A stretch of DNA of 64,000 nt, from NCBI GenBank assembly GCA_017503735.1, contig JAFVSN010000006.1, forward strand, positions 124,001 to 188,000, given 5' to 3'. Shown one piece after another: positions 1 through 64,000 of the stretch. Under the pieces are notes generated by a model, which worked only from the letters and a program-made list of their open reading frames with translations, was not told the origin of the DNA and searched no databases. The translations under genes were made by a program, and so were the position numbers. Position 1 is the first letter of the stretch. Each line of letters opens with the position of its first letter. Origin of the DNA: Lachnospiraceae bacterium. GTDB taxonomy: Bacteria; Bacillota; Clostridia; Lachnospirales; Lachnospiraceae.

Positions 1-229
1 GTTGCTCCTTTGTCAGAAACTTAAAGCTTCCGTGAGCCCTGCCACCCGTCTGTCGAAAGTTCGACTCCTGTAAGGAATGATTTAAAGAGAGCAATACCGT
101 AAACAAAACGGTAAACAATACGGTCGTCAACGCTATGGCGCAAATTGCCACAAGATTGCGGGATTTGGATGCCCGCAGACTTTTCCGGGACAGTTCCCGG
201 ATACAGCTCCGATTTTCCACCTTCACCAT
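1..229 (-). CDS. ABC transporter permease, FtsX/MacB-like, N-terminal fragment
   Basis: Only the first ~76 codons are in the window; the gene runs off the left edge. The start ATG lies 4 bp after the stop of the ATPase gene upstream, behind a GGTGAGG-like ribosome site. The N terminus is basic (RELSRKSLRASKSRN) and is followed by one long hydrophobic helix (about residues 27-48). That is the usual beginning of FtsX-family permeases in MacB/BceAB-type exporters, whose large domain and remaining helices would lie outside. It should pair with the ATPase at 234-905 and be controlled by the two-component system at 1011-2651. Substrate unknown; peptide-antibiotic or lipid export is typical of such modules (inference). 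Confidence 0.8.
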   Translation of the reverse strand, partial: MVKVENRSCIRELSRKSLRASKSRNLVAICAIALTTVLFTVLFTVLLSLNHSLQESNFRQTGGRAHGSFKFLTKEQ

Positions 230-233
230 ATCC

Positions 234-905
234 TCACCCCCTGACCGTAACCTTACCGTCTTCAATACGCACGATGCGGTCTGCCATCTGGGCAATTTCC
301 TCGTTATGGGTAATCATGACAATGGTCTGGCCAAACCGCTCTCCCGTCACCTTTAACAGTCCCATCACATCCAGACCGGTCTTACTGTCTAAGTTTCCCG
401 TCGGTTCATCCGCCAGCAAAATCGCAGGTTTCGTTGCCAATGCTCTGGCAATTGCCACTCTCTGCTGCTGTCCTCCGGAAAGCTGGTTCGGCAGATTCCA
501 AAGCTTCGCCTCCAATCCCAATGCTTCCACTACCCGGGTTATATATTCCTCATCCTCTTTGTTTCCGTCCAGCCTGATGGGAAGGACAATGTTTTCATAT
601 ACATTTAACACCGGCACCAGATTGTAGTTTTGAAATACAAACCCGATTTTTCTACGTCGGAAAATCGTCAATTCCTCTTCCGTAAGCAACGATAACTCTT
701 TTCCGTCCACCAACACCGTCCCCGCTGTAGGTCGGTCCAGTCCTCCTAACATATGTAGCAGCGTGGATTTTCCTGAGCCGGAAGATCCGACAATGGCCAC
801 AAACTCTCCCTTTCCCACGGAAAAGCTGACACCATCCAGTGCGCGCACCTCCGTTTCACCGGTTCCGTAATACTTTTTTAAATCCTGTGTTTCCAGAATC
901 ACCAT
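234..905 (-). CDS. ABC transporter ATP-binding protein, MacB/LolD/BceA type
   Basis: A 223-residue nucleotide-binding subunit. Visible motifs are Walker A GSSGSGKST (about 40-48), the Q-loop in FVFQNYNL, signature LSGGQQQRVAIARAL, Walker B ILLADEPTGNLD, and the switch His in MITHNEE. The ADEPTGNLD form is characteristic of the MacB/LolD/BceA subclass that works with FtsX-like permeases, matching the truncated permease 4 bp downstream. The start follows GGAGGTAAGGAT. Its leader holds a terminator-like hairpin whose U-tract abuts that ribosome site (see 912-952), so expression may be conditional. The two-component genes lie just upstream in the same orientation, as in BceRS-AB and VanRS-like detoxification modules; regulation of this transporter by them is inferred. 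Confidence 0.93.
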   Translation of the reverse strand: MVILETQDLKKYYGTGETEVRALDGVSFSVGKGEFVAIVGSSGSGKSTLLHMLGGLDRPTAGTVLVDGKELSLLTEEELTIFRRRKIGFVFQNYNLVPVLNVYENIVLPIRLDGNKEDEEYITRVVEALGLEAKLWNLPNQLSGGQQQRVAIARALATKPAILLADEPTGNLDSKTGLDVMGLLKVTGERFGQTIVMITHNEEIAQMADRIVRIEDGKVTVRG

Positions 906-911
906 ATCCTT

Positions 912-952
912 ACCTCCAAAAAAGTCTGTATTGCATTTACAACACAGACTTT
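912..952 (-). promoter_or_regulatory. Terminator-like hairpin fused to the Shine-Dalgarno of the ABC ATPase gene
   Basis: Read on the minus strand, AAAGTCTGT (952-944) pairs with ACAGACTTT (929-921), with GTTG/CAAT extending the stem around a six-base loop. Six U residues follow and run directly into GGAGG, the ribosome site of the ATPase gene. Shape and U-tract are those of an intrinsic terminator. It could end transcription of the histidine-kinase gene upstream or act as an attenuator for the transporter. No convincing promoter was found between hairpin and gene. Confidence 0.7.
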
Positions 953-1010
953 ATCACACAAATCTTTCCACATTCTTTCCGAAATCTATCGGTTTTGAAA
1001 GATTTCCGTG

Positions 1011-1973
1011 TTAATCTCTCGGCAAAAACACCGAAACCACCGTTCCCCCCTCACTTCCGTCGGAAAACTTCACATAACCGCCTTGTCCGGCAATAATCCT
1101 GCGTACCAGATACAACCCGATTCCGATTCCCTCCGTTTCCGCTACCGCCGCGGAACGGTAAAACCGTCCGAACACCTTACTGCGTTCTTCCTCCGGTATT
1201 CCGATACCGGTATCCTCCACATCAATTTTCCAAAACATCTCATACGGAACCGCCCGGAGTGTCACCTTTCCGCCTTCCGGCGTATATTTTATGGCATTAT
1301 CCACAAGGTTTTCCAAGGCTTCTCCTGTCCACTTCACATCCAGCTTTATCTTTTGGGAAGTTTCCGCCCCTTCTACACAAAATGTGATTCCTTTTTCCCT
1401 TGCCCGCATCTCAAACTGTCCTGCTACCGTCTCCAACAAAACCGCCGGTTCGGTCTCACTTTTATGAAAGCGGAACACTCCCGTTTCCAGTCGGGAAGTC
1501 TTTACAAAGGCTTCCACGAAAAATTCCAGACGCTTCGCCTGACCCCGTAGCATTTCCACATAGGAACGCCCTTCCGTCGGCAGCTCCTGTTCCGCCAGAA
1601 GCTCCGTATACAAAAGCAGATTTGTAATCGGTGTTTTCGTCTGATGGGACAAATCGGAAATCAGTTGCTTGATTTCCTCCTTTTCCTCCGATACATTTTT
1701 TGCAGACAGTGCAGATGCCGAAAGATATTGCGAGAACTTTGCTTCCACCTCGGACAACAGGCTTTCGTCAAAGGAGGCAATCGAAAAACTCCCGTTAATC
1801 GCCGCGTTAAGCATCCCGTCCAACCGTTTCAACATGACCCGCTCCCGGTGGCGGTAGTACAAAACCACGCCTACGGAAAGCACTGCTCCTATGCATGCAA
1901 CCACACAAACGGCTACGCAGATACCAAACCAAGGCATTTGTTGCCCGCTCCCCACAAATTTTTCATGCCCCAT
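1011..1973 (-). CDS. Sensor histidine kinase, one transmembrane helix
   Basis: A 320-residue membrane sensor kinase. One hydrophobic helix lies at about 15-40, followed by a short linker and the dimerisation/phosphoacceptor helix SDLSHQTKTPITN with the phosphorylatable His near 110. The C-terminal HATPase domain shows the N box (ENLVDNAIKYTPEGG), a G1 box (DTGIGIP), an F box and a G2 box (GIGIGLYLVRRI). There is no recognisable extracytoplasmic sensor domain, so sensing may be intramembrane or through a partner transporter. The gene begins on the base after the stop codon of the response-regulator gene, so the two are translated as a unit. Downstream lies an MacB-like exporter, its probable target or sensor partner. 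Confidence 0.93.
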   Translation of the reverse strand: MGHEKFVGSGQQMPWFGICVAVCVVACIGAVLSVGVVLYYRHRERVMLKRLDGMLNAAINGSFSIASFDESLLSEVEAKFSQYLSASALSAKNVSEEKEEIKQLISDLSHQTKTPITNLLLYTELLAEQELPTEGRSYVEMLRGQAKRLEFFVEAFVKTSRLETGVFRFHKSETEPAVLLETVAGQFEMRAREKGITFCVEGAETSQKIKLDVKWTGEALENLVDNAIKYTPEGGKVTLRAVPYEMFWKIDVEDTGIGIPEEERSKVFGRFYRSAAVAETEGIGIGLYLVRRIIAGQGGYVKFSDGSEGGTVVSVFLPRD

Positions 1974-2651
1974 CTACTTTCCCTCCCATGTATATCCGAT
2001 GCCGTACACCGTTTTCAGATACTTCGGCTTTGCCGGTATCTCCTCCAGTTTATCCCGTAACCGTTTTATCGTTACGGAAAGTGCATTTTCGTCCACATAG
2101 TCCGCACCGTCCGTCCATATTCGGTCAATCAAGTCGTTTCTGCTTAACGTAATCCCACGGTTTGTTACCAAAAGCCGCAACAACTTTTGTTCATTCTTAC
2201 TCAGCACCAGCTCCTGTTCTCCTTTATAAAACTCCATCCGTTCAAAATCAAACCGATATCCGTCAATTTCCACCATTCCGTTCATCTTCTCCGAAGACCT
2301 CCGAAGCTGGGTATTCACTCTTGCCCGCAGAACCGCCAGAGAAAAAGGCTTTGTGATATAATCATCTGCTCCCAACTCAAGTCCCGTCACGATGTCCGTT
2401 TCCAAATCATTTGCCGTCAGTAAAATCACCGGAAGCCCACTCTTCTTTCGCAACTCCTTCAGATATTCCAATCCGTTTCCGTCCGGCAAATTCACATCCA
2501 GTAAAAGCAAATCAAACCGTTCTGTCTCCTGATGCTTTTGTGCCTCTGTAAGTGTACGGCACAAAGTTGCCGTCAGCACTTCGCTTTGCAATGCCAGACA
2601 AATCCCCTGTCCCAACGCCCCATCGTCTTCAATCACCAATACCCTGTTCAT
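1974..2651 (-). CDS. Response regulator, OmpR/PhoB family
   Basis: A 225-residue DNA-binding response regulator. The receiver domain (about 1-115) has the acidic pair in VIEDD, the phosphoacceptor Asp near 52 in LLLDVNLPDG, the conserved Thr/Ser in LLTAND and the Lys in DDYITKPF. The C terminus is a winged helix ending in the family-typical YLKTVYGIGYTWEGK. It directly abuts the histidine-kinase gene. It probably controls the ABC exporter genes further down the same strand; no repeated binding site was recognised. A GAGAAAGGGTGATTGA ribosome region precedes the ATG. Confidence 0.94.
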   Translation of the reverse strand: MNRVLVIEDDGALGQGICLALQSEVLTATLCRTLTEAQKHQETERFDLLLLDVNLPDGNGLEYLKELRKKSGLPVILLTANDLETDIVTGLELGADDYITKPFSLAVLRARVNTQLRRSSEKMNGMVEIDGYRFDFERMEFYKGEQELVLSKNEQKLLRLLVTNRGITLSRNDLIDRIWTDGADYVDENALSVTIKRLRDKLEEIPAKPKYLKTVYGIGYTWEGK

Positions 2652-2765
2652 TCAATCACCCTTTCTCCGAAGCATCCTTGCATCCCGATTCCTTTACAGC
2701 ATGTTCCATAAATCACGTACCATGTCTATCATACTATCATATCCTTCCGTCTTTTTCCAATAGAA

Positions 2766-2811
2766 AAAAGCATATAGGCAAATCTTTTTTATGATTCACC
2801 TATATGCTTTT
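2766..2811 (-). terminator. Intrinsic terminator of the ABC-2 operon
   Basis: AAAAGCATATAGG pairs with CCTATATGCTTTT, and AATC/GATT adds an inner stem. On the minus strand the stem is followed by a run of T, 18 bases past the stop of the permease at 2829. The stem is nearly symmetrical with A/T runs on both sides. It separates the ABC-2 operon from the two-component genes at 1011-2651. Confidence 0.8.
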
Positions 2812-2828
2812 CCGTTTTCCTATTTCTT

Positions 2829-3959
2829 TTATGCTACTTTCTTTCGCTTTACCACCACTAAGAATACGAAGAATACAGCTACCGCAAATGCTGTCACTAC
2901 TCCGCAATTCATGAGAAACTCCGTAAAATGTTCCGTGGCCGCATTCTCCTCATTTAACAAAATCACATTTTTCATATACCAGCCTGCCGGCAAAAATTCA
3001 CCGATTTTATTTACATAATCCGGTAACAGATAGGCCGGTACAAACACACCGCACAAGAAAGACATGCCCAGACCCAATATGTTGCTGGCACCGTTTAACG
3101 CTTCAACATTCGGTAATAAAACACCCAATAACACCGAAATCGCCACCGAGAATAACAACATAACCAGACTGTTTAAAGTTCCTAACAAATACTCCGCCGG
3201 CGTAAAATCTCTGTGATAAATGATAGCACCAAGCCCCATAAACAACGCCCAAAGTGCCACTGCAACCAATGCAATACCTTTTACCACTTCTATATTTTGC
3301 TTTCGTACGGTCACCTTTCCGCAATCGGTACGCATCTTAATATCTTTTCTATAAAAAGAATACATCACCGGTCCCAGTACCATGATCAGAATGCACGGCA
3401 AAATATACGCCAAAAATGTGAAGAAAAAGTATCCCGGCCGTGTGCTCATAGCCTGTCGCCCCGACAACACCTCGGTTTCCGCGCGGTTTTCCGTGTTCTT
3501 CAACACCGATGCACACGCATCCTCCAAAGTTTTTCCCATAGCAAGTTCCCCACGCACATACTGGAAAAACAACTCGATTTTCTGATCTACAAAAGCCATA
3601 TTCGGCTTCGTACTCTGACGCTCGATTCCGCCCTTTTTTCCGGAAAGAAAGTTTTCCTCAAATCCTTCTTCAAAATATACCACATAATCCACCAAGCCGC
3701 TAAATAAAAGCTCCGACAACAATTCTTTATCATACTCTGTCTCTACTTCATTTTCCTTTGCCAGATATTCCGTCAAAGCATTTGAAAGTACGGATGTATC
3801 CTTATCTTCCACATAGATGGTAAGCTCCGTAGCCTGATACATTTTTTCCTGGTCTTTTCCCGTTAAAAAGGACATAGCAATCGTCATACCGAAGAAAATG
3901 ATGAAGTACATACTTACGGAAGGCAATGCTTTTTTTACAATCTTTAACACGACTCTCAT
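2829..3959 (-). CDS. ABC-2 type permease, second subunit
   Basis: A 376-residue integral membrane protein. One helix lies near the N terminus (about 13-33). A ~135-residue extracytoplasmic segment follows, then a cluster of about five helices from residue ~170, ending with a basic VVKRKKVA tail. This one-plus-five layout with a large first loop is typical of the ABC2_membrane_3 class of drug, lipid or lantibiotic exporters. Its ATG overlaps the stop of the preceding permease by 4 bp (ATGA), so the two permeases are translationally coupled. Together with the ATPase at 5113-6060 they form one transporter. Substrate unknown. Confidence 0.85.
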   Translation of the reverse strand: MRVVLKIVKKALPSVSMYFIIFFGMTIAMSFLTGKDQEKMYQATELTIYVEDKDTSVLSNALTEYLAKENEVETEYDKELLSELLFSGLVDYVVYFEEGFEENFLSGKKGGIERQSTKPNMAFVDQKIELFFQYVRGELAMGKTLEDACASVLKNTENRAETEVLSGRQAMSTRPGYFFFTFLAYILPCILIMVLGPVMYSFYRKDIKMRTDCGKVTVRKQNIEVVKGIALVAVALWALFMGLGAIIYHRDFTPAEYLLGTLNSLVMLLFSVAISVLLGVLLPNVEALNGASNILGLGMSFLCGVFVPAYLLPDYVNKIGEFLPAGWYMKNVILLNEENAATEHFTEFLMNCGVVTAFAVAVFFVFLVVVKRKKVA

Positions 3960-5107
3960 GCCTCTTTCACACTCCTTCCGGTCTTTTTCTGTCGCACCTT
4001 AATCACAAGTATACTTCCGACCGTTAAACATACACACCAAATCAGAATACCGATTAAGCATCTTGCAAATTTCTCCATGTCCCCCATAATACACAGTGCC
4101 TGCATAGAATCTGCAATCAGCGTTGCCTGATTTACCCGGTTCACAATCGGTACCGATAATTCTAAAGCGATTCGAATATTTCCCACCATAAGACCGGCAA
4201 GGAAACAACTGAACATGGTGTATCCCATCATAACAGCATTCTGCAATCCGTCACTTCTTTGTATTACGGTTCCGATAAAATATCCGTTTAGTACCCCCAA
4301 CAAACTATAAAGTGCTCCGCCTAAGAATAACCACCCGTTCACACTGCCGAAATCCACTTTTAATACCAGAATAAAATACGCAATGTTAATTACAAACTGC
4401 ATATACAAAATTGTAAATGCCGCTGCCACATCACAAAGTACCGTCGGTACGGTTCGCATCGGTGCCGCCAAACGTCTTGCGGACACGACAGCAAGCTTCT
4501 GATTCAGCTCATTGGTATTCATAAGCCCGTACATAGCCCCATACATACTTGCCATGGCGATAAGTGCCTGAAAATACTGTACAAACGGATCACTTGTAGC
4601 TCCCTCGAATTCCTTTACCGAAAGAGTTGTAACCTCTGCCGAAAAGGCTGCCATCACCTCCGGCAGCTTCCCTTTCATCGCAGCTTCCACAAACATATCC
4701 TTACTTTGCAAATATCCGTCTACCACAGTCTTTACTATGGTAGAGTTCAATCCGTTTTCACGAAGGAGCACCTTTGTCTCTTCTCCGGTCACAATCACCG
4801 CACTGAGTTCTCCGTCATCCAACAGTTTCTCCGCAGTCGCCCGTTCATGTTTCGTTACCGAAAAAAACGGCAACTCCCCGTTCTTCATTTCCGTAAGAAA
4901 AGTAACAAACATCTCATCTTCCGTATTTCCTTCTTCCGTCACTACCGCCAGCGGAATCGTTACAAATCCCCAGTCCTTGTTTGTTGCGTCCGAAAATGCC
5001 ACCTTAAATACCGTTCCTAAAATTAACGGAAACAGAATTGACCAGAAAAATATAAGCCGCATCCGCAACAATCGCTTTAATCGATAAACATAATGAATCA
5101 TACTCAT
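3956..5107 (-). CDS. ABC-2 type permease, first subunit
   Basis: A 383-residue membrane protein with the same architecture as its downstream neighbour: a basic N terminus (YRLKRLLRMR), one helix at about 16-36, a large extracytoplasmic loop, then about five to six helices and a basic C-terminal tail. The two permeases differ enough in sequence to suggest a heterodimer. It starts five bases after the ATPase stop, behind AAGGGGGATGAGT, and overlaps the next permease by 4 bp. Regulation is expected from the divergent two-component system through the boxes at 6136-6174. Confidence 0.85.
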   Translation of the reverse strand: MSMIHYVYRLKRLLRMRLIFFWSILFPLILGTVFKVAFSDATNKDWGFVTIPLAVVTEEGNTEDEMFVTFLTEMKNGELPFFSVTKHERATAEKLLDDGELSAVIVTGEETKVLLRENGLNSTIVKTVVDGYLQSKDMFVEAAMKGKLPEVMAAFSAEVTTLSVKEFEGATSDPFVQYFQALIAMASMYGAMYGLMNTNELNQKLAVVSARRLAAPMRTVPTVLCDVAAAFTILYMQFVINIAYFILVLKVDFGSVNGWLFLGGALYSLLGVLNGYFIGTVIQRSDGLQNAVMMGYTMFSCFLAGLMVGNIRIALELSVPIVNRVNQATLIADSMQALCIMGDMEKFARCLIGILIWCVCLTVGSILVIKVRQKKTGRSVKEA

Positions 5108-5112
5108 CCCCC

Positions 5113-6060
5113 TTACTGTACTTCATCCCGGAGTTCCTTACCTGTAATTTCAAGGAACACATCATTTAAAGTCGGTTGTTCTGCAAACACTCTTCCGAAG
5201 GAGGTCTCCGTATTGTTTAAATACTCCAATACATGAAGTACATTGTGTCTGCCTCCGTTACACTTAATAGTTGCCAGTCCGTCGTTATACTCCACGGAAA
5301 GTACATGGGAAAGCTTCTCCAGTCCGAACAATACATCACTTGTCAGTTCCGGTACTTCCACGCGGATGGTTTCACCGGTCTGAATCATACTCTTTAATTC
5401 ATCTTTCGTACCGGTTGCCACCAGCTGTCCCTTATCGATAATAGCGATTCTGGAACAAATCTGCTCTACCTCCTCCATATAGTGAGAGGTATAAATCACC
5501 GTTGCCCCCTGACGGTTCAACTCCTGAATCCCCTCCAAAATTTTGTTACGGCTCTGTGGGTCTACCGCCACCGTCGGTTCATCGAAAATAATCAGCTCCG
5601 GCTTGTGGGCGATACCGCAGGCAATATTTAAACGACGAAGCAAACCGCCGGATAACTTCTTCGGATAAAACTTTACAAATTCCTCCAATCCTACAAAAGC
5701 AATGGCTTCCTGCACCAATGTTTTTCTCTTTTCCTTATCGCTTACATACAAACTACAAAAGTAATCGATGTTCTCATACACCGTCAGTTCATCAAACACC
5801 GCCACATTCTGAAGCACCACACCGATGCGTCCCTTAACGGAATAATTATCCGCCCGCATCTTCTCTCCGAACACGGTAATCTCTCCCTTATCATAGTCGG
5901 TCAGGGAAAGCAGACAATTGATAATGGTGGATTTGCCACTGCCGTTGGGACCCAAAAGGCCGAAAATCTCACCCTTTCCAATGGACAGATTCATGTGGTC
6001 CACTGCCACCAGTTCCTTATACCTCTTTACCAGATTCTCAATCTTAACTACTGTACTCAT
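5113..6060 (-). CDS. ABC-2 exporter ATP-binding protein
   Basis: A 315-residue ATPase when started at the ATG behind AAAGGAGACACT; a longer frame begins 24 bases upstream without a ribosome site. Motifs: Walker A GPNGSGKST (about 37-45), Q-loop VLQNVAVF, signature LSGGLLRRLNIA, Walker B IIFDEPTVAVD, switch His in TSHYMEE. About 80 residues after the core resemble the C-terminal domain common in CcmA/NatA/DrrA-type ATPases. It is the first gene of a three-gene operon with the two permeases and diverges from the sensor-kinase gene at 6294, an arrangement typical of LiaRS-like systems that control an ABC-2 exporter. Confidence 0.93.
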   Translation of the reverse strand: MSTVVKIENLVKRYKELVAVDHMNLSIGKGEIFGLLGPNGSGKSTIINCLLSLTDYDKGEITVFGEKMRADNYSVKGRIGVVLQNVAVFDELTVYENIDYFCSLYVSDKEKRKTLVQEAIAFVGLEEFVKFYPKKLSGGLLRRLNIACGIAHKPELIIFDEPTVAVDPQSRNKILEGIQELNRQGATVIYTSHYMEEVEQICSRIAIIDKGQLVATGTKDELKSMIQTGETIRVEVPELTSDVLFGLEKLSHVLSVEYNDGLATIKCNGGRHNVLHVLEYLNNTETSFGRVFAEQPTLNDVFLEITGKELRDEVQ

Positions 6061-6105
6061 AGTGTCTCCTTTCGTTTTTCCCACGATTACTCATCTTATG
6101 TCCCT

Positions 6106-6134
6106 ATCATACCAAAGACAAAATTCACATTCCA
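6106..6134 (-). promoter_or_regulatory. Candidate promoter of the ABC-2 operon
   Basis: On the minus strand a -10 TATGAT (6111-6106) lies 17 bp from TGGAAT (6134-6129), a poor -35. The weak -35 sits directly next to the repeated boxes at 6136-6174, as expected for a promoter that needs an activator bound there. Transcription would start about 40 bases before the ATPase gene. Confidence 0.5.
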
Positions 6135-6135
6135 G

Positions 6136-6174
6136 TGTCGTTTGTCAAAAGAAGAATATGACAAATGTCATTTG
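6136..6174. promoter_or_regulatory. Repeated TGTC(A/G)TTTGT boxes with an inverted repeat; probable response-regulator site
   Basis: TGTCGTTTGT begins at 6136 and TGTCATTTGT at 6166, exactly 30 bp apart (about three helical turns). Between them ATGACAAATGTCAT (6158-6171) is an inverted repeat of ATGACA and TGTCAT with two central bases. The cluster lies between the divergent ABC-2 operon and the histidine-kinase gene. It is the natural candidate site for the LuxR-type regulator at 7412-8038. Confidence 0.55.
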
Positions 6175-6182
6175 TTTTTGGC

Positions 6183-6211
6183 TTTTCATTCCCGAAAATG
6201 TGTGGTAAACT
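6183..6211 (+). promoter_or_regulatory. Candidate promoter of the NarL-type two-component genes
   Basis: TTTTCA (6183-6188), a 17-bp spacer and TAAACT (6206-6211) form a weak vegetative-type promoter about 80 bases before the kinase start. It sits just downstream of the repeated boxes, which would allow autoregulation. Confidence 0.4.
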
Positions 6212-6293
6212 AAGTGTTGAAGTTTGAAATAGACCTACACAGATACACGCGGTAATTTCGCACAGTACCCGCAAACGGAAAGGAGGAACACCC

Positions 6294-7358
6294 ATGAGAG
6301 GAATCGTTGATAAAGTAATTCTTTTATTTTTTTGTCTGGTTCTGCTTTTGACAACCACACCCACTATTTTACCGATTATCCTTCTCCTCTGCGTGTTTAT
6401 TTCCCTTACGGTAGATGAACTGGTTTCCTCCCTGCCTTTTTCTTACGGACTGTTCGGCATCGGTGTATTGCTCAGTATCTTTTTCCCGGATGTACTGTTT
6501 TTCCTTCCGGTGCTTTGTTACCCGTTATGCGTGAAGCGACCGACACCGGTGTTGCTTCTTTCCATTGTTCCGGTGATTCAGGCTTTCTTTGTTTTTGATA
6601 ATCCTGCCACTTGTTTTCTTATTTTATTTTTACTTAGTGTGGCACTGCTCCTTTCCTATCGGGAACGACAGCTTTCCAAGACTTCTTCCGACCTGATCAG
6701 ACTGCGGGACTCCGATACGGAAGAAAAACTTTCCCTGCAGGAAAAAGCCCAAACTTTAATCGAAAATCAGGACGCCGGAATAAAAATCGCCACCCTACAG
6801 GAACGCACCCGGATTGCCAGAGAGATTCACGATAACGTAGGACATCTGCTATCCCGCTCCATCCTTCAGGTCGGTGCTATGCTGACCGTAAAAAAGGAGG
6901 ACGAATCCTTATTGTTACTGAAGGAAAGTCTGGATGCCGCCATGCAGGGCATTCGTAGCAGTGTCCACGATTTACGGGATGATGCGCTGGATTTGGAAAC
7001 ATCCGCGAAACAACTTCTGGCGGATTATACCTCTTACCGGACCCATTTTGAATATGACATCGCCCCGGAGCTTCCGGTAGCCGTTACCTATTGCTTTCTT
7101 ACCATTACAAAGGAAGCTTTGGCAAATATTACAAAACACAGCAATGCGGATACCATCCGCATCAGCATGAAGGAATATACATCCCTTTACTGTTTATCGA
7201 TTTCGGACAACGGAACCGATATCCATGTTCCGGAAAACAGCACCGGCATGGGACTGGAAAATATGCAGGCAAGAGTATCTGCGCTCAAAGGTACCATCCG
7301 CTTTTCCACCCAGAACGGATTCCATATTTTCGTGTCGATTCCAAAGGAACATAATTAA
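6294..7358 (+). CDS. Sensor histidine kinase, NarL/LiaS/DesK family
   Basis: A 354-residue kinase starting behind a strong AAAGGAGGAACACCC. The first ~120 residues are almost wholly hydrophobic (about four to five helices) with no sizeable extracytoplasmic domain, the layout of intramembrane-sensing kinases. A coiled linker leads to the HisKA_3 box ERTRIAREIHDNVGH with the phosphoacceptor His near 179. The compact ATPase domain has an N box (TKEALANITKHS) and G boxes (ISDNGTD, GMGLENM). The response regulator follows 53 bp downstream. The pair is divergent from the ABC-2 exporter, so it probably senses envelope damage or an antimicrobial and switches on the exporter (inference from arrangement). 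Confidence 0.93.
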   Translation: MRGIVDKVILLFFCLVLLLTTTPTILPIILLLCVFISLTVDELVSSLPFSYGLFGIGVLLSIFFPDVLFFLPVLCYPLCVKRPTPVLLLSIVPVIQAFFVFDNPATCFLILFLLSVALLLSYRERQLSKTSSDLIRLRDSDTEEKLSLQEKAQTLIENQDAGIKIATLQERTRIAREIHDNVGHLLSRSILQVGAMLTVKKEDESLLLLKESLDAAMQGIRSSVHDLRDDALDLETSAKQLLADYTSYRTHFEYDIAPELPVAVTYCFLTITKEALANITKHSNADTIRISMKEYTSLYCLSISDNGTDIHVPENSTGMGLENMQARVSALKGTIRFSTQNGFHIFVSIPKEHN

Positions 7359-7411
7359 GTTTCATTTCACAACCGGAACAAACACCAAAACAACACTTTG
7401 GAGGATTCCCT

Positions 7412-8038
7412 ATGAAAGTTTTAGTCGTAGACGATGACCGCGTGGTCGGCATTTCCTTGAAAACCATTTTAGAAGCAGAGCCGGACATTACCGTTCCTGC
7501 TCTCGGAAAAGACGGGACAGAAGCCATCGCCCTTTATAAGGAACATCAACCGGACATTCTTCTTATGGACATTCGCATGGAAGGAATGAACGGTCTGGAT
7601 GCCGCCGCTACCATTCTGGCTACAGACCCCTCCGCAAAGATTTTGTTTCTCACCACCTTTTCCGATGATGAGTATATCGTCCGTGCCCTGCGTCTCGGTG
7701 CCAAGGGATATTTATTAAAACAAGACTTTGAAAGCATTGTGCCGGCCCTCCATGCGGTATACGGCGGACAAAATGTATTCGGAAGCGAAGTTGTAAAAAA
7801 GATTCCGGATATTTTATCCGTATCGAAAGAACCGGACGTATCGGAACTTCCGTTAAACGAAAAAGAGATTGAGATAATGAAACTGGTTGCAGAGGGTTTA
7901 AACAATAAAGAAATCGCCCAAACGCTCTTTTTATCCGAAGGAACGGTACGCAATTACTTAAGCAGTACTCTGGAAAAACTGGAGCTTCGCGACCGCACCC
8001 AGTTAGCCATTTATTATTATAAGCACATGCATCCGTAG
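7412..8038 (+). CDS. Response regulator, NarL/LuxR family
   Basis: A 208-residue two-domain regulator. The receiver domain has the acidic cluster VVDDDR, phosphoacceptor Asp near 53 in ILLMDIRMEG, Thr in LTTFSDDE and Lys in GYLLKQD. The C-terminal LuxR helix-turn-helix (about 145-205) reads LNEKEIEIMKLVAEGLNNKE followed by GTVRNYLS. The start lies behind TTGGAGGATTCCCT. It is cotranscribed with the kinase and is the likely ligand of the TGTC boxes at 6136-6174. Confidence 0.94.
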   Translation: MKVLVVDDDRVVGISLKTILEAEPDITVPALGKDGTEAIALYKEHQPDILLMDIRMEGMNGLDAAATILATDPSAKILFLTTFSDDEYIVRALRLGAKGYLLKQDFESIVPALHAVYGGQNVFGSEVVKKIPDILSVSKEPDVSELPLNEKEIEIMKLVAEGLNNKEIAQTLFLSEGTVRNYLSSTLEKLELRDRTQLAIYYYKHMHP

Positions 8039-8110
8039 TCCCTTTGCTTCACGGCGTATCCATCCGGCGTGAAGACATCCGCAGTTGCCTTGAAAGGAGT
8101 TACCGTTTCC

Positions 8111-9340
8111 ATGAAAGTTGCCGGAATTATCGTAGAGTACAATCCCTTCCACAAGGGGCACGAATATCATATCGCAGAAACACGCCGCGTTACCGGGGCG
8201 GATTTTGTGGTGGCGGTCATGAGCGGTAATTTCACCCAAAGGGGAATTCCTGCATGTCTGGATAAGTTTACAAGGGCCGAATGTGCCCTTGCCTGCGGTG
8301 CCGACGTGGTGTTAGAACTTCCCTTCTGCTATGCTACCGGAAGCGCGGAGTATTTTGCGGAGGGTGCCGTTATGATTCTGGACAAACTGGGTTGTGTAGA
8401 CAGCCTTTGCTTCGGCACGGAGGCTCATGTCCCGATTTCTCTTTACACCGAAACCGCAGCTTTTTTGTGCGAGGAACCGGAGGAATATAAAAAGGCATTA
8501 CAGGAAGGGCTTCGCTCCGGTCTTACCTTCCCCCAGGCACGGCTTGCAGCCGCCCGCCCGCATTTATCCCCGGAAGCCCTGACTCTTTTAGAATCTCCCA
8601 ATGCCCTTTTGGGTTTAGAATATTGTAAGGCGTTATACCGCAGAAAAAGTAAAATAATTCCCCATGCCATTGCCAGAGTCGGCGGCGGCTATCATGAGGA
8701 ATCCCTTGTTTCCGAAGGCTTTTCCTCCGCCACCGCCCTTCGTTCCCTTCTAACCCCGGAGGACTCTTTTTCACATACCTTTCTTACGGAACTTCCGGAA
8801 GCTGCTTCCGCTCTTCTTGTAAAAAAACCGTATGCTCCGGTTTTTGCAGAGGATTTTCTTTCTCTGTACCGTTATGCCATAGCCCGGAACGCGGATCGGT
8901 TGAGCTCCTTTGCGGATGTATCCGATGAACTGGCAGGACGTCTTCGCAAACGTTTTCCGGTCTGTGACTACGAAACCTTTTTAGGTCATATCAAAACAAG
9001 ACAGTATACCCGCACCCGGATTGAGCGTTGTTTCTTGCATATTGTATTCGGCTTAGAGCAGAATACAATGGAGTCGTTCCGTCAAAACGAAGTATGCTAT
9101 GCCCGGATTTTAGGCTTTCGGGAACATGCAAGCTCTCTTTTAAAGGTTTGGAAAAAAACCGCCATGCTCCCGGTTCTTACAAAACTTGCCCAAAAGTCTA
9201 AACGTTGCAACGCATGGGAAAACGAACTGCTTTCCTTTGATATTGCCGCTACCGACCTTTACAACACGGTTGTGCAGCAAAAGCACGGTGTTCTTTTGCC
9301 GGATGACTTTTCATATACTCTTACAAATGCCAAGTTCTGA
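8111..9340 (+). CDS. tmcAL: tRNA(Met) cytidine acetate ligase (TmcAL)
   Basis: A 409-residue homologue of Bacillus YlbM/TmcAL, which makes N4-acetylcytidine at the wobble base of elongator tRNA(Met) using acetate and ATP. The N terminus MKVAGIIVEYNPFHKGHEYH carries the nucleotidyltransferase HxGH motif (about 14-17) and sets the start at 8111; an open frame extends 42 bases further upstream but lacks the conserved beginning. Further family features are VAVMSGNFTQRGIPA and the HAIARVGGGYH segment. The ribosome site AAGGAG is about 11 bases from the ATG, slightly long. It is followed 12 bp later by ylbJ, the common Clostridia order. Confidence 0.93.
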   Translation: MKVAGIIVEYNPFHKGHEYHIAETRRVTGADFVVAVMSGNFTQRGIPACLDKFTRAECALACGADVVLELPFCYATGSAEYFAEGAVMILDKLGCVDSLCFGTEAHVPISLYTETAAFLCEEPEEYKKALQEGLRSGLTFPQARLAAARPHLSPEALTLLESPNALLGLEYCKALYRRKSKIIPHAIARVGGGYHEESLVSEGFSSATALRSLLTPEDSFSHTFLTELPEAASALLVKKPYAPVFAEDFLSLYRYAIARNADRLSSFADVSDELAGRLRKRFPVCDYETFLGHIKTRQYTRTRIERCFLHIVFGLEQNTMESFRQNEVCYARILGFREHASSLLKVWKKTAMLPVLTKLAQKSKRCNAWENELLSFDIAATDLYNTVVQQKHGVLLPDDFSYTLTNAKF

Positions 9341-9352
9341 GTGAGGCTATCC

Positions 9353-10303
9353 ATGGCTTTGTCCGTAAATTTACGTTCCTGTCTCTTAAAGGGCTGTATG
9401 CTTCTTTTTTTAGTATGTCTTTTATTGTTTCCTTCTTCTGCTCTTTCCGGAGCCAAAAACGGACTTCTGCTTTGGTTCAATCAAGTACTGCCAAGCCTTC
9501 TTCCCTTTCTGATTTTATCCACACTTTTTCTTTCCACCGGGTTATCCGACAGTATCGCAAGACGACTGGCTCCGATTCTTTCTCCTGTTTTTGGTTGCTC
9601 TCCCTCCGGTTGCTATGCCGTGGTCATAGGTCTGATTGCAGGTCTTCCGGTAGGTGCTAAAACCATCGCCACCCTTACGGAATCCGGACGTATCACAAAA
9701 AAAGAAGGGCAATACCTCCTTCCGCTTTGTAACAATCCCAGTCCTTTGTTTTTATTGGGCTTTCTTTCCGTATCCGTACTGAAACGCCCGGATTTACGCT
9801 ATCTTGTATTACTCATCGTCACCCTGTCCTCTATTATCGCAGCCAAACTCTTGCGTCCGCGGGATAAAAACGCACTTCGACACCGGTCCTTTCCTTCCGC
9901 AACACAAAAGATTCCCTTTTCATTTTCCTTTCTGATGTTGGATGCTGCCATTGAACAAGCCTTTCTGGTCCTGACCAGAGTGGGTGGCTATATCATTCTC
10001 TTTTCGGTGTTTGCGGAATTTCTGGCAGAACTTCCCCTTCCAACCATTTTCCTTGCCTGTGTGGGGTCTCTTCTTGAAATTACTACCGGAAGTACCGCAC
10101 TTTGTTCCCTTCCCCTTTCTTCACAACTATTCATTCCTCTTACCGTCGGCTTTGTTACCTTCGGCGGTCTTTCTACAGCGGCACAAACAAAAAGTGTGCT
10201 GGCGGGAACCTCGTTCCCGTTCGCACACTATCTCATCACAAAAGCGGTTGCAGGACTTATCGCCGGTGTCCTTACGACACTGCTCCTACACGTTCTCCCC
10301 TAG
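9353..10303 (+). CDS. ylbJ: YlbJ-like sporulation integral membrane protein
   Basis: A 316-residue polytopic membrane protein with roughly eight hydrophobic segments. GLIAGLPVGAKTIA and LLPLCNNPSPLFLLG match the nucleoside-recognition (Gate) repeats of YlbJ/SpoIIM-type sporulation proteins, and FVTFGGLSTAAQTKSVL is the second Gate-like half. In Bacillus YlbJ is needed for spore cortex formation (family knowledge). The ATG at 9353 has GAGTGAGG six bases upstream; a GTG at 9341 would overlap that ribosome site. At 316 residues it is somewhat shorter than many homologues. It converges on the coiled-coil gene at 10328. Confidence 0.85.
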   Translation: MALSVNLRSCLLKGCMLLFLVCLLLFPSSALSGAKNGLLLWFNQVLPSLLPFLILSTLFLSTGLSDSIARRLAPILSPVFGCSPSGCYAVVIGLIAGLPVGAKTIATLTESGRITKKEGQYLLPLCNNPSPLFLLGFLSVSVLKRPDLRYLVLLIVTLSSIIAAKLLRPRDKNALRHRSFPSATQKIPFSFSFLMLDAAIEQAFLVLTRVGGYIILFSVFAEFLAELPLPTIFLACVGSLLEITTGSTALCSLPLSSQLFIPLTVGFVTFGGLSTAAQTKSVLAGTSFPFAHYLITKAVAGLIAGVLTTLLLHVLP

Positions 10304-10327
10304 GCTAACACCAAGGAATGAATACAA

Positions 10328-10978
10328 TTATTCTTCCGTATCGATGTTATCCAAAAAAGAATTTTCGTCAAACTCAAAATCATCCTCACCCGATTCACTG
10401 ACCGGAGTTCTTTCCGGCTCCATTTCCTGCGGGTCGATTTCTCCGTTTAACTCTCTGCGATTTGCCGCTACAATTTCAAGGTTCTGACGCATGGACTCTA
10501 ACATTGCATCGGAACGGTTCTTCGTAATTTCAAAGGTGGAAGCCAATAACTGTTCCACACGACCTAACATATCATTCGTATAGCCCAGCGCACCCTGACG
10601 AATCTGTATTGCTTCTTCCTGTGCCTGCGCCACCAAAGCCTCCGCATGTTCCGTCGCCTGACGCACCATCTCGTTTGCCTGATAGTACGCCTGCTGCGTA
10701 ATCTCATTCTCATTTACCAACATCTGGGCCTGGGCTCTTGCTGCCTGTTCAATGGCAGAAGCCTTGTCCTCCGCATCGGCAATAATTGCATCGCGGTTAG
10801 CAATCATTTTCTGACAACGCTTAATTTCTTCCGGCACCTTTAAACGCAACTCATCCAATAAGTCGTACAACTCTTCCTTCGGTACAATGACCTTGGAGCC
10901 GGAAAATGCCGAAGCCTTACAGCTCTCAACAAATTCAAAGATTTCTTCAATCAACTGTTCAATTCGTTTCGTACTCAT
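10328..10978 (-). CDS. Coiled-coil protein conserved beside coaD
   Basis: A 216-residue hydrophilic protein with no signal peptide or membrane helix. Residues ~60-185 form a long Ala/Gln/Glu-rich coiled coil ([35 protein letters not shown]) ending in a strongly acidic tail ([20 protein letters not shown]). Such proteins are often labelled V-type ATPase subunit H-like or DivIVA-like because of the coiled coil alone; no enzymatic motif is visible. The ATG overlaps the coaD stop by 4 bp, so it is translationally coupled to coaD and rsmD. Function unknown; a scaffold role is a guess. Confidence 0.85.
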
Positions 10979-11469
10979 ACTGCCTCTCCTCGCTTTGCTT
11001 TTTTATATACATCCTCCATAATACACTGCGGAACAAAATGACTGATATCCCCACCATAACTTGCAATCTCCCGCACAATACTGGAACTCAGATACGCATA
11101 TTCCACATTCGTAGTTAAAAATACCGTGTCCACATCCGGACGCAATCGCTTATTGGTTTGCGCCAACTGCAACTCGTACTCAAAATCGGTTACTGCCCGC
11201 AAGCCGCGGATAATGGTACGAGTACCGTACTCTACCGCACAATCCACCAACAAACCGTCAAAAGAAATAATACGGACGTTCGGAATATCTGCGGTGACAC
11301 GCTTTAATAACTCAATTCTTTCTTCCGTGGAAAACATATTCTTTTTCGTACTGTTTTTTAAAACTCCGATTATGAGTTCATCTACAATATCGGCCGCTCT
11401 GCGGATAATATCCAAATGTCCCAGAGTTACCGGATCAAAACTTCCCGGATATAATCCTCTTCTCATCAT
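10975..11469 (-). CDS. coaD: Phosphopantetheine adenylyltransferase
   Basis: A 164-residue enzyme that transfers AMP from ATP to 4'-phosphopantetheine, the penultimate step of coenzyme A synthesis, in the cytosol. The start [18 protein letters not shown] contains the T/HxGH nucleotide-binding motif; [19 protein letters not shown] and the ISSSIVREI-like segment ([14 protein letters not shown]) are family hallmarks. Length is normal. Two tandem ATG codons follow GGAGAAGAAAGC; either may be used. It overlaps rsmD upstream and the coiled-coil gene downstream by 4 bp each. Confidence 0.97.
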
Positions 11470-12017
11470 GCTTTCTTCTCCAAAAATATATGTTTATTCG
11501 ACCCGTAACTTTTTTCCCTGTAAATCGTAAAGCCCAAGGATTCCGCATAGGACATGTCCATATCGGACAACCCTTCTACAATGATCTTTGTATACGCATC
11601 CACATAAGGAGCATTACTTAAAATCTCAAGTACCTTCTTTTCCCACAAAAGACCATAGGGCGGGTCCATAAAAATCAAATCAAAAGGGGTGTGCTGTAAG
11701 GTACGAAGCACGGATAACACATCCCCTGCTTTCACCTGCGCTTCCGCTTCAAACCGGGTTGCTTTTAAATTCGTCCGGATACAGGCAAGGGCATCCTTAT
11801 CCTGCTCTACCAGTATCGCTTCCTTTGCCCCGCGACTTAAAGCCTCAATCCCGATTGCTCCGCTGCCGGAAAACAAATCCAAAAACGCAGCCCCCGGAAC
11901 ATCCGGTTGCAGAATATTGAACAACGTCTCTTTAATCCGGTCCGTGGTAGGACGAACTTTATCTCCTTTTACGGTGGTCAGTCGGATACTTCGTCTGGAA
12001 CCCCCTATGACTCTCAT
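11466..12017 (-). CDS. rsmD: 16S rRNA (guanine(966)-N(2))-methyltransferase
   Basis: A 183-residue Rossmann-fold methyltransferase of the RsmD family, which methylates G966 of 16S rRNA. The family start MRVIGG, the [15 protein letters not shown] stretch, the SAM-binding [17 protein letters not shown] and the catalytic DPPY are visible. The ATG at 12017 follows GGAGGAGGAGCG closely; a longer frame of eight more codons would place the start inside the ribosome site. First gene of the rsmD-coaD-coiled-coil unit, with 4-bp overlaps. Confidence 0.96.
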
Positions 12018-12104
12018 CGCTCCTCCTCCAAACATGCACACTTATATAATTTTAGTGTATCGCATCTTCCTATGAAATGCAACAATTATTTCATAATTAG
12101 GACG

Positions 12105-12140
12105 AAAAAACTAGGGCCGCCACAAAAGTGGCGACCCTAA
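12105..12140 (-). terminator. Intrinsic terminator of the spore-protein gene
   Basis: On the minus strand AGGGTCGCCAC, loop TTTT and GTGGCGGCCCT form an 11-bp stem with one mismatch, followed by TAG and a T6 run. It lies about 25 bases after the stop of the spore-protein gene and separates it from rsmD. Confidence 0.85.
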
Positions 12141-12165
12141 TCATACGTTAGAATCCGACCGATTC

Positions 12166-12369
12166 TTACTTACCGGACATAGACTCTTCCTGACGCTTAA
12201 TCATCTGACGAACCATCTCGCCACCAACAGAACCGTTCTGAGCGCTGGTTAAATCACCGTTATAACCCTGCTTTAACGGAACACCGATTTCAGATGCAAC
12301 TTCCATCTTGAAACGATCCATAGCTTCTCTTGCTTCCGGAACTTCTACACGATTTCTACCTCTGGACAT
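12166..12369 (-). CDS. Small acid-soluble spore protein, alpha/beta type
   Basis: A 67-residue DNA-binding spore protein. EAREAMDRFKMEVASEIGV contains the germination-protease cleavage region (EVASE) and GDLTSAQNGSVGGEMVRQMI the conserved C-terminal half of alpha/beta SASPs, which coat and protect DNA in dormant spores. The ATG at 12369 lies eight bases after AAGGAG; an in-frame GTG three codons upstream is too near the ribosome site. This is direct evidence that the organism makes endospores. No sigma-G promoter was identified with confidence. Confidence 0.96.
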   Translation of the reverse strand: MSRGRNRVEVPEAREAMDRFKMEVASEIGVPLKQGYNGDLTSAQNGSVGGEMVRQMIKRQEESMSGK

Positions 12370-12511
12370 AGTATACACTCCTTCCTAAATTCCCGCGATG
12401 CGGGCTGTTTCAAAGTTTCATAATCGTTGATACCCGCACCGCTTTCGCTGTGTGTGTATCTCTTGATTACGGTGATATTATATGTCCTTTCCCATAAAAT
12501 AAACTGGAAGA

Positions 12512-12694
12512 TTACACCGTTCTTTCCTGTTCCTTCAATTGAATTTCTTCCTCTTTTTCTTTTCGTACCGCATCAAAAATCAAAGCAATCAAACCTAAAA
12601 TGCAAAGTGCAGCAAAAAAAGCAAGTACGCCCTCCTGAAATGCAAGCCAAAAAATCAAACCAATCATAAAAATCGAAAAAAGAGTTGCTGTCAT
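12512..12694 (-). CDS. Small single-helix membrane protein
   Basis: A 60-residue protein. Residues ~3-42 are hydrophobic (one long or two short helices) and the C terminus is highly charged (DAVRKEKEEEIQLKEQERTV). The ATG at 12694 follows GGAGGATACGACA; a longer frame begins upstream inside the leader hairpin. No family was recognised. Its ribosome site is fused to the U-tract of a terminator-like hairpin (12708-12750), so it may be made only by read-through from the glycan operon. It is the last gene of that block before the spore-protein gene. Confidence 0.7.
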   Translation of the reverse strand: MTATLFSIFMIGLIFWLAFQEGVLAFFAALCILGLIALIFDAVRKEKEEEIQLKEQERTV

Positions 12695-12707
12695 TGTCGT
12701 ATCCTCC

Positions 12708-12750
12708 AAAAAAATAGAACTATAATAAGTTTTCCTTATTACAGTTCTAT
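12708..12750 (-). terminator. Terminator-like hairpin whose U-tract abuts a ribosome site
   Basis: On the minus strand ATAGAACT-G-TAATAAG, loop GAAAA and CTTATTA-T-AGTTCTAT form a 15-bp stem with one internal mismatch, followed by T7 and immediately GGAGG of the 60-aa gene. It lies about 30 bases after the stop of the DUF2298 gene. It can serve as that operon's terminator and as an attenuator for the small gene. Confidence 0.8.
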
Positions 12751-12782
12751 TTATAGCTCTTTTTCTGTCCTATAAAACGGAC

Positions 12783-15341
12783 TTATTTGATTTTCACTAA
12801 AAATGTCTCATACTTCGGAGAGATACTTTCACCCTCATATACAACATCTCCCAAGGAACGCAGATACTCATAGTCGAGCAACGAGTACCCTTCATCCGTT
12901 TTGTATTTTTCATACTCCAGTCTGCCCACATAGATATAGTCCACATCATATTCCTCTAACAAAAACAACCCTAATTCTTTGTCGGCACAGGTATAAATGG
13001 CTTCCACGTCATCCCGTCTGACATTTAATGCTTCCACATCGTTTTTCCACAGCCACTCGTGATGATGCCAACCGGCAATGGTGGAGCTTCCGGTCATAAA
13101 GGAAATACGACAGAACACATTTCCCACCTTTCCCTCTACGCGCCAGCTTCCGCCATGGGCTTCCAATATGGTCGGTCTTCCTTCTATATTCTCATTAATC
13201 CAATCGATTGCAGCCCAGTCGTCGTCTGTAATGTCCGGAATTCCGTCTGTGGAATTTAAAGAAACATATCTGTCCGGCTGTTTATAATCACCGGCCCACA
13301 TCTCCCATCCGTCACCATAGTACTTAAGGTTCCGAGAGAAAATAAACAACAGCAGGGCACCGCCCAAAAACTGCTTTCCGTTTTTCGGAAGGAACATCCA
13401 CTTTGTAATCAGCATACCGGCACAAAGCGCCAACAAAATAAACGCCTGATACGTCAGTTTAAACATGGTATTGGAACGCTGATTGACGGAACCGTAAATA
13501 TCCTTAATATATACAAGCTCCGGAATCAAAATCAAACCGAGCGCACAAAGCCCCAAAATCAAGATAAACAGTTCCGATACCTTTAAATGTTGCAACCATG
13601 CAAAAAATACGTTTTTATGCTCGGTGGCTGTAATCCCTTCCGCTCTCCGTTTCTGCTCCTCTTTAATACAGCCTACCAAAAATGCGATTATCATGACAAT
13701 CGGCATTCCCCAGACTACAATCATCTGATACACTTCCGTATGTCTGTCGCAAATTCCGATTCCGTTGGCCATACTCTCAAAGTGGAAATTGAAAACAAAG
13801 GAGGTAATATACGAAATCACAAGGAACTCTACCGCATGTATCGCCGTAAGCAGAAATGTCTTTTTGCTAAATCCGCAAATCACTGCGTTGGACACCAAAA
13901 TCACCGCACCGCATACCACAAAGTAAATCGGGAAATCCCAGTAGTTGGTCATCTGGAAAATACCGCAGAAAAAGCTCAGGGCAATAATATTCGGATTTAC
14001 GATTTCTTTCCATAATATAAGCGGCTCAAATTCACCTGCTACCGCACGTTTCATACGATCTCGCCGCGCCAGTAAAAATGCAAATAAAATTCCCACCAGC
14101 GTAAGCACATTCATAATATCCAGCACATGGGCATGTAAGTCTCCCAAAATAAAGGAATAAGCCGGCATTTCATGAATGGTCTGATCCAGCGCTTCGCCCT
14201 GGTGTCCGATATAACGGGTCGGATCGGATATCCAGTAAGAATGATTCCCGTCTACGCCTAGAATATCACAAATAATCGGCCCTACCTTACGATATAACCA
14301 ATAGTGATTTGTGCAGGAAAACGAAACTCCAAGTCCGGCTACCATTCCCGCAAACCACGGCAGTACCTGTTGCAAAATCGGCACCGATGCCACCGTTCTT
14401 TTCCCTTTCAGCAGGTAAGCTTCGCTACGTTCCTTCATGTATGTCTCAAACACACGTGCCACCACTCCGTAAGCCAACAACACACCAAAGGTAGCAACAC
14501 TCATCAACGCCAGATTATAACCGTAATCCACGGTAACACCTGCCATCTTTGATAAAAAGGTGCTGAGATACTGCCCGAAATAATAATAATTCAAATACGT
14601 TCCGGAATACCAAAAATCCTCCGGCGGCATATACTCGGACTTATAGATACTAAGCATAATTCCGTAGTCCATCGGTCCTTCCGTCTGACAGGAAAAATCC
14701 GGTTTGAAACATTTTAAATAGGTCACACCGATAAACACTAAAAAGAACAGTACTTCGTACCAGATTGCCTTTGTAATTACCCCGGAACCGTCGGTAATTC
14801 CCAAAAACTTCAGTACCGGAATTTTCTTCCGTCTGCACAGAAAAATCAGCAATCCGTAATTTACAACAACGCAAAGTCCCAACACCACAAATCCCGTTGT
14901 CACGGTAAACTTTGCAATATGAAGCCCTGCAAGCACATATACAAACCATCCGGTAAATACAAAGCCTAACATCTTTCCGAAAATATATCCCCGGTCGGAG
15001 AACTTACGGAACAACAACGCCGTTAATGGGAAAAAACTGATTCCGAAAGCAAGCAACATTCCCCACCAGCGTTTGATCTGTAACAAATCCTTTGTCTTAA
15101 AAGAGCCAAACCAAAGCTTCCACTCGTTTTTCTCCATAAATAAGTCAAAGGAATCCTTCCACTCTCTGGCTTCTACGCTGCCTTCCCCGAGAGAAATCGC
15201 CTTGCGCTCTGCCCATGCCTCCAGTTTTTCAATCAGATTAATCCGGAAAGACTCGTCTACTATATCCCAAAGCCACAGGAAAATAAGAATTCCAAGAAAA
15301 CCAAGTCCTATTTCCCAGCACAATTTTTTTATATTTTTCAT
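12783..15341 (-). CDS. Large DUF2298-family polytopic membrane protein
   Basis: An ~852-residue membrane protein with many hydrophobic helices through residue ~680 and a soluble C-terminal portion. Recognisable DUF2298 (Chlor_Arch_YYY) features are the YYYFGQYLSTFLSK tyrosine run, the acidic/histidine loop GDLHAHVLDIMN, TNYWDFPIYF, and WHHHEW near the C terminus. The family is believed to include GT-C-like glycosyltransferases using lipid-linked sugars; no activity has been shown for this one. The ATG at 15341 was chosen; a GTG four codons upstream is possible and neither has an ideal ribosome site. It is the last large gene of the glycan block after a dolichyl-phosphate-type GT2, which could supply its lipid-linked donor (inference). 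Confidence 0.8.
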   Translation of the reverse strand: MKNIKKLCWEIGLGFLGILIFLWLWDIVDESFRINLIEKLEAWAERKAISLGEGSVEAREWKDSFDLFMEKNEWKLWFGSFKTKDLLQIKRWWGMLLAFGISFFPLTALLFRKFSDRGYIFGKMLGFVFTGWFVYVLAGLHIAKFTVTTGFVVLGLCVVVNYGLLIFLCRRKKIPVLKFLGITDGSGVITKAIWYEVLFFLVFIGVTYLKCFKPDFSCQTEGPMDYGIMLSIYKSEYMPPEDFWYSGTYLNYYYFGQYLSTFLSKMAGVTVDYGYNLALMSVATFGVLLAYGVVARVFETYMKERSEAYLLKGKRTVASVPILQQVLPWFAGMVAGLGVSFSCTNHYWLYRKVGPIICDILGVDGNHSYWISDPTRYIGHQGEALDQTIHEMPAYSFILGDLHAHVLDIMNVLTLVGILFAFLLARRDRMKRAVAGEFEPLILWKEIVNPNIIALSFFCGIFQMTNYWDFPIYFVVCGAVILVSNAVICGFSKKTFLLTAIHAVEFLVISYITSFVFNFHFESMANGIGICDRHTEVYQMIVVWGMPIVMIIAFLVGCIKEEQKRRAEGITATEHKNVFFAWLQHLKVSELFILILGLCALGLILIPELVYIKDIYGSVNQRSNTMFKLTYQAFILLALCAGMLITKWMFLPKNGKQFLGGALLLFIFSRNLKYYGDGWEMWAGDYKQPDRYVSLNSTDGIPDITDDDWAAIDWINENIEGRPTILEAHGGSWRVEGKVGNVFCRISFMTGSSTIAGWHHHEWLWKNDVEALNVRRDDVEAIYTCADKELGLFLLEEYDVDYIYVGRLEYEKYKTDEGYSLLDYEYLRSLGDVVYEGESISPKYETFLVKIK

Positions 15342-15363
15342 ATCCGGTACCACACTCTCTTAC

Positions 15364-16092
15364 TTACTTTTCTTCCTTACAAGCCTGATTTACCATCTTG
15401 TTAATCTTAATGAAATCTCCGACCGCTTTTTTCCCGATTTTAAAGATACGCTTCATGTTGATGGAATTTACACCACCTTGACGCGGACGGAACGTAATCG
15501 GAATATACTTCACCGGCAACTTCTTCTTTGCAAAAATCACGGAAATTACAACGTTGGATAAATTGTAATCCTTCGGAATAAGCGGAAGTACTTTTTTCAG
15601 TTCCTCTGCCTGCATCAGACGGAACGGCGTATTGGCATCCGTTAATTTTACATGGAACAGCAAAAAGCACACCAGTTTTAAGGTCTTTGTTACAAATACA
15701 CGGGATGCGCCGTCTTCTCTCTTGTTTCGATGTCCGATGACCATGGCATACTGATTACGAAGCTCCCAGAACTCGGCAAACTCTTCTGCCTTTGTCTGTC
15801 CGTCGGAGTCGGTCTGGAATACAAAATCCGCACCCTGTTCCAAAGCATAATTATATCCGTACAGAAGTGTCGCACCGTGACCGCCGTTGGGCTTGGTAAG
15901 TGCAATTAACTGCGGATACTTTGCTTCCGCTTCTTTCAGTATCGCATAAGTATTATCCTTACTTCCGTCATCGATAATGACAAGACGGCTGTCTGCTCCG
16001 GCTGATACCGCCACCGGATGCCAGTCTTCGATGACACTCTGAATTGTCTCCTGCTCGTTATAAGCCGGAATTACAATATACAACTTGTCCAT
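15364..16092 (-). CDS. Family 2 glycosyltransferase, polyprenyl-phosphate sugar synthase-like
   Basis: A 242-residue GT-A fold enzyme without C-terminal membrane helices. IVIPAYNEQETI and LVIIDDGSKDNTY form the nucleotide-sugar site and QTDSDGQ holds the DxD metal ligand; ITFRPRQGGVNSIN is the acceptor-side segment typical of dolichyl- or undecaprenyl-phosphate sugar synthases. It probably makes a lipid-linked monosaccharide for the neighbouring multi-helix proteins (inference). It lies 47 bp after glf and 22 bp before the DUF2298 gene in the same direction. Confidence 0.88.
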   Translation of the reverse strand: MDKLYIVIPAYNEQETIQSVIEDWHPVAVSAGADSRLVIIDDGSKDNTYAILKEAEAKYPQLIALTKPNGGHGATLLYGYNYALEQGADFVFQTDSDGQTKAEEFAEFWELRNQYAMVIGHRNKREDGASRVFVTKTLKLVCFLLFHVKLTDANTPFRLMQAEELKKVLPLIPKDYNLSNVVISVIFAKKKLPVKYIPITFRPRQGGVNSINMKRIFKIGKKAVGDFIKINKMVNQACKEEK

Positions 16093-16139
16093 ATGCCTTC
16101 TCCTTTATCTTTCAATCGCTTTCTTTCCCATTTACTCTC

Positions 16140-17234
16140 TTACTTTGCAAGCTTTTCTTCGAACAAATTCAGCGCACTGCGTACCACCGCATCCATATTG
16201 TAGTAGCGGTACTCTGCCAAACGTCCGATAAAGAATACATTGGTTTCTTTCTCCATTTCCTGACGATACTTCGCAAACTGTTCCTTATACTCTGCCGTCG
16301 GGAACGGATAATACGGTTCACCTTCGGAATTCGGGAACTCTTTTAAAATCGTAGTCTTCTCATGCTTCTGCCAGGTCATCTTCTTAAACTCGGTGATTCT
16401 GGTAAAATCATAGTCATTCGGATAATTAACTACCGGTGCTTCCTGGTAGGATTCACAGTCCAAAGTTTCAAACTCAAACCGGATGCTGCGGTATGCCATT
16501 TTCCCGTACTTATAGTCATAGAAATAATCCGTCGGACCGGTATAGATGAGGGCATCGTATTCCAAATCATTGATGATTTCCTTGTAGTCCGTATTTAACA
16601 TAATCTTGATGTTCGGATTCTTTACCATATTCTCGCACATCTTGGTATAACCGTGGCGCGGCATTCCCTGATACTTGTCCGCAAAATATCTGGTATCACG
16701 ATTGGTTCTTACCGGAATCCGGGCAATAATGGAAGTATCAATCTCCGCCGGGTCAAGTCCCCACTGCTTCTTTGTGTAATTCTCGAAGAACTTCCGGTAA
16801 ATCTCCTCGCCGACTTTGCTTAATGCCACATCACGGCTGGTCTTAATCTCCGGAATATCCACTGCCTGTTTCTTGAAAAAATCTTCTACTTCAAAGGTAC
16901 TTAAGTTTAAATTATACAGCTTGTTTACCGTTTCCACCGTAATCGGCATCGGAATCAGATTGCCGTCTACATAAGAAAGAACTCTGTGCCAGAAATCGTT
17001 CCATTTGGTAAACTGACTTAAATACTCGTAAACTCCCTTATCATTGGTATGGAAAATGTGTGGTCCGTAATTATGAATCAGCACACCGTCCTCATTATAA
17101 GAGTCATATACGTTACCGCCGATATGCCCTCTCTTCTCGATAATCAGTACCTTCTTGTCCAGTACGTTGGCAATCCGTTCTGCCACCGTCAGGCCCGCAA
17201 GGCCCGCACCTACCACTACATAATCAAACTTCAT
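16140..17234 (-). CDS. glf: UDP-galactopyranose mutase
   Basis: A 364-residue FAD enzyme converting UDP-galactopyranose to UDP-galactofuranose. The N terminus FDYVVVGAGLAGLTVAERIA is the dinucleotide fold, followed by IEKRGHIGGNVYD; HNYGPHIFHTND and the YTGPTDYFYDY and VNYPNDYDFTRITEFK segments are signatures of bacterial Glf. The ATG at 17234 is seven bases after AAGGAG; an ATG two codons earlier would touch the ribosome site. It shows that the neighbouring glycan genes probably build a galactofuranose-containing surface polymer. No dedicated galactofuranosyltransferase was recognised in the window. Confidence 0.96.
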   Translation of the reverse strand: MKFDYVVVGAGLAGLTVAERIANVLDKKVLIIEKRGHIGGNVYDSYNEDGVLIHNYGPHIFHTNDKGVYEYLSQFTKWNDFWHRVLSYVDGNLIPMPITVETVNKLYNLNLSTFEVEDFFKKQAVDIPEIKTSRDVALSKVGEEIYRKFFENYTKKQWGLDPAEIDTSIIARIPVRTNRDTRYFADKYQGMPRHGYTKMCENMVKNPNIKIMLNTDYKEIINDLEYDALIYTGPTDYFYDYKYGKMAYRSIRFEFETLDCESYQEAPVVNYPNDYDFTRITEFKKMTWQKHEKTTILKEFPNSEGEPYYPFPTAEYKEQFAKYRQEMEKETNVFFIGRLAEYRYYNMDAVVRSALNLFEEKLAK

Positions 17235-17262
17235 TCCCATTCTCCTTCCGTTCCTGTCTTCC

Positions 17263-19425
17263 TTATTTTATCAACCCCAAAGGCTTGCTTGTATCATAGA
17301 TGGTCAATGCACCATCGCCTTCTCCTTGCGCATAAACCGCTTCGTAGGTCGCCGCAATGACATATTCCCGTACCGTGTAATTTTCCTTTGCCTTGCTGTC
17401 CACAACAATAAAATCAATGCCGTATTCCTGTACCAGAGCATCCAGACTGCTTGGGCTGGTGGCTCCGTACATTTGACGCACCGTCGCTTCTCTGGAATCG
17501 GTGTCATAGCCTGCAGACTGTGCATAATAGCTGTGACCGTAATACAGCATTCCTCCACCCAACAAAATCGGCGACAATTCATACGGCCCCGTCAAAAACA
17601 AATCCTCGGAATCCGTATTCTGATTAATCCAAACTGCCAGCGGATCCTGTAAATCATAATGTTCATGATTCTTATCAACGTTTCTCGTTACATGATATTC
17701 AAACACGCCCGTTAAGGTCATGAGTACAACTAAACCTACCGCCACCACACGACGAAGGCATGCGGATTGCTTCGTCCATGTGCAATGCTTTTCAAACAAA
17801 CTTCCGATTATGATTGCCGGGAAAATGGACAACAGCATAGCTGACATCATAACAAACTTGTGATTTACCGAAACATACCATAATACGTTATGCATATTAT
17901 CCGGGCTCACTTCAATGCCCGCAATCAAGAACACGGTAAACGCAATGACAAGCGGTACCGAAAATACAAAGATAAGGTAACGCTTTACGCCTCGTCCGAA
18001 GCACAGGTATGCGGCTATAAATAACAACAATATGCCCCATAACCGCCACATGTAATCCATTACACCGAACACCGTCCTGTTATCTGCAAGGAAACCGAAA
18101 AAGTACTGTACCGAAACCGCGGAACCGGTAATAAATAACTTGGACTCAAGCACGGATAACACCAAAGCCGTTACTGCCGTAATCAGATAGTCCAAACGGT
18201 AGTCGGATACCGCTGCCATAAAAAACAGCATGGCACAGCATGAAATAACAACCGAACCGTTAAAGAAGGACAAACCGCCCAACAACACTCCCAGGAAAAA
18301 CGCCCGCCACGGATGCTTTACCCAAAAGGCCGTTTTCGTAAAGAAAAACGCCTTTAAATATCCATAACAATTCTTCCCTGTTGCACATGCCCACTCCGGA
18401 ACCGTCTTGCAGGTTCTCGGTTGCGTTGCCAACGCTTCCCGTTTTTCTTTTAGTTTATTTGCCATTTCATACACATACGGCATGAAAAAGTGAAGTGCCA
18501 GAAGCATTACCGCAATGGCAAATGCCAAATGTCTCTGATTGCAGTATACCTTTAAATTCCAGAGGCCCCACTCTTCCTTATTCGTATAATAGAAAAACTC
18601 TCTGTAATTTTTCAAATACTCCAAGGTCAGTTGTTCCTTCGGAGTTTCCGCCAAAAAACGGAAGAAACTCGGTGAACTGCGGAACATAAAAAACAGCACC
18701 GTCAGTCCTCCCACCAAACGCTTTCCGGTTAACTTTGCCGCCAGTGCATACAACAGTGTACAGGTAGCTACCAGTCCGAAAATACTGAGCAGATTAAAGG
18801 CCCAGTCGATTCCCATTCCCAAAAACTCCAGATTTCCCACCAAAAACTGGAACATAAAATGATACTTAATATCTTCTCCCGCAAAATGTGCATACTGGGT
18901 TGGGAAATTGTTTCCGCAGGAAAAGGAACGGATCATACCCAGGTGAGGAGCAAAATCACTGTGTACTGCCCATCCCACAAGCAACTGTCCGTTCTCCACC
19001 CGGAAGGTATTAAACATTAATTCGGTAAAAAATAAGAGTATCGCGCCGAAAAAAACTGCCTCCAAAAGAAGAACACGACGGTTCCCCCAGACTTCCTTTT
19101 CCGTCTTCTGTCCTTTTTTTGCCCGGTACCACCACAGCAGTGCCGTCATAGCGGCAAACAACAGCAAGGATATTACATTTGCGGTAGCTAACGGATATTC
19201 CACACCGCCAAACACCTTTACAACATATGCCGTCAGATACGTTACCCAGGTAAGGGGAATGATACCGGAAAGAACCCAAGCCGGTATTCGGATATAATAG
19301 GACGGGAGCAACAACTTCTTCCCGGAAAATGTCTTCTCTCCGATGTGGCAAAAGTTCGGAAACAGCGTTTCGCATACCGCATAGCCGAAACCGACTCCTA
19401 CCAACAAATAGATAAAGCCCAACAT
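17263..19425 (-). CDS. Giant polytopic membrane protein, GT-C-like
   Basis: A 720-residue protein with a dozen or more hydrophobic segments. An early loop carries acidic and histidine residues (VHSDFAPHLGMIRSF, then HFAGEDIKYHFMFQF) in the position where GT-C glycosyltransferases keep their catalytic Asp. A soluble C-terminal ~120 residues (about 600-720) include INQNTDSEDLFLTGPYEL, resembling the periplasmic tail of such enzymes. I recognise no named family. It starts two bases after the stop of the GT2 gene at 19428 and precedes glf, so a role in the same glycan pathway is likely. Confidence 0.75.
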   Translation of the reverse strand: MLGFIYLLVGVGFGYAVCETLFPNFCHIGEKTFSGKKLLLPSYYIRIPAWVLSGIIPLTWVTYLTAYVVKVFGGVEYPLATANVISLLLFAAMTALLWWYRAKKGQKTEKEVWGNRRVLLLEAVFFGAILLFFTELMFNTFRVENGQLLVGWAVHSDFAPHLGMIRSFSCGNNFPTQYAHFAGEDIKYHFMFQFLVGNLEFLGMGIDWAFNLLSIFGLVATCTLLYALAAKLTGKRLVGGLTVLFFMFRSSPSFFRFLAETPKEQLTLEYLKNYREFFYYTNKEEWGLWNLKVYCNQRHLAFAIAVMLLALHFFMPYVYEMANKLKEKREALATQPRTCKTVPEWACATGKNCYGYLKAFFFTKTAFWVKHPWRAFFLGVLLGGLSFFNGSVVISCCAMLFFMAAVSDYRLDYLITAVTALVLSVLESKLFITGSAVSVQYFFGFLADNRTVFGVMDYMWRLWGILLLFIAAYLCFGRGVKRYLIFVFSVPLVIAFTVFLIAGIEVSPDNMHNVLWYVSVNHKFVMMSAMLLSIFPAIIIGSLFEKHCTWTKQSACLRRVVAVGLVVLMTLTGVFEYHVTRNVDKNHEHYDLQDPLAVWINQNTDSEDLFLTGPYELSPILLGGGMLYYGHSYYAQSAGYDTDSREATVRQMYGATSPSSLDALVQEYGIDFIVVDSKAKENYTVREYVIAATYEAVYAQGEGDGALTIYDTSKPLGLIK

Positions 19426-19427
19426 TC

Positions 19428-20378
19428 TTACTTTTCCTCCTCTTTGTTACGAATCACCCTGGATGCCAGGTAACGAGGTCTGCCTTTTATCTCATGATAC
19501 ATCTTCATCAAATACAAACCGATGATTCCTAAACTTATCATAATCATACTGCCGATTAACAACAGCAACAAAATCACCGTAGTAAAGCCGTCCTGTGCAT
19601 AACCGGCCAGTTTCATGTATACAGTCTGAATCCCAAGTACAATCGCACCCAAAAACATAATAATACCGAGAATCGTAATACAATGAAGGGGTGCCGAAGT
19701 ATAGGACGTCACTGCGGTTACCGCAAGGGAAATCAGACGCTTTAACGACCACTTGGACGTACCGTCCACCCGTTCCGAAACTTCAAACTCAAAGGTGGTT
19801 CTATCAAAACCGACCCAAGCCGACATCCCGCGGAAAAAAGTCATCCGCTCCGGCATCTGCTTCATGGCATCCACTACTTTCCGGTCCAGAAGCTTAAAGT
19901 CGGACGCATTATCAAACTCAATGCCGGTGGCTTTATTAATCATTCCGTAAAACAGCTTCGCACAAAACCGATAAGAACGCTTTTCTTTTCCTCTGGAAGA
20001 CTTTACACCTTCCACTACTTCCGCGCCTTCCTGCCAAAGTCGAACCATTTCCGGAATTTTTTCCGGCGGATGCTGTAAATCCGCATCCATTACAAGCACC
20101 GCATCTCCCGATGCAATATCAAGACCGGCACAAAGGGCAGGCTCCTTTCCGAAATTTCTGGAAAGACGTACTGCCGTTATTCGTTCATCTTCCTTTGCCA
20201 TACTGCATATTTCGTTCCAGGACTCATCCTTCGAACCGTCGTCAATCAGAACCAATTCATACGGAATGGAAGCTTCTTCGCATATTTTTCCTACATAAGC
20301 CATGGATGTCCGAATATGGGCTGCCTCATTATACACCGGCACCACAATCGAAATCCGTTTTTGTAACCCGCTCTCCAT
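19428..20378 (-). CDS. Family 2 glycosyltransferase with two C-terminal helices (GtrB/ArnC/YkcC type)
   Basis: A 316-residue membrane-bound GT2. The GT-A part shows VVPVYNEAAH, LIDDGSKDESW, RNFGKEPAL and the metal-binding MDADLQHPPEKI; two hydrophobic helices follow at about 230-300. This layout is that of polyprenyl-phosphate glucose or aminoarabinose transferases, which load a sugar onto undecaprenyl phosphate for a flippase or GT-C enzyme. The ATG at 20378 follows GAGGAGGAAAC; a longer frame has no ribosome site. It is 10 bp after the AAA ATPase gene and 2 bp before the giant membrane protein. Confidence 0.92.
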   Translation of the reverse strand: MESGLQKRISIVVPVYNEAAHIRTSMAYVGKICEEASIPYELVLIDDGSKDESWNEICSMAKEDERITAVRLSRNFGKEPALCAGLDIASGDAVLVMDADLQHPPEKIPEMVRLWQEGAEVVEGVKSSRGKEKRSYRFCAKLFYGMINKATGIEFDNASDFKLLDRKVVDAMKQMPERMTFFRGMSAWVGFDRTTFEFEVSERVDGTSKWSLKRLISLAVTAVTSYTSAPLHCITILGIIMFLGAIVLGIQTVYMKLAGYAQDGFTTVILLLLLIGSMIMISLGIIGLYLMKMYHEIKGRPRYLASRVIRNKEEEK

Positions 20379-20388
20379 GTTTCCTCCT

Positions 20389-21990
20389 CTAATCGGTAAC
20401 ATCTTCCTCCGTAATCACGGTAATGTCCTTAATGGACTGGGCGTTATAAGCAATAATACGATTTGCCTGATTGCTTACCAGCCGTTCAAACAGATTCCGG
20501 ATTCCTCTGGCATTACCAAACTCTCTTCTGGCCTGGTCATCCATTTCCGCAAGCATGTGTTCCACCTTTTTTCTTGCACCGTCCGTCAGACAAAAACCGG
20601 TATCGGTCGCCATGGAATCCAAAATCGCCAAAAGCTCTTCATTGGTATAATCCGAAAAGGTAATAAACTTATTAAAACGTGAGTACAACCCTGTATTTGC
20701 CTTTAGAAAGCGTTGCATCTCCGCTGTATATCCGGCAACGATAATCACCAAATCATCCCGGTGGTCTTCCATGAGCTTTACTAAAGTATCAATCGCTTCC
20801 GCACCGAAATCATTACTTGCATTTTCCGGAGCAAGCGCATAAGCCTCATCAATAAACAATACACCGCCCAAAGCACGCTCTACCGTTTCTTTTACCTTCA
20901 GTGCCGTCTGTCCCACATAACCGGCCACCAGACCGGAACGGTCTGTCTCTGTCAGAGTTCCTTTACTCAAAATCCCCAATTCCCGGTAAATCTGCGCCAC
21001 CAGACGTGCCACCGTCGTCTTTCCGGTCCCCGGACTTCCGGTAAATACCATATGATACGACATATTCATCTGAGGAAGCTTGTACTTCTCTCGTAACCGC
21101 TTTACCTTAATCAGGTTAATCAGGGAACGAATCTCTTCTTTTACCTCCGAAAGTCCGATCATTTTATTCAGTTCCCCGGTCAAACGGTCGATTTCCTCTT
21201 CCGCCTTTTTCTCTTTCATGGTCTCCACCGCTTCGGTAGCCGCATCCGCCAGTGCTTCCGGTAAATAGCCCGTGTTTTCTTCCTGACGTTGCATTCGTTC
21301 CGTCACGGTTTCTGCCGCAACCGCAGTTCCCATACTCTGTCTGTAATAAAAATACTTACTTTTGTATACGGAAAAATCGTCTCCTGCTTCTTTAAGCAGT
21401 TTACACCCTTCCGAAAGATTTCCCGCGCACAGTTTTTTGAATATGTATTTTCCGTCCACTGTACGGGTATCATTTTCTCTGTTTTCCAAAAATACCGCTA
21501 CCTTGTCAAAATACACCCCGATGAACTTCGAAAGACTTGCATTTCTGACCTGATTCAGGTAGGATAAACAAATCAATACATTGAGTAACGAATCAAAGAA
21601 CAAACCGGTCACACCGATATGTTTTTCCTGGTCGCGTAAACATAATAATTGTAATAAAATCGGCGGAGCCTCTAAAAACTTTGCGGAACGGGTCACAGCA
21701 CCGCTTAAGTCTCCCGCATTCCAAGCCTCTTTAAGTCCCAGCATATCCTGCTTTGTCAGGCCTGCCGCAAACAACACTTCCTCTTCATTCAAGCGTTTTC
21801 CGAACACCAAAAACTGTACCATCAAAGACTGTACGTATAAATCCAGTACTTCTTCCATGGACAAATGTAAAATCTCCTCGACTTTGGAAAAATATCCTTC
21901 TTCCTCAAGTGCCACACAATACCCGGAAAGAAGACGGTAATTTTCTCCGGCAATGTCGTATAATTGTTGGTTGGAATACATTTTTTGCAT
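20389..21990 (-). CDS. AAA+ ATPase, CbbX/SpoVK-like
   Basis: A 533-residue protein. An N-terminal ~260-residue helical region without recognised domain is followed by a AAA+ module: Walker A GSPGTGKTT, Walker B GVLFIDEAYAL, sensor motif VIIVAGYTAEM and arginine finger region GLYSRFNKFI. The ATPase most resembles CbbX and SpoVK. The ATG at 21990 follows AAAGGAGCGGTAGT; the upstream extension in the open frame lacks a ribosome site. It opens the glycan block and may remodel a complex in that pathway, but the link rests on position only. Confidence 0.88.
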   Translation of the reverse strand: MQKMYSNQQLYDIAGENYRLLSGYCVALEEEGYFSKVEEILHLSMEEVLDLYVQSLMVQFLVFGKRLNEEEVLFAAGLTKQDMLGLKEAWNAGDLSGAVTRSAKFLEAPPILLQLLCLRDQEKHIGVTGLFFDSLLNVLICLSYLNQVRNASLSKFIGVYFDKVAVFLENRENDTRTVDGKYIFKKLCAGNLSEGCKLLKEAGDDFSVYKSKYFYYRQSMGTAVAAETVTERMQRQEENTGYLPEALADAATEAVETMKEKKAEEEIDRLTGELNKMIGLSEVKEEIRSLINLIKVKRLREKYKLPQMNMSYHMVFTGSPGTGKTTVARLVAQIYRELGILSKGTLTETDRSGLVAGYVGQTALKVKETVERALGGVLFIDEAYALAPENASNDFGAEAIDTLVKLMEDHRDDLVIIVAGYTAEMQRFLKANTGLYSRFNKFITFSDYTNEELLAILDSMATDTGFCLTDGARKKVEHMLAEMDDQARREFGNARGIRNLFERLVSNQANRIIAYNAQSIKDITVITEEDVTD

Positions 21991-22110
21991 ACTACCGCTC
22001 CTTTCTGTCAGATGTTGATTTGAGCACAAAAACCCACATAATAAGTATACCACATTTTTCAAAAAAGAAAAGGGTAATGTTGGTACGGAATATGAAATGT
22101 CTGTGTCTTT

Positions 22111-24150
22111 TTAAATGGATTCCGCCATATCATGTATCCGATCCGCAACCTCACCGGAAAACCAGATATGATACAGCTCATCCGCTTCTTTTTTCCCAAG
22201 GGAGTTTACCGTATCGCTGACCTCTTTTAGCAAGGCTGCGTCAGTATAAATATCACCGATGGCAAATTCCAATTCGCCGCTTTGCCTTACTCCGAACAAA
22301 TCTCCCGGTCCTCTGAGCCGCAAATCTTCTCCGGCAATAAAGAAACCGTCATTGGATTTATTTAAAATCTCCAAACGTTCCATGGTCTCCGGAGCATCGG
22401 AAGAACTGATCATAATACAATACGACTCCGCATCCCCTCTGCCCACCCGGCCTCTAAGCTGATGAAGCTGGGCAAGTCCGAACCGTTCCGCATTTTCAAT
22501 CATCATCACTGTGGCGTTCGGTACATTCACACCTACTTCCACTACCGTGGTGGATACCAATACTTTGATTTCTCCCTCCGCAAACCGGTTCATCCGTGCG
22601 GTCTTTTCCTTTGCGGACATCTTTCCGTGAAGGAACTCTACACAAACATCCGCCCCCAAAGCTTCCCGGAGCGTTTCCGTATAATCCAATACGTTTTCTG
22701 CCTCCGTGGTTTCCGAATCCTCCACCATAGCGCAAATCACATAAGCCTGCCGTCCCGCATCAATCTGCTTTCGTATAAAACGATATGCCGTTTCCCGGTA
22801 CCCCGTTCCCACCACACAATTTTTAATCGGTTTTCTTCCCTTCGGAAGCTCGTCCACAATCGAGATATCCAAATCCCCGTATAAAATAATTGCTAAGGTC
22901 CTCGGAATCGGCGTCGCACTCATCACCAAAATATGCGGATGTACCCCCTTTTCGGAAAACAACTCCCGTTGACGTACTCCAAACCGGTGTTGCTCATCCG
23001 TAATTACAAGACCAAGCTTCCGATACTCCACCTTTTCCTGAAACAGTGCCTGTGTACCGATAATAATATCCGCTTCCCCTGTTGCGATTTGCTCCCGTAC
23101 CTTCCGTTTTTGTGCCTCGGTCATGGAACCGGAAAGTAAAGCGCAGGTAACTCCAAAGGCTGAAAACAAGGATACCGCATCTGCCATATGCTGTCGTGCC
23201 AACACCTCCGTAGGAGCCATCATAGCCGCCTGATAACCGGACTTTACCGCCACAAGCATCGAAAGCATGGCAAGAATTGTTTTTCCGGAACCTACGTCTC
23301 CCTGTACCAGCCGCGCCATGGTGCCGCCTCCCGCCAAATCGTTTTTTATTTCCTCCCATACCTTTTTCTGTGCACCGGTTAATTCATACGGAAGATTCTT
23401 TAGCAATTGTTCGCACTCTGCCGTCTCCTTCATAGGACAATAATTCATCTCTTTGCCCTTTTGTTCCTTATGGTGCGTAAGTAATAACATAAACCGGAAA
23501 AACTCTTCAAATACCAACCGTCGTCTTGCTTCCGTCAATGTTTCCATACTTTTCGGAAAATGAATTTCTTCTACCGCTGCACTGTGGGATATGAGATCAT
23601 GGGCTTTTGCAATCTTTCCCGGCAATCGCTCCGGTTCTTTCTCACACTCTGCCAAAGCAGCCGTTACCGCTTTGGAGATAATCCCGTTACGTAAGCCTTC
23701 CGTGAGACTGTATACCGGTTGCAACACCTTCAGCAGTCTTCCGTATTCCTCCCGGGAATATTTTTTCGGCTGTTCCAATACCAAAGCTCCTTTTTTCCGT
23801 ACCGCTTTCCCCCGGAACAAATGTCTGGTTCCCATGGTCAGCTGATTTTTCATATAGGGTTGATTATACCAGGTTAATTTTATCGTACCGGAAGGGTCCT
23901 TTACTACGCAAGTTAACACCTGTAAATTCCGGTATCTTGTAACATCGGCACTTTTGATTACGGATGCTTCGATCGTTACGATTTTCCCTTCCTTTATTTC
24001 ATTGATCGGAGTAGGAAGCTCATAGGTTTCATAGGTTCTCGGATAATAGGACAATAAATCACCTACCGTAATCACATTAAGCTTCTGTAAAAGCTTTGCC
24101 GTCTTTTCTCCGATCCCCTTAATACACGTAATCTTGTCTGTCTGAAGCAT
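22111..24150 (-). CDS. recG: ATP-dependent DNA helicase RecG
   Basis: A 679-residue branch-migrating helicase that regresses stalled replication forks. An N-terminal wedge/OB domain (about 60-170) precedes the helicase lobes: Walker A GDVGSGKT, DExH-box TDEQH, motif III MSATPIPRT, motif VI QLRGRVGRG, and the RecG-specific tail NKSNDGFFIAGEDLRLRGPG. Length is normal. The ATG follows AAAGGAGGGAAGCAC. In related genomes recG follows fakA and precedes the spore-protein/rsmD unit; here the glycan block stands between them. A 120-bp gap without a clear terminator leads to the AAA ATPase gene. Confidence 0.97.
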   Translation of the reverse strand: MLQTDKITCIKGIGEKTAKLLQKLNVITVGDLLSYYPRTYETYELPTPINEIKEGKIVTIEASVIKSADVTRYRNLQVLTCVVKDPSGTIKLTWYNQPYMKNQLTMGTRHLFRGKAVRKKGALVLEQPKKYSREEYGRLLKVLQPVYSLTEGLRNGIISKAVTAALAECEKEPERLPGKIAKAHDLISHSAAVEEIHFPKSMETLTEARRRLVFEEFFRFMLLLTHHKEQKGKEMNYCPMKETAECEQLLKNLPYELTGAQKKVWEEIKNDLAGGGTMARLVQGDVGSGKTILAMLSMLVAVKSGYQAAMMAPTEVLARQHMADAVSLFSAFGVTCALLSGSMTEAQKRKVREQIATGEADIIIGTQALFQEKVEYRKLGLVITDEQHRFGVRQRELFSEKGVHPHILVMSATPIPRTLAIILYGDLDISIVDELPKGRKPIKNCVVGTGYRETAYRFIRKQIDAGRQAYVICAMVEDSETTEAENVLDYTETLREALGADVCVEFLHGKMSAKEKTARMNRFAEGEIKVLVSTTVVEVGVNVPNATVMMIENAERFGLAQLHQLRGRVGRGDAESYCIMISSSDAPETMERLEILNKSNDGFFIAGEDLRLRGPGDLFGVRQSGELEFAIGDIYTDAALLKEVSDTVNSLGKKEADELYHIWFSGEVADRIHDMAESI

Positions 24151-24270
24151 GTGCTTCCCTCCTTTCTTAACACAGGATGGTATTCCACATCCGATCTCTA
24201 CCTTCCGGACCTACCGGCATAAAATTCTCCGCCTGTGGCGGGTCGCTTCATGCGACATCTTCCGATCCGC

Positions 24271-24353
24271 CGCAGTGCGGTCCTCGCGAACCCCTTCTTG
24301 CTTTATAGGAAATGCGCAATTTCCTATAAAGCAAGAAGGGCTCCCGCACTGTG
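24271..24353. repeat. Palindromic element with a perfect 22-bp hairpin
   Basis: Positions 24292-24313 and 24319-24340 are perfect reverse complements (core GCTTTATAGGAAAT) around a five-base loop GCGCA. Outside them CGCAGTGCGG (24271-24280) matches CCGCACTGTG (24344-24353) at nine of ten positions. A further small hairpin GTCGC/GCGAC sits at 24242-24256. There is no T-tract on either side, so it is not a standard terminator. It lies between the small membrane protein gene and recG and resembles REP-like or MITE-like palindromes. Nothing else is visible in the 235-bp gap. Confidence 0.75.
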
Positions 24354-24385
24354 TGCGACAGCCCCTCGTAGTTTATCATTTTCTT

Positions 24386-24799
24386 TTAGAAATGCTTCTC
24401 TAAAAACTTATCAATAACCGGAATTTTTACTTCCTTACCAAGCAATGCGAACAATGCCAGTAAACCGAAGATAACCTTCTCTGCAATGTTTACAAGTGTA
24501 TTCAGGCAAGAAATAAAACTGTTCCAAATATCGTAAAAAGTGTATGCGTATTCATACATCCAGTTACTGAAGTTGAATAAACTGATTACATTGCTTAAAA
24601 GGCCGATGCAAAGAGAAAGTGCAGCAAATGCCAGATACAATACAATCGTACCAACCGCATTCTTCCTTAAAGATGCATTCTCCTCACGAAGCAGAATGTA
24701 GCCCGCTACCAACACTAATACCGAAATTCCGAAATAACCGCTCATAAAGGTAAGTGCTCCAAACAAACTTACAGAAATCCCTAATTTTGACTTTTCCAT
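24386..24799 (-). CDS. Small polytopic membrane protein
   Basis: A 137-residue protein with about four hydrophobic segments (LGISVSLFGALTFMSG, ISVLVLVAGYILL, IVLYLAFAALSLCIGLL and a C-terminal one near 105-120). It recalls DUF4870-like or TM2-like small membrane proteins, but no family is assigned. The ATG follows AGGAGGATAAGAAA, a strong site. It stands alone between fakA (55 bp upstream) and recG, a place where most relatives have no gene as far as I recall. Confidence 0.75.
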   Translation of the reverse strand: MEKSKLGISVSLFGALTFMSGYFGISVLVLVAGYILLREENASLRKNAVGTIVLYLAFAALSLCIGLLSNVISLFNFSNWMYEYAYTFYDIWNSFISCLNTLVNIAEKVIFGLLALFALLGKEVKIPVIDKFLEKHF

Positions 24800-24854
24800 T
24801 TTCTTATCCTCCTAATATTCATCTATGACAAACACGTTTCATGTATTGTCCGTA

Positions 24855-26522
24855 TTATTCTACCGAAAGTACATAATAGTAAATCGGCTGGCCACCCGGA
24901 TGAACCTCTACATCCACATCCGGATAAGCTTCTGTTAACTTATCCGCCAGTGCATTGGCATCATCCTCAGAAACCTCTTCTCCGTAGTAAAGACTTACAA
25001 GTTCCGAATCCTCGTCCATCAGTGCTTCCATCAGTCCGAAGGTAACTTCGGATATATCGGTACCGACGGAAAGAATGGTCTTGTCGCCGATTCCCATAAT
25101 ATCGCCGGCTTTGATTTCCTTGCCATCCATGGAAGTATCACGTACCGCATAAGTAACCTGACCGGTCTTTACATTTTGCATTTCCTCGGTCATGCGCTTC
25201 GTGTTCTCTTCTACGGACTTATCCGGCATATAATTGATTAATGCCGTAATCCCCTGCGGGACGGACTTTGACGGAATTACCACAATCTGTTTCTCCTTAG
25301 TCAGATTCATTGCCTGCTCTGCCGCAAGAATGATGTTGGAGTTATTCGGCAAAATATAAATCGTATCCGCATTCACATTAGAAATCGCCGTCAGCATATC
25401 CTCGGTAGACGGATTCATGGTCTGACCGCCTTCAATAATATAATCTGCACCGATTCCTTTGAAAATCTCATTTAATCCCGCGCCGATGGACACCGTAACG
25501 AATCCCACCGGTTTACGCGGTACGTCTGCCGCCGGTGTTGCTTCCGCAGACTGGCTTGCTCCCTGAATAACACGCTCGTTGTGCTCTTCCCTCATGTTAT
25601 CAATCTTCATCTTGGTAAGAGAGCCGTAGGTAAGTGCCTTCTGAATTGCAAGTCCCGGATCATTGGTGTGCACATGTACTTTTACAATGTCCTCATCGGA
25701 AACTACAACAATGGAATCACCGATGGACTCTAAATAGCTCTTAAACTTTAACTCTTCGTCCATATCATAGTGTTTTTCCACCATAATAATGAACTCGGTA
25801 CAATATCCGAACTTAATGTCTGCCGTGGAAATCGAGTCATTTGCCGCACCCACTGCCGCAGTTCCGGTTGACGAAGCCGTTTCTAAAGTAAAGTCAATTT
25901 CCTTACCGTTTAACGCATCAAGCACACCTTGCATTACCGTAAGAAGACCCTGTCCGCCGGAGTCCACCACACCTGCTTCCTTTAATACCGGAAGCAGCTC
26001 CGGTGTAATATCCAGAACTTCCTTCATGTGGGCAACTACTTCTTCCGCAAATACAAGAATGTCTTCCACGCCTTCCTCCGCAAGCTGTCTCGCACGCTCT
26101 GCGCCACCTCTTGCAACGGTCAGAATTGTACCTTCCTTCGGCTTCATAACCGCTTTATATGCAGTTTCCACCGCACGCTCAAAAGCTGCCGCAAGTAATG
26201 CAACATCCACTTTGTCGCACTCGCGAAGCTCTTTCGTAAAGCCACGGAACAGCTGGGAAAGAATCACGCCGGAATTTCCTCTCGCTCCACGCAAAGAACC
26301 GCTGGAAATCGCTTTACATACCTGCTCCATGGTAGGATTCTCAAGTGTGTTTACGTCTTTTGCCGCAGACATAATCGTCAACGTCATATTAGTACCGGTA
26401 TCTCCATCCGGCACCGGAAAGACATTTAACTCATTGATATATTCTTTATTTGCCTCGATGCGTTTTGCTCCGGAAAGAAAACATTTTCGAACCATAGCCG
26501 CATCAATCGTCATCATACTCAC
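24855..26522 (-). CDS. fakA: Fatty acid kinase ATP-binding subunit (YloV/DAK family)
   Basis: A 555-residue FakA homologue. The N-terminal DhaL domain (about 1-210) has the metal/nucleotide site VFPVPDGDTGTNMTLT and LRGARGNSGVILSQLFRG; a middle domain (HVHTNDPGLAIQKAL) and a C-terminal DAK1_2-type domain follow. FakA phosphorylates exogenous fatty acids held by DegV-type FakB proteins, none of which lies in this window. The start is a GTG seven bases after AAGGAGG; an ATG two codons later is the alternative. It follows asp23 by 36 bp, the conserved yloU-yloV pair. Confidence 0.94.
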   Translation of the reverse strand: MSMMTIDAAMVRKCFLSGAKRIEANKEYINELNVFPVPDGDTGTNMTLTIMSAAKDVNTLENPTMEQVCKAISSGSLRGARGNSGVILSQLFRGFTKELRECDKVDVALLAAAFERAVETAYKAVMKPKEGTILTVARGGAERARQLAEEGVEDILVFAEEVVAHMKEVLDITPELLPVLKEAGVVDSGGQGLLTVMQGVLDALNGKEIDFTLETASSTGTAAVGAANDSISTADIKFGYCTEFIIMVEKHYDMDEELKFKSYLESIGDSIVVVSDEDIVKVHVHTNDPGLAIQKALTYGSLTKMKIDNMREEHNERVIQGASQSAEATPAADVPRKPVGFVTVSIGAGLNEIFKGIGADYIIEGGQTMNPSTEDMLTAISNVNADTIYILPNNSNIILAAEQAMNLTKEKQIVVIPSKSVPQGITALINYMPDKSVEENTKRMTEEMQNVKTGQVTYAVRDTSMDGKEIKAGDIMGIGDKTILSVGTDISEVTFGLMEALMDEDSELVSLYYGEEVSEDDANALADKLTEAYPDVDVEVHPGGQPIYYYVLSVE

Positions 26523-26558
26523 AGTTTATCCTCCTTAATGCATAAGATGCACTTTTTT

Positions 26559-26915
26559 CTAATCTATGACTCTGACACCCTCTACGTAAATATTTATCTT
26601 TTCTACCGGAAGACCGGAGAACTCCTCAATCTTATACCGCACGTTGCTGACCAGATTATCTGCCACTGCGGAAATGCTGACACCATAGGCTACAATGATA
26701 TGAAAATCTACCGTAATCTTGTTGTCTTCTACCGAAATATTTACTCCGCGGTTCAAACTTTCTCTGCGAAGAAGCTTCGCAATACCGTCTTTTACATTCA
26801 CCGCTGCCATACCTACCACACCAAAGCACTCTACTGCCGCAGACCCTGCGTACTTTGCAAGCACTTCGTTTTCAATCACAACGTTACCCATCTCTGTATT
26901 CACTGTTGCATTCAT
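26559..26915 (-). CDS. Asp23/Gls24 family envelope stress protein (YloU)
   Basis: A 118-residue protein of the Asp23/Gls24 family, small cytosolic or membrane-associated proteins linked to alkaline and envelope stress. Hallmarks are the beginning GNVVIENEVLAKYAG, ECFGVVGMAA and the C-terminal VNIYVEGV-like motif (INIYVEGVRV). The ATG follows AAAAGGAGGGGTTATC. It is the first gene of the asp23-fakA unit and has a recognisable promoter at 26968-26996. Confidence 0.95.
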   Translation of the reverse strand: MNATVNTEMGNVVIENEVLAKYAGSAAVECFGVVGMAAVNVKDGIAKLLRRESLNRGVNISVEDNKITVDFHIIVAYGVSISAVADNLVSNVRYKIEEFSGLPVEKINIYVEGVRVID

Positions 26916-26967
26916 GATAACCCCTCCTTTTCTCTGTTTTACCGTTTAAGGATTATGTATCTATTCT

Positions 26968-26996
26968 AGTATACCTCATTTTTACAAAAAAGTGAA
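26968..26996 (-). promoter_or_regulatory. Vegetative promoter of asp23-fakA
   Basis: On the minus strand TTCACT (26996-26991), a 17-bp spacer and TATACT (26973-26968). The -10 is about 50 bases before the asp23 start. Confidence 0.65.
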
Positions 26997-27077
26997 CCTG
27001 TTTTTCAAAAAAAACACGAACTCCCGAAAAAAAAGCGCATATTCTATAATAATTCAGGAACATTTGAGGGATCCCCA

Positions 27078-27215
27078 ATGAAAAAAGTACTCGGATTCAT
27101 TCTTTTTTGGGTTGCCGTCGGCATGTTACTTACCTTCTTTTTGCGAAGTACCCTGCTTACGGTTCTGCTCATTATCCTGTTCCTCGTCATTGGATATCAT
27201 ATGTTTTGCGGGTAA
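27078..27215 (+). CDS. 45-residue hydrophobic membrane peptide
   Basis: An open frame of 45 codons, ATG to TAA, encoding a basic start (MKKVLGFILFW) and an almost continuous hydrophobic stretch with one central Arg (FFLRSTLLTVLLIILFLVIG), ending HMFCG. One or two membrane helices are likely. The possible ribosome site GAGGG is weak and rather close. TATAAT lies at 27045-27050 without a good -35. The gene is divergent from asp23 and convergent with rpmB. No family recognised; it may be a real small protein or a chance frame. Confidence 0.45.
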   Translation: MKKVLGFILFWVAVGMLLTFFLRSTLLTVLLIILFLVIGYHMFCG

Positions 27216-27236
27216 TTAGGTCCTTACACGCGAAAA

Positions 27237-27271
27237 GGGACTTTGCAAAACACGCAGCCCTGCAAAATCCC
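27237..27271 (-). terminator. Intrinsic terminator of rpmB
   Basis: On the minus strand GGGATTTTGCA pairs with TGCAAAGTCCC (11 bp, one G-U), followed by TTTTC. It lies just past the rpmB stop. On the plus strand no T-tract follows, so it acts for rpmB only. Confidence 0.65.
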
Positions 27272-27299
27272 CAATATCATCCCGCTATGTGAGCATAAA

Positions 27300-27497
27300 T
27301 TAAGCGCGCTCAACCTTGCCGGCTCTTAAGCAAGCTGCACATACATACATCTTCTTAGCGCCGCCGTTAACCTTAACCTTAACGGACTTAATGTTAGACT
27401 TCCACATTTTATGAGCTCTTCCGGAAACCTGACTTCTGGAATGACTAATCTGCATACCAAACAGGGCTCCCTTGTCGCAAACCGCACATCTAGCCAT
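27300..27497 (-). CDS. rpmB: 50S ribosomal protein bL28, zinc-binding form
   Basis: A 65-residue ribosomal protein. CAVC (residues 4-7) and CAAC (53-56) form the zinc ribbon of the C+ class of bL28; SHSRSQVSGRAHKMWKSNI is the conserved rRNA-binding stretch. The ATG follows AAGGAGGTGCAATTGAC. The gene has its own promoter (27551-27579) and terminator and lies in its usual place near asp23-fakA. Confidence 0.97.
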   Translation of the reverse strand: MARCAVCDKGALFGMQISHSRSQVSGRAHKMWKSNIKSVKVKVNGGAKKMYVCAACLRAGKVERA

Positions 27498-27550
27498 GTC
27501 AATTGCACCTCCTTAATAGAAATTCAAGGCTATGGCCTACAAACAAATCT

Positions 27551-27579
27551 ATTCTATCAGAAGAAGTGAAAGAATGCAA
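27551..27579 (-). promoter_or_regulatory. Vegetative promoter of rpmB
   Basis: On the minus strand TTGCAT (27579-27574), a 17-bp spacer and TAGAAT (27556-27551). The -10 is about 54 bases before the start codon. Confidence 0.65.
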
Positions 27580-27649
27580 GAAAAATTTTTATTTTTTTAT
27601 TTTTCTTCAAAAATCGCGATAAATCCGTTGTTCCATGGAAACGCTTTCG

Positions 27650-28048
27650 TCAGTGATTCCCCAGATCTTCTACCACTTCATTCACTTTCTTGTCCAAATC
27701 AGCTTTTTCTTTCTTGTCTTTAGAAAAACGGTCCAGAACATCCGGAACCATGTCAATTACCTTGGTTACCACATCCTGGTTTTTCACATTGACAAGCTTT
27801 GCATGACCGTCTTTAATTACAAGCACACAACTCGGAGAAATTTTTCCTCCCATACCGCCGCCGGCATTGTTTTTCTTGTCTCCCGCAAAAGCACCGGCAC
27901 CCACACCGAAGCTCACATCCACAAGCGGTAAAATAATCGTACCGTCATCAAACTTTACCGCATCCCCCACTACGGTCTTCGTAGTAAGGAAGCCGTCCAT
28001 TCCCTTAAATAAAGCCTCTACGGTTGCATTAAAATTGTTTTCTGCCAT
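27650..28048 (-). CDS. GerW/YtfJ family spore protein
   Basis: A 132-residue YtfJ homologue, a sporulation/germination-associated family. The core GDAVKFDDGTIILPLVDVSFG, the Gly-rich FGVGAGAFAG/NNAGGGMGGKISP stretch and VLVIKDGHAKLVNV are diagnostic; the C terminus is a charged helix. It follows the DUF2953 gene by 34 bp, as ytfJ follows ytfI in Bacillus, and it ends the operon that begins with corA. An A/T-rich weak hairpin follows; no strong terminator was seen before the rpmB promoter. Confidence 0.93.
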   Translation of the reverse strand: MAENNFNATVEALFKGMDGFLTTKTVVGDAVKFDDGTIILPLVDVSFGVGAGAFAGDKKNNAGGGMGGKISPSCVLVIKDGHAKLVNVKNQDVVTKVIDMVPDVLDRFSKDKKEKADLDKKVNEVVEDLGNH

Positions 28049-28082
28049 CGTAACGTCCTTTCCGCGCCCCTTGCGCTTTCCC

Positions 28083-29030
28083 TTATTCTGCTTTTTGTTT
28101 CAGTACATTCAATAACTTTTTAAAATTCTTATAAAAACGTTTTACTTCTTTATCCCGCAACAGACGTAACCCTTTTCTCAGTAAAGTTCCGCAACGGATT
28201 CTTCCTTTAAACTCAAGTTCCGCCACTACACGCCTTTCATAAAAATCCGGTACAACGGTAACCCCGTTTCCGTACCATGCATACAAAACACCGATTGCGC
28301 CCAACGCCTTTCCCGTAGATGCCGGATCTCCGGTGCCGAACTCCACATGTCCCTTTATTTTTCCCGGTAACACATGGCGAAGCATCTGTTTTATGATATC
28401 CCAAGCTTTCCCCATTGCCGTCTTATGCAACTCGTTTTCGAAGAAGGCCACCGTTTTTTCTTTCTTATGCCATAAAAGCTTTATGGTATGGATGAACTTT
28501 GTTACCTTTTTCTTTATCGTTGCCGGAATCGCTTTTATTTTCTCATACAACTTTTTTATCTTTGCAAACAAAGAAGGCTTCTGTTTCGCAGATTCGGATT
28601 CCGTGTTCTCCTGCGAACTCTCCGGCTCTGCCTTTTTATCGTCCTTCTCCGTTTCTGTCAAGCTTCCGACGGACAATTGCTTTTCTTCTTCACTCTTCTT
28701 TGAATCAATCTTCTTGTCTTTCTTTTTTTGTTTCTTCTCTTTCTTCGGCTTGTCACTGTTAAGCAGCCCAAATCCCAAAATCCGTACGGAATAATGCAAT
28801 TTCTTCTCCGTATAGCGTATCCTTACCCGTAGAAAAGGATTCAACCAGGAAACCAGTCCGTCCGCCCGGAAAATCTCCTCCGGAGCTTCTTTTTTTTCCA
28901 AGTTTCCCCGATACCGTACCGGTACGAACAACACAAGTAGCGTAACCAACAACAATAGGCCGAGAAGCACAAGCAAAAGGATTCCGATACATTTTAACAG
29001 GAACAGTAACACCTTTAACACAGCTGTCAC
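28083..29030 (-). CDS. DUF2953 membrane-anchored protein (YtfI-like)
   Basis: A 315-residue protein with one or two N-terminal helices (residues ~5-36), VPVRYRGNL after the membrane, a Lys/Glu-rich low-complexity segment (about 95-150, KKEKKQKKKDKK), and a C-terminal DUF2953 part with HVEFGTGDPASTGKALGAIG. In Bacillus the homologue is encoded next to ytfJ and belongs to the sporulation programme. Its ATG overlaps the stop of the 112-aa gene by 4 bp. Confidence 0.9.
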   Translation of the reverse strand: MTAVLKVLLFLLKCIGILLLVLLGLLLLVTLLVLFVPVRYRGNLEKKEAPEEIFRADGLVSWLNPFLRVRIRYTEKKLHYSVRILGFGLLNSDKPKKEKKQKKKDKKIDSKKSEEEKQLSVGSLTETEKDDKKAEPESSQENTESESAKQKPSLFAKIKKLYEKIKAIPATIKKKVTKFIHTIKLLWHKKEKTVAFFENELHKTAMGKAWDIIKQMLRHVLPGKIKGHVEFGTGDPASTGKALGAIGVLYAWYGNGVTVVPDFYERRVVAELEFKGRIRCGTLLRKGLRLLRDKEVKRFYKNFKKLLNVLKQKAE

Positions 29031-29365
29031 GATCCATCACCCGCCTCACCGCTTCTGCGCTCCAAATGGGGGATCACCTGAAAATCTCCGGTGGAAAGAT
29101 AGGTATCACACAACATGGAGGCTGCCAGTTCCTGGGCTGCAGCTTCGCTTCCGGCAAGACCGTATACCACAACGTCTCTTTTCCGGTAATAAGGCTGCAG
29201 TATTTGGTTTGCCTTTACATATTCCAAACAGTTATTCTCATTGGAAGGAGCCGTCAAAAGATAAACATCCTTCACCGGACGCTTCTTTTCGATGGATCTC
29301 ATAATGCGTTTTTGCTTTTTTTCCGGTATCCCGGCCACATATAACGCTTCCTTCCAAACTACCAT
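29027..29365 (-). CDS. Conserved hypothetical protein, 112 aa
   Basis: A soluble, basic-to-neutral protein without signal peptide. Visible elements are a Lys/Arg-rich segment (EKKQKRIMRSIEKKRPV), a central hydrophobic strand pattern (VYLLTAPSNEN) and VVVYGLAGSEAAAQELAA, which suggests a small alpha/beta fold. No family recognised. It starts three bases after the 457-aa gene and overlaps the DUF2953 gene by 4 bp, so it is firmly part of the corA-to-gerW operon. Confidence 0.75.
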   Translation of the reverse strand: MVVWKEALYVAGIPEKKQKRIMRSIEKKRPVKDVYLLTAPSNENNCLEYVKANQILQPYYRKRDVVVYGLAGSEAAAQELAASMLCDTYLSTGDFQVIPHLERRSGEAGDGS

Positions 29366-29368
29366 GTA

Positions 29369-30742
29369 CTACATCCCCTCTGCCAATTCGCGGATTGCGC
29401 GCATTGCTGCTGTTTTCTCCGACATATCGTGACAATTCTCCAATGATGCCAAAACGTATTTCTGAATATCGGACTTACGAGTAAACGGAAGCGGCAGATT
29501 TTGGATTACCCTTGCCATAACGCCGCGATTTACCGCTCTTTGCCCTTCTTCCAAAACTTTTGTAACCGCAACACAGAACTCGTCCAGCATTCCGTCAAAG
29601 GATAACTCCTTTGTATCCTCATTCTGAAGCTTTACAAAAATACTGGTGGTATGCAAACGTCTCGCATATGCCACTCTCGTATACAATACCTTCTGCATCA
29701 TGGCAGAAAGGAGTTTTTCGTCCACAGGAAGTTCATCAAAATATGCTTCCTCCGTAAATAAAAACTCTTCAATCTGTTCCGGAAGACCCTCAAAGGTCTC
29801 GAATGCCTCTACCAATGCCACATCGGAAAAATCTGTTTTTTCCGAAAGCAGACGATAAATCTCGCGACATCCTTTGGTAGCCTCTGTATCTGCCGGCATC
29901 ACATAACCTTCGGTAAACAATATCGTAAGCAGACTGTTAACAAGTTCTGTCAAGCTGAAATACACATCACTGAGGCCGACAATAAACTCTGTAATCTCTT
30001 CCAGCTTCCTTTTTGCCGTAACGTACTGTTCTTCCGTAATGCTCCGGTAATCCAGTGCATTGAGTGCGCAAAGCGCTTCACGACACTCCGGAAACAGTTC
30101 CATCCCCTCCGGTTCATACAACCCGGATGCGGAATACAGCATATAAAACACACGATCTAAGGTCTCCGCATCCGCTTCCTTATACACCGAAGCGGTATTT
30201 CTGACCCATTCGATAAACTTAGCCTTCGTCATACGCACCGGAAGTTCGGAAACCACGGCGGAAACTCTTGCCAAAAGTCCTTCTTGTTCCTCATCAAAAA
30301 ACAAAAAAGAACTGATTTCTTCCAACGCCCCGTTGCTGTCGATTTCCTCTGCTGTTCCTTCCATTCCCGGAGCCAAACGTTGCAATGCATACTCATGTAA
30401 ATACAACCGGTCGGTATAGGCGGTAAGTGCCTGCATTGCCACAGTAAGCTCCTGTCGCACATTCCCGATGCGGGTCAACGCCTCTTCTCCCAAAGCACAT
30501 TCCCCTTTTGCCAGAGCCTCTACGTACTGTTTTACAATCTCTGCATACTCCTTTGCTTTCTCCGGAAGTACCACGTCTCCCTCTGCCACACCTTCCGCAA
30601 AAGAGGTATATTGCATGGCAAGATTATAATTTGCCATCCGGTAATACACACCGGCCAAATTCTTTAAATAACACGGTAGATTGAACTCCACATCTCTCTT
30701 TGCAAACAATTCCTTCCGTGCTCTTACCAATTCCTGATTCAT
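29369..30742 (-). CDS. Conserved hypothetical protein, 457 aa, helical
   Basis: A soluble, acidic, mostly helical protein. The N terminus resembles a short TPR-like pair (LKNLAGVYYRMANYNLAMQY). The rest is Leu/Glu/Ala-rich with ITEFIVGLSDVYFSLTELVN in the middle. No catalytic motif, membrane helix or signal peptide is visible. It sits 11 bp after the rhomboid-like gene. Function unknown; its position suggests a partner role for one of the membrane proteins of this operon. Confidence 0.78.
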   Translation of the reverse strand: MNQELVRARKELFAKRDVEFNLPCYLKNLAGVYYRMANYNLAMQYTSFAEGVAEGDVVLPEKAKEYAEIVKQYVEALAKGECALGEEALTRIGNVRQELTVAMQALTAYTDRLYLHEYALQRLAPGMEGTAEEIDSNGALEEISSFLFFDEEQEGLLARVSAVVSELPVRMTKAKFIEWVRNTASVYKEADAETLDRVFYMLYSASGLYEPEGMELFPECREALCALNALDYRSITEEQYVTAKRKLEEITEFIVGLSDVYFSLTELVNSLLTILFTEGYVMPADTEATKGCREIYRLLSEKTDFSDVALVEAFETFEGLPEQIEEFLFTEEAYFDELPVDEKLLSAMMQKVLYTRVAYARRLHTTSIFVKLQNEDTKELSFDGMLDEFCVAVTKVLEEGQRAVNRGVMARVIQNLPLPFTRKSDIQKYVLASLENCHDMSEKTAAMRAIRELAEGM

Positions 30743-30753
30743 AACAAACCTTC

Positions 30754-31683
30754 CTATTCTTCCGTATTTCCTTTTACCCTTCTTACATGTTCATGGGTAT
30801 ACAAATGATCCGAGCAATACTCGTAATTTCCTTCACATTTTGAGCAGAACCGAAACTCTAACGTGTCATCGTCAAGCTCCGTCCGCCCGCAAATCGCACA
30901 TTTATGTCTTGTAATCACATTTCTTCCACGGAATTCTACTACATTTCCGGACTCCCACTTGGCATCGTACATTTTTTTGCGAAAATCAGACTTTCGTTTC
31001 ATTTCCGACGGAGAAATCCGGCGGTAATTCCTTGTGGCAAGGAAAAAGATTAAAAAGTTCAATACAGACACCACAATCGCCAGGGCATACGGACCTCCGA
31101 TCCGGAATCCGTAATGAGTAATGTAGGAGATCGCTTCGTACCCCATTAATACCCCGTACAAAATCCCCAACCATTTTGCCTTTACCGGAAGTAGGAAAAA
31201 CATCAAAAACGTTGCATTCGGCATCATTACAAAATAGGCAAGAAACATGGAACGGTTCACATAATACATGCTCCCGATTCCCACCGTACTGATATAAACC
31301 ATACCCTGACCGGTCACAAGACAGGCGATTCCGTAAAACACAAACGCTGCCACAATCTGAAACAACAGTCCGGAAAAGAAATACAAATTAAATCGAAACG
31401 AACCCCACATGTTTTCCAAAGAGCGACCGATGGAATAATAGATATATAATTCCAAAAACACCCAGAAAACACTGTCACTCGGCGGTTGCAATACAAACGT
31501 AAACAGACGCCATACTTCTCCGTGTAAGATACGATACACATCCAAAGATAACCATCTTACATAAAAGGTCGGGGCCATCATATCCAAAAGAAATCCCGCC
31601 GCATATAACACAATCATGTAAATCATTAAATTCGGAATCGCATACCGACCTAACTTTCTCTCCAACCGGTTTAAAAACTTCAT
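30754..31683 (-). CDS. Rhomboid-like membrane protein with C-terminal zinc ribbon, probably not a protease
   Basis: A 309-residue protein with about six helices in rhomboid order: GEVWRLFTFVLQP matches the rhomboid L1 region and SFRFNLYFFSGLLFQIV the next helices. The catalytic G-x-S-G is not present (TVGIGSMYYV stands there) and no His is seen in the last helix, so proteolysis is unlikely. A cytosolic tail has HKCAICGRTELDD and CSKCEGNYEYCSDH, a two-CxxC zinc-ribbon-like unit. The ATG overlaps the corA stop by 1 bp. Homologues may be membrane chaperones of the derlin kind (inference). Confidence 0.8.
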   Translation of the reverse strand: MKFLNRLERKLGRYAIPNLMIYMIVLYAAGFLLDMMAPTFYVRWLSLDVYRILHGEVWRLFTFVLQPPSDSVFWVFLELYIYYSIGRSLENMWGSFRFNLYFFSGLLFQIVAAFVFYGIACLVTGQGMVYISTVGIGSMYYVNRSMFLAYFVMMPNATFLMFFLLPVKAKWLGILYGVLMGYEAISYITHYGFRIGGPYALAIVVSVLNFLIFFLATRNYRRISPSEMKRKSDFRKKMYDAKWESGNVVEFRGRNVITRHKCAICGRTELDDDTLEFRFCSKCEGNYEYCSDHLYTHEHVRRVKGNTEE

Positions 31684-32630
31684 TAAAACAAATCCTTCTT
31701 TCTAAAAATAATCGCTATAATGGAAGCAATCAGCAAAGCTCCACCCAACACAAACAGGAAGCCATATGGTTGATTCTGCCCCGGAAGCGGCACATTCATA
31801 CCGTAAAAGCTGGCAATCATGGTAGGAATCGACAGTACAATCGTAAGCGTTGCCAATGCTTTCATTACGTTATTTAAGTTATTGGACAAAATCGACGAAA
31901 AGGTATCCATGGTACTGTTTAAAATGCCGCTGTAAATATTGGCCATCTCCAACGCCTGCCGGTTCTCGATAATAACATCCTCAAGTAAATCCTCATCCTC
32001 CGGATAACGCTTTACCTTTTCTGTCCGAAGAAGCTTCTCAAACACCGTTTCATTGGAACGAATTGCGGTGGTAAAGTACACCAGGGCCTTTTCAAGCTCA
32101 TGCATTTCCATAATTTCCAGATTGCGCTGGGATTCTTTCAGTTTATCCTCCAACCGGTCGCTTTCCCTGTTAATTACACGCAGATACTGCAGGAATACCG
32201 TTGCAACCCGGTAAAAAACCTGCATGATAAAACGGGTTTTCTTATAGGTAAAGAAATCTTTGATTCTACCGGATTTAAAATACTGCAAAATCGGAGTTTC
32301 CCGTAAGGTAACCGTAATTACAATATCCTTTGCCGTAATAATTGCAAGCGGCATGGTAGTATAACGCTTCCGTTCCACATCATCCACCAGTTCCGTTTCA
32401 ATTTCCGGAGAGTCAACCAAAATCAAATGATAGTTGTCTTCCAGTTCGATACGCGCCTTTTCTTCTTCATCGAGAGGGGCTCTTAAGGCATCCAGCTCTA
32501 CACCTGTCATTCCTGCCACCTCTTCCAACTCTTTCGGACTGGGTGCGGTCAAAGATACCCAACAGTCTTTTTCTACTTTATCCAAGCGAATGAAATCGCC
32601 GTTCTCTGCTGTTTTAAAAATCTCTAACAT
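31683..32630 (-). CDS. corA: CorA-family magnesium/cobalt transporter
   Basis: A 315-residue cation channel subunit. A large cytosolic alpha/beta funnel and long helix (NRESDRLEDKLKESQRNLEI) precede two C-terminal helices with the selectivity motif YGMN between them (FYGMNVPLPGQNQPYGF). The ATG at 32630 lies eight bases after AGGAGG; a GTG one codon earlier is less likely. It is the first gene of an operon reaching gerW, with a consensus-like promoter (32742-32770) and an unusually structured leader. Confidence 0.95.
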   Translation of the reverse strand: MLEIFKTAENGDFIRLDKVEKDCWVSLTAPSPKELEEVAGMTGVELDALRAPLDEEEKARIELEDNYHLILVDSPEIETELVDDVERKRYTTMPLAIITAKDIVITVTLRETPILQYFKSGRIKDFFTYKKTRFIMQVFYRVATVFLQYLRVINRESDRLEDKLKESQRNLEIMEMHELEKALVYFTTAIRSNETVFEKLLRTEKVKRYPEDEDLLEDVIIENRQALEMANIYSGILNSTMDTFSSILSNNLNNVMKALATLTIVLSIPTMIASFYGMNVPLPGQNQPYGFLFVLGGALLIASIIAIIFRKKDLF

Positions 32631-32735
32631 CACACATTCCTCCTTGAAACTGTCTTATGCAGGCACAACCTCACGACACAGTCGCTCGTTCGTGGGCGTA
32701 TTCCCACGCAAAACGAGTGTGAAGCAAAGTGCTCC
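32631..32735 (-). promoter_or_regulatory. Structured leader of corA
   Basis: The ~105-base leader is dominated by a stem pairing 32685-32696 (CTCGTTCGTGGG) with 32703-32708 and 32712-32717 (CCCACG, AACGAG) around a six-base loop, interrupted by a three-base bulge. A second inverted repeat, GAGTGTG/CACACTC (32715-32721 with 32735-32741), overlaps the presumed start of transcription and competes with the first for bases 32715-32717. It does not resemble the M-box magnesium riboswitch by eye. Confidence 0.45.
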
Positions 32736-32741
32736 ACACTC

Positions 32742-32770
32742 ATTATACTTTTCCTTCTTCCATTCGTCAA
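32742..32770 (-). promoter_or_regulatory. Vegetative promoter of the corA operon
   Basis: On the minus strand TTGACG (32770-32765), a 17-bp spacer and TATAAT (32747-32742): one mismatch to consensus. Predicted start of transcription near 32735. Confidence 0.8.
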
Positions 32771-32898
32771 GTAACGGTGTAGGAAATAAAACCAGGATTT
32801 TCTAAAATTTTCCTATCCTTTTTCTAAACAAAGCGTTGCGCTTGCAGAACTCTCGTACCGCTTTTGCGCCGCATCTATGCGATACCTTCTTCCTCAAT

Positions 32899-33660
32899 TT
32901 ATACGCTTACCTTCTTATCTAACAATAATGCAGTACCCACATAACAAAGTCCCAATGCTGCAACATATACGCCGATATAAGCCCATGCGTCCGTATTCAC
33001 CACCAGATACTCGCCCTGAAGAAAACCGGTAGAAACCACTAAGCTGGCAATTTTTGCAACCACCCAGTCTAATGCAAAGTAAATCGCCACACTGACAACT
33101 CCCTTGAACTTCCAGTTGGACAATAAGGTGGTAGAAAGCGTAATCGCAAAGATTGCCATGGCAACAAATACAAGCCAGGTAATCAATAACATTAAGAGTA
33201 CATAGATAACCTCGGTTAATCGAACTTCTACACCGGTAAACAGTTGGAAGAACTCCTTAATTGCCCTCAACAACTCGTCAACGGCTCCGAATTTTGCACA
33301 AATCATAAAAACATCACCGATTGCGATTGCAGCCATAACACAGCCGGTCAAAAAGATTTGAATAACCGTAGTCAACAACTTTGCTCCTACAATCTCAAAC
33401 ATATTGCACGGCGTCAGAAACAGCATGTAACTATGTTTTGTTCTTAAGTCATTGGAATATGTTATAATACTTTCAAAGCTGAAATAAAACAAAGAAGCAA
33501 AAGCAACAAAAATCAACAATCCCATCGCAAGTCCGAGCCAATATTCCTTCTCCAAAAACAGCCCCAGTGCAAAAACCACTTCAAGAACCAAAACAATCAA
33601 TCCTACAATCAGTTTTGACAACAATTGTTTTCTGAATTCATATTTAATCAATCTTCCCAT
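32899..33660 (-). CDS. ABC-2 type permease of a YtrA-controlled transporter
   Basis: A 253-residue membrane protein with six hydrophobic segments; the basic start GRLIKYEFRKQLLSK is common in permeases of this class. The ATG at 33660 follows GGAGAGGATAACT; the open frame continues 93 bases upstream into the ATPase gene but has no ribosome site. It starts 13 bp after the ATPase stop. Together with the GntR regulator this is a YtrABC-like cell-envelope ABC module; no separate substrate-binding protein is present. The 3' end at 32899 is followed by about 160 bp holding only a weak hairpin before the corA promoter. Confidence 0.85.
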   Translation of the reverse strand: MGRLIKYEFRKQLLSKLIVGLIVLVLEVVFALGLFLEKEYWLGLAMGLLIFVAFASLFYFSFESIITYSNDLRTKHSYMLFLTPCNMFEIVGAKLLTTVIQIFLTGCVMAAIAIGDVFMICAKFGAVDELLRAIKEFFQLFTGVEVRLTEVIYVLLMLLITWLVFVAMAIFAITLSTTLLSNWKFKGVVSVAIYFALDWVVAKIASLVVSTGFLQGEYLVVNTDAWAYIGVYVAALGLCYVGTALLLDKKVSV

Positions 33661-33673
33661 AGTTATCCTCTCC

Positions 33674-34363
33674 TTATTCCGCATATACTTCTTTGTATAA
33701 ATCAACAATAGATTTTCCGCGCTCCGAACGAACTTCTTCCGCATCTCCGGCAATTACGACTCCGCCTTTTTTCATGAATACCACACTATCCACAATCGGC
33801 TCCAACTCATCCACCAGATGACTGGAAACCACAATGGTCTTGCCTTCTCCCGCCACTTCTACAATGGTCTGAATCACGCTTTCTCTGGCAATAATATCAA
33901 TTCCGTTTAACGGTTCATCCAACATATAAAGCTTCGCATCCCTTGCCAAGGTTGCTGCTATCTTTAACTTTGCTGCCAAGCCGGAAGAAAGTTCCTTTGC
34001 TTTGTCGTTCATATTCAGATCCATCCGTGCAATCAACTCTTCGTAACGTTCCATGGAAAAATCTTCAAAGAAATCATCATAATACTTTCCCACATGTTTT
34101 ACGGTCATATAGGAATAAAAGAAAGGTTCCGTGGACATATATGCCACTTCTTTTTTAGAGCCCACCCCGATTTTTGCATTATTGTAATACAACTCTCCGG
34201 CAGTCGGTTTTACAAGTCCTGCCACCATCTTCATAAAAGTGGTTTTTCCGCTCCCGTTCGGTCCGAGCAACGCATAAATCTTACCGTCCTCCAATACCAG
34301 ACTCAGGTCTTTTACCGCCTGTTTCCCTAAATAACGTTTTCCCACCATCTTAGCTTCTACCAT
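33674..34363 (-). CDS. ABC transporter ATP-binding protein of a YtrA-controlled transporter
   Basis: A 229-residue ATPase. Walker A GPNGSGKTT (about 34-42), a signature close to LSSGLAAKLKIAATLA (LSSGL rather than LSGGQ), Walker B LYMLDEPLNGID and switch His in VSSHLVDEL. The relaxed signature is common in small ABC-2 systems controlled by YtrA-type regulators. It lies 46 bp after the regulator gene and 13 bp before the permease gene; one operon under the promoter/operator at 34797-34840. Confidence 0.93.
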   Translation of the reverse strand: MVEAKMVGKRYLGKQAVKDLSLVLEDGKIYALLGPNGSGKTTFMKMVAGLVKPTAGELYYNNAKIGVGSKKEVAYMSTEPFFYSYMTVKHVGKYYDDFFEDFSMERYEELIARMDLNMNDKAKELSSGLAAKLKIAATLARDAKLYMLDEPLNGIDIIARESVIQTIVEVAGEGKTIVVSSHLVDELEPIVDSVVFMKKGGVVIAGDAEEVRSERGKSIVDLYKEVYAE

Positions 34364-34409
34364 AATAGCCTCCTTATTATATTATCTCTTCTATATTCCG
34401 GAATCATCG

Positions 34410-34769
34410 TTACAGTTTAGAAACTGTTTTTTCAAACATCTTCTGTAACTCCTCCTTTGTATACCCTAACCCTGACAACGTTTTCACTACATCTTCCAAC
34501 ATCAACCCTGCTTTTTCTTTCCTGAGTTTTTCCGGAATTTCCTCATCTTCCGTAAGATACGTTCCTAACCCGCGCTTTGTAAAGCAAAGATTTTGAAATT
34601 CCAGTTCTTTGTATACACGTGCCGCGGTATTCGGATTAATCTTATACCGAACCGCCATATCCCGCGCAGACCATAGCTTCTCGCCCGGTTGCAGTTCTCC
34701 GCTCATCAGCATACGCTTAATTTCATCTACCACCTGCTGATAAATCGGTGTATTCATGGAAAACTCCAT
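34410..34769 (-). CDS. GntR-family transcriptional regulator, YtrA subfamily
   Basis: A 119-residue repressor-type protein: winged helix at the N terminus (TPIYQQVVDEIKRMLMSGEL, SARDMAVRYKINPNTAARVYKEL) and a short C-terminal dimerisation helix instead of an effector domain, as in YtrA. The ATG follows AAAGGAGGTATGGA. It is the first gene of a three-gene operon with the ABC transporter, and its promoter holds a paired TAGTGyACTA operator, so autoregulation is very likely. YtrA relatives respond to cell-wall antibiotics (family knowledge). Confidence 0.94.
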   Translation of the reverse strand: MEFSMNTPIYQQVVDEIKRMLMSGELQPGEKLWSARDMAVRYKINPNTAARVYKELEFQNLCFTKRGLGTYLTEDEEIPEKLRKEKAGLMLEDVVKTLSGLGYTKEELQKMFEKTVSKL

Positions 34770-34796
34770 TCCATACCTCCTTTACAAAGACTGTAT

Positions 34797-34840
34797 TAGT
34801 GCACTAGCTATATAGTACACTAGGTCGTTAGTTTTGTCAA
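34797..34840 (-). promoter_or_regulatory. YtrA-type operator overlapping a consensus promoter
   Basis: TTGACA (34840-34835, minus), a 17-bp spacer and TACTAT (34817-34812). TAGTGCACTA (34797-34806) and TAGTACACTA (34813-34822) are two near-identical palindromic half-sites 16 bp apart that cover the -10 and the start of transcription, ideal for repression. Confidence 0.8.
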
Positions 34841-34933
34841 CCACTTTTTTAAATTTTTTTTGATAAGAAGAACTTTCCTTTCTCCATAAAAATTGGTTGT
34901 TTACTTTTTTATAAAAAAACCAAACTAAAAACG

Positions 34934-34971
34934 TAAAGTAATCTTACTTTATAACACCGGATTTTATCCGG
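34934..34971. promoter_or_regulatory. Two inverted repeats upstream of the DUF378 gene
   Basis: TAAAGTAA and TTACTTTA (34934-34951) form a perfect 8-bp inverted repeat with two central bases; CCGGAT/ATCCGG (34957-34971) follows as a small hairpin. They lie 45-80 bases before the gene at 35016, in an AT-rich region without an obvious strong promoter. A regulator site or leader structure is possible. Confidence 0.4.
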
Positions 34972-35015
34972 AATCACTTTATAAACAGCCGCTTTACGGC
35001 AGAACGGAGGCAACC

Positions 35016-35237
35016 ATGAGAAACAAATTATTGGATGCAACCGCGCTTACCATCGCAATCATCGGTGCTGTTAACTGGGGGTTAATCGGCTTCTTTGATT
35101 TCGATCTGGTTGCATTTTTGTTCGGTTCCATGTCCTGGATTTCCCGTATCGTTTACGCCCTTGTCGGTTTAAGCGGTCTTTATCTGCTCACTTTCTATCT
35201 TTATTTGAGCGATAGTCCAATCACGGAACGAGGCTAA
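35016..35237 (+). CDS. DUF378 family small membrane protein (YuzA-like)
   Basis: A 73-residue protein with two hydrophobic helices. LTIAIIGAVNWGLIGFFDFDLVAFLFG is the DUF378 hallmark (shown here by its core GAVNWGLIG) and IVYALVGLSGLYLL is the second helix. Function of the family is unknown. The ATG follows ACGGAGGCAACC. It stands alone, divergent from the YtrA operon and convergent with the SH3 protein gene, with which it shares a bidirectional terminator. Confidence 0.9.
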   Translation: MRNKLLDATALTIAIIGAVNWGLIGFFDFDLVAFLFGSMSWISRIVYALVGLSGLYLLTFYLYLSDSPITERG

Positions 35238-35241
35238 AAAA

Positions 35242-35274
35242 ATCGGCAACAAATCTACTGGATTTGTTGCCGAT
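35242..35274. terminator. Bidirectional intrinsic terminator
   Basis: ATCGGCAACAAATC, loop TACTG and GATTTGTTGCCGAT form a perfect 14-bp stem. A7 stands on the left and TTTTTTCTTTTT on the right, so it works for the DUF378 gene and for the SH3 protein gene arriving from the other side. Confidence 0.93.
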
Positions 35275-35290
35275 ACATAGTTTTTTCTTT

Positions 35291-36388
35291 TTATAACTTA
35301 CGCAATAACCGCTTTGCAGCACATGACACCTTATTTAAGAACCGTACATCCTGTCCGAAGCTAATCTCAATTACCTTCACATCGCTGTTATCCCGGACAA
35401 TTCCTTTGCCGAAATATTCATGATACACCATATCACCGATACGAAGACGGTCAATCTCCTCTTTTAATACTTCCTTTTCTTTTAAGCTGGCTGCTATTTC
35501 ACGAAGATGAGCTTCCTCTTCTTCATTTTCTCCGTTTCGACTCTGCCGAATCATCTCCTCGTTCATCAAGCGGGCACGCTCTTTATCCGCCAAAAGACTG
35601 GCCTCGTCCTGTCGCTCTACCGGAGCCCGTCTCGGTTCTTCCGTTAACTCTTCCATCCGATCTTCCTCTACCGGGTCTCGTCTCTTCATAACCGGAATCG
35701 GAGTTCCGTCTGCGGAAAGAGGCGCATTTGATAAAGAAATATTTTTTAAGTTGTCAAGTTTTTCGCTGGTTTCATTTCCTTTCATATCATCATTCCGTTT
35801 TTTCAAATACCAAAGGCCAACCAAAGCACTTGCTGCGATTGCCACAACAACCAGTAATGCGATCAATCCGCCGCCGCTACCATCCGCCGGTTCCGGCTCT
35901 TCCTGTACAGGAGGGGTCGGTGTTGCCGTTGCAGGAACCGGAGTCGGCGTTGCCGGTTCCGGTGTCGGTGACGGTGTAGGAATCGGAGTCGGCGTCGTCA
36001 ACGGATCTAACACATCCTCCATCATATCTACATAACTGCTGTGAACATATCCTACAATAATCGTATCATCTCTGCGAAAAGAAACCTTATACCAAATCTG
36101 ACGACTGCTTTCTGCCTGGTCCAAAATCGCCACTTCATCCCCTTTGTCTAAGGTGACGCCTTCTTCTCCTACCTTTACCACCGGATTATCTTTTCCTGCT
36201 GCTGTACGTACATTTAAACCGTACGTTGTTACAATTCCCCGATATACATTGCTCTCTCCCCGTTCAACATCATATTCATAAACTGCTTCCGTTTCCGCGG
36301 ATGCATAGTTCCCGTTTGCGAATAAAAGGCTACCGAGTAATAACACATACATCACCTTTTTCATCTGCTTTGCTACTGTTCTTCTCAT
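35291..36388 (-). CDS. Membrane protein: extracellular SH3 domain, transmembrane helix, cytosolic Tudor-like domain
   Basis: A 365-residue single-pass protein. Signal peptide to about residue 31 (YASAETE), bacterial SH3 domain at about 50-125 (TYGLNVRTAAGKDNP, GDEVAILD, GYVHSSYV), a Pro/Thr linker (about 130-168), a membrane helix (about 174-196), then a charged cytosolic part. The last ~50 residues (RIGDMVYHEYFGKGIVRD ... VIEISFGQDVRFL) resemble the small Tudor-like barrel found at the C terminus of UvrD/PcrA helicases. The ATG at 36388 is seven bases after GGAG. It is 42 bp downstream of the DUF815 ATPase gene. Function unknown; it could link cell-wall state to a cytosolic partner. Confidence 0.75.
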   Translation of the reverse strand: MRRTVAKQMKKVMYVLLLGSLLFANGNYASAETEAVYEYDVERGESNVYRGIVTTYGLNVRTAAGKDNPVVKVGEEGVTLDKGDEVAILDQAESSRQIWYKVSFRRDDTIIVGYVHSSYVDMMEDVLDPLTTPTPIPTPSPTPEPATPTPVPATATPTPPVQEEPEPADGSGGGLIALLVVVAIAASALVGLWYLKKRNDDMKGNETSEKLDNLKNISLSNAPLSADGTPIPVMKRRDPVEEDRMEELTEEPRRAPVERQDEASLLADKERARLMNEEMIRQSRNGENEEEEAHLREIAASLKEKEVLKEEIDRLRIGDMVYHEYFGKGIVRDNSDVKVIEISFGQDVRFLNKVSCAAKRLLRKL

Positions 36389-36430
36389 ACCCATTCTCCT
36401 TTCAAAGTAGTTTATCAACCCGTGAGATTC

Positions 36431-37735
36431 CTATCCTTCTCTTCCCAACATATAATGAATGAACTGCTGTGCACTTCTTCCGGACAGTCCGCCGCCGCGC
36501 AACTCCCAGATATTGGCTTGTGCCAAAAGCATTTCTTCTTTTCCTTTAAGTTCCGGATATTTTGCCGCAATTCCTTTCACAATCCGTTCGAACTCCCGTT
36601 TATCCGGTGCCGAATAATTCACCGTAATTCCGAACCGTGCTACCAACGAAAGCTTCTCCTGCATCGTATCGGACCGATGCAATTCATCCTTTGACATATC
36701 CGAGCGATCGGACCATGTCTCCCGGATTAAATGCCGTCTGTTTGAGGTTGCATAAATCAATATATTCTCCGGACGTATCTCCAGCCCGCCTTCGATGACT
36801 GCTTTCAAATATTTGTATTCAATCTCAAATTCTTCAAAAGACAAATCATCCATATAAATTACAAATCGATAGTTCCGATTCTTTATCTTCGAAATCAAGG
36901 CCGACAACTGATGAAACTGATGCTTGTAGATTTCTATCATTCGTAAGCCGTCATCATAAAATTCGTTCAAAATCGCTTTGATGCTGGTGGATTTTCCGGT
37001 ACCGCTGTCGCCGTAAAGCAACACATTATTCGCCTTTTTTCCTTCCACAAAAGCTTTTGTGTTTTCCACCAACGTCTTTTTCTGCATATCATAACCGATA
37101 ATATCCGACAATCGCACGATTTCGGTATTGGTAATCGGTTGTAAGGAAAAGTCTTCCCCTTCTCCCACCAACCGGAATGCTTTATTTAATCCGAACTGTC
37201 CCACACCGTACTTTTTATAAAATCCGGTTACTGCCGCAAACACATCTTCCGCGTCTTTGGATGCCGCCAATGCATGTTGTAACTCTTTTATTTTATCCGC
37301 AACGCTTTTATTAAAATGTTGTGCCTTTTTCGGAATGGAACGATAATCGGTCAACACCGAAAAGCACGCAATGGACAATTCTTTCTCCAACTCCGAAAAA
37401 TCATAGAAAAACAACTCTCTGAAAATTCCGAAATCGTTTTTGGCAAGTACGTTTACCGAACCGTCTGACGCTCCGTTCTTCTCACATAACAAAGAGAAAG
37501 GAGTCTCGGCCATAGCCAGCAAATAAGCAAGATACGCCTGCCAAAGATTCTCATCAAACCCGTACGCAGTCGCCAGATCAAGCAATTTATGCACCTGCAC
37601 ATAAATCCTTTCTATCGTTTGCGATTGATCCGCTTTCTTTTGTTCGTATGCGTGGATGCAGCCTGCCAATTCGTTTAAAATCTCTGCCCCCGCAATATCC
37701 TTATAAATAATCAGTCTAGCAATTTTATGGTACAT
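36431..37735 (-). CDS. DUF815 AAA ATPase
   Basis: A 434-residue protein. The N-terminal ~200 residues are helical and unrecognised. The C-terminal DUF815 ATPase has Walker A LYGDSGTGKST, an unusual Walker B region VIYMDDLSFEEFE, and ATSNRRHLIRETWSDR followed by ELHRSDTMQEKLSL, all diagnostic. Members form AAA-type rings of unknown role. The ribosome site is not strong. It follows the DUF234 ATPase gene by 37 bp and precedes the SH3/Tudor-like protein, so the three may be cotranscribed. Confidence 0.9.
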   Translation of the reverse strand: MYHKIARLIIYKDIAGAEILNELAGCIHAYEQKKADQSQTIERIYVQVHKLLDLATAYGFDENLWQAYLAYLLAMAETPFSLLCEKNGASDGSVNVLAKNDFGIFRELFFYDFSELEKELSIACFSVLTDYRSIPKKAQHFNKSVADKIKELQHALAASKDAEDVFAAVTGFYKKYGVGQFGLNKAFRLVGEGEDFSLQPITNTEIVRLSDIIGYDMQKKTLVENTKAFVEGKKANNVLLYGDSGTGKSTSIKAILNEFYDDGLRMIEIYKHQFHQLSALISKIKNRNYRFVIYMDDLSFEEFEIEYKYLKAVIEGGLEIRPENILIYATSNRRHLIRETWSDRSDMSKDELHRSDTMQEKLSLVARFGITVNYSAPDKREFERIVKGIAAKYPELKGKEEMLLAQANIWELRGGGLSGRSAQQFIHYMLGREG

Positions 37736-37772
37736 TCTTCTGCCTTTCCGACGCTATCATGCGTTCTCTCCC

Positions 37773-39125
37773 CTACATATCCTTTGCGCAAACCAAATGA
37801 ATTCCCTTTTCTCCTGCCGCCGAAGAAAAATCATCAGCAAATCCCTGCATGGAAAAACAATACCATTCATCCGGAACAATTCCCGCAGTTTCCAAAACAT
37901 GCTCCCAATTTTCCAAAACAGCTTGATCTGTTTTCGTTTCGCCACTGTCACAAAACCCTACCAGATATCTTCCGTTTTCGGTCTTTGCCACCACATCCAG
38001 TTTGCCTGTCTTCCCGTACCAAACACCAAAGGTTCCGTACTGTCCCTCCAGTTGTCCATAACGATTCATTACTTGCAAATATTCTCCGCAGACATCGCTG
38101 AATGCTTCCTTTACATATTCGGTCAAATACGGTGCAACCTCATTTTTATATACCTGTTCTCCGTTTCCCATGGCAATCTCGGACAAATTCGGATAAACAA
38201 ACCGATACCAGAATCGCAGAAACGGTTCCCGTATTCGATATAAGCCCTTTTGTACACTCCTCGTTTCCGCAGTATCAAAAGAGAACAACTTTTCCGTACA
38301 GTCCATCTCTGTCAGATTTTTCAGATATACACTGATTTTCGCTCTGGAAAATCCGGTTTCTTCAAAAATATCGTTCAGCTTATTTTTCCCCTGAGCCAAT
38401 GCCGCAAGAATCGTATTATACGCTGATAATTCACGCAATTCCCGTTTTAAATAATTCTCCGCTTCCGCATATAACGGTGCTTCCTCGGACATAAACAAGC
38501 GAATTATATTCTCACTGATACTATCCGATTCCTTCCAAAGCCGCAAATATCCCGGAACTTTTCCCAACACCGCAGCAGTGAAAATATTATCCCTTACCGT
38601 ACTGCTTTTCAGATATCCGGCAAGCTCCATAAAAGAAAATTCCTTTAACTTAATAAATCCCTGTAACAGCCTTGCCGCGCCTCCCAAAACAGCGGACATC
38701 TCGTTTTCCACCCAACTTACGGAAGAAGAAAGAAATAATACAAGTAGCGAACCATCTCCGTGATGTTCCGCATAAAACCGCAAAAAGGACGTTAAAAACT
38801 CCGACGAATCTTCCAGTAAATTTCGGAACTCGTCAAAAACAAACACAAGCTTCCCTTCGGATTTTTTCAAAGCATAAACAGCCGTCAAAGCCTCATAAAA
38901 ATCCGCAGCGTCTGCCGCTTGCCACTCCTTCTTCATACAAAGAAACTGTTCTTCTGTTGTCACACGGCGTGCCGCATAATAGACAGCGTCTTTATCTTTC
39001 ATAAATGTGCGCGCCAGTGTTGTTTTTCCGATACCGCTTCGTCCGTATAAAACGATAATACCGCTCCGCTCCGCCGCATACAACCCATGCAGACGTTCCA
39101 GTTCCTGTGTTCGTCCTATCAACAT
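37773..39125 (-). CDS. Archaeal-type ATPase with DUF234 nuclease-like domain
   Basis: A 450-residue protein of the ATPase_2/DUF234 family. The STAND-like ATPase begins IGRTQELERL with Walker A LYGRSGIGKTT and Walker B KLVFVFDEFRNL; a winged helix follows (NKLNDIFEETGFSRAKISVYL). The C-terminal DUF234 part has the restriction-endonuclease-like GVWYGKTGKLDVVAKTENGRYLVGFC (EVDVV-like core with D and a later K/E pattern). Such genes are frequent in archaea and Clostridia and spread horizontally. It lies between argS and the DUF815 gene. A defence or regulatory role has been suggested for relatives only by analogy. Confidence 0.88.
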   Translation of the reverse strand: MLIGRTQELERLHGLYAAERSGIIVLYGRSGIGKTTLARTFMKDKDAVYYAARRVTTEEQFLCMKKEWQAADAADFYEALTAVYALKKSEGKLVFVFDEFRNLLEDSSEFLTSFLRFYAEHHGDGSLLVLFLSSSVSWVENEMSAVLGGAARLLQGFIKLKEFSFMELAGYLKSSTVRDNIFTAAVLGKVPGYLRLWKESDSISENIIRLFMSEEAPLYAEAENYLKRELRELSAYNTILAALAQGKNKLNDIFEETGFSRAKISVYLKNLTEMDCTEKLFSFDTAETRSVQKGLYRIREPFLRFWYRFVYPNLSEIAMGNGEQVYKNEVAPYLTEYVKEAFSDVCGEYLQVMNRYGQLEGQYGTFGVWYGKTGKLDVVAKTENGRYLVGFCDSGETKTDQAVLENWEHVLETAGIVPDEWYCFSMQGFADDFSSAAGEKGIHLVCAKDM

Positions 39126-39146
39126 AATCCTTCTCCGTGCTTTGTA

Positions 39147-40922
39147 CTACATTCTGTCCGGTGCCGAAAAACCGAGCAAGTCAATGCATACCTCCAACAA
39201 ATGCAATACCAGGGTAATCAAAGAAATCCACTCACCCTGCTTTACCGCATCCGTTTCTGCAATAATCTTGTTGTTGTGGTAAAAACTGTTAAAGGCATCC
39301 GCCAATTCATAAATATACTGGCAGATTTTGTGAGGAGCCACTTCATCGTACGCATGCTCCATCATATCATTAAAACGCGCCGTAAGTAACATTAACGCCA
39401 ATTCATCTGCACCGTATTCCCTTACGCTCGCATTAATGGCAACTGTCTTTTTCTCCGTACCATCCGCATAATACTTTGCAAGAATGGACTTGATACGCAC
39501 CATCGTATATAAAATGTATGGTCCGGTGTTTCCTTCAAAAGAAGTAAAACGATCCAAATCGAAAATATAGTCCTTCGTTGCCTGATTGGACAAGTCACCG
39601 TACTTAATTGCCGCAAGACCTACAATCTTGGCAATCTCTTTGGCTTCCGTCTCATCCATATCACGGTTTTCCGTCATTTTCTTTAATACTTCTTCATTGG
39701 TATCCGCAATGAGCTGTTCCAAACGCATCACTCCGCCGTCTCTTGTCTTAAAAGGCTTACCGTCTTTTCCGTTCATGGTACCGAAGCCAAGGAACATAAT
39801 GTCCTTTTCCGGTTCGATGATTCCGGCTTTTTTCGCGGTACGGAACACCTGGGTAAAATGCATTTCCTGACGCTTATCCGCCAAATAAATGTAACGGTTC
39901 GGCTCATACAGCTTTTCACGCTCTACGATGGTCGCCAAATCGGAAGTGGCATACAACGCCGCTCCATCGGACTTACGCACGATACACGGTGGAATCTCCT
40001 TTGTATCACTCTCTTCCTGTACATCAACTACGGTAGCTCCCTGACTCTCGTAAGCAAGCCCCTTATCAATCAAATCCTGTACCATATCCGGGATATACGG
40101 CTGTACATCGCTCTCTCCCTTCCAAAGGTCAAAGGAAATATTAAGGTTCTCATAATTTCTCTTTAAATCCGGAACGGATACATTCATAATATGACGCCAT
40201 AACGCCACATAACCCGGCTTTCCCTGCTGAAATTCAAGCGTGGTGCGCTGTGCCTGTTCCTTAAAGGCTTCATCCTGTTTGGAAAGAGCAGAGGCTTCCG
40301 GATAAATCTGTTCCAACTCCGAAAGGGTAAACGGCGGTTCCGTCGGGTACGCACCGGTAAAATTCTCGTCAAAATAAGGAAGTTCCGGATTACGCAAACG
40401 TACACCTTCGATCACCAGACCCATCTGAAGTCCCAAATCCCCCAAATGCACATCGCCTAAAACCTTATGTCCCGCAAAACGGCAAATACGCTTGATACTC
40501 TCACCGATAACGGCAGAACGCAAATGACCGATATGAAGCGGCTTTGCCACGTTCGGTCCGCCGTAATCCACGATAATGGTAAGCGGATTCTTTGCCTTCT
40601 CAAAACCGTAGCTTTCCTGTTCCGTCATTTCCTGCAGATATGCCGCAAGAAACTCATTATCCACTTTAATATTGATAAAGCCCGGCATAACCGCAACCAC
40701 TTCCGAAATCGTCTCACTGTCGGAAAGCTGTTCCACAACTGCCTTTGCTATCTCAATCGGAGCTACCTTGTATTGCTTTGCCGCAGCCATGGCACCGTTA
40801 CACTGGTACTGGCACAAATCCGGGCGGTTAGACAAGGAAACCATGCCGTATTTTTCTTCATATCCGCAAGCCAAAAACGCATCTTTTACGTCTTCCGCTA
40901 TCATATCCATCAATTTTTTCAT
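39147..40922 (-). CDS. argS: Arginine--tRNA ligase
   Basis: A 591-residue class I synthetase. The N-terminal Add domain precedes NVAKPLHIGHLRSAVIG with the HIGH motif; GTMNGKDGKPFKTRDGG stands where other class I enzymes have KMSKS, as is normal for ArgRS. The C-terminal anticodon-binding domain ends with the DAFNSFYHNNKI region. Full length. The ATG follows AAAGGGAATTGTT. No T-box is visible upstream; a possible promoter TTGTAC-17-TATGCT lies near 40980-41010. Confidence 0.97.
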   Translation of the reverse strand: MKKLMDMIAEDVKDAFLACGYEEKYGMVSLSNRPDLCQYQCNGAMAAAKQYKVAPIEIAKAVVEQLSDSETISEVVAVMPGFINIKVDNEFLAAYLQEMTEQESYGFEKAKNPLTIIVDYGGPNVAKPLHIGHLRSAVIGESIKRICRFAGHKVLGDVHLGDLGLQMGLVIEGVRLRNPELPYFDENFTGAYPTEPPFTLSELEQIYPEASALSKQDEAFKEQAQRTTLEFQQGKPGYVALWRHIMNVSVPDLKRNYENLNISFDLWKGESDVQPYIPDMVQDLIDKGLAYESQGATVVDVQEESDTKEIPPCIVRKSDGAALYATSDLATIVEREKLYEPNRYIYLADKRQEMHFTQVFRTAKKAGIIEPEKDIMFLGFGTMNGKDGKPFKTRDGGVMRLEQLIADTNEEVLKKMTENRDMDETEAKEIAKIVGLAAIKYGDLSNQATKDYIFDLDRFTSFEGNTGPYILYTMVRIKSILAKYYADGTEKKTVAINASVREYGADELALMLLTARFNDMMEHAYDEVAPHKICQYIYELADAFNSFYHNNKIIAETDAVKQGEWISLITLVLHLLEVCIDLLGFSAPDRM

Positions 40923-41065
40923 AACAATTCCCTTTCTGTATCAGGTAAAAATTAATTTTAAGTTTAACCCACTATTAAGCATAGCACACTCTTGTCAAAA
41001 GTACAAGTGTTTGACACAAAATGTTGTATTTTTTTACCCTGTTTTCTTCGACAAAACCATATATA

Positions 41066-41503
41066 TTACTTTTCCGGAATGGTTTCAATGATTTCCACAG
41101 CCGATGCAACCATTTGCGGGCAAAACTCCGTAAACAGATGATGTTCAACTGCATACTTTCGTCCGGTTTCCGTGGATATATCACATCGGAGCAGTTCCTT
41201 ACACAGATAGGAACCATTCTTTTTCCTAAACTCATCCAGAAAAACTTCTGCCACCTTATTCGTCTTTCTTCTGCTCTCTAAATCCTCAATTCTACATTGA
41301 CCAAACTTCATTCCCAATACCATTAACGCACCGACACATGCTCCGCATACCTCACCCTTACACATACCCGCGCCAAAACATCCGCCCAATTTTAAAGCCT
41401 GTTCTTCCGTCAGTCCCAAATCCTCCGCAAATGCCGCCAATACCGCTTGAGAACAATGAAATTTCTGTGCAAAATATTTTTCAGCTTTATCAACATGATT
41501 CAT
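41066..41503 (-). CDS. C_GCAxxG_C_C family protein
   Basis: A 145-residue protein with the conserved pattern C17, G41-C42-F-G-A-G-M-C48, C53, C56 and C70 (GGCFGAGMCKGEVCGAC), the family called C_GCAxxG_C_C; it probably binds a metal or undergoes thiol chemistry. The ATG at 41503 lies behind GGAGGACGGAGTAGGT; a longer frame starts 66 bases upstream without a ribosome site. It follows the MarR gene closely and is probably cotranscribed with it. Related proteins are often seen near redox or metal-resistance regulators. Confidence 0.85.
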   Translation of the reverse strand: MNHVDKAEKYFAQKFHCSQAVLAAFAEDLGLTEEQALKLGGCFGAGMCKGEVCGACVGALMVLGMKFGQCRIEDLESRRKTNKVAEVFLDEFRKKNGSYLCKELLRCDISTETGRKYAVEHHLFTEFCPQMVASAVEIIETIPEK

Positions 41504-41580
41504 ACCTACTCCGTCCTCCTCAACATCATTTCTACTATTTCCACTGCACTCTCCACCATTTTCGGACATATCGTGTCAAA

Positions 41581-42018
41581 TTACTTTTTCTCCTCCGTCG
41601 CCAAGCATGCCTCATTATACAGTTTTAACGCTTCCAATACCTGCTCCTGTTTTTCTGCCGGAATCCTCTCCCATACTTCCTTAAACTTAAAATACATGTC
41701 ATGTTCTATTTTTTCAAATCGTTCCTGTCCCTTTTGTAACAGACGCAATTCCACATACCGTCTGTCTTCCTTTGCAGGGTTACGTTCCACAAACCCATTC
41801 TGTACCAATTCCTCTACCGCGCGACTGATTCCGCTCTTGTCCATGCGTAGAATCTCTGCCAACTCCTTTACGGAACTCCCCGGCTTTCTTCCGATTTCCA
41901 CAATCAAAAAACACTGGGTCTGACTCACACCGCAGCAACAGCAATCCGTCTGATTCATATACCCCAGATGACACTCCAATTGTCTTGTATACTCACGAAA
42001 CCGTTTAATCGAATCCAT
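41581..42018 (-). CDS. MarR-family regulator with a cysteine cluster
   Basis: A 145-residue winged-helix regulator. The DNA-binding part reads SSVKELAEILRMDKSGISRAVEELVQNGFVERN followed by the wing DRRYVEL (shown here in fragments of the domain at about 48-95). Distinctive is DCCCCGVSQTQC at residues 25-36: four consecutive Cys plus C36, and C16 before it, just ahead of helix 2. This suggests thiol oxidation or metal binding as the trigger. Its promoter carries an inverted repeat fitting a MarR operator, so it probably represses itself and the C_GCAxxG gene downstream. Confidence 0.9.
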   Translation of the reverse strand: MDSIKRFREYTRQLECHLGYMNQTDCCCCGVSQTQCFLIVEIGRKPGSSVKELAEILRMDKSGISRAVEELVQNGFVERNPAKEDRRYVELRLLQKGQERFEKIEHDMYFKFKEVWERIPAEKQEQVLEALKLYNEACLATEEKK

Positions 42019-42048
42019 GTCCTTCCATCTCCTTCCACTTTTTCAAAC

Positions 42049-42081
42049 ATTGTATCCCATATAGTTGCATTTGTCAACTAT
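42049..42081 (-). promoter_or_regulatory. Promoter and MarR operator of the marR-C_GCAxxG unit
   Basis: On the minus strand TTGACA (42077-42072), exactly 17 bp, TACAAT (42054-42049): near-perfect. ATAGTTG/CAACTAT (42061-42067 with 42075-42081), seven bases apart, is a perfect inverted repeat covering the -35 and half the spacer, the size and place of a MarR-family operator. Confidence 0.8.
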
Positions 42082-42130
42082 TGTTTTTTCAACTTTATAT
42101 CTAGTCGCAATTTCCCATAAAATAAAAAAA

Positions 42131-42417
42131 GGAACCGCCGTCCTTTTGTAAGCAACCGGAACCTTCCTGTATGAAGTACTTTCTTTGAATTTTGTGCAGG
42201 ATATTAGATTTTCTTATTACTTCGCTTTCCCATCAGCAACCTTCGGACAGGAGGTCCGAAGGAAACTTGCGCGCGACACGGATGTCGCGTAAAAGTTGGT
42301 TGCGTCACTTCTCAACACACTTCACCGAAGTAATTAGAAAAACTTATATCCGAAACCCATGAAAAGAAAGTACTTCATACAGGAAGGTTCCTGCCTTACT
42401 AAAAAAACGGCGATTCC
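42131..42417. repeat. 287-bp dyad element with a perfect 29-bp inverted repeat and branched core
   Basis: Positions 42158-42186 and 42363-42391 are perfect 29-bp reverse complements (core CTGTATGAAGTACTTTC). The symmetry continues outwards (GGAACCGCCGT at 42131 with 42407-42417, one mismatch) and inwards (about 42199-42225 with the complement of 42324-42350, 23 of 27). The centre is a branched structure: GCAACC/GGTTGC (42236-42241 with 42298-42303) encloses CCTTCGGAC/GTCCGAAGG (42240-42262) and AACTT...AAGTT around CGCGACA/TGTCGCG (42264-42297). No open frame. It fills most of the 415-bp gap between marR and the PspC gene; MITE or structured RNA. Confidence 0.85.
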
Positions 42418-42433
42418 CCTTTCACTTTACAAT

Positions 42434-42625
42434 TTACGCTTCCGGCATAATCAGTGCAGCGATGATATAAGCGATCAATCCGCCACCTGCACAAAAGGAA
42501 AGCAACACCCAAATCAAACGTACCACGGTCGGGTCCAAATTCATGTACTCCGCAAATCCTCCGCACACACCACACAACTTTCTGTCGGTTCTCGATTTTA
42601 CTAATTTCTTATTCTGCATATCCAT
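42434..42625 (-). CDS. PspC-domain membrane protein
   Basis: A 63-residue protein that is essentially one PspC domain: KSRTDRKLCGVCGGFAEY, LDPTVVRLIWVLLSF and IAYIIAALIMP. Stand-alone PspC proteins are linked to envelope stress in Firmicutes. The ATG follows GGAGATAAAAGT. It lies 23 bp after the DUF4097 gene in the same direction, a common pairing, and runs into the dyad element. Confidence 0.92.
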   Translation of the reverse strand: MDMQNKKLVKSRTDRKLCGVCGGFAEYMNLDPTVVRLIWVLLSFCAGGGLIAYIIAALIMPEA

Positions 42626-42648
42626 ACTTTTATCTCCTCTCTTTTCCC

Positions 42649-43479
42649 TTATTTGTAAAAGCGAACATCTACTTCACCGATACCGCACTTTATATCCATC
42701 CGGCGTTCTGCCGAAGATGTTCCGTAACTTTGTTTCCCACTTCCGCCGATTTGAATGTCACCACACTCAATCTCACCCAAACCACAGTTCAACTCACCGT
42801 AATACTCGGCCTGCTCTCCGGCGATCGCAATCTCCATGCTGCCCACTCCGCATTCTGCAACAGAAGCCCCGTCAAGGGTTCCCGATACCTTCATCTCTCC
42901 CACTCCGCACTCTAAATCTGCATTTGTAAGAACAACCTCTTCCGCAACAAACGAACCGGCACCAACCGTAAAATGGGCAGATTCGGTTGCCGTAAGATTC
43001 TCTGCATTCAGTTCACCGGCGCCTACCGTAATATAGAGTTTTTTTGCTTGCACCTTTTCCATATCGATATCTGCCGCTCCAAACTCAAATAATGCGCTAT
43101 CTAACTCCGCATCTTTCGGTATGGTAAGTTTAATCTTTGTATCCTCTGTATCAACAGAAAACCATTTTGAATTCCAGCTTGAGTCCATTTTAAGCTTAAT
43201 GCTTAACTCTCCGTTTTCTAAATGATCCGATAATGTTGCATGAGACAAACCTTCATACTCAAGTATAAAGTCTTCCGTATTTCCGGTTACAATATCAATC
43301 CCACATGCTCCCGCCTCAAATACCAGTGTATTCACCGGACCTTTAAAAGTTCTGACTCCGCTGTCTCCATGCAGTAGTTCTCCGTCATCTGCACTTTGCT
43401 TGGCAAAAATCAAACCCACACTAAGTAAAATCATCGCAGCTCCGATGCAAATATAAATCACTTGTCTCGCATTTTTCAT
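42649..43479 (-). CDS. DUF4097 family (LiaX/adhesin-like) membrane-anchored protein
   Basis: A 276-residue protein with one N-terminal helix (about 8-27) and a right-handed beta-helix-like body of the DUF4097 type: repeated short strands with GAGELNAENLTATESAHFTVG, then GVGEMKVSGTLD, GVGSMEIA, GLGEIECGDI and GIGEVDVRFY, each a turn built around G-(V/L/I)-G-E. It is predicted to face outside. Cotranscribed with the PspC gene; in Lia-like systems these are regulon members. The promoter has exact 11-bp-spaced direct repeats upstream. Confidence 0.88.
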   Translation of the reverse strand: MKNARQVIYICIGAAMILLSVGLIFAKQSADDGELLHGDSGVRTFKGPVNTLVFEAGACGIDIVTGNTEDFILEYEGLSHATLSDHLENGELSIKLKMDSSWNSKWFSVDTEDTKIKLTIPKDAELDSALFEFGAADIDMEKVQAKKLYITVGAGELNAENLTATESAHFTVGAGSFVAEEVVLTNADLECGVGEMKVSGTLDGASVAECGVGSMEIAIAGEQAEYYGELNCGLGEIECGDIQIGGSGKQSYGTSSAERRMDIKCGIGEVDVRFYK

Positions 43480-43546
43480 TTCCCGGTCCCCTTTCTGTTT
43501 TGTTCTCTCGTCCGTATTTATATCGTCTGTTGTTTGAACTGACCTT

Positions 43547-43575
43547 ATTGTATGCTACTTTTTCATCGAATGCAA
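43547..43575 (-). promoter_or_regulatory. Promoter of the DUF4097-PspC operon
   Basis: On the minus strand TTGCAT (43575-43570), a 17-bp spacer and TACAAT (43552-43547), about 70 bases before the DUF4097 start. Confidence 0.7.
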
Positions 43576-43588
43576 TAGGGTTAACCGT

Positions 43589-43607
43589 ATTCTAATCTAA
43601 TTCTAAT
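43589..43607. promoter_or_regulatory. 11-bp-spaced direct repeat, probable response-regulator site
   Basis: The octamer ATTCTAAT occurs at 43589-43596 and again at 43600-43607, 11 bp apart, ending 14 bp upstream of the -35 of the DUF4097 promoter. Tandem repeats of one helical turn just upstream of a promoter are the classical layout for OmpR-type activators. Confidence 0.6.
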
Positions 43608-43645
43608 TTTATCATCGCAACATATTTCCGACTTTGTAGAACAAA

Positions 43646-43681
43646 AGGATGCCCTCATGATTCTTATCACAAGGGCATCCT
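43646..43681. terminator. Terminator after glnN
   Basis: AGGATGCCCT and AGGGCATCCT form a perfect 10-bp stem with a 16-base loop. On the minus strand TTTTG follows, about 27 bases past the glnN stop; on the plus strand a T6 run follows a few bases later. Confidence 0.75.
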
Positions 43682-43707
43682 GTATTGTTTTTTATTATTA
43701 CCGTTTC

Positions 43708-45816
43708 TTACTGTTCAAACAGCAAATCGCCGTAACTCGGTACCGGCCAGTCTTTCTTGGCTACCAACATTTCCAGCTTATCAATCGGAGCGCGAAGAGC
43801 TTCCATTGCCGGAACCACATCCATACGGAAATATAAGCCCTGTTCCTTGCCCGGTGTCTTCTTAGCAGCCTCTTCGATGCGAGCCTCCAAAGTCTTCTGT
43901 GCAGCTCTTGCCGTAACCAGAAGCTCGGAAATTTCGGACAGCATGGACGTCTGTACGGTCACATCCGCACCCGGCACTGCCTGGCGAATGGTATTGATGG
44001 AATTTGCCAGCTCCGTGGTGTACTGAATCACCGCCGGGATATACTGCTTCGCAGACATATCCACCATGGTTCTCGCCTCGATATTAATCGCCTTGGAATA
44101 AATCTCGTAGCTGACCTCGGCACGGGAGTGTAACTCTGCCTCGGAAAGTACATGATGCTTTTCGAAAATCCGAACCGTGTTTTCACTGACAAGCGCCGGA
44201 ATGGACTCTACCATGGACGCTATGTTCGGAAGACCTCTCCGCTCTGCCTCCTTGACCCATTCCTCGGAATAACCGTTTCCGCTGAACACGATGCGTTCAT
44301 GCTTTCTGACGGTCTTTGCGATAAGTTCCTTCACTGCGGATTCAAAATCCGTCGCCTGCTCCAGTTCGTCCGCAAACTCGCAGAGAGCCTCTGCCACGAT
44401 GGTATTCAATACGGAATTCACGTCTGCAATGGACATGGAAGAACCTACGGTACGGAACTCAAACTTGTTTCCGGTAAATGCAAACGGAGATGTACGGTTA
44501 CGGTCCATCGCATCCTTCTTCAATGCCGGAAGGGTATGTACACCGGTGTTCAGCTTACCGCCCTTGATAGACTCGGTTGCCTCACCGTTTTCTTTGATCT
44601 GCGCCAAAATATCCTCAAGCTGTTCCCCGAGGAAAATGGAGATAATCGCCGGCGGAGCCTCATGGCCGCCCAATCTGTGATCGTTCCCCGGACAAGATGC
44701 GGAATAACGAAGCAACTCTGCATTCTCGTCCACTGCCTTTAAAATAGCGGATAAGAACAACAGGAAGCGGATATTCTCGTGTGGCTTCTTGGTCGGCTTA
44801 AACAAATTCTCTCCGGTATCCGTCACCATAGACCAGTTATTGTGCTTACCGGAACCGTTTACTCCCGCAAACGGTTTCTCGTGAAGCAAACACTCCATAC
44901 CGTGACGGTTTGCCACCTTCTTCATAACCTCCATAATAAGCTGGTTATGGTCCGTGGCAATATTGGCAATATCGTAAATCGGAGCCAGCTCGTGCTGTGC
45001 CGGAGCCGCCTCGTTATGCTGGGTCTTAGCGGTAATGCCAAGCTTCCACAGCTCTACATTCAATTCCTTCATAAAGGAAGCAACCTTTTCTTTTAACGTA
45101 CCGAAGTAGTGATCATCCATTTCCTGACCCTTCGGCGGCATGGCACCAAACAAAGTACGTCCTGTAAAGATAAGGTCCTTTCTTTTTAAAAACTTTGCCC
45201 GGTCAACCAAGAAGTACTCCTGCTCCGGACCTACGGAACAAGAAATACTCTTCACATCGTCATTACCGAACAATTTCAAAATACGAAGTACCTGGGTATT
45301 TAATGCTTCCATGGAACGAAGAAGCGGTGTCTTCTTATCTAACGCCTCGCCTGTATAGGAACAGAAAGCCGTCGGAATGCAAAGGGTAACTCCCGCAGCA
45401 TCCTCACGTACAAACGCCGGAGAGGTACAATCCCATGCGGTATATCCCCGTGCCTCGAAAGTCGCACGCAATCCACCGTTCGGGAAACTGGAAGCATCGG
45501 ATTCGCCCTTAATGAGCTCTTTCCCGGAAAACTCCATCATAACTTTACCGCCCGGTGCCGGAGAAATAAATGCATCATGCTTTTCCGCAGTGATACCGGT
45601 CATCGGCTGGAACCAGTGAGAATAATGGGTTGCGCCCTTCTCGATTGCCCAATCCTTCATGGCATTTGCTACCACTTCCGCCACCTGTGCATCCAATTCT
45701 TCTCCGTTTTCAATTGTCTTTTTTAGTGCTGCGTATGTTTCTTCCGGAAGGCGTTCTGCCATGACCGTATCGTTAAATACGTCAATTCCGAAAATGTCCG
45801 TTACCTTTTCTGACAT
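43708..45816 (-). CDS. glnN: Glutamine synthetase, type III
   Basis: A 702-residue GSIII, the large dodecameric form common in Clostridia and Bacteroides, joining ammonia and glutamate with ATP. Visible motifs: [14 protein letters not shown] near the N terminus, the metal-site [23 protein letters not shown], and [17 protein letters not shown]; a helical C-terminal extension follows, as is normal for GSIII. The ATG follows GGGAGATTACCGGT. It is 24 bp after mscS, so glnN appears as the last gene of a glgB-mscS-glnN unit. Confidence 0.97.
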
Positions 45817-45840
45817 ACCGGTAATCTCCCTTATTATCTC

Positions 45841-46731
45841 TTATTTATTTTTAATCATAACATCCAACTGATTGAACGGAATGCTGATGCCTGCAGCATC
45901 AAATTCTTCTTTTATCTTCTCCGTTACAATCCACTTCGCAGTCCAGTAATCCTTCGCCTCTACCCAAAAACGAAGTCCGACGTTAATAGCACTCTCTCCA
46001 TAGCTATCCACATAAACCTGCACCATATGCGATTCATCTTCCAAAGAATACTCCAAATTTCCTCCGATGTCAAATAAAATCGTTTTTACCTTTTTAATAT
46101 CACTGTCATAATCTACGGAAGCCACCAAATCCACACGACGAATCGGTTCCTGACTTACATTAATCAGATCGCTGTTAGAAAGATTTCCGTTGGGAAGCAC
46201 CACCACACGATTGTCACCGGTACGAAGCTTCGTATAGAAAATATCGATACCGGTAACGGTTCCTTCCATACCGTTTACTACAATATAATCTCCGATACGA
46301 AACGGCTTTAATACAAGAATCAGTACACCACCCGCAAAATTGGATAAACTTCCCTGTAATGCAAGACCGATTGCAAGACCCGCCGAACCTAAAAGTGCGA
46401 TGATGGAGCCGGTTTCGATTCCTACGGTACCTGCCAGGATTACAATTAAAATACCGTACAGCAAGATACGAACCAGAGACATCAAAAAGCTCTGTACTCC
46501 TTCGTCCACCTTGCCCTTTTCCAATGCATGCTTTGTGAGCTTTAATACAAGCTTAATAACCTTCTTACCGATAAACCAGATTAAAAGGGCTACTACAATG
46601 ATCTTTACAATGGCAAACGCCTTCGGCCATGCCGCATCCAAAAAGGATTCTATCACCGAAAAATCCATCTTTTGTTCTACTGCCGCTGCCGTTTGTTCTA
46701 CTGCTGTTGTCGTTTGTTCCGCTACGTTCAT
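45841..46731 (-). CDS. Small-conductance mechanosensitive channel, MscS family
   Basis: A 296-residue channel. An N-terminal ~30-residue Thr/Gln/Ala-rich segment (VEQTAAAVEQ) precedes three helices; the pore helix has ALLGSAGLAIGLALQGSLSNFAGG, the Gly/Ala packing pattern of MscS, followed by the cytosolic beta domain (FRIGDYIVVNGMEGTV, VVLPNGNLSNSDLIN). The ATG at 46731 is eight bases after GGAGG; an earlier TTG lies inside the ribosome site. It follows glgB directly, so osmotic release and glycogen genes are linked here. Confidence 0.93.
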   Translation of the reverse strand: MNVAEQTTTAVEQTAAAVEQKMDFSVIESFLDAAWPKAFAIVKIIVVALLIWFIGKKVIKLVLKLTKHALEKGKVDEGVQSFLMSLVRILLYGILIVILAGTVGIETGSIIALLGSAGLAIGLALQGSLSNFAGGVLILVLKPFRIGDYIVVNGMEGTVTGIDIFYTKLRTGDNRVVVLPNGNLSNSDLINVSQEPIRRVDLVASVDYDSDIKKVKTILFDIGGNLEYSLEDESHMVQVYVDSYGESAINVGLRFWVEAKDYWTAKWIVTEKIKEEFDAAGISIPFNQLDVMIKNK

Positions 46732-46749
46732 CGTTTGTTCCTCCAAAAA

Positions 46750-49101
46750 TTACTTACGTTCGCTCTTTTTCGGCTTGTCTGCCTTCTTAGCAGGTGCCTT
46801 TTCCTTTGCTGTCTTCGCACTCTTCGTTGCAGACACTTTTTCTTTCGTCGTCTTTGCCGTTTTGGTTTCGACAGCCTTCTTTGCCGTCACCTTCTTCGGC
46901 TCTTCTTCCTCACAGGAAAATACCATCATGGAAAGTCCCGGAATCGTCAGCTCGATGGAATTGTCACGGTTGTTCCAATTTACCGGCTTGGACCGCTTCA
47001 TACGCGGATTGCCTTCTCCGTTTCCGCCGAATTCGCTCTTATTACTGTTAAAAATTTCCTTAAACTTACCGGCAAACGGTACTCCCACGCGATAATCGGT
47101 ATGGGTTACCGGCGTAAAGTTACATACCACAAGAAGCTGTTCCTTACTGTCCCTGGAACGACGAAGGAATGTGATAATACTGCGTTCCGCATCCATACAG
47201 TCAATCCATTCAAAACCTTCCTGCAAATAGTCTCCCTCATACATCGCCGGGTGAGAGGTATACAGATGGTTCAATGCTTTATAGTATGTCTGCATCTGAC
47301 CGTGAGACTCGTACTGCTCGGTCAATTCCCATTCCAGACTCTTTGCCTCGTTCCACTCCGCAAACTGGGCAAAATCCTGTCCCATAAACAATAATTTTTT
47401 GCCCGGATGTGTCATCATATAGCCGTAAGCCACGCGAAGATTATCAAACTTCTGCTCATAGGTACCCGGCATCTTATTTACCATAGAGCCCTTCCCGTGT
47501 ACCACCTCATCATGGGAAAGTACCAATACGAAATTCTCACTATGGGCATACATAATACTGAACGTCAGAGCTCCCTGATTTCCCTTTCTGTAAATCGGGT
47601 CCGACTTCATATAGTTGGTAAAGTCGTTCATCCAACCCATATTCCACTTATAATCAAATCCGAGACCGCCGTCTTCCACAGCATGGGTTACCATCGGCCA
47701 TGCGGTAGATTCCTCCGCAATCATCACAACCCCCGGATTCCGCTTTTTCATCATGGAATTTAAATGTTTAAACAATTCAATGGCTTCTAAATTCTCGTTT
47801 CCGCCGTACCGGTTGGCAACCCAGCCTCCATCCTGCTTTCCGTAATCCAAATACAGCATGGATGCCACCGCATCAATACGGATACCGTCCGCATGGAACT
47901 CCTCAGCCCAATACATGGCATTGGCAATTAAGAAATTGGATACTTGCGGTCTGCCGTAATTAAAAATCAACGTTCCCCAATGCGGATGACTTCCCTGGCG
48001 CGGGTCCTTATGCTCATAAAGACAAGTACCGTCAAACTCTGCAAGTCCGAAGGTGTCTCTCGGGAAATGGGCCGGTACCCAGTCCAAAATCACACCGATT
48101 CCCTGCTCATGCATATGGTTAATAAAAAATTTAAAATCCTCCGGTGTACCGTAACGAGCCGTCGGAGCATAATAACCGGTCACCTGATAGCCCCAGGAAC
48201 CGTCAAACGGATGCTCCATCACCGGAAGTAACTCGATATGGGTATACCCCATCTTCTTTACATACTTTGCCACCATTACCGCCAACTCGCGATAATTGAA
48301 AAAGCTGCCGTCTTCCTCCGTCGGCTTTTTAAAGGAACCCAGATGAAGCTCATAAATTGCCATCGGCTTTTCTTTGGAAGTATTTTTTGCTTTTTCTTTC
48401 TGCCATAGATCATCCTTCCATACAAAAGAGGAAGAATCGGACACTACCGAAGCAGTATCCGGACGCTTCTGCGCCGCAAAGGCATATGGGTCGGCCTTCA
48501 ACACCGTAAGTCCGCCCTTTCTCTTTATCTCATACTTGTAAATATCACCTTGTTTTATCCCCGGTACGAACAGTTCAAAAATACCGTACTTCTCGTGCCG
48601 ATGCATCGGAAGACGTCTGCCGTCCCAGAAATTAAAATCTCCCACGACACTGACGCGGATGGCATTCGGAGCCCATACCGCAAACCGAACCCCTTCCACA
48701 CCGTCCACGGTCATCGGGTGCGCCCCCAGCATCTTATAGGCTTCGTAATGAATCCCGTCGGAAAACGCTTCCATCTCTTTCCCGGAAAGTGTCGGCGCAA
48801 AGCGGTAACAATCCTCAACCTCCACTTGCGTCTCACCGTAAGTCACACGGTACCGGTAGGTTTTTACGTTCTTTTGTTCCAGCCATACCGCAAAAAAGCC
48901 GGCTTCATCCGCACACTCCATCGGATATTCTTTTGCCCGGTAAAGAACACTGACTTTGCTGGCATCCGGAAAAAAAGCCTGTATTAAAGTTCCGTCTTCC
49001 GAGTGATGTGCACCCAAAAACTCATAAGGCTTGTCCTCTTCCGCATAAACAACCGCTTCAATTCTTGCCCAATTCATTTTGTCGTACAATGTTTTCTCCA
49101 T
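46750..49101 (-). CDS. glgB: 1,4-alpha-glucan branching enzyme with Lys/Ala-rich C-terminal tail
   Basis: A 783-residue glycogen branching enzyme. CBM48-type N domain (about 120-210, VWAPNAIRVSVVGDFNFWDG), GH13 core with LPVMEHPFDGSWGYQ, catalytic DGIRIDAVASM and MIAEESTAW, and VLSHDEVVHGKGSM. The enzyme proper ends near residue 730 (MVFSC). Residues 731-783 are a highly basic tail with repeats like KTAKTTKEK, SAKTAKEKA and PAKKADKPKK, resembling histone H1-like proteins and not usual for GlgB. The reading frame is intact. No other glycogen gene is in the window. Confidence 0.96.
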   Translation of the reverse strand: MEKTLYDKMNWARIEAVVYAEEDKPYEFLGAHHSEDGTLIQAFFPDASKVSVLYRAKEYPMECADEAGFFAVWLEQKNVKTYRYRVTYGETQVEVEDCYRFAPTLSGKEMEAFSDGIHYEAYKMLGAHPMTVDGVEGVRFAVWAPNAIRVSVVGDFNFWDGRRLPMHRHEKYGIFELFVPGIKQGDIYKYEIKRKGGLTVLKADPYAFAAQKRPDTASVVSDSSSFVWKDDLWQKEKAKNTSKEKPMAIYELHLGSFKKPTEEDGSFFNYRELAVMVAKYVKKMGYTHIELLPVMEHPFDGSWGYQVTGYYAPTARYGTPEDFKFFINHMHEQGIGVILDWVPAHFPRDTFGLAEFDGTCLYEHKDPRQGSHPHWGTLIFNYGRPQVSNFLIANAMYWAEEFHADGIRIDAVASMLYLDYGKQDGGWVANRYGGNENLEAIELFKHLNSMMKKRNPGVVMIAEESTAWPMVTHAVEDGGLGFDYKWNMGWMNDFTNYMKSDPIYRKGNQGALTFSIMYAHSENFVLVLSHDEVVHGKGSMVNKMPGTYEQKFDNLRVAYGYMMTHPGKKLLFMGQDFAQFAEWNEAKSLEWELTEQYESHGQMQTYYKALNHLYTSHPAMYEGDYLQEGFEWIDCMDAERSIITFLRRSRDSKEQLLVVCNFTPVTHTDYRVGVPFAGKFKEIFNSNKSEFGGNGEGNPRMKRSKPVNWNNRDNSIELTIPGLSMMVFSCEEEEPKKVTAKKAVETKTAKTTKEKVSATKSAKTAKEKAPAKKADKPKKSERK

Positions 49102-49147
49102 AGAACCCTCCTAACCAAACTTTGCAGAACTTCTTTTCCTTTTCTAC

Positions 49148-49819
49148 TTATTCGTTATACCAGCGGTCGACCCCCGATTCCTCATCCGTTTCCTCTTCCT
49201 GCGGCATATAACGCTTAAAAATGTGTTCCATCGGGAACGTAATAATCAATGTGTAAATCCCCGGAAGGAAAATAATCAACGGAGGCATGTAGAAAAACGA
49301 AAAATACAACATTACAGCCGTTCCCACAAACAGAACCGCCATCAATAACGTCCACAAAATATGACGAACCGACAGGAAAAAGGACCATTTAAACAAATTC
49401 TTTACCGTAACCGTAAACCGGGAAAGCACCGGGAAAATATAAACCGCGGTAAACACAGAAAAAATGGCCAACACCAAAAAGAAACCGATTAACATACTTC
49501 CATACTTGGAACCTGTCTTGGAAAGCTCCAATGCATAAGTAAAATCAATATACATTACAACCACCAGTACGGCATACACCACCGTACAGATGGCTCCCTG
49601 TTTAAAATTCAGTTTAAAAGAGCGGAAAAACTCCTTAAACAAATAACTGCGTTCTCTGCGAATTACCTTCATCATGGTGTAATACAGCGCCGTACTTGCC
49701 GGACCGATGGTAATAATCGGAACACAGAACAACAACCAGAGAAGACCGAGAATCATCACATCGAAAATCTTACTCATCAAAACAAAAAACTTGTTGTCAG
49801 AACTAAAAAAAGCACTCAT
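49148..49819 (-). CDS. YesL/DUF624 family membrane protein
   Basis: A 223-residue protein with five to six hydrophobic segments. VMILGLLWLLFCVPIITIGPASTALYYTMMKVIR contains the DUF624 hallmark (CVPIITIGPASTALYY), found in Bacillus YesL near carbohydrate-uptake genes. The ATG at 49819 follows AAGGAAGGATAGTAAG; a longer frame from an upstream GTG has no ribosome site. It lies 46 bp before glgB and may be the first gene of that unit. Confidence 0.9.
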   Translation of the reverse strand: MSAFFSSDNKFFVLMSKIFDVMILGLLWLLFCVPIITIGPASTALYYTMMKVIRRERSYLFKEFFRSFKLNFKQGAICTVVYAVLVVVMYIDFTYALELSKTGSKYGSMLIGFFLVLAIFSVFTAVYIFPVLSRFTVTVKNLFKWSFFLSVRHILWTLLMAVLFVGTAVMLYFSFFYMPPLIIFLPGIYTLIITFPMEHIFKRYMPQEEETDEESGVDRWYNE

Positions 49820-49911
49820 CTTACTATCCTTCCTTTTTCTCGCCACAGCATATGCGTCCCCTACTCACACTTCGTCCTGTGTCATATTATTTTAATCCAT
49901 TTTACCATACT

Positions 49912-51630
49912 TTACTGAAACTGTGAAGCATAAAGTTTATAATAAAACCCTTGTTTTTGCATTAATTCCGTATGGGTTCCGCTCTCCTCTATGGTTCCGT
50001 TATTCACAACAATAATGTTGTCCGCGTTTTGTATGGTAGAAAGTCTGTGTGCAATCACAAAACAGGTTTTCCCCTCCATTAACTTTAACATAGCCGCCCG
50101 GATACGAAGCTCCGTCCGCGTATCTACATTTGAGGTTGCCTCATCCAAAATCAACATATTCGCTTCGGATAACATGGCTCTTGCAATGGTCAGCAACTGC
50201 TTCTGCCCCTTGGAAAGATTTACTCCGTCCTCCGTAATTACGGTATCATAACCGGCCGGCAGACGTTTTACAAACTCGTGTACTCCCGCCGCCTTTGCCG
50301 CCGCAATGACCTCTTCCCTGGTGGCCGAATCCCTTCCGTATGCGATATTTTCATGAACCGTCCCTTCAAACACCCAGGTATCCTGTAACACCATGGCATA
50401 AGAAGACCGCAAACTCTTCATTGTCACCTCCCGGTTTTCGTAGCCGTCCACCCGGATTTTGCCGCTTTGCGGATCATAAAAACGCATGAGAAGATTGATA
50501 ATCGTTGTTTTTCCGGCTCCCGTAGGACCTACGATTGCCACCAGTTGTCCCGGCTTTGCCTCCATGGACCAGTCTTTGATAATCGGCTTTTCCGGCACAT
50601 AGGAAAAATCCACATGCTCCATGGTTACATTTCCCTTCACTCCGGAAAGCTCTGTCGCACCGTAAATATCCTCCGCTTCCGTCGGTTCCTCAATGACACG
50701 GAATACCCGCTCCGCTGCGGAAAGTGCCGATTGAATTTCACTGACCACATTGGCCAGTTCGTTAATCGGGCCGGAAAATTTTCGGGAATACAGCACAAAG
50801 GAAGAAATGTCACCAAGGGACAATCTCTTTAACAAATACAGCACCGAACCTGCCACCGTCACTGCAGTCAGAGAACAGTTATTGATGAAATTCACCGTCG
50901 GACCGATCATACTGCCATAGTATTCCGCATTATAGTACGCCGTAACCGCTTCTTCGTTTTTTTCATCAAACCGGCTTGTCATAACCCGTTCTTTTGCATA
51001 GGCCTGTATGGTCTTCTGCCCCGTAATCAGTTCTTCCACCATACCGTTTAATTCCCCGGCTTTCGCGGAACGCTTTCTGAACATCGGCTTTGTTTTCTTT
51101 GCCATAAACCGGGTATAATATACCGACAACGGTATCATTAAAAACATAACCACCACAAGAGGCGGCGAAATAATCACCATCATTACCAACGAACCGATGA
51201 CGGTAACAAGCCCGGCCACCACCTGTACAAAATCATTGGATACCGAAGTGGAAATTACATCAATATCATAAGACACGCGGCTAATAATATCGCCTGCCTG
51301 ATTCCGGTCAAAATATCCCACCGGAAGCGAAAGGAGACGATCAAACACCTGCTGCCGCATCCGTGCTGCCATGCGTTGCGCAATCCGCAGCATCAAAATC
51401 GACAATGCATAAGAAAGTACCGCCGACACCACATAAAAGGCAATCATCCAACCCGCATAATACCATACGGTATCAAAATCTACCTTGCCTTTTCCCGGAG
51501 CAATGGCATCCACCGCTTTTCCGGACAGGGACGGTCCCACCAAAGCCAGAAGATTACTGGACACAGCCAGCACCAGGGCAAGAAGCAGATGAAATTTGTA
51601 GTTTGCCATGTAACGTAATAATCGTTTCAT
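49912..51630 (-). CDS. ABC exporter, transmembrane-ATPase half, canonical partner
   Basis: A 572-residue six-helix exporter half with its own ATPase. Walker A GPTGAGKTT, signature LSKGQKQLLTIARAM, Walker B MLILDEATSNVDTRTE with the catalytic Glu, and switch His in VIAHRLSTI. The substrate-loop basic motif and EVMTSRFDEKNEE lie in the coupling region. It begins ten bases after the other half-exporter at 51640, with which it should form a heterodimer of the TM287/288 or BmrCD kind. Drug or lipid export is likely; the substrate is unknown. Confidence 0.93.
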   Translation of the reverse strand: MKRLLRYMANYKFHLLLALVLAVSSNLLALVGPSLSGKAVDAIAPGKGKVDFDTVWYYAGWMIAFYVVSAVLSYALSILMLRIAQRMAARMRQQVFDRLLSLPVGYFDRNQAGDIISRVSYDIDVISTSVSNDFVQVVAGLVTVIGSLVMMVIISPPLVVVMFLMIPLSVYYTRFMAKKTKPMFRKRSAKAGELNGMVEELITGQKTIQAYAKERVMTSRFDEKNEEAVTAYYNAEYYGSMIGPTVNFINNCSLTAVTVAGSVLYLLKRLSLGDISSFVLYSRKFSGPINELANVVSEIQSALSAAERVFRVIEEPTEAEDIYGATELSGVKGNVTMEHVDFSYVPEKPIIKDWSMEAKPGQLVAIVGPTGAGKTTIINLLMRFYDPQSGKIRVDGYENREVTMKSLRSSYAMVLQDTWVFEGTVHENIAYGRDSATREEVIAAAKAAGVHEFVKRLPAGYDTVITEDGVNLSKGQKQLLTIARAMLSEANMLILDEATSNVDTRTELRIRAAMLKLMEGKTCFVIAHRLSTIQNADNIIVVNNGTIEESGTHTELMQKQGFYYKLYASQFQ

Positions 51631-51639
51631 CCTTGCCCC

Positions 51640-53379
51640 CTATTCCACATCGCCCATTTGCTGTTCGGCAATTTCGCGATATACTTCACATTGTTTCATC
51701 AATTCCTCATGGGTACCGTAACCGATACATTCTCCCTCATCAAGCACCAGAATATGCGTCATCTGCATTACGGAAGATGCCCGTTGTGCCACGAGAATCG
51801 TCGTGGTATCCCCATAGTTTTCCCTGATATTTTTACGAATCGTGGCATCGGTACGATAATCTAACGCTGAGGAGGCATCATCCAAAAGCAACACCTCCGG
51901 TGTACCTGCCAGGGCCCGCGCCACCAAAAGACGTTGCCTTTGTCCGCCGGACAAATCAGCTCCCTTGATTGCCGCCTTATGAGAATATCCCTCTTCCTTT
52001 CCGGCAATAAATCCGGATGCCAATGCATGCTCCGCTGCCCGTGCAACCGCTTCATCCTCCATCTGTCTGCCGAAGGCAATGTTCTCCCTTAAGGTATCCG
52101 CAAACACCACATCGTTTTGAAAAACCACACCGAACCGTTCCCGAAGTTCGGAGAGCGAAAGCTCTCTGATATCGGTTCCGTCAATCAGAATTTGTCCTTC
52201 CGTCACATCATAAAACCGCATCAAAAGATTTAAAAGAGTCGTCTTTCCGCTACCGGTGGCACCGATAATCCCGAGACTCTCCCCATGGGCAATTCGGAAA
52301 GAAATGTCCTTGATACAATATTTTTCCGTTTCTCCTTGTGCTGCATGATAACCGAAAGAAACCTTCTTAAACTCAATGTGCGGCACCTCCTTTCCCGGAC
52401 GCGTCGCAAACTCCTCTGCCTGTGAAACAAGTAACTCCGCCGGTGCAGAAAGAACCTCATCGATACGCACCGCAGAAGCGGTGGCTTTGGAAGCCACCAT
52501 AAAAATACGGTTAATCATAATCACCGCATTTAGAATCATCGTAAAGTAAGAAAGGAACGCCACAATCTTTCCCGGCTCACTGGCACCCCCGTTTACCCGG
52601 TATGCCCCCACAATAACAACCAGTGTCAAACCGATATTTAACAACAGACCCATAAGCGGTCCCGACAATGCCATTACGCTTCCCGCATGCAGTTCTCTTG
52701 TAAGCATACCATCATTGGCTTCACCGAAACGTTTCTTCTCATATTCGGTTTTCGACAGTGCTTTTATTACCCGGATACCGGAAATATTTTCCCGCATAAT
52801 CCGCACCATGGAATCCATGGAAGCCTGTACTTTTTTGTATAAGGGAATTCCCTTTCTTGAAATATAAAAAATCAGCCCGCCGAGAATCGGCAAAAGAATC
52901 ACCAGAACCAGTGTCAGCACCGGCTCCATGGTCAAAGTAATGATAATACCGCCGATCAGAATCATCGGTGCACGTACACCCAGTCGTTGCATCATCCCCA
53001 CCATATGATGAATGTTATAGGTATCGGAAGTCATGCGGGACACCAAAGACGGAATATGTAGCGCATCGGTCTGATTTCCCGACAATTCCATGGTTTTTAC
53101 GAACAAATCATGGCGTACCGCTCTGGTCACATCCCTTGCTACCAAAGAAGCTTTTCTGTTTGCCCAGATATTACAATACCTTGCCGCCAAAGCCAAAAAC
53201 AACATAACGGCACCCCAATAAAGCACCGGCCGGATTTTTCCTAACGGTACAACTTCATCCAATATGTACGACAACACCCAGGGCAGACCAAGGTCCGCAA
53301 AAGTTCCCGTAATCTTAATCAGAAAGCCGTACAGCATCCGTAAGGTGTACGGCTTACAATATCTGATAATTAACTTCAT
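51640..53379 (-). CDS. ABC exporter, transmembrane-ATPase half, degenerate partner
   Basis: A 579-residue half-exporter. Walker A GATGSGKTT and signature LSGGQRQRLLVARAL are standard, but Walker B reads VLLLDDASSALD: Asp replaces the catalytic Glu, and the switch position is Q (VAQRASSV) instead of His. Such a degenerate ATP site is the rule in one half of heterodimeric exporters, which supports pairing with the gene at 49912. The ATG follows AAGGAGATAGTTG; five bases separate it from the unknown membrane protein gene upstream. Confidence 0.93.
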   Translation of the reverse strand: MKLIIRYCKPYTLRMLYGFLIKITGTFADLGLPWVLSYILDEVVPLGKIRPVLYWGAVMLFLALAARYCNIWANRKASLVARDVTRAVRHDLFVKTMELSGNQTDALHIPSLVSRMTSDTYNIHHMVGMMQRLGVRAPMILIGGIIITLTMEPVLTLVLVILLPILGGLIFYISRKGIPLYKKVQASMDSMVRIMRENISGIRVIKALSKTEYEKKRFGEANDGMLTRELHAGSVMALSGPLMGLLLNIGLTLVVIVGAYRVNGGASEPGKIVAFLSYFTMILNAVIMINRIFMVASKATASAVRIDEVLSAPAELLVSQAEEFATRPGKEVPHIEFKKVSFGYHAAQGETEKYCIKDISFRIAHGESLGIIGATGSGKTTLLNLLMRFYDVTEGQILIDGTDIRELSLSELRERFGVVFQNDVVFADTLRENIAFGRQMEDEAVARAAEHALASGFIAGKEEGYSHKAAIKGADLSGGQRQRLLVARALAGTPEVLLLDDASSALDYRTDATIRKNIRENYGDTTTILVAQRASSVMQMTHILVLDEGECIGYGTHEELMKQCEVYREIAEQQMGDVE

Positions 53380-53383
53380 GCAA

Positions 53384-53926
53384 CTATCTCCTTGCAGCTT
53401 CCCGTGCTTTCCTCTTTGCTACACACCACCGGTTTCCCCACAAAAAGAACAACCAGTGTACTACACGCATTACAAAATGAATCAGCGGCAATATCACATA
53501 CCGGTATCCGTTCGTTTCCGACAGATATAGGTATTCGTAATCTCTTAAAACAATCGTCTTACGCAGGAATAAATCCAACGCAAGAGTACCTTCGTTTGCC
53601 GGAAGATTCAATAACACGTAAATCTCTAACAATACATACCACAATGCAAACATAAGACCGGAAAACAAAACCGCCCCCAAAAGGAGCTTCCATGCCTTTA
53701 TTTTCCCGTACTCTTTTCCTGCGGTTATGATATAGCCTGCCAACAAAAACAACAACGGAACCAAAAATACCTCTAAAACAATCCAGACGGTTATCTCCGG
53801 CTTTCCTCCGTCGTTTCCTATATTACGGATTTTGGAAAACATTGCCGTTATGATCGAAATCACTATATAAGCAACACTTGCCCATAAAACACATGATACA
53901 CTTTTCTTTTTCGTTTCCGTTTCCAT
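53384..53926 (-). CDS. Four-helix membrane protein preceding an ABC exporter
   Basis: A 180-residue protein with about four hydrophobic segments (near 12-30, 46-66, 80-105, 145-165) and a basic C terminus (KRKAREAARR). No family recognised. It ends four bases before the degenerate exporter half and starts behind ACGGAGGATAGA, so it is the first gene of a three-gene exporter operon and may be an accessory or immunity protein (inference). A hairpin lies in its leader at 53958-53980. Confidence 0.75.
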   Translation of the reverse strand: METETKKKSVSCVLWASVAYIVISIITAMFSKIRNIGNDGGKPEITVWIVLEVFLVPLLFLLAGYIITAGKEYGKIKAWKLLLGAVLFSGLMFALWYVLLEIYVLLNLPANEGTLALDLFLRKTIVLRDYEYLYLSETNGYRYVILPLIHFVMRVVHWLFFLWGNRWCVAKRKAREAARR

Positions 53927-53957
53927 TCTATCCTCCGTTTATCTGAATCGTAAGAAA

Positions 53958-53980
53958 GGGATATCGGCAGCCGATATCCC
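53958..53980 (-). promoter_or_regulatory. Leader hairpin: csp terminator or attenuator of the exporter operon
   Basis: GGGATATCGG, loop CAG and CCGATATCCC form a perfect 10-bp stem (53958-53980). On the minus strand TTTCTT follows, a weak U-tract. It lies downstream of the candidate promoter at 54002-54030 and about 32 bases before the start of the 180-aa gene; it may instead end the cold-shock transcript. Confidence 0.6.
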
Positions 53981-54001
53981 CTTACTTCAATTCGTTCTTA
54001 C

Positions 54002-54030
54002 AATATAACTTATTCCGTATAAAAATCCAA
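54002..54030 (-). promoter_or_regulatory. Candidate promoter of the exporter operon
   Basis: On the minus strand TTGGAT (54030-54025), a 17-bp spacer and TATATT (54007-54002), between the cold-shock gene and the 180-aa membrane protein gene. Confidence 0.5.
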
Positions 54031-54073
54031 AAATTTATATATGAGAAAAAGGTACACGTAAAACTTTCTTGAA

Positions 54074-54274
54074 TTATAACTTGGTTACGTTCGTAGCCTG
54101 CGGTCCCTTAGCACCCTCAACGATTTCGAACTCAACAGCCTGGCCCTCTTCCAAAGACTTGAAGCCTTCCATGTTTAAGCCGGTGTAATGTACGAATACA
54201 TCGTTACCCTGCTCATCGCTGATGAAACCGAAACCCTTCTGGTTGTTGAACCACTTAACAGTACCTTTGTTCAT
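54074..54274 (-). CDS. Cold-shock protein, CspA family
   Basis: A 66-residue single-domain RNA/DNA chaperone. [16 protein letters not shown] (RNP1) and DVFVHYTGL (RNP2) are intact. The ATG at 54274 follows GGAGGGAACATCT; a longer frame would start inside the ribosome site. The leader is extraordinary: a perfect TTGACA-17-TATAAT promoter leads within a few bases to a terminator-like hairpin whose U-tract joins the ribosome site (54288-54323). Confidence 0.96.
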
Positions 54275-54287
54275 AGATGTTCCCTCC

Positions 54288-54323
54288 AAAAAAAATAATA
54301 GCGGTATGTTTCATACCGCTATT
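54288..54323 (-). promoter_or_regulatory. Terminator-like hairpin at the 5' end of the cold-shock transcript
   Basis: AATAGCGGTATG (54323-54312 read on minus as AATAGCGGTATG), loop AAA and CATACCGCTATT form a perfect 12-bp stem. U8 follows after one A and runs into GGAGGG, the csp ribosome site. The -10 of the promoter touches the stem's outer edge, so the RNA would start in or at the 5' arm. Confidence 0.8.
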
Positions 54324-54324
54324 T

Positions 54325-54353
54325 ATTATACGCTCCTTTTACCTATGTGTCAA
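54325..54353 (-). promoter_or_regulatory. Consensus promoter of the cold-shock gene
   Basis: On the minus strand TTGACA (54353-54348), a 17-bp spacer and TATAAT (54330-54325): a full consensus vegetative promoter. Predicted start near 54318, inside the leader hairpin. Confidence 0.9.
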
Positions 54354-54455
54354 ATGGTTTTTGTATTATTTACACCTTCAATCCTTTCCTCAGTTCCATA
54401 TGAAACTTTTTCCTTCTTACTCCGTACTCCTTTCTTTTTTCGTACTTTTATACGA

Positions 54456-56417
54456 TTACTCCTTTAAATACATCTTCAACTTCCGGTCGGTTTCTGTAAT
54501 GTATGCCTCAAGCTTTGTACAGTCTTCCACTACTTCTTCATATCCCTCCGTAATCTCTGACTCTATGGCAAAGGAAATCTCACCGTTTTGATACAACTCA
54601 TACAAGGATGTCTCGTAAGTATCTTCTCCTACCATCCGATCAGCAAAGAATAGCGGTTGTTCTTCCTGCTTCATGGAATAGGCAATCCAGTCCCCCAGAT
54701 ACTGTAAGGTCTCCTCCAACCGGTCAGACTCCGGATTCACCGCAAGGAAAAGACAGGTCCCGGGATTCTTATCCTCCCCCGGCACCTTCGGCAGAGGATA
54801 TACTACCTTATTCTTGGCAAACTCTGTAATATAATATGCCCTATAGTTATGAGAATCTACGGCACAGTGATAAATTGTCGGTCTGCCGTCATCTCCCGCA
54901 CTATAGCCGTCGATACAGTCATAGTACTCCGAAAACAGCTTCAGAGTATCCCGAAATACCGCCGTGTCTACCGTATCGTTTTTTCCGAAATACTGATAAA
55001 AAAAATGACTCAAAAACAAGATCCACGGAGTATCGGTCTGGTTTCGCTCCTCCTCCGACAAGGCGGCCTGTGCACGAAAATACTCTTCAAAAGTCATGGT
55101 TCCGGTAAAGCCATGCTCCAACACCTTATCCCCATCCATGACAAAGCCCGGAATCCCCACTTCAATCGGCAACATCCAAATCAATCCGTCTTCACCGGTA
55201 GCCGCCTCCCGCACATACGGAAAACAGGCATCCAGATATGCATCAATTCCCGGCACCTCGTTTAACGGATAAAATACACCGTTTTCTTTTAAATTGTAAC
55301 TGATAGAATCTGCCGTATCCACCATACATAAATCAAAATCCTTATCCTGCGCCAGTACCTTTAAGGCAAACTTGTCCATTTCCTCTTCCGCAAAATCCCT
55401 ACGGTCAATTTGATAACCACAGCCGTACGGCGTCTGACTTTCAAACCCTACAGAAAGAAAACGTATGGTTTCCGTCTCCTTTTTCACTTGTTCCAAAGGA
55501 AACTGCACCAAATCACCGTTTAGAGTCTTACATGCCACTCTTCCGTTGACAAAGCACAACCCCTTATCCCAAAAGGACGTCTCTGGGTACAATTCGCTTT
55601 CCACCTCTAACTCCGACACCTTCGACAGCACCAGTCCCCGCTCGGTATGATACAGGACATTCTCTCCCTCGTCACACAACGCAAAGCTGTTCATCCGGTA
55701 TTCCTTTGTTTGTACAAGGGTCTTTACCGTGTCCGACTTCTCATTATAGCTCACCAACGAAAACCCGTCCTCTTCGTGGATGTAAAACACCGGTGTCCCA
55801 TCCTCCGTCAATGTCATGTCAATAGGCTCCACAAAGCCCAGTTCAAACACTTCCTTCGTATCCAAAGAACACCACAGGACCTTTTCCCCGTTATAGGAAT
55901 AGCTATCCGAAGTACCTCCTGCCGTTCCAAACCGGTTTCTTCCCAAAAGATACACTCTGTCGCCGTTTACAAGAATCCTCTCTACCCGTTTCAAATACCG
56001 GAAAGACTGCAGGAATGTAATCTCCTCTGTCTCCAGATGGTAGGTATACAAGGAACTGCACACATTTGTCCCGTCAAAACCGTCCGCCACAAAATAAAGC
56101 AGGTCGTCCTGTACCGCCATTGCAGAAAGATTACTACTCTTTTCCGAATCAAACAGACGGGAAAAGACGCAGTTTCCTTCCTTATCCCATTTACTTAACT
56201 GCACTTCCGCAGTTCCGCTCTCCTCCTCAAACTTCAACTCAAACCCATACATATTTCCTTCCTCATCTAAGGTATAGGCCAGCACATTTTCCATATCGTA
56301 GATGGTACAAACCTCCTGTACCGGTACTCCTACATAAGCCTCTTCCTTTTTACACGCAGCACCGGTAAGGCTCAAAGCCACCGCTCCTGCGAGCACCCAT
56401 TTCATACTCTTTTTCAT
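54456..56417 (-). CDS. Exported protein: beta-propeller-like N half fused to a solute-binding-like C half
   Basis: A 653-residue exported protein. Signal peptide MKKSMKWVLAGAVALSLTG then AAC at residue 22; the Cys suggests a lipoprotein but the position -3 residue is Gly, a poor lipobox. Residues ~35-310 show repeated strand motifs (VLAYTLDEEGNMYGFELK, DLLYFVADGFDG) typical of propeller repeats. Residues ~320-600 (DKDFDLCMVDTADSI, GVFYPLNEVPGIDAYLDACF, GYSAGDDGRPTIY) resemble family 1 extracellular solute-binding proteins. It follows the smaller lipoprotein gene by 19 bp behind GGAGGAAACGGA. Ligand unknown; no permease is next to it. Confidence 0.78.
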   Translation of the reverse strand: MKKSMKWVLAGAVALSLTGAACKKEEAYVGVPVQEVCTIYDMENVLAYTLDEEGNMYGFELKFEEESGTAEVQLSKWDKEGNCVFSRLFDSEKSSNLSAMAVQDDLLYFVADGFDGTNVCSSLYTYHLETEEITFLQSFRYLKRVERILVNGDRVYLLGRNRFGTAGGTSDSYSYNGEKVLWCSLDTKEVFELGFVEPIDMTLTEDGTPVFYIHEEDGFSLVSYNEKSDTVKTLVQTKEYRMNSFALCDEGENVLYHTERGLVLSKVSELEVESELYPETSFWDKGLCFVNGRVACKTLNGDLVQFPLEQVKKETETIRFLSVGFESQTPYGCGYQIDRRDFAEEEMDKFALKVLAQDKDFDLCMVDTADSISYNLKENGVFYPLNEVPGIDAYLDACFPYVREAATGEDGLIWMLPIEVGIPGFVMDGDKVLEHGFTGTMTFEEYFRAQAALSEEERNQTDTPWILFLSHFFYQYFGKNDTVDTAVFRDTLKLFSEYYDCIDGYSAGDDGRPTIYHCAVDSHNYRAYYITEFAKNKVVYPLPKVPGEDKNPGTCLFLAVNPESDRLEETLQYLGDWIAYSMKQEEQPLFFADRMVGEDTYETSLYELYQNGEISFAIESEITEGYEEVVEDCTKLEAYITETDRKLKMYLKE

Positions 56418-56436
56418 TCCGTTTCCTCCATAGAAC

Positions 56437-57618
56437 TCATTCTCCTAAGGGATGCAATACCGCCTCATAACAACCGACTGTGAAAGAACGTCCCGGAAGT
56501 TCTGACGTTGTATAACCGGTTTCCATCACCTTTTCCTCTTCATACAACCACAACATACCGTCCGCCAGAACAAAAACCGACTCTCCGTCTGTATAAAAAT
56601 TAGCAATATGTGCGGATTCCTTTTCCCGGATTTTTACCAGATACTGTTTATCCTCGGCAAAGGAATAACGGAGTCCGTTCGAAAAATAGATAGCATCCCC
56701 TGCGAGAAGAAACCCACTCGGAAAAGTCGACGAAAATGCAAGCTCTGTCACCGTTTCCGTCGTATCCGTTTCCACATCATAATGCATTAGAATATCCTTC
56801 TTTGTGTCATAATAATAAATCCCGTCCTCCGTAGTACAAAACAATGCCGGAAGCTTCGTCCACCCCACCGAACGTCCGTCAGACTCTCCCTGAGGCGTTT
56901 CAAAACAATATCCTACTACCGTTTTTTCCTCACCTTCCGAAATATCTGCAACCAACTGATATTCCTTCCATCTTGACACGGTGCGCAACGGCGGCGGTAA
57001 TTCCTCACTTTCCTTGTCTTCGAAGGAATAGAAAAACAAATGCCTTGTTCCGCTACTCGTTCCGTCTTCATTGATATGTTCTTCATTTACCGCATAAAGA
57101 ATCCCGTCCGGATACACCATCATCTCAAAGGTCGGTTCGTTAATCAACGCTTCTACGCTTCCATCCGTCGGATCATAGGTCAGTATTGCTCCGTCCGCAA
57201 AGGAATCGAATGCATATGTGTCATAATCCTCCGCCCGAAAATATAAAACACCCTCTCGGCAATACAAATCCCGGGCAGAAATTTCTACCGCACATTCCGA
57301 TTCTTCTCCTCGCTTGGCGTAGATATAATAGTCCCGCCCGTAATTCACATAATAGGTAATATCATACACAGGGTCCTTGCAAACCAGTACCGGATGATCC
57401 TCCGGCATATAGCTATAGGTTCCGATCACATTTTCCGCCACATTGCAGTAATACGAGCCGTCTTTACCGACCACGGTAAGCTCATCCAGCACTTTCCCGG
57501 ACTGTAAAGAAATCTTGTTTTCCGCAACCGACTTACTGAGACCTCCCTCCGTGTTCTTACACCCGCCAAGCGCAAGAACGGAAGCACACAACAAGCAACA
57601 AAGTGCAATTTTTCTCAT
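56437..57618 (-). CDS. Lipoprotein, beta-propeller-like
   Basis: A 393-residue lipoprotein: signal MRKIALCCLLCASVLALGGC with lipobox LGGC (Cys at 20). The body is made of strand-turn repeats (GVLYFRAEDYDTYAFDS, EDGIYYYDTKKDILMHYD, DAIYFSNGLRYSFAED) as in DUF5050-like or YncE-like propellers. Its repeats resemble the N half of the next gene, suggesting duplication. It is first in a two-gene unit; a possible promoter is present within the 166-bp gap upstream, where the terminator at 57714-57763 also lies. Confidence 0.8.
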   Translation of the reverse strand: MRKIALCCLLCASVLALGGCKNTEGGLSKSVAENKISLQSGKVLDELTVVGKDGSYYCNVAENVIGTYSYMPEDHPVLVCKDPVYDITYYVNYGRDYYIYAKRGEESECAVEISARDLYCREGVLYFRAEDYDTYAFDSFADGAILTYDPTDGSVEALINEPTFEMMVYPDGILYAVNEEHINEDGTSSGTRHLFFYSFEDKESEELPPPLRTVSRWKEYQLVADISEGEEKTVVGYCFETPQGESDGRSVGWTKLPALFCTTEDGIYYYDTKKDILMHYDVETDTTETVTELAFSSTFPSGFLLAGDAIYFSNGLRYSFAEDKQYLVKIREKESAHIANFYTDGESVFVLADGMLWLYEEEKVMETGYTTSELPGRSFTVGCYEAVLHPLGE

Positions 57619-57713
57619 TCTATTCTCTCCCCTCCGATACAGTTATTTCCTTTAGTTTATCACCGAATTCTAAACATTTCTTACAAGAAAAACGAAAGAA
57701 ATCCGAAAGAGAA

Positions 57714-57763
57714 AAGCTCCCGACAACGAATCCTTTTCCATAAGAACTCGTTATCGGGAGCTT
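57714..57763. terminator. Intrinsic terminator of the DUF1854 exporter operon
   Basis: AAGCTCCCGA-C-AACGA pairs with TCGTT-A-TCGGGAGCTT (15 bp, one mismatch) around an 18-base loop. On the minus strand TTTTCTCTTT follows, about 22 bases after the exporter stop at 57785; the plus strand has a later T7 run. Confidence 0.85.
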
Positions 57764-57784
57764 AATTAGTTCTATTCTTTTTTT

Positions 57785-59986
57785 CTACGCCCCTGCCGTC
57801 TCCTTCTTCGCCTGCATCTCAAGCTGGGCGGTTACAAGGCCGTAGTAGATACCCTTTCTTTCCATCAACTCGTCGTGGCTACCCATTTCCGCGATGCGGT
57901 GTTTATCAATTACCACCAGACGGTCTGCATTTTTCAGCGTCGATAAGCGGTGCGCAATGGCAAAGGTGGTCTTACCGGAGGTAAGACGTTCTAACGCAGT
58001 CTGTATCAGGTATTCGCTCTCCGTATCAAGGCTTGCGGTTGCCTCATCCAAAATTAAGATCTTCGGGTTATTTAAAATTGCTCTTGCGATAGCGATACGC
58101 TGACGTTCACCGCCGGATAAGCGGCTTCCCTTTTCACCCACATAGGTGTTGTAGCCGTCCGGCATACGGGTAATAAAGTCGTGGGCATTTGCCATCTTGG
58201 CAGCCATAATCACTTCTTCTTCCGTTGCATCCGGCTTTGCGTAACGAATGTTATTAAAAATAGTACCGGAGAACAGGAAGGTTTCCTGCAATACCACACC
58301 GATTTTGGAATGATAATAATCAAGATCAATGTCTTTAATATTTTCTCCGTCTACTATAAGTTCTCCGTCATCCACATCATACAGATGCATGATAAGGTTG
58401 ATGAGAGTGGACTTTCCGGCACCGGAAGCCCCCACAAGACCGATCATTTCTCCCGGCTTTACCGTAAGGTTAATGCCTTCTACCACCGGCTCGTAAGAAT
58501 GATAACCGAAGGTGGCATTCTTAAACTCAATGGCACCGGTAATCTCCGGCTTGCATGCCTTCTCTGTATTCTTAATCTTCGGCTCCTGGGTCATAATATC
58601 GTTGATACGTTCCATACTGGTTACCAGGTCCATAAGCTGACGCGGCAGGTTGTTAATCCATCCAAGATACATGTAAAGCATGGACGTATAACTGACAAAC
58701 TGCATTACTTCACCGGCGGTCATGGTCTCGCCCAACACACTTCTTCCGCCATAGAAAATAACCAGATAAACACCGGCACCCATCAGGAAGTTAAGAAGCG
58801 GGAAAAACATCGCCCAAAATACTTCGTTTCTCTTCTGTACGTTCGCAAATACATCGGAAAACATATTAAACTTATCGGATTCTTCCTGTTCCTTACCGTA
58901 GCCCTTTACTACATTCATACCGGAAATTACATCCTGTAATGCACTATGTACGTCATCGGACTTTTTCCCCTGAAAACGGAACCGGCGATGAATGTTCTTC
59001 CTCCACAGCATGGAAACCACCGCGGCAATCGGCACAAAAATAAAAGAAATCAGTGCCAGCTTCCAGTTCAATACCAGCATGTAAATTACAACTGCCACAA
59101 ACATGATAACTACCGTAAACATGTTACAGAATACATGCTCCATAAACATGCGGATCCGGTTCGTATCGTGCATAATACGGTTCATCAGCGCACCCGGACG
59201 CTTCTCATGAATGTAAGACAACGACAGTATCTGAATCTTATTGTACAGTTTGGAACGCAAATCCTTACCGATGGTAGAACCAAGCTTCGCACAACCGTAG
59301 CTCTTTCCGATATCTACCAAAGCAATTCCGATGCCCACTAAAAACATGGCAACCAACACCAACATCGCCGCAAAATACTTTTTTTCTCCACTGTACAATA
59401 TCTCATCCACCAGGTACTTCTGAAGTTCCGGACTGAACAGACCGATAATTGCACGGGTTACCATCAAAGTAATAATCGGAATCAACTGTTTTTTATAGGA
59501 ACCCAGAAGCTGTACAATCTGGAAAAAGACACCTCTGCTTTTCCGGTTACAATGCGGACACTCTTTGGTACCCGGCAACGCTCTTCCGCAAACAAAACAG
59601 GTCTTTTCATTCTCTTCACTCTCTGCGCGTTCGTTGCTTCCGCTCTTTAAAAGCGCAACACCTCTTGCCACATAAGCATATCGTGCCAAATGCTTGGAAG
59701 AATACCGCACAATCAAAAAATCCTGTCCGTCCTTTACCGCATACAATACACCACAGTTAATCCGCGGTTCCGCTTTCACCGCATCATACTCGGAAAGGTC
59801 GTATTCCTTTTCTTTCACAGCATCCCGCAACAGCATCAGCCGTTTATTTGTCACCACGGTAAATGCATTTTTCACATACTTGCCGGAAAGATCACAATCA
59901 TAAGGAACGGCATACAGCACCTCTTCTCCCTCTGTCAGGGCAAGGGCCGCAAGCTCCTTTGGACTTAATTCAAAATTTAATATCAT
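57785..59986 (-). CDS. ABC exporter with cytosolic N-terminal domain and zinc ribbon (A)
   Basis: A 733-residue protein. Residues ~1-120 form a PH-like beta domain (KNAFTVVTNKRLMLLRD), then CFVC (130-133) and CPHC (143-146) make a zinc ribbon ahead of the first helix. A six-helix exporter domain and a complete ATPase follow: Walker A GASGAGKST, LSGGERQRIAIARAI, ILILDEATASLD with catalytic Glu, IAHRLSTL. The ATG at 59986 is eight bases after GAGG; the longer frame lacks a site. It follows the DUF1854 gene by 60 bp. It probably pairs with the exporter at 60611; both ATP sites look active. Confidence 0.88.
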   Translation of the reverse strand: MILNFELSPKELAALALTEGEEVLYAVPYDCDLSGKYVKNAFTVVTNKRLMLLRDAVKEKEYDLSEYDAVKAEPRINCGVLYAVKDGQDFLIVRYSSKHLARYAYVARGVALLKSGSNERAESEENEKTCFVCGRALPGTKECPHCNRKSRGVFFQIVQLLGSYKKQLIPIITLMVTRAIIGLFSPELQKYLVDEILYSGEKKYFAAMLVLVAMFLVGIGIALVDIGKSYGCAKLGSTIGKDLRSKLYNKIQILSLSYIHEKRPGALMNRIMHDTNRIRMFMEHVFCNMFTVVIMFVAVVIYMLVLNWKLALISFIFVPIAAVVSMLWRKNIHRRFRFQGKKSDDVHSALQDVISGMNVVKGYGKEQEESDKFNMFSDVFANVQKRNEVFWAMFFPLLNFLMGAGVYLVIFYGGRSVLGETMTAGEVMQFVSYTSMLYMYLGWINNLPRQLMDLVTSMERINDIMTQEPKIKNTEKACKPEITGAIEFKNATFGYHSYEPVVEGINLTVKPGEMIGLVGASGAGKSTLINLIMHLYDVDDGELIVDGENIKDIDLDYYHSKIGVVLQETFLFSGTIFNNIRYAKPDATEEEVIMAAKMANAHDFITRMPDGYNTYVGEKGSRLSGGERQRIAIARAILNNPKILILDEATASLDTESEYLIQTALERLTSGKTTFAIAHRLSTLKNADRLVVIDKHRIAEMGSHDELMERKGIYYGLVTAQLEMQAKKETAGA

Positions 59987-60046
59987 ATGGATTTCCTCTC
60001 TTGCCGTCATGCAAGCCGGTTGGGGCGTTGCATGGGAACCACAACC

Positions 60047-60601
60047 TTACAGGAACAAATCTAACTTCTTCTGTTCCTTTATGGTAAGCTTCGATACATC
60101 CGGAATCTCAAACCGGTTTTCATCAATATCCGAAATTATGATTCTCGTATCGGAAAGATGCACCACCGCATTTCCTCCCATACGAATCACAAAGCGACAA
60201 TGCCCCCTGTCGGTTTCCACGTCAAAGTACGCGAAACCGTACTGGTCCTTAATCTGATAAATTTTCGTAATAATCGGTGTAAAATAACGAAGCGCAATCT
60301 GCTCCGAAAGCATCGCCCTTACTTCCTCCGGGAAGGTTTCCATACTCTCGATAACACCGATTTCCTTTGAGGTTTCCTCTGCGGTACGAATGGAGATATA
60401 CTTGCCCGGCTCGGAGAACGGGAACATCCGCACCACCTGTACACGGGAATACACTTCTCCCTCTACCGTAAGACTGACAAAACCGCCTTCGGTACGGGCA
60501 AAGGTCGCCGTTTCCGGAGTCAGATAACGGAGACGGAGCATTGCTTCCGTTTCCTGTTCCATCTGCTCCAAACTAAATTCTTCTTCAAAATGATCTCTCA
60601 C
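60047..60601 (-). CDS. DUF1854 protein between two ABC exporters
   Basis: A 184-residue soluble protein of the DUF1854 family. The centre VVRMFPFSEPGKYISIRT and EIGVIESMETFPEEVRAMLSEQIALRYFTPIITKI are diagnostic, followed by YGFAYFDVETDRGHCRFVIR. The start is a GTG five bases after AGGAGG, nine bases beyond the exporter stop, so it is translationally linked to 60611. Relatives elsewhere sit beside ABC transporters, some named after cyanophycin metabolism as I recall. Function unknown; likely a cytosolic accessory of the exporter pair. Confidence 0.88.
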   Translation of the reverse strand: MRDHFEEEFSLEQMEQETEAMLRLRYLTPETATFARTEGGFVSLTVEGEVYSRVQVVRMFPFSEPGKYISIRTAEETSKEIGVIESMETFPEEVRAMLSEQIALRYFTPIITKIYQIKDQYGFAYFDVETDRGHCRFVIRMGGNAVVHLSDTRIIISDIDENRFEIPDVSKLTIKEQKKLDLFL

Positions 60602-60610
60602 AATAGCCTC

Positions 60611-62995
60611 CTATTCCAGTCCCTTAAGTGCAAGAGCCTTTGTCTGCAATTCCATCAGCTTGTAGTAGGTACCGCGAAGTTCGGTAAGTTCCTCCTGGGT
60701 TCCTTCCTCCGTAATCCGGCCGTGATCCAATACAATCAGACGGTCCGCATCACGCAGGGTAGACAAACGATGGGCAATGGAAAGCGTGGTACGATTCTTT
60801 ACCAGATACTGCATGGACGTTTGAATCGCCTTCTCCGTTTCCGTATCCACAGATGCCGTAGCTTCGTCTAAAATCAAAATCTTCGGGTTTGCTAAAATTG
60901 CCCGGGCTATGGAAATACGTTGTCTCTCACCGCCGGAAAGCTGACGTCCCGAGGAACCGATGACCGTATCGTAACCGTCCGGCATACGAAGAATAAACTC
61001 GTGGGCACTTGCAAGTACCGCTGCCTGAATAATTTCTTCCTTTGTGGCCGTCGGATTTGCATAAGCAATATTCTGCTCTACCGTTCCCATAAAAATATAG
61101 GTTTCCTGAGATACCATCGCCACGTTACGACGTAAATCGTAAAAGGCCATATCCCTCACGTTAATACCGTCAATTAAAATCTGTCCTTCCTGCGGATCGT
61201 ACATACGGGAAATCAGATTTACAAGAGTGGTCTTTCCCGCACCGGAACGACCTACGATACCAAGCATCTCTCCCGGCTTAATATGTAAGGAAATATCCTT
61301 TAAAATCGGTTTGCTGATTTCATAGCCGAAAGTTACATGGTCGAGAACAATCTCGCCCTCCGGTTCGGACAGACGTACTGCCTGCTCCTTTTCCGTTACT
61401 TCCGGAATGGAATCCAGAATCTCAAACATACGCTGGGCACTGTTCATACTGTCGGACCAGTTGTTGAAAAATCCAGAAAAGAAGTCAAGAGGTCCCGCAA
61501 GCTGACCTACATATCCGGTAAAGGTAAGCAACATACCTACCTCAAAATAATCCGTTGCCATTACAAACCAAACACCCAGTGCCCAAACAATTAAGTTAAT
61601 CAGCTCTCTCACACTGGAAAAGATAATCCGGAACTTATTGTTGTAGCGGACAATATCCACCTCTGCCTCGGAAAGCTTTTTATTTCCCTTTTCAAAACGG
61701 GTGATTTCATTTTCCTGCTGACCGAAGGCCTTTACCACACGGGCACCGGTCAGGTTATCGTTTACATTACTGTTTACGGTACGCTCTTTTCTGTGACGAC
61801 GTCCGTACAAGCCCCAAAGCTTCGGACGAAGCTTCATACTGATGAAAATCGTAATCGGCATCAGCACCACCGCCACGATTGCCAGCTGCCAGCGCATGGA
61901 AAACATCACCGTCAGAGTAGCAATAATCGTAAATCCGTGTACAAAAGCGTAGGGCAATACATCCACGAAAAATCCGGTAACCCGGTCCGCATCGCTTAAC
62001 ACACGGGTCATTAAGCTACCGGTCTGTCTGCTCTTAAAGAACTGGATAGACAGCTTTCCCATCTGGTTAAACACGTCCTTTTTCATATCCCGGACAACGC
62101 TTACCACCACCTTCGCGGTAATCACACCGTGGATAATCTGGAACAGCTGCAACACCAGTCTCGTTAAGAACATAACCACCACAAGAATGGTCAGTGCCGT
62201 AAATACCTCTACTTTTTCAAGCCCAAACGGCTCTAAAAAGGTAAGGTTCTTCCGTAATACATAATCGTACAGCACCGTACCGCTCAAATACGGCCAGATC
62301 AGATTTAACAGTGCCGTAATAATGATGCTGGCAAACAACAAAACCAGTGCGCCGGTATAGGGCTTAAAATACGAAAAGGTACGTACAAAAACCGACTTAC
62401 GGTCCATACACTTCGGACAAATTTTCCGGTTCATGTCCGGATACATGGTACCGCACTTCGGGCAATACTCCTCTTCCTCCGGCCCACCGTGGCCACCCCG
62501 TCCGAAACGACCGCCCGGCCTGCCGTGTCCTCCATGCCCACCGTGTCCGGTCTTCCCTTCATGCGTTTCTCCTTGTTCAGCATTGTCCAGATGCTCAAAT
62601 TCACGCACAAGCTCATATGCATTTTTAATACAAAAATTAGAAAATGCGGCAAGAATACGATCCGTTCCTTTTACCTTTGCGGTAAGAACGGCGCATGCCA
62701 CCTGACGTTCAATCCTTGTCTCGGAAAGCTCCTCCACGGAATACACGACAAGATTCCACTCTCGCAATTCCTTCGGCTCATCCGACACCGGATATCCCTT
62801 AAAGATATGCACCTCCGATTTGACTTCCGGAGAAGAGGCTATCGCCAACTTCTCCTTTGTCAGTACCAAATACCCGTCCGCATATTCACAGGCGGTATTC
62901 ATATCGGTGCGTGCCCCCGATAAAATCTGATCTTTTTCAATTCCCTGCTGTTTTAACAGGCTCCATACCGTTTCCGGCATTTTCGGTATACGCAT
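60611..62995 (-). CDS. ABC exporter with cytosolic N-terminal domain, His/Gly linker and zinc ribbon (B)
   Basis: A 794-residue exporter. Residues ~1-135 form a soluble domain (GYLVLTKEKLAIAS) like that of exporter A. A His/Gly-rich linker follows at ~147-172 (GHGGHGGHGRPGG), then CPKC (178-181) and CPKC (193-196), six helices and an ATPase with Walker A GRSGAGKTT, LSGGERQRISIARAI, ILILDEATASVD and IAHRLSTL. Start behind GAAGGAGAACATT. The His-rich linker and zinc ribbon suggest metal sensing or a regulatory contact. First gene of the three-gene operon B-DUF1854-A, just downstream of aspS. Confidence 0.88.
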   Translation of the reverse strand: MRIPKMPETVWSLLKQQGIEKDQILSGARTDMNTACEYADGYLVLTKEKLAIASSPEVKSEVHIFKGYPVSDEPKELREWNLVVYSVEELSETRIERQVACAVLTAKVKGTDRILAAFSNFCIKNAYELVREFEHLDNAEQGETHEGKTGHGGHGGHGRPGGRFGRGGHGGPEEEEYCPKCGTMYPDMNRKICPKCMDRKSVFVRTFSYFKPYTGALVLLFASIIITALLNLIWPYLSGTVLYDYVLRKNLTFLEPFGLEKVEVFTALTILVVVMFLTRLVLQLFQIIHGVITAKVVVSVVRDMKKDVFNQMGKLSIQFFKSRQTGSLMTRVLSDADRVTGFFVDVLPYAFVHGFTIIATLTVMFSMRWQLAIVAVVLMPITIFISMKLRPKLWGLYGRRHRKERTVNSNVNDNLTGARVVKAFGQQENEITRFEKGNKKLSEAEVDIVRYNNKFRIIFSSVRELINLIVWALGVWFVMATDYFEVGMLLTFTGYVGQLAGPLDFFSGFFNNWSDSMNSAQRMFEILDSIPEVTEKEQAVRLSEPEGEIVLDHVTFGYEISKPILKDISLHIKPGEMLGIVGRSGAGKTTLVNLISRMYDPQEGQILIDGINVRDMAFYDLRRNVAMVSQETYIFMGTVEQNIAYANPTATKEEIIQAAVLASAHEFILRMPDGYDTVIGSSGRQLSGGERQRISIARAILANPKILILDEATASVDTETEKAIQTSMQYLVKNRTTLSIAHRLSTLRDADRLIVLDHGRITEEGTQEELTELRGTYYKLMELQTKALALKGLE

Positions 62996-63104
62996 AATGT
63001 TCTCCTTCTATCAGCGAAACAACCTCATCGTTTCAAACACAATTAGTTTCTTTCCCCGGATTCCCTTCGGAGGACAGCTTCTACACCATATATTCTTTCT
63101 TTTC

Positions 63105-64000
63105 TTATTCTTCCGTAGTCGCGGTAATGGCAAGGGCCAGCTCGGTAAGCTGCTTGTCGTCTACCACATTCGGAGCATCCGTCATAAGACAGGAGGCATC
63201 CTTTACCTTCGGGAATGCAATTACGTCACGGATAGAGTCTTCTCCTGCCATGAGCATCACAAGACGATCCAAACCGTATGCAAGACCTGCATGCGGCGGA
63301 ACACCGTACTTGAACGCATTCAGTAAGAATCCGAATCTTTCATAAGCTGCTTCCTTTGTAAATCCTAACTTTTCAAACATCTTTTCCTGTACGTCGTTCT
63401 GGAAGATACGCACGGAACCGCCACCGATTTCAGTGCCGTTAAGTACGATATCGTAAGCCTTTGCACGTACTTTGCCCGGGTCGGTATCAAGAAGTGCAAG
63501 GTCCTCTTCCATCGGCATGGTAAACGGATGGTGCATTGCCACGAAACGTCCCTCTTCTTCATCATACTCCAGAAGCGGGAACTCCGTTACCCACAGGAAA
63601 TTAAACTGCTTCTTATCCAACAACTCTAACTGCTTTGCAAGCTCCAAACGAAGCGCGCCAAGCACGTCGTAAACTACTTTATTCTTGTCTGCCGCAAACA
63701 GGAGTAAGTCGCCCGGTTCACCGCCCATGGCAGCAACCAATGCGGAAAGCTCCTCTTCCGTCATAAACTTCGCAAAGGAAGACTTAATGTTGCCGTCTTC
63801 TTCCACCGCAAGATAAGCAAGACCCTTTGCGCCGTAGCCCTTTGCAAACTCAACAAGAGCATCAATCTTCTTACGCGGCATCGCAGCCTGCCCCTTCGCG
63901 TTGATGCCGCGAACGGAACCGCCGGCATCCAGAGCACCGGTAAATACGCCGAAACCGCACCCCTTTACCACGTCGGAAACATCGGTCAGTTCCATACCGA
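63105..64000 (-). CDS. aspS: Aspartate--tRNA ligase, C-terminal part
   Basis: About 298 C-terminal residues of a bacterial-type class II AspRS; the gene continues past the right edge. Visible: the GAD insertion ([21 protein letters not shown] region), motif-2-side [36 protein letters not shown], and motif 3 [14 protein letters not shown] ending in DVIAFPK. It charges tRNA(Asp) (or Asp and Asn). The 109-bp gap to the exporter operon has no strong terminator, so partial read-through is possible. Confidence 0.97.

Follow-up and report, generated by a model that had tools for sequence, protein, structure and literature searches.

Type IV heterodimeric ABC exporters, to which TmrAB and BmrCD belong, are composed of two half-transporters of the same fold. 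One of them, TM287/288, is reported to have a non-canonical ATP site (PMC5216877). Bacterial PH domains are likewise on record (bPH_3, PF14470; PDB entries 3hsa and 3dcx), but cytosolic arms of PH type did not turn up in any described ABC exporter that we came across. Pfam lists DUF1854 (PF08909) as a family of unknown function, and NCBIfam holds curated models for a wider pairing of an exporter with a DUF1854 protein, NF052233 (CphA_assoc_ABC) and NF052234 (CphA_assoc_prot). Among the papers searched, none dealt with this wider pair and none contained the term DUF1854.

Here we analyze a 64,000-nucleotide stretch of a Lachnospiraceae contig (JAFVSN010000006.1, positions 124,001 to 188,000; termed here the window), in which a DUF1854 gene lies between genes for two exporter halves, A and B. 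The initial annotation of this locus suggested an undescribed transport system, which is too strong a term given the NCBIfam models, but the combination of an exporter pair with DUF1854 looks new in this form, its parts belonging to a family already on record. A and B resemble TM287/288 in being a pair of half-transporters that share one fold; they differ from it in that both of their ATP sites appear consensus-like and that the pair has N-terminal extensions and a DUF1854 partner. There is good support for a dedicated system of two exporters to which DUF1854 belongs as a fixed partner, and we consider it rather probable that the three proteins form a three-subunit ABC exporter, in which an A/B heterodimer is joined by DUF1854 as a cytosolic regulatory or assembly subunit.

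Organization of the cassette

The ORF list and Pfam searches confirmed the three genes originally noted, all co-directional on the minus strand in the order B, DUF1854, A:

60611..62995, minus strand: B, type IV (ABCB/MsbA-like) ABC exporter half, 794 aa (ORF, Pfam, B clade)
62576..62995, minus strand: N-terminal soluble domain of B, approximately residues 1-140 (homology to the PH-like domain of A; conserved in relatives)
62480..62569, minus strand: non-conserved His/Gly-rich linker in B, residues 143-172 (such linkers in 10/230 extensions)
62408..62464, minus strand: two-CxxC ribbon of B, residues 178-196 (C178, C181, C193 and C196 at least 90% conserved)
60602..60613, minus strand: stop codon of B overlapping the DUF1854 ribosome-binding site (GGAGG), 9-nt gap (sequence)
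60047..60601, minus strand: DUF1854 protein, 184 aa, GTG start (PF08909 E 1.8e-38; AlphaFold2 model with pLDDT 80.1, pTM 0.50)
60008..60034, minus strand: perfect inverted repeat of 7 bp with a 13-base loop, in the gap from DUF1854 to A (read by eye)
57785..59986, minus strand: A, type IV ABC exporter half, probably 733 aa (741 aa from 60010), with PH-like domain and two-CxxC ribbon (ORF, Pfam, GAGAGG before ATG 59986)
59636..59986, minus strand: predicted PH-superfold domain of A, residues 1-117 of the 733-aa form (AlphaFold2 model, PDB fold matches)
59549..59599, minus strand: two-CxxC ribbon of A, C130-C146 (four Cys invariant in 65 sequences)
57715..57762, minus strand: terminator-like hairpin, 20 pairs counted, directly 3' of A (consensus scan only)

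In A as in B, Pfam finds ABC_membrane and ABC_tran fused in one chain, and the DUF1854 protein is a family member by score (131.8 bits against PF08909, gathering cut-off 26.8). The proposed translational linkage of the DUF1854 gene between the exporters is borne out by its spacing, with the GTG start 9 nt from the B stop codon and the ribosome-binding site overlapping that stop. The gap from DUF1854 to A measures 36 nt if A begins at the listed ATG (60010) and 60 nt if it begins at the ATG at 59986; the latter is the likelier start, and A thus probably measures 733 rather than 741 aa, because the GAGAGG preceding it is a better ribosome-binding site than that of the upstream ATG. The A extensions of many relatives also begin at the position matching ATG 59986. 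The 7-bp inverted repeat overlaps the upstream ATG of A, and the hairpin following A is among the longest of the 16 sites recovered in a consensus scan for terminators (9.9 expected in shuffles). The cassette is flanked on one side by an aspS-like gene (63105 to the window end, which by eye we take to be aspS) and on the other by two lipoprotein-like genes.

Exporters and DUF1854 occur together

We assembled two overlapping sets of loci, the first (n=61) consisting of the window and 60 loci around DUF1854 from Bacillota genomes, and the second (n=72) drawn from named genomes, for a total of 123 distinct loci besides the window. An exporter adjoins DUF1854 in all 61 and all 72 loci (in L112, at a contig end, as a C-terminal ATPase fragment only), such that DUF1854 was never encountered independently of exporters in either set. 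The order B-DUF1854-A is present in 67 of the 72 loci of the second set, and the other five (L163, L174, L185, L186, L194) end at contig edges, with the start of A visible in L163 and L186. The first set contains 36 loci of this order and 20 in which a single exporter precedes DUF1854, together with two contig-cut pairs (L087, L104) and three loci that are ambiguous at contig ends (L101, L112, L126). B is interrupted in one locus (L189), possibly through an error. Among all 124 distinct loci, the gene immediately preceding DUF1854 encodes an exporter in 118 (labelled B in 102 and A in 16, according to closer resemblance to B or A of the window), and A lies downstream in 93; the six loci lacking a separate upstream exporter are either cut by contig ends (L087, L112, L185) or encode fusions (L088, L089, L199).

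The association extends to whole genomes: when 80 genomes were searched with a profile of the A extension, matches were obtained in 15 of the 17 genomes with DUF1854 and in none of the 63 without, and the two DUF1854-positive genomes that were missed (G467, G776) carry single exporters. Together with the separation of A and B into two clades (see below), this upholds the view of a dedicated pair tied to DUF1854. The strict bond among A, B and DUF1854 makes this family one in which the function of DUF1854, and the control of a transporter by a bacterial PH domain, can be tested.

The window's genus is represented by ten genomes, counting the source genome, and each of them has DUF1854, as do 12/61 genomes of a search among relatives, 63/391 genomes drawn from the class (62 of them over the cut-off) and 20/398 drawn from the phylum. 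Several genomes have two or three matches, and one (G380) contains one single and two paired cassettes. The archaeon Sulfolobus acidocaldarius, included as a control genome, also yielded matches, so that this family without known function, found here across Bacillota, reaches beyond bacteria. Two further homologues, with 60% and 30% identity (L208, MT835803.1; L209, MT837274.1), come from records labelled UNVERIFIED Bacteriophage sp. and more likely represent bacterial DNA in a virome.

Origin of the exporter pair

In a tree of 118 exporters, inferred by a fast method (FastTree) and having an outgroup with long branches, A and B sequences form two clades, each with one partner per locus; the sequences labelled single within these clades, one in each (L087, L104), derive from contig-cut pairs. 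The 20 true single exporters are situated outside both clades, and eight generic exporters lie further out. On the simplest reading of this topology, the two-exporter system would have come from a system with one exporter by a single old duplication. Distances over 84 loci correlate at r 0.97 for A and B, 0.95 for B and DUF1854 and 0.94 for A and DUF1854 (permutation maximum 0.25), indicating joint inheritance, although such correlations alone are no proof of contact.

In three loci, whose B sequences are scattered over separate parts of the B clade, DUF1854 is fused in frame to the C-terminus of B (L088, 955 aa; L089, 1024 aa; L199, 940 aa), and these natural fusions provide the best sequence evidence for a putative DUF1854 docking site. 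A PH superfold was also considered for the C-terminal half of DUF1854; the AlphaFold2 model of the protein is weak and gave no confident fold match, and a sequence search for relatives of solved structure found none.

Both ATP sites appear intact

The initial annotation stated that both ATPase halves keep the catalytic Glu, and this holds across the exporters surveyed: Walker A and the Glu after the Walker-B Asp are present in 101/101 A, 101/101 B and 26/26 single exporters. A single B escaped the H-loop pattern, and the signature pattern failed to pick up 5/101 A and 1/101 B. From these motifs the ATP sites of A and B both look intact, that is, consensus and catalytically competent. Because Walker A and the Walker-B Glu are kept in all A and B, the pair is not a classical one-site heterodimer, in which one of the two ATP sites would be degenerate. 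A heterodimer of A and B is likely; two consensus ATP sites would also permit A/A and B/B homodimers. Elsewhere in the window, a second ABC exporter pair (49912-53379, minus strand) has Asp-Asp at the Walker-B catalytic position of one subunit, which, unlike A and B, probably has a degenerate ATP site.

The cores of A and B belong to the MsbA/TM288/ABCB group, and TM288, a bacterial protein, scores higher than any other bacterial chain in the PDB match lists for the exporters. This affiliation, along with varied and often housekeeping-like neighbours of the kind expected for a stand-alone exporter, is compatible with an ordinary multidrug or lipid exporter pair whose extensions and DUF1854 are structural only and sense nothing. 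We regard this alternative as unlikely, however, since the bond between DUF1854 and the extension is exclusive in the 80 genomes searched, the tree places its eight generic exporters outside the A/B/single family, and both sites of A and B are consensus, as opposed to those of the neighbouring pair with its Asp in place of the Walker-B Glu.

PH-like domains and cysteine ribbons

The soluble N-terminal parts and their two-CxxC ribbons, which might have proved peculiar to the window, are conserved in homologous loci. At least two CxxC motifs are present in 103/103 A, 97/101 B and 26/26 extensions classed as single, in a set (n=230) that includes some duplicate loci, counts contig-cut pairs as single and leaves out exporters with a cut or missing start. 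All four Cys of the A ribbon are invariant across 65 A sequences. The B ribbon is absent from three loci that form one B clade in the FastTree phylogeny (L084, L199, L203) and in which the A ribbon is kept, which makes zinc in B appear dispensable. Their four Cys make the ribbons candidate metal sites, and the metal would probably be Zn. The His/Gly-rich linker is indeed present in B of the window but is not general, occurring in 10/230 extensions, all of them in B. One single exporter (L134) has no extension in the frame found, which may be an error.

The PH-like domains originally assigned to both exporters are best documented for A, where 29 of 65 extensions match bPH_3 (PF14470) at E 0.01 or better, the window's own domain scoring 20.7, under the Pfam cut-off of 23. 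The AlphaFold2 model of the A extension (residues 1-156; pLDDT 89.2, pTM 0.83) predicts a PH superfold, a seven-strand barrel with a C-terminal helix cap, and matches PH, GLUE and FERM-F3 folds by PDB fold comparison. None of 64 B extensions matches bPH_3, and the putative assignment for B comes from profile homology to the A extension (hhalign, 99.7%, E 3.5e-26), to which the ribbon contributes. From the bacterial PH domains already described, the window's domain differs in being fused to an ABC exporter via a ribbon.

A proposed mechanism

In the three-subunit exporter that we favour, A and B would form a heterodimer whose two ATP sites are both catalytically competent, and in each half a four-cysteine (probably Zn) ribbon would connect a PH-superfold domain to the elbow helix before the first membrane helix. 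Because the ribbon ties the PH domain to the elbow helix, we propose that the PH domains are held on the cytosolic face beside lipid headgroups. DUF1854, as a permanent cytosolic subunit, would dock on the exporter, most likely making first contact at the C-terminus of the ATPase of B, and would hold or release the PH domains and ATPase halves, acting as an assembly or regulatory subunit and not as an enzyme. Transport may be gated by a metal or lipid sensor, as first suggested for this locus, which is a fair if speculative hypothesis. More tentatively, and with somewhat less than even confidence, we suggest that DUF1854 reads a membrane, metal or second-messenger signal via the PH-plus-ribbon arms and licenses ATP-driven export, in a system that is patchy in Bacillota, that descends through one duplication from a form with a single exporter, and for which our searches gave no counterpart among solved ABC exporters. 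The direction of transport is presumably outward, and our guess, given the small number of conserved charges in the membrane helices, is that the substrate is amphipathic or lipid-like.

Relationship to cyanophycin-associated families

Within NCBIfam, A and B both score highest against NF052233 (546 and 536 bits, cut-off 880), and the DUF1854 protein against NF052234 (89 bits, cut-off 150). A aligns almost end to end (positions 24-750 of 766), indicating that the architecture, including the extension, is common to the NF052233 family, whereas B aligns at positions 137-746, from its ribbon on. For seven exporters from other loci NF052233 is also the best named family, all below cut-off, and three DUF1854 proteins of other loci were all below cut-off as well, one of the three without any match. 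The cassette therefore resembles NF052233/NF052234 as its best-scoring family, with extension and ribbon aligned and a DUF1854 partner, but it differs in scores far below cut-off and in having two diverged exporters instead of one.

These matches would fit a cyanophycin-metabolism ABC transporter that moves a cyanophycin precursor or product, but we consider this highly improbable. Besides the scores falling below the curated cut-offs, no cyanophycin synthetase (CphA) was found in the source genome (94.6% complete; best 129 bits, cut-off 850). CphA is present in 7/63 DUF1854-positive and 73/328 negative genomes of the class sample (Fisher p 0.06) and in 1/20 and 121/378 of the phylum sample (Fisher p 0.01), the genomes being non-independent in both, and is thus, if anything, rarer in DUF1854-positive genomes of the sampled Bacillota. 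In the eight genomes with both (among which the DUF1854 match of G267 is under cut-off and the CphA of G088 is truncated), the two genes share a contig only in G102, where 488 kb separate them. A cyanophycin-associated identity is thereby largely refuted for the window's lineage, the association with CphA, a feature we take from the model name, being lacking in the Bacillota sampled; we would accordingly advise against extending the name "cyanophycin metabolism-associated" to relatives in Bacillota.

Genomic neighbourhood

Neighbours differ between loci and many look like housekeeping genes; among the 69 upstream and 64 downstream neighbours read, no gene is common to all loci, and no substrate can be deduced from context. 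Six of the downstream neighbours, all in single-exporter loci (L103, L108, L110, L115, L119, L124), are PF06153 cyclic-di-AMP-receptor-like genes situated 21-78 nt after DUF1854 in otherwise different surroundings. A signalling link is possible there, and might mean that what DUF1854 relays to the exporter is a signal from a second messenger or metabolite, not from lipids or metals; we find this improbable, since the PF06153 neighbour is confined to one clade of single-exporter systems and is absent from the window's locus.

At least ten of the 69 upstream neighbours are glycoside hydrolases (5 GH43, 3 GH113, 2 GH95), and the cassette adjoins such genes in several Lachnospiraceae and relatives (L164, L171, L172, L182, L197, L145, L146, L148). 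If the system, despite its exporter fold, carried oligosaccharides of plant cell walls or their by-products, this could account for GH43-GH36-GH43 before B in L171 (L164 and L172 likewise by similarity), for the GH3, GH67 and esterase genes that follow A in L197, and for GH113 before B in L145, L146 and L148. We hold it to be very unlikely, however, in that, beyond the window's genus, only 15 of the 115 distinct loci had a hit to these families, with queries themselves picked from neighbours; neither the window nor the eight loci of its genus had one, and several of the loci concerned have a separate sugar-type importer alongside.

Ten of the 69 upstream neighbours have an ABC_tran domain, about eight of them in a MacAB/FtsX-like operon as judged from the locus listing. 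Such operons, comprising HlyD-like proteins, an FtsX permease and ATPases (content Pfam-checked in L178 only), lie upstream of B in L162, L168, L177, L178, L180, L183, L184, L189, L193 and L206.
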